Shown here: positions 1-32,008 of the stretch, in pieces | How positions within the stretch are numbered: position 1 is the stretch's first letter | How the letters are laid out: the number at the start of each line of letters is the position of its first letter | Assembly: GCA_003599485.1 (NCBI GenBank) | Contig: QZKM01000021.1 | Location: 1-32,008 of the forward strand | Direction of reading: 5' to 3' | Length of the DNA stretch: 32,008 nt | Source: Gammaproteobacteria bacterium | Lineage (GTDB): Bacteria; Pseudomonadota; Gammaproteobacteria; SURF-13 | Notes under the pieces: model-generated | What the model was told of the DNA's origin: nothing | The model's input: the letters and a program-made list of their open reading frames with translations, nothing else | Database searches by the model: none | Program-made: the position numbers and the translations under genes

Positions 1-1
1 C

Positions 2-855
<854 letters not shown>

Positions 856-865
856 CTGTACTTCA

Positions 866-1285
866 ATGACCCGCGTAGATTTCTACATCCTGTCCGAGCC
901 CGACAAGCTGGGATTTGTCTGCCGTCTGGTGGAAAAAACATTTCATCTCGGCCACCGGATTTATGTGCATGCGGAATCAGAAGAGCAGGCCGCGCAATTG
1001 GACGGCCTGATGTGGACCTTCAAGCAGGGCAGCTTTGTCCCGCATGCGCTGTGTGATGCGGATTCAGACGTTGAGTTCCCCATTCTGATCGGGCACAAAG
1101 AGCCCTCCGCGCCGCGCGCAGTACTGATCAATTTGCGCGCCGAACTGCCGGAATTCTTCGCCCGGTTTGAGCGCGTGGCGGAAATCGTGGCGCCGGACGA
1201 GGCGAGCAAACGGAGCGGGCGCGAACGCTTCCGCCTCTACCGCGAACGCGGCTGCGCGCTGGAAACGCACACCATTTCAGGCTAG
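866..1285 (+). CDS. holC: DNA polymerase III chi subunit
   Basis: Chi is an accessory subunit of the replicative clamp-loader complex; it pairs with psi (HolD) and contacts single-strand binding protein. The product is 139 residues, close to the usual 140-150. It begins MTRVDFYIL and has the family pattern [22 protein letters not shown] near the N-terminus and [19 protein letters not shown] in the middle. The reading frame is open further upstream, to 788, but that stretch is translated heptamer repeat with no family similarity, so the ATG at 866 is chosen. There is no convincing ribosome binding site before it. It ends two bases before valS, so the two are probably translationally coupled. 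Confidence 0.93.
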
Positions 1286-1287
1286 AC

Positions 1288-4092
1288 ATGGAAAAGACCT
1301 ATAACCCGCACGCCATTGAACGGCGCTGGTATGAGGCGTGGGAGAAAGAAAATTATTTCTCTCCCCGGGGCAGCGGTGCGCCGTACTGCATCATGATTCC
1401 GCCGCCCAACGTCACCGGCACGCTGCACATGGGGCACGCCTTTCAGGACACGCTGATGGATGCGCTCATTCGTTATCACCGCATGCGGGGCGACAACACG
1501 CTGTGGCAGGCGGGCACCGACCACGCCGGCATCGCTACGCAGATGGTGGTGGAGCGCCAGCTTGCCGCGCAGGGCAAGACGCGCCACAGCCTGGGGCGCG
1601 AGGCCTTTGTGCAGGAGGTGTGGAAATGGAAGGCCGAGTCGGGCGGGCACATCACGCGCCAGTTGCGGCGCATGGGTGCCTCGCTCGACTGGTCGCGCGA
1701 GCGCTTTACCCTCGATGAAGGTTTATCGCGCGCGGTCACCGAAGTGTTCGTGCGCCTGTACGGGGAAGGTCTGATCTACCGAGGCAAGCGTCTGGTCAAC
1801 TGGGACCCGGTGCTGCACACCGCGGTGTCCGATCTGGAAGTGGTGGCTCAGGAAGAAGACGGTTTTCTCTGGCACATCCGTTATCCGCTGGCCGATGGCG
1901 GCGGACATTTAACCGTCGCCACCACGCGCCCGGAGACCATGCTGGGCGACGCCGCGGTTGCCGTGCACCCCGATGATGAGCGTTATAAAAAACTCATCGG
2001 GAAAAAAGTGCAACTGCCGCTCACCGGGCGTGAAATACCGATTATTGCCGATGACTACGTTGACCCTGCATTCGGCTCCGGCTGCGTGAAGATTACCCCC
2101 GCGCATGACTTCAACGATTATGAGGTGGGCAAGCGCCACGGCTTGCCGCTGATCAATATCTTTACGCGCGACGCGCGCATCCTGCTGCCGGACACGAAAT
2201 ACAATTTCCTGGATCGTTACGAGGCGCGTAAACAGATCGTTGCCGATCTGGAAGCGTTGAGCCTCATTGCCGAGATCAAGCCGCACAAGCTCACGGTGCC
2301 GCGCGGCGACCGCACGCACGCGGTGATTGAGCCGTATCTTACCGATCAGTGGTATGTGAAGGTCGCGCCACTGGCGGAACCAGCGATCAAGGCCGTGGAG
2401 GACGGGCGTATCCGTTTCGTGCCGGAGAACTGGAGCAAAACCTATTTCGAGTGGATGCGTAACATCCAGGACTGGTGCATCTCGCGTCAAATCTGGTGGG
2501 GGCATCGTATCCCGGCGTGGTATGACGACGCCGGAAACATTTACGTCGCAAGAAATCTGGAAGAGGCGCAGAAACAGGCCAAGGGCAAGGCGCTGACACA
2601 AGACGAAGACGTGCTCGATACCTGGTTCTCTTCCGCGCTGTGGCCGTTTTCCACCCTGGGCTGGCCGGACAAAACGCCCGTCGCTCCCGGCGTCGTGCCT
2701 CCCGCGACATTAGTACATCCCTGTACGTCAGAATTGAAAACCTTTTATCCCACCAGCGTGCTGGTCACCGGCTTCGACATCATTTTCTTCTGGGTCGCGC
2801 GCATGATTATGATGGGTTTGAAATTCATGGGCGATGTGCCGTTCCGCGAGGTGTACATCCACGGCCTGGTGCGCGACGCGGAAGGGCAGAAGATGTCCAA
2901 GTCCAAGGGCAACGTGCTCGACCCGATAGACCTTATAGACGGCGTCGGGCTGGAGGAATTGATCGTCAAGCGCACCACCGGCCTGATGCAGCCGGAGATG
3001 GCGAAGAACATCGAAAAAATGACGCGCAGGCAATTCCCGGATGGCATACCGGCCTACGGCGCCGATGCGCTGCGTTTCACCTTCGCCTCGCTCGCCACGC
3101 AGGGGCGCGACATCAAGTTCGACACTGGGCGCATCGAGGGCTACCGCAACTTCTGCAATAAACTGTGGAACGCCGCGCGCTATGTGCTGATGAACACCGA
3201 AGACAAGGACTGTGGACAGGCGGGCGGTGATGTCAAGCGCACGCTTGCCGACCGCTGGATTATTTCGCGTTTGCAAATTACCGAGCAGGCGGTGATTGAG
3301 GCCATCGCCGCGTACCGGTTTGATCTTGCCGCGCAGGCGATTTATGAATTCACATGGAATGAATACTGCGACTGGTATCTGGAATTGTGCAAGCCGGTGC
3401 TGACGGCGGAGACGCCGGACGCCTTGCTGCAACACGGCACGCGCCGCACCTTGGTGCGCGTGCTGGAGGCCCTGCTGCGCCTGGCGCACCCGGTCATGCC
3501 GTTTATCACCGAGGAAATATGGCAGCGCGTCGCGCCGCTGGCTGGCAAACAGGGCGCCACCATCATGCTGCAACCCTATCCCGTGCCGCAACCGGAAAAG
3601 ATAGACCAGGCGGCGATGAGCGAGATGAACTGGGTGCAGTCATTCATTTTGGGCGTGCGCACGATACGCAGCAGCATGAATATTGCGCCGGGCAAATTAT
3701 TGCCGGTGCTGCTGCAAAACGGTTCGGCGCAGGATCAGTGCTATTTGGAGAATAATCATACCTTCCTCAAGAGCCTGGCGCGGCTGGATTCCATTGCCTG
3801 GCTCACTGAAAAGGATCATGCGCCGGAGGCGGCGACCGCGCTGGTGGGGCAGATGAAGCTGCTGGTGCCCATGGCCGGGCTGATAGACAAGCAGGCGGAA
3901 CTGGCGCGCCTCAGCAGGGACATGGAAAAACTGCGCAAGGAACTGGAGCGCGGTGAAACGAAAATCGCCAATCCCGATTACGTCAACCGCGCGCCGCGGG
4001 ACGTGGTGGACAAGGAGCGGCGCCGGGTGGAGGAGATGCGCTTGTCGCTCGGCAAATTGCGCGAGCAGCATGAGCGCATACAGGCGATATGA
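1288..4092 (+). CDS. valS: Valine--tRNA ligase
   Basis: Class Ia synthetase that charges tRNA-Val and edits mischarged threonine. The product is 934 residues, slightly short of E. coli ValS (951). The HIGH-type motif HMGH is at residues 47-50 after PPPNVTGTL, and KMSKS is at 535-539. The editing domain lies between them ([11 protein letters not shown], then [22 protein letters not shown]). The anticodon-binding domain follows, and the C-terminus is a charged coiled coil typical of ValS. Compared with the E. coli sequence I recall, about 17 residues are inserted near 464-481, between the WP-D-K-T segment and FYPTSV. The inserted DNA is palindromic (see 2680-2726). The gene follows holC by two bases and precedes crcB by 19. 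Confidence 0.98.
2680..2726. repeat. Palindromic element inserted in frame in valS
   Basis: Two hairpins sit side by side. GTCGC (2680-2684) pairs with GCGAC (2704-2708), and GTACA (2713-2717) pairs with TGTAC (2722-2726) around a TCCC loop. The stretch coincides with the roughly 51-bp (17-residue) segment absent from E. coli ValS and is translated as a Pro/Val-rich piece ending in LVHPCTS. It keeps the frame open on both sides. It resembles small palindromic repeats that insert within genes, such as the Rickettsia palindromic elements; that comparison is by analogy. Confidence 0.65.
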
Positions 4093-4111
4093 AGACTGTT
4101 AAAATCCACGG

Positions 4112-4482
4112 ATGACACAGGCCTTGGCAATTGCCGCAGGCGGCGCACTGGGCGCACTGCTGCGCTACTGGATGTCCGGCGGCATCGGCGCCTGGCTGGG
4201 GCGCGGGTTCCCCTACGGCACGCTGGCGGTGAACGTGCTGGGCTGCCTGCTGATGGGGTTGTTGTATGTCTTGTTGGTAGAGCGCATGAGCCTGGGGCCG
4301 CTGTGGCGCGCAGGCTTGCTCGTAGGGGTCCTGGGCGGCTTCACCACTTTCTCCGCTTTCTCCATCGAGACCTTCAGCCTGATGGAACAGGGCGCCGTGC
4401 TCAAGGCCGGGATGAATATCGCCGCGAGCGTCAGCGCCAGTTTGGGTGCAACCTGGATCGGCGTGATAGCCGGGAGGCAGTT

Positions 4483-4486
<4 letters not shown>
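4112..4486 (+). CDS. crcB: Fluoride-specific ion channel CrcB/Fluc
   Basis: Inner-membrane channel that lets toxic fluoride leave the cell; Fluc proteins work as antiparallel dimers of four-helix subunits. The product is 124 residues with four hydrophobic segments. Family motifs are visible: GGALGALLRYW near the N-terminus, GTLAVNVLGC in TM2, and GGFTTFSAFSIET in the TM3 break with its phenylalanine pair. The leader of about 19 bases after valS is too short for a fluoride riboswitch, so expression is probably with the upstream operon. The stop overlaps the start of the DUF190 gene by four bases (ATGA), indicating coupled translation. Confidence 0.95.
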
Positions 4487-6191
<1,705 letters not shown>

Positions 6192-6197
6192 GTGCGG

Positions 6198-6983
6198 CTA
6201 AATCTTTAACGACGTGATGAGCCCCTCGCTGACCCAGCGCCGCAATAGCCCTGCCGCATAGGCGGGAACCTGTTTTTCCGGAACCGACCGGCACAGTCCT
6301 GCGCACACTACGGCAAAGCTGTGGCGCGCGTAGACCGCGTCCCATGCCCTGGCTTCCTCCACGGAGAGCGGGCGGAAATAAGTTTCCAGTTCCTGACGCC
6401 ACACCAGCCAGTCTTGCGGTCGCTGATTGCGCTCCGGAGCCGGAGGAGTTTCTTTTTTATGGATAGCGCTCCAGATCGCGGGCGCATCCCAGAATAACTC
6501 CACGCGCTGCGCCGAGGCGTGGGTCTCAAAGCGCAAGCTCCCCCAGCCCCCGGCGGGCACGCGCGCGATGTCGTCCACGGTGACCACGGTGCTGTCCGCG
6601 GCGTCAAAGGCGGAGATCATGGCCCATTCAAACTCGGCCAACTCGGCAAGCACCGGCTGCCTGGAATAAAGGACATCCTGGCGCAGAAACCCGCTCATAT
6701 GCCGGCCGAAATGGCGCAGTGACGGATGTTGAGAGGGGTGGGCGTCAATATAACGCAGGCACAGCGTGTGAAATTGATCGTCCCCCAACAAGCCGTGCAG
6801 CGCCTCGAAGTCTTCCTGCAAGGCCTCTTCCAGGCGCATCCGGTACGCCCCGGCGTAAATATCGAGCCGCCGCCGTGCGCCGGCCCTGGCGTCACTGACG
6901 ACCTGGGTTTCAATAGGGCTCGCGTCTGCAGGATGCAGCAGGTAACCCTGAAAATCCCGCTGCATGGTTCGAAGCAGGGTCAT
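6198..6983 (-). CDS. bufC: DUF2063 family protein, bufferin maturation partner (BufC/HvfC type)
   Basis: Partner of the DUF692 (MNIO) enzyme, thought to bind the precursor peptide and present it for modification. The product is 261 residues. The DUF2063 N-terminal helical domain is seen in the first 100 residues ([10 protein letters not shown], then [18 protein letters not shown] and [14 protein letters not shown]). The C-terminal half is more divergent. Its ATG overlaps the bufB stop by four bases, so the two are translationally coupled. The order precursor, DUF692, DUF2063 matches known bufferin operons. The exact substrate relationship is inferred. Confidence 0.88.
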
Positions 6984-7828
6984 GCCGCCAGTTCCCGGTG
7001 CGCCAGCCTGGCAATGGCGCGCACGCGATTGAGTTCCTCGATCAACTCGGGCAATTCCGGGATATTGTCGTCACGCTCTATCATGGTGCTGATCCGTCCA
7101 AAACGGCTTACCGCGTGCTCATACAGCGCCCACACCGGATCAATGACGGGCGCGTCGTGCGTGTCAATAATCATCTCGCCGTTTTTGCTGTGTCCGGCGA
7201 GGTGAAACTGCTGCACCCGTTCCACCGGCAAGGCGTTGATATACGCTATCGGATCGAACTGATGATTTTGCGCGCTGACATAAATATTATTGATGTCCAC
7301 CAGCAACAGGCAGTCCGCCGTTTCCGCCACGGCGCGCATGAACTCCCATTCAGTCATCTCGGAGCCGGTGTAGGCAAGATAACTGGAGACGTTTTCAATC
7401 AGGATGCGCCTGCCCAGATAATTCTGCACTTGTCCGATGCGCTCAACCACGTGTCTCAGCGCCTCTTCGGTGTAGGGCAGCGGTAAAAGATCGTGCATGT
7501 TTTTGCGCTGCACGCCGGTCCAGCACAGGTGATCGGAGATCCAGCGCGGTTCGATGCGTTGCGCGAGGGTTTTAAGATCACGCAGGTAATCCTTGTTGAG
7601 AGGGTCCGTGCTGCCGATGGAGAGCGAGACGCCGTGCATCACCAGCGGATACTGCGCGCGGATGCGCTCCAGGAAATGCAGCGGCTTTCCGCCCGCCACC
7701 ATGTAGTTCTCCGACAGTATCTCAAACCAGTCAACGTGAGGGCGCTCATTGAGTATAGTCTGATAGTGCGCGGTGCGCAGGCCCAGGCCGAAGCCGAGGT
7801 GGGGATGGGTTTTGTGCTGTTCGCTCAC
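6980..7828 (-). CDS. bufB: DUF692 multinuclear iron-dependent oxidase (MNIO), bufferin-modifying enzyme
   Basis: MNIO enzymes have a TIM-barrel fold and a multi-iron site, and they oxidise cysteines in peptide substrates; in bufferins this gives thiooxazole-type groups that bind copper. The product is 282 residues, normal for the family. Expected metal-ligand motifs are present: MHGVSLS (H65), ISDHLCW (H100), IENVSSYL (E145), DINNIYV (D178), FHLAGHS (H209, H213), DTHDAPV (D222, H224) and ERDDNIPEL (E251). It lies 10 bases after the precursor gene and overlaps bufC. Family membership is clear; copper as the relevant metal is inferred from characterised bufferins. Confidence 0.92.
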
Positions 7829-7838
7829 GTGAGCCGGC

Positions 7839-8114
7839 TTAAAAATCGAACGGGCCTTGCTGCTGGACGGCTTCTTTCGCCGCCTCGCATTGCTCCGGCG
7901 TCAGCCTGAGAAAGCCCCGGCCTTTGCAACTGTTGCTGCCCTTGCATTGGTTGCCGCTGGCGCAGTCGCCTTTCCCGCGGCAGGCGTTTACCTCCGCGCA
8001 ACGGATTTTCTTTACCTCAGTCGTCTGGTCATTGTTGTGGCCCGGCGCCGCGCAGGAACTGATCAGCAGCCCCGCCGCGCCCGCCAATATGTAACCTTTT
8101 GCTGATGCTGCCAC
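7839..8114 (-). CDS. bufA: Cys-rich bufferin-type precursor peptide (BufA2-like), possible lipoprotein
   Basis: Predicted substrate of the DUF692 enzyme next door: an exported peptide whose modified cysteines would bind copper or a similar metal. I chose the GTG at 8114 because it follows a strong AAGGAAAGG site; an ATG at 8132 would add six residues but has no such site. The product is 91 residues with a hydrophobic N-terminal segment ending LLISSC, which fits a lipobox. The mature part has six regularly spaced cysteines with the repeated pattern C-K-G-S-N-S-C-K-G typical of this class, in the stretch [16 protein letters not shown] and onward, then a TPEQCEAA segment. Assignment rests on this pattern plus gene order. 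Confidence 0.8.
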
Positions 8115-8132
8115 AGCCCTTTCCTTGAACAT

Positions 8133-8162
8133 ATATCAAGCCCGGCATTCTGTTCCGGTCAA
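8133..8162 (-). promoter_or_regulatory. Candidate sigma-70-like promoter for the bufferin operon
   Basis: On the minus strand TTGACC (8162-8157) and TGATAT (8138-8133) are separated by 18 bases. If used, transcription would start near 8126, downstream of the ATG at 8132 and upstream of the GTG at 8114, which supports the GTG start. The -10 match is weak and read-through from the flavoprotein gene is equally possible. Confidence 0.3.
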
Positions 8163-8195
8163 CCTGATTGGTTTTCAGAATCGCCAATAAGTTCC

Positions 8196-9623
8196 TTAAC
8201 CGCGCAATCGGAATATCCGCTTGATCCATTTCTTTGCGCCCGGCGTGAGCCCCTCCTTGAGCCGCTGATCGGCCACGCGCCGGTTGATCTGCGCCAGTGT
8301 GGGGTAGACATGGATGACCTTGGATAAATCCGCGGCCTTCATGTTTTTTGACAGCGCGAGCGCGCACTCGTGTATCAGTTCACCGGCATGCGCGCCGGCC
8401 AGCGCCGCACCGAGCAGACGTCCATTGGGCGCGGTGATGATCTTGGCGAAGCCGTGCGTTTCATCTTCGGTGCGCGCGCGGTCTATGTCATGAAAGGGAA
8501 AAGTATATACGCGATGTTCAATGCCTTGTTGTTTGGCTTCCGTTTCGGAAATTCCGACGCGCGCCAGTTCCGGATCGGTGAAGGTGCACCAGGGGACGAC
8601 ACGCTGCTCTATCCTGGCCGGGAGATGAAACAGGGTGTTGCGCAGTACTACGCCCGCATGATGTTCCGCCATATGGGTAAACTGATATGAACCCACCACG
8701 TCGCCGCAGGCATAGATGCGCTTGTTCGTGGTGCGCAGGCGGCGATCCGTCACCAGACGGCCGTTTTCGAGGCGCACACCCGCGCTTTCCAGCCCCAGAT
8801 TATCCACGTTGACCTTGCGCCCGTTGGCGACCAGTATGTGCGTGGCGGTGACGATTTTTGCATCGCCGGCCACCGTTCTGAGGTGCAGACGTATGCCGCC
8901 GCTGTCGCTTTCCACGCGTTGCGGCGTGCAACCGGTGTGCAATTCAACGCCGTCTTTACGGAGACTCTCGGCCACCACCTGCGCCAGATCGTGGTCCTCG
9001 TTGGACAGGATGTGCGCGCCACGCTGCACCAGAAAGACGCGCGTGCCGAGGCGCGCGAACGCCTGCGCCATTTCCACGCCGATGGGGCCCGCTCCGAGTA
9101 CAATCAGGCTCGGCGCCGGCCCCTGTAAAGAAAAGACCGTTTCGTTGGTAAGGTAAGGAATGTTTTCCAGTCCGGGCAGTGATGGAACGTTGGGACGTGA
9201 GCCGGTGGCCAGAACAAAATTCCTCGCCGTGAGGGTTCTGCCCTGCACCTGAAAGGCGCATGGACTGATGAATTGACCGGCGCCGAAGATCACTTCCACG
9301 CCGAGGGAACGGAAGCGCTCCGGGCTGTCGTTGGGTTCAATGCCTTTGATGACGTCCTGTACATGGCGCATGGCCTCGCCCAGATGCGCGACGGGTGGAG
9401 AACACTCCACGCCGAAACGGTGCGCGTTACGCACGGTGTGCGCGATTTTCGCCGCGTGCAGTAGACTCTTGCTCGGCACACAGCCGTAATAAAGACAGTC
9501 GCCGCCCAGGCGGTGTTTTTCCACCAGCGCCACCTTGGCCCCCAGCGTTGCGCCGCCCGCGGCGGCCACCAGCCCGGCCGCGCCGCCGCCGATGACGCAC
9601 AAATCGAATTCCGGCTTGCCCAT
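8196..9623 (-). CDS. MerA-like FAD-dependent pyridine nucleotide-disulfide oxidoreductase
   Basis: Class I flavoprotein disulfide reductase of 475 residues. The N-terminal FAD-binding fingerprint is LCVIGGGAAGLVAAAGG (about residues 8-24), the redox pair is GGDCLYYGCVPSK (C43, C48), and the NAD(P)H-binding segment is SLIVLGAGPIGVEMAQAFARLG. The C-terminal dimerisation domain ends HVYPTLAQINRRVADQRL. There is no N-terminal heavy-metal domain and no C-terminal vicinal Cys pair, so true mercuric reductase activity is unlikely. ATG at 9623 is chosen because AAGGAA precedes it; the frame reaches back to a GTG at 9641. Relatives often accompany TVP38/TMEM64 genes, here divergent, 125 bases away. 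The substrate is unknown. The next gene on the same strand is the bufferin precursor. Confidence 0.88.
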   Translation of the reverse strand: MGKPEFDLCVIGGGAAGLVAAAGGATLGAKVALVEKHRLGGDCLYYGCVPSKSLLHAAKIAHTVRNAHRFGVECSPPVAHLGEAMRHVQDVIKGIEPNDSPERFRSLGVEVIFGAGQFISPCAFQVQGRTLTARNFVLATGSRPNVPSLPGLENIPYLTNETVFSLQGPAPSLIVLGAGPIGVEMAQAFARLGTRVFLVQRGAHILSNEDHDLAQVVAESLRKDGVELHTGCTPQRVESDSGGIRLHLRTVAGDAKIVTATHILVANGRKVNVDNLGLESAGVRLENGRLVTDRRLRTTNKRIYACGDVVGSYQFTHMAEHHAGVVLRNTLFHLPARIEQRVVPWCTFTDPELARVGISETEAKQQGIEHRVYTFPFHDIDRARTEDETHGFAKIITAPNGRLLGAALAGAHAGELIHECALALSKNMKAADLSKVIHVYPTLAQINRRVADQRLKEGLTPGAKKWIKRIFRLRG

Positions 9624-9731
9624 GCTATGATTTCCTTGCACTGTGTTGCAGCACAGCGTAATGCAAAGTGTTTATCCCGCCAAGCGCAATCTCGCCACGG
9701 CGGGAAAATAGTACACTTTTGTGAGAAATGT

Positions 9732-9745
9732 GTGATAAAAATCAT
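9732..9745. promoter_or_regulatory. FNR/CRP-family-like dyad in the divergent intergenic region
   Basis: GTGAT-AAAA-ATCAT has the TGAT-N4-ATCA core of FNR/DNR-type operators. It lies between the flavoprotein (-) and TVP38 (+) genes. If functional, it favours a TVP38 start at 9749 or 9761 over the ATG at 9728, which would place the dyad inside the coding region. This is a match by eye to a degenerate consensus. Confidence 0.35.
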
Positions 9746-9748
9746 GGC

Positions 9749-10453
9749 ATGATACGCAGCATGTATGAGCGGTGGATCAAGCGGCTTATTGCGTTGGCGT
9801 TTATCGGCGGACTGGCGGCCTTTTTCACGCTGGGTGGAAATGAATGGCTGAGTTTCGAGGCGCTTAAACAGAACCGTGACGAATTGCTGGCCTACGCTGG
9901 TGAGCACTACGCGCTGATGCTGGCGGCTTCAATGGCAATATATACTGCCGCGACGGCGTTGAGCGTGCCGGGGGCGGTAGTGCTGTCGCTCGCGGTGGGG
10001 CTGCTGTTCGGACGCTGGGTAGGAACGGCGCTGATCGTGTTTTCCGCGACCCTGGGCGCGACCCTGGTGTTTCTTGCCGCGCGCTATTTGTTCGCCGAGG
10101 CCGCGCAGCGGCGCGCCGGCGGGTTTATCAAAAAGATCATCGCCGGGTTTCATGAGAATGCGTTTCACTATTTACTGTTCCTGCGCCTGGTGCCCCTGTT
10201 TCCTTTCTGGCTGGTGAATCTTGCGCCCGCGTTCACACCGATCAGCCTGCGCACCTATGTCGCCGCCACCGCCATCGGCATTATTCCGGGGAGCTTTGTA
10301 TTCGCCAATCTGGGGCAGTCGCTGGGGCGCATCGAATCGGCGGCGCAACTCGTATCCTGGGAGACCTTGGCGGCGTTTACCTTGCTCGGCGTGTTTGCGC
10401 TGGTACCGGTCATGATCAAGAAATTCAGGACGCAGGATACCGGGGATAAGTAA
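9749..10453 (+). CDS. TVP38/TMEM64 (SNARE-associated/DedA superfamily) membrane protein
   Basis: Inner-membrane protein of about 234 residues; the superfamily is linked to lipid scrambling or transport and membrane homeostasis, but roles in bacteria vary. A first membrane segment follows a basic N-terminus (RWIKRLIALAFIGG). The conserved core includes LSVPGAVVLSLAVGLLFG, then LLFLRLVPLFPFWLVNLAPAF and the IIPGSFVFANLGQSLG segment. The start is uncertain: ATGs at 9728, 9749 and 9761 are in frame and none has a clear ribosome binding site. Its stop shares one base with the PiT start (TAATG), so it heads a tightly coupled four-gene operon with PiT, arsS and arsM. Confidence 0.87.
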   Translation: MIRSMYERWIKRLIALAFIGGLAAFFTLGGNEWLSFEALKQNRDELLAYAGEHYALMLAASMAIYTAATALSVPGAVVLSLAVGLLFGRWVGTALIVFSATLGATLVFLAARYLFAEAAQRRAGGFIKKIIAGFHENAFHYLLFLRLVPLFPFWLVNLAPAFTPISLRTYVAATAIGIIPGSFVFANLGQSLGRIESAAQLVSWETLAAFTLLGVFALVPVMIKKFRTQDTGDK

Positions 10454-11553
10454 TGTTCACCGCGCTCGTGCTGTCACTGCTGGTGCTTGGGCTTGCCTGG
10501 GCGAACGGCGCGAACGACGTCGCCAAGGGCGTGGCGACGCTGGCTGGCAGCGGTATAGTCAATGCCCGGCGCGCCGTCGCATGGGGCTCAATCTGCACGC
10601 TGCTGGGCGGGTGCGCGGCGGTGCTGTGGGGCGGGGCGCTGGTCAGTACCTTCAGCGACGGGTTCTTGCAGTCCGGCTTTCCAATAAGCATGGGCTTTGT
10701 AGGCGGTGTAGTGACGGGCGCCACGGTGTGGGTGGTGCTGGCGACGCGATTGGGGTTGCCGGTGTCCACCACCCATGCCCTGCTGGGTGGTGTGGTAGGC
10801 GCAGCGCTGTTTCTTGCCGGGCCGGCCGGATTGCATACCGCCGCGGTGACGAACAAGGCATTGCTGCCGCTGCTGCTCAGCCCGGTGATTGCCATCGGAC
10901 TGTGCTGGCTGCTGTTGCTGGGCGCAAGGTATGTCGAGAGGAAAATACCGGCATGGAGTCCGGGCTGTTGCGACAAAGAGGCGTGGCAGAAAAATCCCTA
11001 CCTCTGTGCCGACAATGCCGGTCAATTGCCATTGCCGCTGGTGCAGAAAATCTGGGTGGGTCTGCACTGGCTATCCAGCGGTGTCACGAGCTTCGCGCGT
11101 GGCCTGAACGACGTGCCCAAGATATCCGCCTTCTTGATCCTGGTCGTCGCGCTCACGCCCGGTCTGCCGTTGGCCGTTTCACAACAACAAGCTGTTTGGC
11201 CGATTATGGCAGTGACGCTGATGATGATGTGCGGCAGTTTGTGGGGCGGATACCGTGTGTTGCAGGTGCTGGCCCACCGGGTGACGGCGATGGATGCGCG
11301 CAACGGTTTGGCGGCTAACGTGGGTACCTCGTTTCTGGTGCTGGCCGCCACGCCGCTCGGGTTGCCGGTGTCCACGACACATGTCAGCACCGGCTCCTTG
11401 ATGGGGGTGCGCTGGGCGGACGGCGCACGGCCCAATCAGCGTGATGCGTTGAAACTGATACTGTTCGGCTGGGTCATCACTCTACCGTTGGCGGCGCTGA
11501 TGGCGGCGGCGAGTTTGTGGCTGATGAGGATTTTCACGGGAGATGGAGTATGA
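10453..11553 (+). CDS. PiT-family inorganic phosphate permease
   Basis: Integral membrane phosphate:cation symporter of 366 residues. The two inverted PiT signature repeats are clear: GANDVAKGVATLAGSGIV near residues 17-34 and GLNDVPKISAFLILV in the second half. Each half also carries a matching STTH segment (VSTTHALLGGVVG and VSTTHVSTGSLMG). About ten hydrophobic segments are visible, with a short central hydrophilic loop (about 160-200) rather than the long domain of eukaryotic PiTs. PiT systems also carry arsenate, so its place directly before arsS and arsM (four-base overlap) suggests a role in phosphate/arsenate balance; that is inference. There is no adjacent PhoU-like regulator. Confidence 0.93.
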   Translation: MFTALVLSLLVLGLAWANGANDVAKGVATLAGSGIVNARRAVAWGSICTLLGGCAAVLWGGALVSTFSDGFLQSGFPISMGFVGGVVTGATVWVVLATRLGLPVSTTHALLGGVVGAALFLAGPAGLHTAAVTNKALLPLLLSPVIAIGLCWLLLLGARYVERKIPAWSPGCCDKEAWQKNPYLCADNAGQLPLPLVQKIWVGLHWLSSGVTSFARGLNDVPKISAFLILVVALTPGLPLAVSQQQAVWPIMAVTLMMMCGSLWGGYRVLQVLAHRVTAMDARNGLAANVGTSFLVLAATPLGLPVSTTHVSTGSLMGVRWADGARPNQRDALKLILFGWVITLPLAALMAAASLWLMRIFTGDGV

Positions 11554-12530
11554 GCGCGGTGCACCCTATAATCAAAACGGCATCGTTTCCGCCGCTCAGG
11601 CGCGCGCGGCTGACCACGCTGCAAGTCAATCTCGGCTATGTGTGCAACCAGCAATGCACCCACTGTCATGTCAACGCAGGCCCGAAGCGCAGGGAATTGA
11701 TGAGCCGCGACACGGTAAAACAGGTGTTACATTATCTGCGCGCGGCGGAAATAACCACGCTGGATATTACCGGCGGCGCGCCGGAGATGAATCCCCACTT
11801 CAGGGAATTGGTGATCGCCGCGCGCAGTGAGGGTGTGCGCGTCATGGATCGCTGTAATCTTACCATTCTGGAACAGCCGGGCTACGAGGACATGGCGCAA
11901 TTTCTCGCTGGTCACCAGGTGGAGATCGTCGCCTCGCTGCCGTGCTACCTGGAGGACAATGTGGACAAGCAGCGCGGTGACGGCGTATTCCAGGCCAGCC
12001 TGCGTGCGCTGCAAAAACTCAACCGCCTGGGTTACGGCGCGGAAGACGGCGGCCTGACGCTTAATCTGGTTTATAACCCGGCCGGGCCCTCACTTCCGCC
12101 TCCGCAAGCCGCGCTGGAAAGCGATTACAAGCGCGAACTGTTTAGCCGTTACGGTATCGTATTTAATCGTCTCTACACCCTTGCCAACATGCCCATCAAT
12201 CGCTTTGCCGCCGTGCTGAAGAAGGAGGGCCGGTATCAAGACTACATGCGGCTGTTGCAGGACGCGCACCAGGACGCCAATCTGGACGGCGTGATGTGCC
12301 GCTCGCTCATCAGCGTGGACTGGCGGGGATACCTGTATGATTGCGATTTCAACCAGATGCTGGATCTGCCGTTGCGGATCAACGGCAAGGCGCGCACGCA
12401 CATTTCCGCATTGATGGACACGGATTTGGAAGGGCGTCCGATTGTCATCGGCGGCCATTGTTATGGATGCACCGCGGGACAGGGCAGCAGTTGCGGCGGC
12501 GCGTTGAATGAGGAGATGCAACAATCATGA
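11550..12530 (+). CDS. arsS: Arsenosugar biosynthesis radical SAM protein ArsS
   Basis: Radical SAM enzyme thought to attach the 5'-deoxyadenosyl group to a methylated arsenical, the first dedicated step to arsenosugars. The product is 326 residues. The [4Fe-4S] motif is CNQQCTHC (C32, C36, C39) after LQVNLGYV, followed by ITGGAPEMNPHF as in the family. The C-terminal domain (DUF3641) has NLVYNPAGPSLPP, then CDFNQMLDLPLR and ends with the Cys cluster HCYGCTAGQGSSCGGALN. Some homologues carry selenocysteine; this copy reads as an all-Cys version with no in-frame TGA. ATG at 11550 follows GGAG and overlaps the PiT stop (ATGA). It overlaps arsM in the same way. Confidence 0.93.
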   Translation: MSAVHPIIKTASFPPLRRARLTTLQVNLGYVCNQQCTHCHVNAGPKRRELMSRDTVKQVLHYLRAAEITTLDITGGAPEMNPHFRELVIAARSEGVRVMDRCNLTILEQPGYEDMAQFLAGHQVEIVASLPCYLEDNVDKQRGDGVFQASLRALQKLNRLGYGAEDGGLTLNLVYNPAGPSLPPPQAALESDYKRELFSRYGIVFNRLYTLANMPINRFAAVLKKEGRYQDYMRLLQDAHQDANLDGVMCRSLISVDWRGYLYDCDFNQMLDLPLRINGKARTHISALMDTDLEGRPIVIGGHCYGCTAGQGSSCGGALNEEMQQS

Positions 12531-13675
12531 ATACACAACTGAGTGTAGTGGAACGTTACTCCGGCGCGGCGAAACAGCGCGAGGCGGCGCTGTGCTGCCC
12601 GGTCAATTACGACCAGGGGCTGCTTGCCCTGTTGCCGCGCGAGATTATCGAAAAAGATTACGGCTGCGGCGATCCCTCGCGCTACGTGCGAGAAGGCGAC
12701 GTGGTGCTCGATCTCGGCAGCGGCGGCGGCAAGGTGTGCTACATGGCCGCGCAACTGGCGGGGGAGAATGGCCGCGTGATAGGCGTGGACATGAACGACG
12801 ACATGCTCGCCTTGGCGCGTAAATATCAGCAGGAAATGGCGATCAAGCTGGGCGGCGACAGGGTGCGCTTTGTCAAAGGACGCATCGAGGATTTGGCGCT
12901 GGACGTGGAGGCGATGGAGCATTACTTGAAAACGCATCCGGTACGCAGCGCCACCGATCTCGATGCGCTGCACGCCTGGCAGGCCAGACAACGCCTGGCG
13001 CAGCCGCTGATTGCGGACAATTCAGTTGATCTGGTGATCTCCAATTGCGTGCTGAATCTGGTGGACGACGCGTACAAGACTCAAATGGTGCGTGAGATAT
13101 TCCGCGTGCTCAAACCGGGCGGGCGCGTGGCGATCTCCGACATCGTGAGCGACGAGCCTGTGCCCGCGCACCTCAAGGCCAACCCCGATTTGTGGAGCGG
13201 CTGCATCTCCGGCGCGTTCCAGGAACAGGAGTTTCTGCGCGCCTTTACCGAGACCGGTTTTCTCGCCGTGACCTATGACAAGTGGGACGCCGCGCCGTGG
13301 CGGGTGGTGGAAGGCATCGAGTTCCGCTCCGTCACGCTCACCGCGATGAAGGGGGCGGGCACGGCCTGTTTCGATTACGGTCACGCGGTGATTTACCGCG
13401 GCCCTTATGCGTCCATTACCGACGATGAAGGCCACGTCTATGTGCGCGGCGAGCGCATGGCGGTGTGCGAGCGCACCTATCAACTGCTTACTGCAGGGCC
13501 GTACAAAAATGACTTCATCGGCATCTCGCCCACGGTGCTGCGCGAGCCGGTGACCTGGTGCGCCCCCGCCGGTACCAAACGCAGCGCAGCCGAGACCAAG
13601 GGCGCTGTGCACGCGGCCGCTCCCATCCTGCCTCGTGCGTCGCAGGCGTGTGATCCGGCGGGCGGCTGCTGTTGA
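12527..13675 (+). CDS. arsM: Arsenite S-adenosylmethionine methyltransferase (ArsM type)
   Basis: Methylates trivalent arsenic using SAM; with ArsS it would feed arsenosugar formation. The product is 382 residues. The SAM-binding motif is VVLDLGSGGGK (about 59-69), then VIGVDMNDDML. The four cysteines of ArsM enzymes are all present: the CC pair at 23-24, C47 in DYGCGDPS, C174 in ISNCVLNLV, and C226 in WSGCISGAF. An insertion of about 40 residues (about 126-165) separates the SAM domain halves. The last residues are Cys-rich (ACDPAGGCC), which may hold a further arsenic atom. Its ATG overlaps the arsS stop by four bases. It ends four bases from the convergent DUF3047 gene. Confidence 0.92.
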   Translation: MNTQLSVVERYSGAAKQREAALCCPVNYDQGLLALLPREIIEKDYGCGDPSRYVREGDVVLDLGSGGGKVCYMAAQLAGENGRVIGVDMNDDMLALARKYQQEMAIKLGGDRVRFVKGRIEDLALDVEAMEHYLKTHPVRSATDLDALHAWQARQRLAQPLIADNSVDLVISNCVLNLVDDAYKTQMVREIFRVLKPGGRVAISDIVSDEPVPAHLKANPDLWSGCISGAFQEQEFLRAFTETGFLAVTYDKWDAAPWRVVEGIEFRSVTLTAMKGAGTACFDYGHAVIYRGPYASITDDEGHVYVRGERMAVCERTYQLLTAGPYKNDFIGISPTVLREPVTWCAPAGTKRSAAETKGAVHAAAPILPRASQACDPAGGCC

Positions 13676-13679
13676 CAGG

Positions 13680-14468
13680 CTATTGCGCCTGACTTTTGAA
13701 CACAATGTCGCCGTAGTACGCGGTTGCCGATTCAGCGGTGTTGTCGGTATCGGTCATGATGGCGATACCGGAGATCAGGGGCGGCTCCTCGCCGAAGGCG
13801 CGACGGTAGTCTTCATAGACGTTACGCCGCTCCGTCACCCACTCCCCGGCAGAGGAAGAGGCGTTTTCGATCACGATCATTTTCACGAAATCGGTGTAAG
13901 GGTTGTCCGCCAGCGTATCTTTGGCCGTTTTGTTTTCCCAGATATAGTTGAGCGCCCCGGCCGGTGTATCATTGCCAAACAGTAATTTCGCCGTCTTGTA
14001 TTTGATTTTTCTGCCGAGCGCTATTTTATCCGCGTCATAAGCGAAGGTAATGTAAATGCGCGCGGCGTAATCATCGCCCGCTTTGCGCCCCACATCTGAT
14101 TTCTGAATGACATTGTCCACTTTCCAGCGCCATTCGATGACGGGATACTGCTTCGGGTCTATGCTGATTTTGCGAGTGAGGCCGGAGGCTGCGGCGTTGC
14201 TTACGGCCTTGACCACCGTGGTATCGTCATCCTTAACCAGGCTGTAAACCGTGTGCGCGGGTATTTTTTTGAAATACAGCGGTTCCCAATCCGGCGCATG
14301 GGCATCGCCTTCCTGGGCGAGCGAAAACTGTCCCACTTCGATGCTGTCTTGTGCGCGCGCAGGTAACACCACGCCTGCCTGTAGCGCCAGCAAGGCCAAC
14401 GCGAGAGAGCACAGCGTTGAGTTACCGTTCCGCAAGCAATGCTTGAATCTGCCATTCGGTTTCCGCAT
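13680..14468 (-). CDS. DUF3047 family secreted protein
   Basis: Predicted periplasmic protein of unknown function, 262 residues. A signal peptide is visible (LCSLALALLALQAGVVLPARAQ), with likely cleavage after ARA. The body contains the family pattern VIEWRWKVDNVIQKSDVGRKAGDDYAARIYI, given here only as VIEWRWKVDN...KAGDDYAARIYI, then LNYIWENK and a C-terminal ISGIAIMTDTDNTAESATAYYGDI. The ATG at 14468 follows GAGGG and lies 47 bases inside the end of the upstream redoxin gene; the frame is open back to 14516. DUF3047 has no assigned activity, though its predicted beta-sandwich suggests ligand or carbohydrate binding (inference). Confidence 0.82.
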   Translation of the reverse strand: MRKPNGRFKHCLRNGNSTLCSLALALLALQAGVVLPARAQDSIEVGQFSLAQEGDAHAPDWEPLYFKKIPAHTVYSLVKDDDTTVVKAVSNAAASGLTRKISIDPKQYPVIEWRWKVDNVIQKSDVGRKAGDDYAARIYITFAYDADKIALGRKIKYKTAKLLFGNDTPAGALNYIWENKTAKDTLADNPYTDFVKMIVIENASSSAGEWVTERRNVYEDYRRAFGEEPPLISGIAIMTDTDNTAESATAYYGDIVFKSQAQ

Positions 14469-14964
14469 AGTGGCCCTCGCCGATGTGGGTGTAGCGTATG
14501 ATTCCCTGTTTATCAATCAAATATAACGCCGGCCAGAAACGATTATGGTAGCTTTTCCAGATGGAAAAATCGTTGTCGAGCGCGACCGCGTGGCGGATAT
14601 GATGTTCGGCGATGTAGCGCTTGACGTTTTCAATCTTGCCTTCATGCTCGAACTCAGGCGAGTGCACGCCGATGATGGTAAGACCACGCGCGGCATAGTT
14701 ATCATGCCACTGTTTGATGTAGGGTTCCACGTTGCGGCAATTGGAGCAGCCGAAGGTCCAGAATTCCACCATCACCACCTTGCCTTTCAGATCGGCCAGC
14801 CGTAATGGCGGACTATTCAGCCAGACGGGACTCACGATCTCCGGCGCAGCCACACCAACCGCACCGGTGTTGCCTATCTCGCCCATGGCCGTATTCAAGC
14901 GGATGCCAGATCCGGCAGACACGACCAATATAAGAAGGGCCAGATTTCTGGCTATAATCTTCAT
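14422..14964 (-). CDS. TlpA-like thioredoxin-family protein with N-terminal signal/anchor
   Basis: Predicted periplasmic thiol-disulfide protein of 180 residues. The N-terminus (MKIIARNLALLILVVSAGSG) is a signal peptide or anchor. The thioredoxin fold carries the active site FWTFGCSNCRNVEPYI, a C-x2-C pair preceded by W, as in TlpA/AhpC-TSA redoxins. The cis-Pro loop is likely FWPALYLIDKQG. The chosen ATG has GGGGGA six bases upstream; the frame is open back to 14997. It is transcribed before DUF3047 and overlaps it, so the two are probably co-made. Whether it reduces or oxidises partners, and which ones, is not visible. Confidence 0.87.
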   Translation of the reverse strand: MKIIARNLALLILVVSAGSGIRLNTAMGEIGNTGAVGVAAPEIVSPVWLNSPPLRLADLKGKVVMVEFWTFGCSNCRNVEPYIKQWHDNYAARGLTIIGVHSPEFEHEGKIENVKRYIAEHHIRHAVALDNDFSIWKSYHNRFWPALYLIDKQGIIRYTHIGEGHYAETEWQIQALLAER

Positions 14965-15061
14965 GCAATCCCCCAATACTTGTTGCCTTGGGACCATGCT
15001 AACCGGCGCCGATCACGTTATCATCACAAAAATCTGATATTTCGGTCACACCGGATAAACC

Positions 15062-15808
15062 ATGCCCCCTGCTCTCCGTGTCTTTGACGATCTCGAAGCA
15101 CTCGGCCGCGCCGCGGCGGAGCGCTGGGTGTCGCTGTGCGCCGAGGCGATAGCCGCGCGCGGTGCGTTCCACGTCGCGCTATCAGGCGGGACTACGCCAT
15201 ACCGTCTCTATCAACATCTGGCGTGCAATGCATTTTCATCGCGTATAGATTGGAGTAAGGTACACATTTATTTCACTGATGAACGCTGCGTGCCGCACGA
15301 TCATCCAGACAGCAATTACCGCATGGCGAGCGAGGCCCTGTTGAATCACGTGCCGGTTCCATCGTCGCAGATACACGCCATCGAGGCTGATCTCGCCTAT
15401 GTGCGCGAGCGCGCCGCCGCTTACTCGCGCGTGCTGGATATAAACGCGCCGCGCGCCGCAGACGGAGGCGCCTGGCTGGATCTCATGATGCTGGGCATGG
15501 GGCCGGACGGGCATATCGCCTCGCTGTTTCCGGCCAGCGGCGAGGCGTTGCGCGACAAGAGGCTGGCGGTGGCGGTCTATGCGCAAAGCCGGAAATCGTG
15601 GCGCATCAGCGTCACTTTTCCCGTTATCAACCAGGCGCGGCATATCCAGTTGCTCGTGGCCGGAGAAGGGAAAGCCAAGACCGTGGCGCAGGCGTTTGCG
15701 CCAGCCCCGGGCGCAGCGGCCTTGCCGGTGCAAATGATTAAACCCGCGCATGAAATGGAATGGTATCTGGATGCCGCCGCCGCATCGCTGTTGCCGCCCG
15801 CGTCATGA
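15062..15808 (+). CDS. pgl: 6-phosphogluconolactonase (DevB/SOL type)
   Basis: Hydrolyses 6-phosphogluconolactone in the oxidative pentose phosphate and Entner-Doudoroff pathways; cytosolic. The product is 248 residues, the usual size. Family motifs are FHVALSGGTTPYRLYQHL (about 38-55), HIYFTDERCVPHDHPDSN (about 76-93), and LMMLGMGPDGHIASLFP (about 142-158). It overlaps the glucokinase start by four bases (ATGA), so glucose phosphorylation and lactone hydrolysis are made together. No zwf is in the window. The 97-base divergent gap to the redoxin gene holds no promoter I can defend. Confidence 0.94.
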   Translation: MPPALRVFDDLEALGRAAAERWVSLCAEAIAARGAFHVALSGGTTPYRLYQHLACNAFSSRIDWSKVHIYFTDERCVPHDHPDSNYRMASEALLNHVPVPSSQIHAIEADLAYVRERAAAYSRVLDINAPRAADGGAWLDLMMLGMGPDGHIASLFPASGEALRDKRLAVAVYAQSRKSWRISVTFPVINQARHIQLLVAGEGKAKTVAQAFAPAPGAAALPVQMIKPAHEMEWYLDAAAASLLPPAS

Positions 15809-16791
15809 GAGTGCTTGCGGGGGACATCGGCGGCACCAAGACGCTGTTGCAGATCAGCGAATTCGACCGCCCGTCCGTGCGCGGACACGTTGTGTATCAA
15901 CAGGAATACGCCAGCCGCGCATATACGGATGTTGCGGCGATGCTCAAGGGATTCCTGCATGAGGCCGCGCTGTCCGCACTGGATGCCGCCTGTCTCGCCG
16001 TGGCGGGCCCTGTTTCCGGCAATGCGCACGGGCAAAGCGCGCAACTCACCAATTTGCCGTGGCGTCTGGAAACACGCGCTCTGGCGGATGTTCTGCATAC
16101 CCCCAGGGTGAGACTCATCAATGACTTTCAAGCGGCGGCCTATGGTATCGAGGCGCTCGAACCCGATGATCTCGTCATCCTGCAACGGGGTGAGCCTTTG
16201 CCGGACGCGCCGCGGCTTGTCGCCGGGGCGGGGACAGGCTTCGGTGCAGCCCTGCTGATTGGGAAGAATACGCACGTTCAAGCCATGGCCACCGAGGCCG
16301 GGCATGCGGCGTTTGCTCCGCTTGATGAATTACAGTCGGAACTGCTGCGTTGGTTAAGCGGGCACTATGGGCGGGTGTCGTACGAACGCATTTTGTCCGG
16401 CGCGGGACTGGTGCGTATTTATGATTTTCTCGCTTCGCGCTCTGGAAAGGCGCATGGCGCTGATGACACGGGTGACGCGCGCGCGGCGGAGATCACTGCC
16501 CGCGCCGCGCGTGGTGAAGAAGAACTGGCGCGCGAAGCGCTCGACATGTTCATCCGTATCTACGGGGCCTATGCCGGTGATCTTGCGCTCATTACCCTGG
16601 CGCGCGGCGGGGTCTATATTGCCGGGGGAATAGCCCCGCGCATTGTCAGTCAGCTTCAGTCCGGCTCTTTTATGCACGCTTTTAACGGCAAAGGACGCAT
16701 GTCGGATATCGCCCGCGCCATGCCGGTGCGCGTTGTGCTTAACCCCAGGATTGGCCTGATGGGTGCGGCGTTGGCGGCGGCCGGATTGTAA
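15805..16791 (+). CDS. glk: Glucokinase (Glk family)
   Basis: ATP-dependent kinase that makes glucose 6-phosphate. The product is 328 residues, close to E. coli Glk (321). The phosphate-binding loop is LAGDIGGTKTLLQI (about 4-17), the sugar-binding segment is LINDFQAAAYGIEAL with the catalytic Asp, the adenosine-site loop is GAGTGFGAALL, and TEAGHAAFAPLDELQ follows. The C-terminal segment GGVYIAGGIAPRI is typical. ATG at 15805 is chosen because it overlaps the pgl stop and matches the family N-terminus. It lacks the CxCGxxGC zinc motif of ROK repressors. Confidence 0.93.
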   Translation: MRVLAGDIGGTKTLLQISEFDRPSVRGHVVYQQEYASRAYTDVAAMLKGFLHEAALSALDAACLAVAGPVSGNAHGQSAQLTNLPWRLETRALADVLHTPRVRLINDFQAAAYGIEALEPDDLVILQRGEPLPDAPRLVAGAGTGFGAALLIGKNTHVQAMATEAGHAAFAPLDELQSELLRWLSGHYGRVSYERILSGAGLVRIYDFLASRSGKAHGADDTGDARAAEITARAARGEEELAREALDMFIRIYGAYAGDLALITLARGGVYIAGGIAPRIVSQLQSGSFMHAFNGKGRMSDIARAMPVRVVLNPRIGLMGAALAAAGL

Positions 16792-16870
16792 TCATCGCGC
16801 TTGCGTTGCCGTGCATCTTGCGCTGAAATAGAAGGGCGTCTTTGAAAACGATGAATTTAGATTCGAGACC

Positions 16871-17254
16871 ATGAGTGAAGTGTCGCCACACTATATCAAG
16901 GTGGATGTTCAGGTCGGCTATCTGGATGAACAGTCCGAGCCGGAGCAGAACCGCTTTGTGTTTGCCTATACGGTGACCATCCGCAACCTCGGCACGGTGC
17001 CCGCCAAGCTGCTCACGCGCCATTGGGTCATCACCGACGCCAACGGCAAGGCGCAGGAAGTGCGCGGCGACGGCGTGGTGGGCGAACAACCTTACCTGCG
17101 CCCCGGCGAGGGCTTCCAGTACACCAGCGGCACCATGATCGAGACCCCGGTCGGCTTCATGCAGGGCAGCTATCAAATGGTCGCCGACGACGGCGCCAGG
17201 TTCGACGCCCCCATCCCGCCCTTTACGTTATCCGTGCCTTATACCTTGCATTAG
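16871..17254 (+). CDS. apaG: ApaG (DUF525, fibronectin type III-like fold)
   Basis: Cytosolic beta-sandwich protein; in enterobacteria apaG mutants affect Co2+ resistance and Mg2+ efflux, but its activity is unknown. The product is 127 residues, standard. Motifs are FVFAYTVTIRNLG (about 29-41), LLTRHWVITDANG, VRGDGVVGEQPYLRPGE with the GxGVVGxxP core, and [10 protein letters not shown] at the end. Usually it follows rsmA in the same direction; here it is on the opposite strand, tail to tail, with the two stop codons overlapping (17251-17254). An 80-base gap separates it from glk. Confidence 0.95.
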   Translation: MSEVSPHYIKVDVQVGYLDEQSEPEQNRFVFAYTVTIRNLGTVPAKLLTRHWVITDANGKAQEVRGDGVVGEQPYLRPGEGFQYTSGTMIETPVGFMQGSYQMVADDGARFDAPIPPFTLSVPYTLH

Positions 17255-18045
17255 CGCGCGTGAAGCGCGTTACTCAGCAAGGCAAATTGATCCAGAGACA
17301 GTTGTTCGGCGCGCGCATCGGGGGCAATGCCCAGCGCGCGGATTTGCTGTCCGGTGAGCAGGGTTTTGAGGCTGTTGCGCAGGGTCTTGCGGCGCTGGGC
17401 GAAGGCGGTGCTGACCACGCGCGCGAAGGCGGCTTCATCGTCCAGATGCACGGCGGGCTGCGCGCGCGGGATGATGCGCACCACGGCCGACTCCACTTTG
17501 GGCGGCGGGCTGAATGCGCCCGCGCCCACGGTGAAGAGTTTTTCCATCTCGCAGCGGTATTGCAGCATCACGCTCAAGCGCCCGTAGTCCTTGCCGCCGG
17601 GAGCGGCCACCATGCGCTGCGCCACCTCCTTTTGCAGCATGAAGTGCATGTCTTGTATTGCGTGCGCATGATCGAGCAGGTGAAACAACAGCGGGGTGGA
17701 AATGTTATAGGGCAGGTTGCCGGCGATGCGCAGCCGCTCGCCATGTTTGACCAGTGCGGTGAAGTCAAACTTCAGCGCATCGGCCTGATGAATGCGCAGT
17801 TCGCCCATCCCGGCGCACTCCGCCTGGAGCAGGGGAATCAGGTCACGATCCAGTTCAATCACATCCAGCGCGCCCACGGCCGCGAGCAGCGGGCGGGTGA
17901 GGGCGCCGCGCCCCGGCCCGATCTCCACCAGGTGATCGCCCGGCTGGGGATGAAGCGCCGCGACGATGCGTTGTATCACCGTCTGGTCATGGAGGAAGTG
18001 CTGCCCAAAGCGTTTGCGCGCAGCGTGTCCTAGGTGCTTTTGCAT
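17251..18045 (-). CDS. rsmA: 16S rRNA dimethyladenosine transferase
   Basis: Dimethylates two adjacent adenines near the 3' end of 16S rRNA (A1518 and A1519 in E. coli) and acts as a late 30S assembly checkpoint. The product is 264 residues. The N-terminal [10 protein letters not shown], the SAM motif [10 protein letters not shown] (41-50), the catalytic NLPYN (110-114), and the C-terminal [14 protein letters not shown] and [12 protein letters not shown] segments are all present. The start overlaps the end of pdxA by 16 bases, so they share a transcript. Confidence 0.97.
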
Positions 18046-19016
18046 CGGGCGACCATCTCCAGCGCGACGCGCAGTGCGGCCTCCAGGCTGCCGCTCCCGG
18101 CCCGGCCCGTTCCCGCAAGCTCCAGCGCCGTGCCGTGATCCACCGAGGTGCGGATGATGGGCAACCCCAGCGTGATATTCACCGCCTTGCCGAAGCCCTG
18201 ATATTTCAGCACCGGCAGGCCCTGGTCGTGATACATGGCGAGCACGGCGTCGGCGTCATTTAAATATTTCGGGGTGAACAGGGTGTCGGCGGCGAGCGGG
18301 CCGGTCAGGCTCATGCCATCGCCGCGCAGTTGTTGCAGCACGGGTTCGATGATCTCGATCTCCTCGCGTCCCAGATGTCCGTCCTCGCCGGCGTGCGGAT
18401 TGAGACCGCATACCAGGATGCGCGGATTGACGATGCCGAAGCGCGTTTGCAGATCATGATGCAGCACGCGCAGCACCGCCGTAAGGCGCGGCGCGGTGAT
18501 GGCCACGCTCACGTCTTTCAGGGGCAGGTGGGTGGTGGCCAGGGCTACGCGCAACGCGCCGGAGGCGAGCATCATCACCGGCTGCGCGCTGTGCGTGAGT
18601 CCGGCGAGAAACTCGGTGTGGCCGGTGAAGGGCAAACCCGCGTCATTGATCACGCCCTTGTGCGCCGGGCCGGTGACCAGTGCGTCAAACGCGCCGTCCA
18701 GACAGCCGCGCACGGCCTGCCGCAGGGTTTCCAGCACGTAAGGCGCATTTACCGTATCCGGTTTGCCGGGAACGGTTTCCCGCTCCAGCGCGACGGGCAT
18801 GACCTTGATGACGCCGGGCGCGGCGGCGGCGCGCGCGGCGCGGGGGTCGAATGATTCCACGCGCAGCGGCAACTTCAACAGCCGCGCGCGCTGCTCCAGC
18901 AGCGCAGGGTCGCATACGGCGATGATCTCGGCAGGGAAAGTCTGCTGTGCAATTTGCGCGCACAAGTCAGGGCCGATGCCGGAGGGCTCTCCAGGGGTGA
19001 GGGCGAGGCGAATCAT
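18030..19016 (-). CDS. pdxA: 4-hydroxythreonine-4-phosphate dehydrogenase
   Basis: NAD-dependent enzyme of the DXP-dependent pyridoxal 5'-phosphate pathway. The product is 328 residues. It begins [18 protein letters not shown], as usual for the family. The substrate and metal site is seen in [20 protein letters not shown], then [26 protein letters not shown] and [16 protein letters not shown]. It lies between surA and rsmA in the usual order. The surA-pdxA gap of about 108 bases is almost entirely an inverted heptamer repeat cluster, which could affect transcription into pdxA. Confidence 0.97.
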
Positions 19017-19027
19017 TTAATACGACA

Positions 19028-19128
19028 GTAGCAAGTGGTAAGTAACGAGGAGTACAGGATAACACTCTATTTGAAGACGTTTTATTTTGCTACTTTATAC
19101 CTGTCACTTGCCACGTGTCATTTGCTAC
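19028..19128. repeat. Inverted heptamer-repeat cluster between pdxA and surA
   Basis: The left arm (19028-19048) reads GTAGCAA, GTGGTAA, GTAACGA. The right arm (19087-19128), read on the minus strand from the surA end, gives GTAGCAA, ATGACAC, GTGGCAA, GTGACAG, GTATAAA, GTAGCAA. The units are degenerate copies of the heptamer seen at 774-855. The surA stop TAG (19127-19125) lies in the first minus-strand unit. The 38-base middle is AT-rich without obvious repeats. Confidence 0.78.
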
Positions 19129-20429
19129 TCATCCTCAGTCTTATATTCCACGTACGCCTCGTCGCGCAGGGCGCGCAGCCAGGCCTGGGTTTGTTCCTCG
19201 ATCTTGCGGTTGCGGATCGCCTCGCGTGCCTTGGAGCGGTTGAACTCCCGCGTGCTGTCGTGTTCGCGCCGGTCCAATACCTGCAAGATATGCCAGCCAA
19301 ACTGGGTCTGAAACGGCGCGCTCACCTCGCCCGGCTTGAGGCTGTGCATCACTTCTTCAAACTGCGTGTCCACGTCGCCGGGGCTTACCCAGCCCAAACT
19401 GCCGCCATTGACGGCGGTGGCCGGGTCTTCGGAGTGGGATGTGGCGAGCGCGGCGAAATCATCGCCCCCCTCGATGCGCTGCTTGAGCTGCTGCAAACGC
19501 GTTTGCGCGTCGCTGTCCGCGGTAATCTCATTGGTGCGAATCAGGATATGACGCGCCTGAGTCTGCTGGACGATGTGCGCGGTTTCGCCGCGCTTTTCGA
19601 TCAGCTTGATGATGTGAAAACCGCTCGGACTGCGCAACGGTTCGCTGATTTCGCCCGGCTGCATTTTGATCGTCAGGTCCGCGAACAATGTGGGCAGTTG
19701 TGAAGCGGTGCGCCAGCCGAGATCACCGCCTTGCAGCGCCTGTTGGTCGTCCGACACGGCGACCGCGGTTTCGCTGAAATCCGCGCCGGCGCGCAGTTTT
19801 TTCAGCACTTCACCGGCCTTCTGCCGCGCCTTGTCAATCTGTTCCGGGCTCGCCGCCTCCGGCAGAGCGATCAGGATTTGCGCCACGCGGTATTCTTCCG
19901 CGCCCTCCGTGCTCTGGCGTTGCCGGTTGGAGAGAAAATTGTCCACCTCCTGCTCGGTGACGGTGACACGGCTGTCCACCTGGCGCTGGCGCAGGCGGTT
20001 GATGATGATTTCCTCGCGGATGCGTTCGCGGAATACAGGGAAACTGAAGCCGTCCTTCTCCAGCACGTCGCGGAATTCCGCCAGCGACAGTTTGTTCTGT
20101 TGCGCGATGGTGCTGATGGCGCGGTTGAGCGTGTCGTCGTCCACGCGGATGCCGATGCTGCCGGCCAGTTGCAGTTGCAGGCGTTTGAGGATCAGGCGCT
20201 CCAGCACCTGCTTGTTGAGCATATCCGCGGGCGGAAGGGCGGTGTTTTGCTGGCGCAGTTGCGCGCTGATGGTGGCGATCTCGGCGTTGAGTTCGCTTTG
20301 CGTGATAACGTCGTCGTTGACCACCACCAGCACGTGATCCAGTTCCACGACAGGGGTGCGTTCGGCGCCCGCCACGGAGCCGATGACGCAGGTCAACGCA
20401 AAAAAAAGGGTGAGCGGCAACAGCTTCAT
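19125..20429 (-). CDS. surA: Periplasmic chaperone / peptidyl-prolyl isomerase SurA
   Basis: Periplasmic chaperone that escorts outer-membrane beta-barrel proteins to the BAM complex, including LptD encoded just upstream. The signal peptide is MKLLPLTLFFALTCVIGSVAG; ATG at 20429 is preferred to the in-frame GTG at 20435. The N-terminal SurA domain (LDHVLVVVNDDVITQSELN onward) is followed by two parvulin repeats, one starting near YRVAQILIALPEA and one at QARHILIRTNEI. Each has its GG-LGW and PSGFHI or QFGWHI signatures. The mature end (EYKTEDE) finishes in a heptamer repeat that supplies the stop. Length of 434 residues fits the family. Confidence 0.96.
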   Translation of the reverse strand: MKLLPLTLFFALTCVIGSVAGAERTPVVELDHVLVVVNDDVITQSELNAEIATISAQLRQQNTALPPADMLNKQVLERLILKRLQLQLAGSIGIRVDDDTLNRAISTIAQQNKLSLAEFRDVLEKDGFSFPVFRERIREEIIINRLRQRQVDSRVTVTEQEVDNFLSNRQRQSTEGAEEYRVAQILIALPEAASPEQIDKARQKAGEVLKKLRAGADFSETAVAVSDDQQALQGGDLGWRTASQLPTLFADLTIKMQPGEISEPLRSPSGFHIIKLIEKRGETAHIVQQTQARHILIRTNEITADSDAQTRLQQLKQRIEGGDDFAALATSHSEDPATAVNGGSLGWVSPGDVDTQFEEVMHSLKPGEVSAPFQTQFGWHILQVLDRREHDSTREFNRSKAREAIRNRKIEEQTQAWLRALRDEAYVEYKTEDE

Positions 20430-20447
20430 GCGCACGGCCAGGCGGTA

Positions 20448-22685
20448 CTACTGCTGGTAACTAACGGGGTCAAGCAGGCCGGTGAGGCCCTTCTTGTATT
20501 CCTTGTGTCCAACGCGCGACAGGCCCTTCAACTCCAGTTGCAGCAAGATGGTGTCATTGGTTTCGCCCGCGGTGCTGTTGAGGAAGCGCCGCACGGCGGC
20601 ACGCACGGTCCAGCAGCAGGTGTCGTATTCCACCCCGCCCAGCGCCTCCAGCGTGAGATTATCCTTGAGTGAATAGTTCCAGCGCGCCACCGCGTTCCAC
20701 TGCCGTTCTCCGTTGCGCGCCAGCGGCCACAACGCGGAGACGTCGGTTTGCTCCAGCGAGTCGCGCTGGAAGCGGTAGGAGAGGTCGAGCACGCGGTATT
20801 TGTCCGGGTTATAGCGCAGGCCGAGGGTGGCCTTGTCAAAGTCGTCGGTTTGACTGTTCAGCACCACGCCGGCGTTGGCGCGCCAATGTTGGACGAGGTC
20901 CGTGGAGGAAAGTTCCCCCACGATGTTCGAAGTGACGGTGCGTTCCACGCCGCCGCCGGGGAGCGTGACCTCGCGGTTACGGAAATAGTGAATCTGCCCG
21001 ATGCCGCCGCGCAGCAATTCCGCGCCGCTTTCCCCGTGCAGCAGGCGTGAGGTGAGCGCGTAGGTCACTTGATTGGCGTCGCCTACGCGGTCCACGCCGC
21101 TGAAGCGGTTGGTCTGAAACAGGTTGGACAAGACACCCAGATCCAGCGTGCCGCTGTCGAAGATGGGCAGTTCCGACTGACTGCGGAACGGCACGTACAG
21201 ATAATACAGGCGCGGCTCCAGGGTGTGAGTCAGCGGCGTGCCGCCCCAGTCCGTATTGCGCTCGAAAAACACGCCGCTGTCGAGGCTCGCCACCGGCACC
21301 GTGCGCGAGGCATGGTTGTCCAAACCACCGCTCCGGTTGTTGAAGGCATATTGCGTGTGGCGCAGGCTTAAGGCCGGCGTGAGGTAGGCGGCGGGCGTGC
21401 TGAACGGCAGCTGCACCCCCGGCTGCAGATCAATACGGTCGGCGGTGACGCTGCCAGCCTGGTTAAAGCGCACGTATTCGCCGCTCAGCGAATAGTTGAG
21501 TCCGTATGTCTGGCTGGGCAGATTTCCGGAGAACAGCAATTGCGGCAGACGCTGATAAGGGCGTGAACTGGCGGAAATCGTCCGGTCCACGGTCTGATAG
21601 GCCTGTAAACGTCCGGTCGCCGTCCATAGATCGCTGCGGTAAGTGATCTCGCCCAGCCGCTCCACGTGCGTGACGCTGGCGGTTTTCAGGTCATCGCCCA
21701 GTTGTTCGAAATAATTGGGATCCGACACGTAATTGAAATTGATACGGCTGCTCCAGCGCGCGCCATACTGGCCCTGGTCGCGGAAGGTGAACAGTTTACG
21801 GTCCCGGCCCGCGATGTCGTCATCCGGCAGATAGCCCAGATTCATCTCGCCTTGATTGGTGGGGTAGAGATAGCGGAACTCGCCCAGCACCTGCTGGCCG
21901 CGGCGCGTGGTGTTGCGCAGCGCGAGCGTGGCGTCGCGGTTGGGCGCGAGATTGAAATAGTAGGGGATGCGGATGTCCGTGCCGACTTCATTGCTGGTGC
22001 CGAAGCTGGGGGTGAGAAAGCCCGACTTGCGCCGGTCATCGAGCGGAAAACTCATGTAGGGGCTGTAGAAGATCGGCACGCCCTTGAAGCCGACCCACAC
22101 GTTGCGCGCCACGCCCACGCCTTCTTTATGATCCAGCTTGATGTCGCTGGAGTGCAGCAGCCAGTCTTCCTTGTCCGGGTTGCAGGTGGTGTAGGTGGCG
22201 TCTTTAAGCCGCGTCCGATCGCGCCCTTCCAGCAGCACCGTGCCGGCCTCGCCGCGCGCGTGTTTTTCGGCGATGCGGTAACGCGCGTTGTCCGCCTTGC
22301 CCTCGCGCGTATCAAGATTAAAGAAGGCGGAATCCGCGTCCACCCCCAGGCCGCTTTGCAGGTAACGCACGTTGCCCTCGGCCTCCACGGTGGCGTCGGA
22401 GCGGTTGTACCGGGCGCGGTCGGAATAAAGCTCCTGATCCGCGCGGCGCACTTCCACGTCGCCGCTGAAATTGAATATCTCCTTGCCCAGCACCTCGCTT
22501 TGGTCCGCGCTCAAACGGGTTTCGGCCTGTTCCAGCTCTTGGGCGGTGGGGCGCGGCGCAGGCATATGGCCGGGCTCGCCGCACAGCGCCCATTCGGAGT
22601 CGGTGAAATCCGCGCCCTGCGCGGGGGAATAGCCGGCCCCGAGCAACAGGCAGATCAAGCCCAGTTTATATAGAGTGCGGCGCAT
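20448..22685 (-). CDS. lptD: LPS-assembly protein LptD
   Basis: Outer-membrane beta barrel that, with LptE, inserts lipopolysaccharide into the outer leaflet. The product is 745 residues. A signal peptide (LYKLGLICLLLGAGYSPAQG) precedes the periplasmic OstA-like beta-jellyroll domain (about 55-180; IFNFSGDVEVRRADQEL, then RYNRSDATVEAEGNVRY). The rest is the barrel. Cysteines match the E. coli disulfide arrangement: C35, C168 and the adjacent pair C690-C691. It heads the lptD-surA-pdxA-rsmA operon, divergent from amgK; SurA helps its folding. Confidence 0.97.
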   Translation of the reverse strand: MRRTLYKLGLICLLLGAGYSPAQGADFTDSEWALCGEPGHMPAPRPTAQELEQAETRLSADQSEVLGKEIFNFSGDVEVRRADQELYSDRARYNRSDATVEAEGNVRYLQSGLGVDADSAFFNLDTREGKADNARYRIAEKHARGEAGTVLLEGRDRTRLKDATYTTCNPDKEDWLLHSSDIKLDHKEGVGVARNVWVGFKGVPIFYSPYMSFPLDDRRKSGFLTPSFGTSNEVGTDIRIPYYFNLAPNRDATLALRNTTRRGQQVLGEFRYLYPTNQGEMNLGYLPDDDIAGRDRKLFTFRDQGQYGARWSSRINFNYVSDPNYFEQLGDDLKTASVTHVERLGEITYRSDLWTATGRLQAYQTVDRTISASSRPYQRLPQLLFSGNLPSQTYGLNYSLSGEYVRFNQAGSVTADRIDLQPGVQLPFSTPAAYLTPALSLRHTQYAFNNRSGGLDNHASRTVPVASLDSGVFFERNTDWGGTPLTHTLEPRLYYLYVPFRSQSELPIFDSGTLDLGVLSNLFQTNRFSGVDRVGDANQVTYALTSRLLHGESGAELLRGGIGQIHYFRNREVTLPGGGVERTVTSNIVGELSSTDLVQHWRANAGVVLNSQTDDFDKATLGLRYNPDKYRVLDLSYRFQRDSLEQTDVSALWPLARNGERQWNAVARWNYSLKDNLTLEALGGVEYDTCCWTVRAAVRRFLNSTAGETNDTILLQLELKGLSRVGHKEYKKGLTGLLDPVSYQQ

Positions 22686-22786
22686 TCTGGCTCTTGTTGT
22701 GAATAAACTGCCTTAAAATGGCATAAAATGGTTCGCTAATCAATCTTTTGCCGGTAAAACCATCCGCCTTCGCCCCCAACACGCCC

Positions 22787-23791
22787 ATGCCTGGACGCCT
22801 TGAACAACTGCAACGCTGGCTCACGCGCGATGTGGGCATCCCCCGCTTTGACATCACCCCGGCCTCCAGCGACGCGAGCTTCCGGCGCTACTTCCGCGTG
22901 CGCTGGGACGGTCAAACGCGCATCGTCATGGACGCGCCGCCCGCGCACGAAGACTGCCGCTCCTATATCGCCATCGCGCGCGCCCTGCATGGAGCGGGGC
23001 TCAACGTGCCGCAGGTGCTGGAGGCGGACCTGGAGCAGGGGTTTCTTCTGCTCACCGATCTCGGCTCGGTGCAATATCTCGATGTGCTCAATGACGCCAG
23101 CGTGGAGCGGCTGTATGGCGACGCGCTGGACGCGTTGCTGGCGCTGCAAACCCGCCCCGATGTAGCGCGGCAGGCACATCTGCCCCCTTATGACGAAGCC
23201 CTGCTGATGCGCGAGATGCATTTATTCCGCGACTGGCTGCTCACGCGCCATTTGCACATCACCCTGGACGATGCGCAACTGCAAAGTCTGGAACACACGT
23301 TTGCCCATCTCGCGCAGAGCGCCCTGGAACAGCCACGCGTGCCGGTGCACCGCGACTACCACTCGCGCAACCTGATGCTGACGCAGCACAACAACCCCGG
23401 CATTCTGGATTTTCAGGACGCGGTCGTCGGCCCCATCACCTACGATCTCGTTTCGCTGTTGCGCGACTGCTACATCGCCTGGCCGGAACCGCGCGTGCAT
23501 GGCTGGATGGAACAGTACCGCCAATGCGCGCTGGCATCGGGCCTGCTGGCGCAAGACGATGCCGCGCAATTCACCCGCTGGTTCGACTGGATGGGCGTGC
23601 AGCGCCATCTCAAGGCCGCGGGCATCTTCGCGCGCCTCAATATCCGCGACGGCAAGCCCGATTATCTCAAGGATATTCCGCGCACGCTCAACTACATCGT
23701 TGCGGCAAGCGCGCGCTATGAAGAGTTGCAGTGGCTGCACGATCTGCTGCGTCACCGCGTACTCCCTAAGCTGCAAGGCATGGCCGCATGA
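22787..23791 (+). CDS. amgK: N-acetylmuramate/N-acetylglucosamine kinase AmgK
   Basis: Anomeric sugar kinase of the MurNAc salvage pathway, which bypasses de novo UDP-MurNAc synthesis and lowers fosfomycin sensitivity in Pseudomonas. The product is 334 residues with the aminoglycoside-phosphotransferase fold. It has [20 protein letters not shown] near the N-terminus, the catalytic loop [14 protein letters not shown], and the metal-binding [20 protein letters not shown] at 22787 is preferred; the open frame runs back to a TTG at 22748 without family similarity. It overlaps murU by four bases. The divergent gap with lptD is AT-rich (22690-22745), but I see no convincing promoter pair. Confidence 0.95.
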
Positions 23792-24468
23792 AGGCGCTGA
23801 TACTCGCGGCGGGCAAGGGCGAACGCATGCGCCCGCTCACCGATCATACGCCCAAACCACTGCTGCGCGCCGGCAGTTCCACCCTCATCGAGCACCGCAT
23901 CCATGCCCTGGCGCGCGCGGGTTTTCATGACCTCATCATCAATCACGCGGGGCAAGGCGCGCTGATCAAGGCCGCATTGGGCGACGGTCAACGCTACGGC
24001 GTGCGCATCCGCTACGCGGCGGAAGGCGCGGAGCCGCTGGAAACCGGCGGCGGAATTTTCAACGCACTGCCCTTGCTGGGCGAGCAGCCCTTTGCGGTGG
24101 TCAACGCCGATATCTGGAGCGATTACCCACTCGAACGCCTGCCGCGTGAACCGGAGGGTTTAGCTCACCTGGTATTGGTGAACAACCCCGCGCATCATCA
24201 AGCAGGTGATTTTGTATTGGAAGGCGGACGCGTCCATGACAACTCCGGCGCAAGAGGGCAGGACAAACTCACCTACAGCGGCATCGGCGTGTATCGCCCG
24301 GAATTGTTCACGGATTGCCACCCCGGAAAATTCCCGCTCGCACCGCTGCTGCGCAAAGCAATGAAGGCGGGACAAGTGACGGGCGAATTTTATTCCGGCG
24401 CTTGGTTCGACATCGGCACACCGGAGCGCCTGGCGGCGCTCGATAACTACTTGAAAGCACGCGCCTGA
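23788..24468 (+). CDS. murU: N-acetylmuramate alpha-1-phosphate uridylyltransferase MurU
   Basis: Second enzyme of the MurNAc recycling shunt: it converts MurNAc 1-phosphate and UTP to UDP-MurNAc. The product is 226 residues, typical. The nucleotidyltransferase signature is [20 protein letters not shown] with TPKPLL following. Later come [28 protein letters not shown], and the C-terminal [17 protein letters not shown]. The start overlaps the amgK stop (ATGA). It is the last core gene before the accessory island. Confidence 0.95.
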
Positions 24469-24531
24469 TACATCACCGCGCCCCTCTTGCCATGAAACAA
24501 AATAAAGCGTTTAATCCAGCCTATACAGCAT

Positions 24532-24665
24532 GCGTAGGGCGCATTAGGCGCAAGCCGTAATGCGCCGGATGAAAACGGGAATGGTGATTGGTGGGTTATG
24601 AAAGTAGCGATGGTGGAAGTGGCATTATATTCGGCGCAATGCCCTTCGGTTATTGCGCCCTACGC
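24532..24665. mobile_element. MITE-like element, copy 1
   Basis: About 134 bp with imperfect terminal inverted repeats. The left end starts GCGTAGGGCGCATTAGGCGC and the right end closes TTATTGCGCCCTACGC; inner inverted segments TAATGCGCCG and CGGCGCAAT also pair. It has no coding capacity. A second copy in the same orientation is at 26114-26242, alike along its whole length including the central GATTG-TGGGTTATGAA part. No clear target duplication was seen. The 63 bases between murU and this copy, and the 60 after it, hold no other recognised feature. Confidence 0.8.
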
Positions 24666-24725
24666 GGGCTTTTAGTTGGGTGGCAATCTGTACGCTTTAA
24701 ATGGTCCAAATAAAGGGAGGGTGAA

Positions 24726-25364
24726 ATGCCACAAGAACTACCGTATCTGCCTACATACAAAAATGTTGGGGTGCTCTTTGAGAAGATTCGCGCTGCCAAA
24801 GTGCCTGAGTCTTTCACGCAGAAGTACTTAAATGAAACCCTTGGGCTAAAAAGTAGTGGTGATCGCTCTTTAATAACACTACTAAAGTCGCTTGGTTTTA
24901 TCGACAATTCGGGAAGGCCAACACCACGTTATGCCGCTTTAAAGAATGAAAAGGTTGCAGGTATCGAAATCGCAAGAGGAGTTCGAGAAGCGTATGAAGG
25001 ATTATTCTCCGCAAACGAAAATGCCCATAAGTTAGAAGGCCAGGAACTAAAGGGACTTGTGGCGCAGGTTGCGGGGTCGGACAGTGGTACAACCTCGAAA
25101 ATCGTCGGTACATTTAAAGCATTGCTTGCTGTTTCAGACTTTGAGTCGGATTCTCTTCTGAAAGAAGAAGGCGGAGAAACAACAGCGGAGAAGGAGAAGA
25201 AAATCGACAAGGAGAAGCAAGCAGATGAAGTCAGTCGAGGTGGCATGTCATTTCAGGGGATGAGACCGGAATTCCACTACAACATTCAAATCCACCTTCC
25301 GTCGAATGGTTCGGAAGAGACGTATATGAACATCTTCAATGCAGTCCGGAAGGTGTTCAAATGA
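24726..25364 (+). CDS. DUF5343 domain protein
   Basis: Protein of 212 residues that matches the DUF5343 pattern: LPYLPTYKNVGVLFEKI at the N-terminus, AKVPESFTQKYLNETLGLKS, then DRSLITLLKSLGFIDNSG and PTPRYAALKN, which together look like a winged-helix fold. A Lys/Glu-rich linker (about 145-172) leads to a conserved tail EFHYNIQIHLPSNGSEETYM. It has an excellent ribosome binding site (GGGAGGG). It overlaps the HEPN gene by four bases, so the proteins are made together. Base and codon use is visibly more AT-rich than in neighbours, suggesting transfer. Function is not established; DNA binding or neutralising the HEPN partner is my inference. Confidence 0.85.
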   Translation: MPQELPYLPTYKNVGVLFEKIRAAKVPESFTQKYLNETLGLKSSGDRSLITLLKSLGFIDNSGRPTPRYAALKNEKVAGIEIARGVREAYEGLFSANENAHKLEGQELKGLVAQVAGSDSGTTSKIVGTFKALLAVSDFESDSLLKEEGGETTAEKEKKIDKEKQADEVSRGGMSFQGMRPEFHYNIQIHLPSNGSEETYMNIFNAVRKVFK

Positions 25365-25927
25365 TAAATGATGGACGCCTAGCGCTATTCGTAATGCTGG
25401 GACAAACCGCAACAAAGACGATCGGCTTGGTTCCAGAGGTCGCGCACGCGGAACCATTACATATCTCCGACACATACGACCTATCAACGGCAATACCTGA
25501 GGCTGTTAAAGAAGCAAACTCGGCGGCGTTGGGCTTCCGGTTATTCTTCGTGTTTGAGAATTATCTCCGCCAGTTCGTAGTCGAGGTTCTTGCTAGCGAC
25601 GGCCAAGAGACCTGGTGGGAGAAGATACCTGCTGATGTTCAAGAGGAAGTCGAGAAACTAGAGGACAACGAGGAACTCAAGGGATGGATGGCATTGGGTT
25701 CGAGAGATAAATCGGCCCTAATGACATATCCTCAGTTGCTGAGAGTAATAGACCATTGCTGGAAGGATTACTTTCAGGACATTGTCCGTGACAAGGCTCT
25801 TGTTCAAGAGGCAAGACATATTGCACACCTGCGGAACACCATTTGCCACATGTCGAATATTACTGACGAAGAAATTGACCGAGTTCGGCAAGTTATGCGG
25901 GATTGGTTCAGGGTGGTCTCACCTTGA
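25361..25927 (+). CDS. Swt1-type HEPN domain protein, putative RNase toxin or effector
   Basis: Protein of 188 residues. From about residue 58 it follows the Swt1-family HEPN pattern: GFRLFFVFENYLRQFVVEVL, a WWEKIPADVQEEVEKLE stretch, YPQLLRVIDHCWKDYFQDI, and LRNTICHMSNITDEEIDRV. The R-x4-H motif of HEPN ribonucleases is intact (R158, H163). HEPN proteins are frequent in toxin-antitoxin, abortive infection and RNA-processing systems. The first 55 residues match nothing I recognise. The start overlaps the DUF5343 stop; the stop is nine bases before a half attC-like site. The family call is by pattern recognition; catalytic activity is inferred. Confidence 0.78.
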   Translation: MINDGRLALFVMLGQTATKTIGLVPEVAHAEPLHISDTYDLSTAIPEAVKEANSAALGFRLFFVFENYLRQFVVEVLASDGQETWWEKIPADVQEEVEKLEDNEELKGWMALGSRDKSALMTYPQLLRVIDHCWKDYFQDIVRDKALVQEARHIAHLRNTICHMSNITDEEIDRVRQVMRDWFRVVSP

Positions 25928-25936
25928 CACATCGCC

Positions 25937-25965
25937 GCCCAACGAGGCGCTCCACCCGACGTCGG
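25937..25965 (+). other. Half attC-like (integron cassette) site
   Basis: GCCCAAC (25937-25943) fits the attC R'' box RYYYAAC, and TCCACCCGAC (25951-25960) resembles an L'' box at the usual distance. The site starts nine bases after the HEPN stop, the normal place in a gene cassette. The second half (L' and the GTTRRRY R' box) is missing; after GTCGGCACTC the sequence changes to AATTAA-GGGGTC repeats. It looks like a truncated relic. Confidence 0.45.
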
Positions 25966-25977
25966 CACTCAATTAAA

Positions 25978-26108
25978 GGGGTCCAATTAAGGGGTCAAAG
26001 CCCTTTAAAAAGGACGTAGATCGGCCGGTTACTTCTATGTTATAGATCCCATACTATCGTATGGCTTTTTGTATTGCCAGATTTAACGGGTCAGAACCCT
26101 TTAAAAAG
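25978..26108. repeat. Short GGGTCA...CCCTTTAAAAAG repeats
   Basis: Two 21-base copies, 25992-26012 and 26088-26108, differ at two positions; both start GGGTCA and end CCCTTTAAAAAG. An extra partial unit (AATTAAAGGGGTC) precedes the first. The second ends five bases before MITE copy 2. The intervening 75 bases contain a hairpin with a T-run (26049-26070) and no gene. Such GGGGTCA repeats resemble ones often found near REP/RAYT-type elements; that is a resemblance only. Confidence 0.6.
26049..26070 (+). terminator. Candidate intrinsic terminator after the DUF5343-HEPN operon
   Basis: CCATAC (26049-26054) pairs with GTATGG (26059-26064) around TATC, followed by CTTTTT. The stem is short, six pairs, but the T-run is properly placed. 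It lies 122 bases after the HEPN stop and would isolate the cassette from downstream DNA. Confidence 0.45.
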
Positions 26109-26113
26109 CAAAC

Positions 26114-26242
26114 GTAGGGCGCATTAGGCGCAAGCCGTAATGCGCCGGATGGAAATGAGAACGATGATTGATGGGTTATGAAGGGATGATGGTGAAACTG
26201 TCAACACATCCGGCGCAATGTGCTTCGCTTATTGTGCCCTAC
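26114..26242. mobile_element. MITE-like element, copy 2
   Basis: About 129 bp from GTAGGGCGCATTAGGCGC to TTATTGTGCCCTAC, same orientation as copy 1 at 24532-24665. The left inverted repeat is identical over more than 30 bases; the interior and right end have drifted (GTGCCCTAC in place of GCGCCCTAC). It is noncoding. Together the copies bracket the DUF5343-HEPN operon, the half attC site and the GGGTCA repeats. Confidence 0.8.
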
Positions 26243-26247
26243 ACGAG

Positions 26248-26442
26248 CTAACCCACCATCGGCTGCGAGCCGTGAAACTGCCTCCAGAATGTCATGTTGC
26301 CCGCCCTGTCCCTGTACCACTTCGGGCACTGCGGATTGGACAAGTACCGCTCTCTTAAGCGTAGCGCTTCCAATTCGAGGCGTTCTAAGTCTTGCTCGCT
26401 CAGCGAGCTTTGCGAAATCAACGTCCGTAACGGGTTCCCCAT
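26248..26442 (-). CDS. Small hypothetical protein downstream of an antitoxin gene
   Basis: Unrecognised product of 64 residues from the ATG at 26442, which has GAGGA eight bases upstream. It is helical and charged in the middle (LSEQDLERLELEALRLRERYL) and ends CPKWYRDRAGNMTFWRQFHG. The frame is open back to an ATG at 26481 that overlaps the antitoxin stop; read from there it starts MRVEWSDV, like the first residues of ParE-type toxins, but the rest is not ParE-like. It may be a chimera in which most of a toxin gene was replaced. The stop is five bases from the edge of MITE copy 2. I do not assign a function. Confidence 0.45.
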   Translation of the reverse strand: MGNPLRTLISQSSLSEQDLERLELEALRLRERYLSNPQCPKWYRDRAGNMTFWRQFHGSQPMVG

Positions 26443-26470
26443 CGCGCGCGTCCTCAAAACGTCAGACCAC

Positions 26471-26656
26471 TCAACGCGCATGATTCAGATAGCGCTTTTC
26501 CATTTCTTCCTGCGACGTCACTTTGCCCTCCTCCGCTGCCTGCTGTGAGCGCGCCAGTTTCTGGCGCACATAGAGGGCGTACATGGCGTCGTCCCAAGTG
26601 GCTTGATCGGGCAGGTGGTCGGCGATATCGTGAACAATTTGTTTTATGGTTTGCAT
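26471..26656 (-). CDS. Small antitoxin-like protein
   Basis: Product of 61 residues with the pattern DHLPDQATWDDAMYALYVRQKLARSQ, and a C-terminal Lys/Glu segment (GKVTSQEEMEKRYL). Many short proteins with ATWDD-x-MY-x2-YVRQK are encoded just before RelE/ParE-family toxins, so an antitoxin is the best guess. The start has a strong AGGAG six bases upstream. No complete toxin follows: the next frame only starts like one (see 26248-26442). An inverted repeat upstream could be an autoregulatory operator. Confidence 0.68.
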   Translation of the reverse strand: MQTIKQIVHDIADHLPDQATWDDAMYALYVRQKLARSQQAAEEGKVTSQEEMEKRYLNHAR

Positions 26657-26672
26657 ATGGCTCTCCTGCGAT

Positions 26673-26700
26673 TACAGACATTGTAATGTACTCTACTGTA
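26673..26700. promoter_or_regulatory. Nested inverted repeats upstream of the antitoxin gene
   Basis: ACATT-GT-AATGT (26678-26689) lies within a wider pair TACAG (26673-26677) and CTGTA (26696-26700). It sits 17-44 bases before the antitoxin ATG, where toxin-antitoxin operons usually bind their own product. The role is inferred from position and symmetry. Confidence 0.4.
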
Positions 26701-26751
26701 TGTATCCACTTGGTCTATTTAACAACTGATGTTCGCTGAGGGCGCTGAAAG

Positions 26752-27513
26752 CTAATAACGCACCCAGTACCAGAGCCTGCCCAACTGCTCGCGCAATGCG
26801 ATGCGGCTGGATTGCAAAGCCCCTGCGTCCGGCAGCCATTGAAAATGGGCGGGCAGGGCGGGGTCGCGCAGTGACAGGAAGTGCGTGGGTGCGGGGATCA
26901 CCGCCACGCCGGCGCGCTCGAAGGCCCATACCGAGCGCGCCATGTGCGTGGCATGGGTGACGAGGTAGGCTTTGTTCATTCCGCGCTGCGCGAGCAGGTC
27001 TTTGCTGAAGCGCGCGTTTTCCGCCGTGTTGCGGCTTTGATCTTCCAGCCACACCTCGGTGACGCCGAATTCATGGAGCGCATCGCGCATCAAGATTGCA
27101 TCGGTAGTGGCTTCGCCGAGAGGCGCGCCGCCGGAGACGATAATGGGCAAGCCGGTTTGCCGGTGCAGCCGCGCCGCATAGCGCACCCGTTCCAGCGCCT
27201 CCATGCCCACCGTGTCCATGCCGTATTCGGGCGCGCCGGAGTAGCGTCCGCCGCCGAGCAGCACGATGGCCTGTGCGCCTTCCGCATTGCTCACCTCCGG
27301 AGTTAACGCCGGATAGCTCTCCGCCCACGCCAGCAGCCGGTGCGCCACGAACGGCGTGCTCAATGCATACAGGCTGAGCAGCGCCGCGCCGAACAGCGTA
27401 AGACCAAAGCGCTTGTGTTTTTGCAGCAGGTAAAAACCCAGGATAAAAACCAGTAACAGGCCGCCGGGCGGCAGCAGCCACGCTTCGATGCTGCGGGTGA
27501 TGATGATTTCCAT
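26752..27513 (-). CDS. YdcF/ElyC/SanA family (DUF218) membrane protein
   Basis: Product of 253 residues with two N-terminal membrane segments ([18 protein letters not shown] and [20 protein letters not shown]) and a DUF218 domain facing the periplasm. Domain motifs are [43 protein letters not shown] and [19 protein letters not shown]. The family includes ElyC, which acts in cell-envelope biogenesis and lipid-carrier use at low temperature; the exact role here is not known. It is divergent from prfB across 56 bases. Confidence 0.9.
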
Positions 27514-27569
27514 GGCGCGGGATGCTCTGTGTTAAAATCAGCATTTTGCCAGAGATGGAAAGGAAGGTC

Positions 27570-28680
27570 ATGCTCGAACTCGCTCCCCTCCACGCGCGCA
27601 TCAAGGATATGCAGCAGCGTTTTGAAGTGCTACGGGGGTATCTTTGACTACGACCGCAAAACCGAGCGCCTGACGGAAGTCGAGCGCGAGCTTGCCGATC
27701 CGAAATTGTGGAGCAACGCGGAGCGCGCGCAAGAGCTGGGGCGCGAGCGCACGCAGCTTGCGGCTATCGTAAGTACGCTGGGCGGTCTCGGCGCGCATCT
27801 CAACGAGGCGCGCGAGCTGCTGGAGCTGGCGGCGGAGGAGAACGACGCCGGGGCGGTCGAATCCGTGGCAGGCGATCTCGCGCGCGCGGAGCAGGAGCTG
27901 GCGGCGCTGGAGTTCCAGCGCATGTTCTCCGGCAAGATGGACAGCGCCAGCGCCTACATGGATATCCAGTCCGGCTCCGGCGGCACCGAGGCGCAGGACT
28001 GGGCGCAAATGCTGCTGCGCATGTATCTGCGCTGGGGCGAGCGGCACGGCTTCAACGTGGAGGTGATAGACGAGTCACCGGGCGAAGTCGCGGGCATCAA
28101 GGGCGCAACGATCAAGTTTGCGGGGCCGTACGCCTACGGCTGGCTGCGCACCGAGAGCGGCGTGCACCGCCTGGTGCGCAAGTCGCCCTTCGATTCCGGC
28201 AATCGCAGGCACACCTCGTTTGCCTCGGTATTCGTCTATCCTGAGGTGGATGAGAGCGTGGAGATTGACATCGCCCCCACAGACCTGCGCATAGACACCT
28301 ATCGCGCGAGCGGCGCGGGCGGGCAGCATGTGAACCGCACCGAGTCGGCGATACGCATCACGCACCTGCCGACCAATATCGTGGTGCAGTGCCAGAGCGA
28401 CCGCTCGCAGCACAAGAATCGCGCCACGGCGATGAGCCAGTTGAAGGCAAAGCTTTACGAACTGGAAATGAAAAAGCGCGACTCCGAGCGCCAGGCGCTG
28501 GAAGAAGCAAAATCGGATATCAGCTGGGGCAGCCAGATACGCTCTTACGTGCTCGACCAGTCACGCATCAAGGATTTGCGCACCGGCGTGGAAAAGGCCA
28601 ACACCCAGGCGGTGCTGGACGGCGATCTGGATGACTTTATCGAGGCGAGTTTGAAGAAACAAGTAGCGAGTGGCCAGTAG
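27570..28680 (+). CDS. prfB: Peptide chain release factor 2 (programmed +1 frameshift)
   Basis: Release factor for UGA and UAA stop codons. The first 25 codons (ATG at 27570 after AAGGAAGG) end at an in-frame TGA (27645-27647); reading continues in +1 from GAC at 27646, joining 27570-27644 to 27646-28680 for 369 residues (E. coli 365). The specificity tripeptide SPF is in [14 protein letters not shown] and the catalytic GGQ in [16 protein letters not shown]. The autoregulatory shift senses low RF2 levels. The last residues (QVASGQ) are encoded by a heptamer repeat that also supplies the stop. lysS follows, as in E. coli. Confidence 0.97.
27634..27648 (+). promoter_or_regulatory. prfB programmed +1 frameshift site
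   Basis: An internal Shine-Dalgarno-like GGGGG (27634-27638) stands three bases before the slippery CTT-TGA-C (27642-27648), the same arrangement as in E. coli. The peptidyl-tRNA slips from CTT to TTT when UGA is read slowly, giving the +1 product. Confidence 0.95.
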
Positions 28681-28690
28681 CGAGTGGCGA
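28663..28690 (+). repeat. Heptamer repeat at the prfB stop codon
   Basis: Four units GTAGCGA, GTGGCCA, GTAGCGA, GTGGCGA run across the end of prfB; its stop TAG (28678-28680) is in the third unit. The unit is the same as at 774-802, and only one orientation is present here. The lysS leader starts right after it. Confidence 0.85.
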
Positions 28691-28708
28691 GGTAAAGATT
28701 CAATTAAT

Positions 28709-30211
28709 ATGAACGACAAAAATAACAACATCCCTTCTGACGAAAGCGCCGAAATCGCCCAGCGCCGCGCCAAGCTCGCCGCGCTGCGCGAGAAAGGCGA
28801 TCCGTTCCCGGTTGATTTCAGGCGCAACGTACTGGCGGGCGAGCTGCACGCCGAGTATGGGGAGAAGGACAACGCCGCGCTGGAAGCGCAGCCGGTGCGG
28901 GTCAAAATCGCCGGGCGCATGATGGCCAAGCGCGTGATGGGCAAGGCGAGCTTTGCCCAGTTGCAGGACATGTCGGGGCGCATCCAGTTGTTCGTGCAAC
29001 GCGACGTGTTGAGCGAGGTATACGAAGACTTCAAAAAGTGGGATGTGGGCGACATCCTCGGCGCGGAGGGCGTGCTGTTTAAAACCAGGACCGGCGAGCT
29101 TTCGGTGCGCGTGGACGACATCCGTCTGCTGACCAAGGCGCTGCGTCCGCTGCCGGAAAAATTTCACGGCCTGGTGGATCAGGAAACGCGCTACCGTCAG
29201 CGTTACCTGGACCTCATCATGAACGAGCCGGCGCGCCGCACGTTTCACGCCCGCTCGCGCATCGTTTCCTTCATCCGCCAGTTTCTTGAGGCGCGCCAGT
29301 TCATGGAGGTGGAGACCCCGATGATGCAGGCCATCCCCGGCGGCGCCACGGCGCGCCCCTTTGTCACGCATCACCACGCGCTCGACATGCAGTTATTCCT
29401 GCGCGTGGCGCCGGAGCTGTATTTGAAGCGTCTGGTGGTGGGCGGCTATGAGCGCGTATTCGAGATCAACCGTAATTTCCGCAACGAAGGCCTCTCCACC
29501 AAGCACAATCCGGAATTCACCATGCTGGAGTTTTATCAGGCCTACGCGGATTACCGTGAGCTAATGGATTTGACCGAGGAAATGCTGCGTGCGCTGGCGC
29601 AGGAGATCAACGGCAAAACCAGCATCGTTTATCAAGGCGAGACGTATGATTTCGGCAAACCGTTTGTACGCCTGACGCTCAAGGAATCCATCCTGTGCTT
29701 TAATCCCCAGCTTAAAGCCGAGGATGTGGAGACGCTGGAGCGCGCGCGCCAAACCGCTGCCGCGCTCAATATCCCTCTCAAGCCTAACTATGGCGTGGGA
29801 AAAATCCAGATGGAAATCTTTGAAAAAACCGTGGAGCCGAAGCTCAAGGACCCGACTTTCATCACCGCGCATCCGGTCGAAGTATCGCCGCTGGCGCGCC
29901 GTAACGCGCACGATCCGTTTGTCACCGACCGCTTTGAGTTGTTCATCGGCGGGCGCGAAATCGCCAACGGATTTTCCGAATTGAACGACGCGGAAGATCA
30001 GGCCGAGCGCTTTCGCAAACAGGTGCAGGAAAAAGAAGCGGGCGACGAGGAGGCCATGCACTTCGACGAAGACTACATCCGCGCTCTCGAACACGGCATG
30101 CCCCCCACCGCCGGCGAAGGCATCGGCATAGACCGGCTGGTGATGCTGTTTACCGATTCGCCCTCAATCCGCGACGTGCTGTTGTTCCCCCACATGCGCC
30201 CGGAGACTTAG
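28709..30211 (+). CDS. lysS: Lysine--tRNA ligase (class II)
   Basis: Charges tRNA-Lys. The product is 500 residues, close to E. coli LysS (505). The N-terminal OB-fold anticodon-binding domain covers about 50-150 ([18 protein letters not shown], then [15 protein letters not shown]). Class II motif 2 is [20 protein letters not shown] and motif 3 is [20 protein letters not shown]. The ATG at 28709 gives the family N-terminus ([18 protein letters not shown]); an in-frame ATG at 28670 lies in the heptamer repeat and is rejected. The spacing of GAGG before the ATG is long, so initiation may be weak or coupled to prfB. Confidence 0.97.
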
Positions 30212-30332
30212 CCGCACAACAGCGCCAGTACAAGCGCAAACACGTGTATAACGGGCATTTTATAAAGTGGAGCTTGATCTTTCTGTGCCAGCGGGAGGAA
30301 AATGTTATTTTTAACCCACCGGGGAAAACGAA

Positions 30333-30833
30333 ATGAAAAAGTTTTGGGTTATGTTGTCGGTATTTATTGCCTTGGCGGCAACCGAGGCGATGGCGGGGAG
30401 CATCTATACAGGACAGTTGGGCACCTACACCGTCGAGGTGCCGAATGGCTGGACCATACTCAGGGAAGGCGGGAGTCAGGATGCGCAGATGGTGGGGCCC
30501 GGCGGCGAGAGCAGGGGCAGCATAGGGGTGGGCGTCACAGAGGCCAAGGCCGGGTCGTTGATGGATGAGGTAATGGCCTACACGGCAAACGACCGGGTTG
30601 GCAACCCCACGCCAATAACGGTCAGCGGGCAGCCGTGTTTAACCGTCAAGACTCAGGGCCGCGGTGTGGGCAACAGCGTGTTTTGCCGCTTCATTATCCC
30701 GTTTAAAGACGGAGATATGACAGTGACATTCTTTATGCTCAGTGTAGCGCACCCTGACGAGGCATCCGCGCAGGAGAACCTGTTCTTTAAAGCGGTGAGT
30801 ACAGTAAAGTTTGCCAATGGGCTGAAGTTCTAG
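30333..30833 (+). CDS. Small secreted protein of unknown function
   Basis: Product of 166 residues with a signal peptide (MKKFWVMLSVFIALAATEAM, likely cut after AMA). The mature part starts SIYTGQLGTYTVEVPNGW and continues with a Gly-rich middle and two cysteines (QPCLTV, VFCRF) that could pair. The overall pattern, a beta-rich domain opening with a PNGW-type segment, resembles DcrB/PsbP-like folds, but I cannot name a family. The GGGGAAAA before the ATG may serve as a weak ribosome site. The 121 bases after lysS contain an AT-rich TTTTATAAAG that might be a -10 region. It ends in a strong terminator. Confidence 0.75.
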   Translation: MKKFWVMLSVFIALAATEAMAGSIYTGQLGTYTVEVPNGWTILREGGSQDAQMVGPGGESRGSIGVGVTEAKAGSLMDEVMAYTANDRVGNPTPITVSGQPCLTVKTQGRGVGNSVFCRFIIPFKDGDMTVTFFMLSVAHPDEASAQENLFFKAVSTVKFANGLKF

Positions 30834-30877
30834 TCCAGCGATAGTGGTGTAAAGAAAAGCTTCTTAACTTATCTTGA

Positions 30878-30904
30878 AAAGGGCCCATCGGGCCCTTTCT
30901 TTTT
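30878..30904. terminator. Strong intrinsic terminator, bidirectional
   Basis: AAAGGGCCC (30878-30886) pairs perfectly with GGGCCCTTT (30890-30898) around ATC, followed by CTTTTT on the plus strand. The minus strand has TTTT after the stem, so it can also serve the convergent helicase gene. Confidence 0.92.
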
Positions 30905-30935
30905 ATCCGGAAAAAGCGGACATCGCACAAAGACA

Positions 30936-32008
30936 TCAAGCGCGCCAGTCTGCGCTGCGGCGGTTGCCTGAGCGCGCAGAGGAGGGGGCGTGGAAACGTC
31001 CCTTGTTGCTGCCGCTCTTTTTGCCGAAAGCCGGTTTAAAGCCGCCCTTGAAGTTGCCGCCCTTGCCTGCGGCGCTTTTGTGTCCATGATTACGGCGCGG
31101 GGCGGGACGGGAGGCGTTGGCTTCCGGCACGCTGGGTTCGAGGCCGGGCAGGACTTTCCGCTCCAGGCGCGCGCCGGTGAGGCGTTCGATGCCGCCGAGT
31201 TTGCCCCAGTCCTGCGGGCCGACCAGTGACACGGCGGCGCCGAAGGCTCCGCCGCGGCCGGTCCGGCCGATGCGGTGCACGTAATCCTCGGCCACCATGG
31301 GCAGATCGAAATTGATGACGTGGCTCACGCCCTTGATGTCCAGGCCGCGCGCGGCGACGTCGGTGGCCACCAGTATCTTGACGCTGCCCTGGCGCAGGCG
31401 TTGCACGGTGCGGTTGCGCGCGCTTTGCTTCATGTCACCGTGCAACGCGGCGCAGGCATGGCCGTCGGTGCTGAGGTCTTGCGCCAGGTCGTCGGCGGCG
31501 CGCTTGGTGGAGGTGAACACGATGGCTTGAGTCAGTTCGCGCGTACACAGGATGTGGTTGAGCAAACGGCGTTTGTGGCGCACGTCGTCCGCCTGATGGA
31601 TGTGCTGGGTGATGTAGGCGTGTTTTTCCTGCGTGCGCGCCACTTGTATGCGCGCCGGGTTTTTCAACAGGCGCTGTGCAAGGGAGAGCACTTTACCTTC
31701 CAGGGTGGCGGAGAACAGCAGGGTTTGGCGGGTGTTTGGCGTCGCTTTGCTGATGAGTTCCACCGGCTCGATAAAGCCCATGTCCAGCATGCGGTCGGCT
31801 TCGTCCAGCACCAGCAGTTCGACGCGCGAGAAATCCACGCGGCCGCGTTCCATGTGATCTATCAGGCGTCCGGGAGTGGCGACCAGAATGTCCAGCTTTT
31901 CGCGCAGCAGTTTTTCCTGGGCGGGATAAGGCGCGCCGCCGACGATGGCGCCGGTGCGCAGCGGCGCGCATTTGCCGTAACGCTTGACGGCATCCAGTAT
32001 CTGCGCGG
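30936..32008 (-). CDS. rhlE: DEAD-box ATP-dependent RNA helicase (RhlE type), 5' end outside the window
   Basis: RNA helicase likely acting in ribosome assembly or RNA turnover. The frame is open to the right edge, so Q motif and motif I are missing; about 356 residues remain. Visible motifs in order are ATPGRLIDH (Ib), VLDEADRMLDMGF (II), LLFSATLEGK (III), IVFTSTKRAADDLAQDL (IV), LVATDVAARGLDI (V), and HRIGRTGRGG (VI). The ATG at 31853 is internal. The C-terminal tail is basic and Gly/Lys-rich (SAAGKGGNFKGGFKPAFGKK), as in RhlE proteins, and would bind RNA. RhlE rather than SrmB/DbpA is judged from that tail and the TLEGK context. Confidence 0.9.
   Translation of the reverse strand, partial: AQILDAVKRYGKCAPLRTGAIVGGAPYPAQEKLLREKLDILVATPGRLIDHMERGRVDFSRVELLVLDEADRMLDMGFIEPVELISKATPNTRQTLLFSATLEGKVLSLAQRLLKNPARIQVARTQEKHAYITQHIHQADDVRHKRRLLNHILCTRELTQAIVFTSTKRAADDLAQDLSTDGHACAALHGDMKQSARNRTVQRLRQGSVKILVATDVAARGLDIKGVSHVINFDLPMVAEDYVHRIGRTGRGGAFGAAVSLVGPQDWGKLGGIERLTGARLERKVLPGLEPSVPEANASRPAPRRNHGHKSAAGKGGNFKGGFKPAFGKKSGSNKGRFHAPSSARSGNRRSADWRA

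Follow-up and report, generated by a model that had tools for sequence, protein, structure and literature searches.

The bufABC cluster and its surroundings

The 32,008-nt stretch of DNA analysed here (the window) belongs to a genome (G000) of 1.69 Mb in 50 contigs with a completeness of 95.9%. On its minus strand an open reading frame of 97 amino acids, counted from the ATG, lies at 7839..8132. The deduced protein scored 64.7 bits against NF050166, the NCBIfam model of the BufA2 bufferin-type metallophores (cut-off 60), and 64.3 bits in the genome-wide search, while Pfam holds no family matching it. The six-cysteine core (7887..8000, minus strand) retains all six canonical BufA2 cysteines (C45, C51, C57, C63, C69 and C82), as judged by alignment with orthologues, and lies within the NF050166 match, which spans residues 15-87. 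The core deviates in carrying Glu in place of Gly after its first cysteine and CRG in place of CKG after its second.

The precursor gene is followed on the same strand by two genes with intact reading frames. The first (6980..7828, minus strand), which starts ten bases downstream of the precursor, is predicted to encode the MNIO bufferin maturase BufB (NF050167, 402.8 bits, cut-off 310; PF05114, 388.4 bits). The second (6198..6983, minus strand) overlaps the end of bufB and is predicted to encode the DUF2063 partner BufC, scoring 76.1 bits against PF09836 (cut-off 27.2) and 49.2 bits against NF050145, under the cut-off of 142. The first-pass annotation of the frame as a bufferin precursor is thus supported by the NF050166 score above cut-off, the six core cysteines and the adjacent bufB and bufC. 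Judged by its sequence, the gene is an ordinary BufA2 family member in a standard bufferin gene cluster.

BufB of the window contains the motif ERDDNIP, in which an Asp follows the presumed catalytic Asp (ERD-D-NIP). According to the accessible part of PMC13097082, the MNIOs of the Cys-Lys (BufA2) group have Asp in place of Phe beside the catalytic Asp. Matched by motif rather than by alignment to FonB, the window enzyme is consistent with this type.

Rather than the annotated ATG (8132), the true start of bufA2 is more likely the GTG that lies six codons further in, at 8114. It is directly preceded by AAGGAAAGG (8118..8126, minus strand), which reads as a likely ribosome-binding site, and a GTG stands at the equivalent position in the orthologues L017, L018 and L019, whereas no ribosome-binding site is evident in the sequence upstream of the ATG. 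The likelier coding sequence would therefore comprise 91 codons (7839..8114, minus strand). All residue numbers given here are nevertheless counted from the ATG, so that the leader cysteine discussed below is C27, corresponding to residue 21 from the GTG.

Beside the cluster lies a conserved block (8196-13675) with genes for a FAD/mercuric-reductase-like oxidoreductase, a VTT-domain protein, a PHO4-family transporter, ArsS (TIGR04167, 474 bits) and an ArsM-like methyltransferase that scored under its cut-off. The block is syntenic over much of its length in three genomes of the collection (G001, G002 and G004), the compared stretches ending at arsS. Further along the window, the region 27500-27660 (plus strand), which we assign to prfB encoding RF2, contains the classical programmed frameshift site GGGGGTATCTTTGAC, with LRGYL and a TGA in one frame and FDYDRK in the next.

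The leader and its cysteine

The leader of the precursor ends in ISSC (residues 24-27; 8052..8063, minus strand), the Cys codon TGC lying at 8054-8052. By inspection it consists of a basic n-region and a hydrophobic segment that reaches the Cys and leaves hardly any polar c-region. Lipoprotein signal peptides are built in this way, with the hydrophobic segment running up to the Cys. By motif comparison ISSC fits the lipobox consensus [LVI][ASTVI][GAS]C, which permits Ser at -1, as quoted in the available part of PMC7857515; the earlier reading of LLISSC as a lipoprotein signal closing the signal segment is therefore credible.

C27 is a seventh cysteine, additional to the six of the family, and is separated from the first core cysteine by a linker of 17 residues (8001..8051, minus strand), within the range of 13 to 27 residues in 19 lipobox BufA2 matched by regular expression. 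It had been proposed that lipidation would withdraw the first cysteine from modification. This would apply to the extra C27, but no family cysteine would be lost, and a cost of lipidation in modifiable core cysteines is ruled out.

The leader cysteine was compared across 97 distinct BufA2-like frames from 112 loci, collected with a home-made core profile at E-values up to 1e-6. The loci are mainly BufA2 matches in 95 relatives and in 369 genomes of the class, and comprise nearly all matches above the BufA2 cut-off and a few below it. A cysteine at the lipobox position was detected in 20 of the 97 proteins, 19 of them by regular expression and one (L070, LFGC) added by eye, since its Phe at -2 escapes the pattern. 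In the remaining 77 proteins, the 2249 residues that extend from where the hydrophobic segment starts up to the first core cysteine include no cysteine; about five of the 77 are membrane-domain fusions (e.g. L016, L044, L103, L105 and L109) rather than proteins with plain signal peptides. The same region of the 20 lipobox proteins holds 22 cysteines, 20 of which occupy the lipobox position. Since cysteines are absent from the one set and concentrated at this position in the other, a cysteine in a BufA2 leader appears to be almost always a lipobox cysteine, and the presence of C27 seems beyond chance.

In the lipobox proteins L102 and L112 a second leader cysteine was observed a few residues past the first (CTTLCGES and CTSMCGES). 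L021, a BufA2-like protein below the BufA2 cut-off, combines the lipobox LVLSGC with a core of repeated CKGKxAC and adjoins BufB and BufC. Outside this sample, a contig scan of genomes with the window protein gave 218 pattern matches, of which a single one was a relative, distant and alphaproteobacterial. A plasmid search returned 19 records, all below 60% identity over matched stretches of about 40-52% of the query, which are uninformative for the lipobox region.

The leader could also be read as a substrate of signal peptidase I (SPI), cleaved after the SCA of SCA-A and releasing a soluble periplasmic bufferin, with the Cys placed by chance substitution at position -2 relative to the cleavage. 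This acceptable SPI site overlaps ISSC, and for this reason inspection alone does not decide between SPI and SPII. S-C-A fits the pattern [AVST]xA, which follows the hydrophobic segment in 73 of the 77 non-lipobox leaders, and the close orthologues are of the SPI type by inspection. In the pairwise alignment with the same-genus orthologue of G001, whose leader alignment is itself uncertain, TAQAAT faces SSCAAP of the window, so that SCA-A may overlie an ancestral site (AQA-A in G001). Furthermore, Ser at -1 is unusual among lipobox BufA2, as it occurs only in the window among the 19 regex-matched proteins and the other 18 have Gly. However, a chance substitution is difficult to reconcile with the absence of cysteines from the 2249 leader residues mentioned above, and the hydrophobic segment running up to the Cys is lipoprotein-like. 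We consider cleavage by SPI unlikely and regard SPII cleavage of the window leader as quite probable.

The locus in related genomes

The order is represented in the collection by six genomes, all of one family. Exactly one BufB above the cut-off was detected in each of the six, and bufABC genes are present in all five genomes other than G000. None of the BufB-linked BufA2 of these five genomes has a leader cysteine (L035; L015 and L036; L017 and L038; L018 and L040; L019 and L041). The first-pass annotation had named homologues without the Cys as evidence against the lipobox. Such homologues exist in the five genomes, but lipoboxes occur elsewhere in the BufA2 family, and the Cys-free relatives therefore point to a recent gain rather than to the absence of a lipobox. 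For a bacterial lipoprotein, orthologues usually share the lipobox Cys, but such conservation does not strictly define the class.

In G001, of the same genus, the gene order is that of the window (seryl-tRNA synthetase, BufC, BufB, BufA2, FAD oxidoreductase, VTT protein, phosphate-type transporter, ArsS). The BufB proteins of the two loci share 84% identity, and from the first core cysteine onwards the window precursor is close to its G001 orthologue, whereas its leader has strongly diverged. Because the nearest relatives, including this syntenic orthologue, lack the Cys, the window probably gained its lipobox Cys recently and independently of the other lipobox groups.

A quick tree of 69 MNIO rows, calculated without bootstrap, groups the window with G001 (SH-aLRT 93). 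It omits BufA2 loci that lack a full-length MNIO frame or whose MNIO is identical to one already included, and its rows stand for fewer than the 97 precursors. The smallest starred set containing the window comprises four non-lipobox rows and the window as the one lipobox row. Over the whole tree the lipobox label requires at least eight changes, four of them forced by starred branches, in a parsimony count that is blind to gain versus loss. That all lipobox BufA2, the one of the window included, go back to one origin was rejected, within the limits of this quick tree, on account of these label changes and of the position of the window among the four non-lipobox rows. What appears to be new here, if modest, is that anchoring has probably changed within the genus at this conserved locus.

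The genome of the window (G000) encodes a second BufA2 (L001; contig 11, 39837-40052) with an apparent SPI leader (AHA-AEMG). No match to BufB or BufC was found in the 6.5-kb stretch around it (L048), and the genome encodes a single BufB; if both precursors are modified, the same BufBC pair would consequently modify both.

The second copy bears on another explanation, in which the window gene is decaying under relaxed constraint, with its leader and first core motif drifting while the second BufA2 does the work. The window protein has the lowest NF050166 score (64.3 bits) among the ten BufA2 of the order, its leader is far diverged from that of the same-genus orthologue, and the genome has the second, SPI-type copy, with no MNIO match within the stretch around it. 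The retention of all six core cysteines, the intact frames of bufB and bufC, the close similarity of the core to G001 and the conserved gene order argue against decay, which we regard as very improbable. A sequencing or assembly error, conceivable in a draft genome whose Cys recurs in no second genome's orthologue, can practically be dismissed, as the frame is open throughout, divergence extends over the entire leader and the codon aligned to TGC is CAG in the nearest relative, more than one base away, so that a single miscalled base would not suffice.

Within single clusters, a BufA2 gene for a lipobox protein and one lacking the motif were observed in tandem at the loci L045, L068, L106, L110 and L076, as a recurring pairing of predicted soluble and anchored precursors. 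Four rows of the MNIO tree (L045, L068, L106 and L110) adjoin both kinds, whereas L076 has no MNIO in the tree.

We tentatively suggest, as a possibility that we would rate below an even chance, that the place where a bufferin resides can be switched in evolution. Within one genus, a BufA2 that was soluble would have become anchored in the membrane by the gain of a Cys near the old SPI site, with the maturase unchanged. One BufBC pair would then serve two precursors of the same cell, one tethered and the other soluble, and the buffering of copper would be shared out between the membrane and the periplasm.

Proposed maturation and comparison with known systems

The genome encodes Lgt (PF01790, 284.6 bits) and LspA (PF01252, 160.5 bits), both over their cut-offs, as are Lnt and LolB, and lipidation of the precursor is therefore possible. 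In the proposed pathway BufB and BufC would oxidise some of the core cysteines in the cytoplasm, presumably to 5-thiooxazoles by analogy with other pairs of MNIO and DUF2063 proteins, before the precursor is exported via Sec. Lgt would then add diacylglycerol to C27, LspA would cut before it and Lnt would attach a third acyl chain.

The residue at +2 after the lipobox Cys is Ala. In E. coli, as stated in the accessible part of PMC7857515, lipoproteins with Asp at +2 stay in the inner membrane. Since the window has Ala rather than Asp, an outer-membrane fate of the predicted lipoprotein is suggested as the simpler guess, with transfer by the Lol system. There, the six-cysteine domain on its 17-residue linker may bind excess copper on the periplasmic face. 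We hold with good confidence that the product is a BufA2 precursor that is modified by BufBC, exported via Sec and anchored through C27 as a copper binder of the outer membrane. The observation is thus real, and the window gene most likely encodes a lipid-anchored BufA2 bufferin precursor.

A membrane-tethered bufferin had been regarded as a variant by the first-pass annotation. That such a variant would be new was rejected, as about 16% of the Buf2 bufferins have already been predicted to carry lipoprotein signal peptides, with possible anchoring in the membrane, according to the available text of PMC12452194. The part of PMC12636315 at hand repeats this and describes SPII signals in a subset of bufferins and oxazolins. 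A literature search, beyond whose reach many subscription papers lay, found no experimental lipidation of a BufA2.

Taken alone, the window gene thus adds one case to the predicted lipid-anchored bufferins. Should the anchoring be confirmed, the window gene and its same-genus orthologue, with the same gene order and different leaders, would form a natural pair for the role of anchoring in copper tolerance. The same pair would bear on the tolerance of BufBC for differing signal peptides. According to a preliminary remark of the authors in the accessible part of PMC12452194, the recognition sequence presumably includes the signal peptide.

In comparison with known systems, the window shares with the BufA2/Buf2 bufferins (NF050166; Buf_6/12Cys; the precursors of the "Cys-Lys" captophorins) the six-cysteine core, a leader that is putatively of the Sec type and the adjacent BufB (MNIO) and BufC (DUF2063). 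It differs from them in a leader ending in a lipobox, which is lacking in 77 of the 97 sampled proteins, and in its first two core motifs, which are slightly off the consensus (CAEVN and CRG).

The lipobox-bearing Buf2 bufferins, as far as they are described in the available part of PMC12452194, have the same core together with a predicted lipoprotein signal peptide. The window stands apart from them by Ser at -1 instead of the Gly of the 18 other regex-matched proteins, and by its isolated position in a lipobox-free clade, probably the result of an independent gain.

The lipidated oxazolin NedA and the lipidated chryseobasin-like peptide DybA likewise derive from MNIO-modified precursors with a lipoprotein signal, according to the part of PMC12636315 that was accessible, but they belong to other precursor families, characterised by EGKCG repeats and CPACGMG. 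Their acylation was demonstrated experimentally in E. coli, NedA being a triacylated MNIO-modified peptide, whereas that of the window product is predicted.
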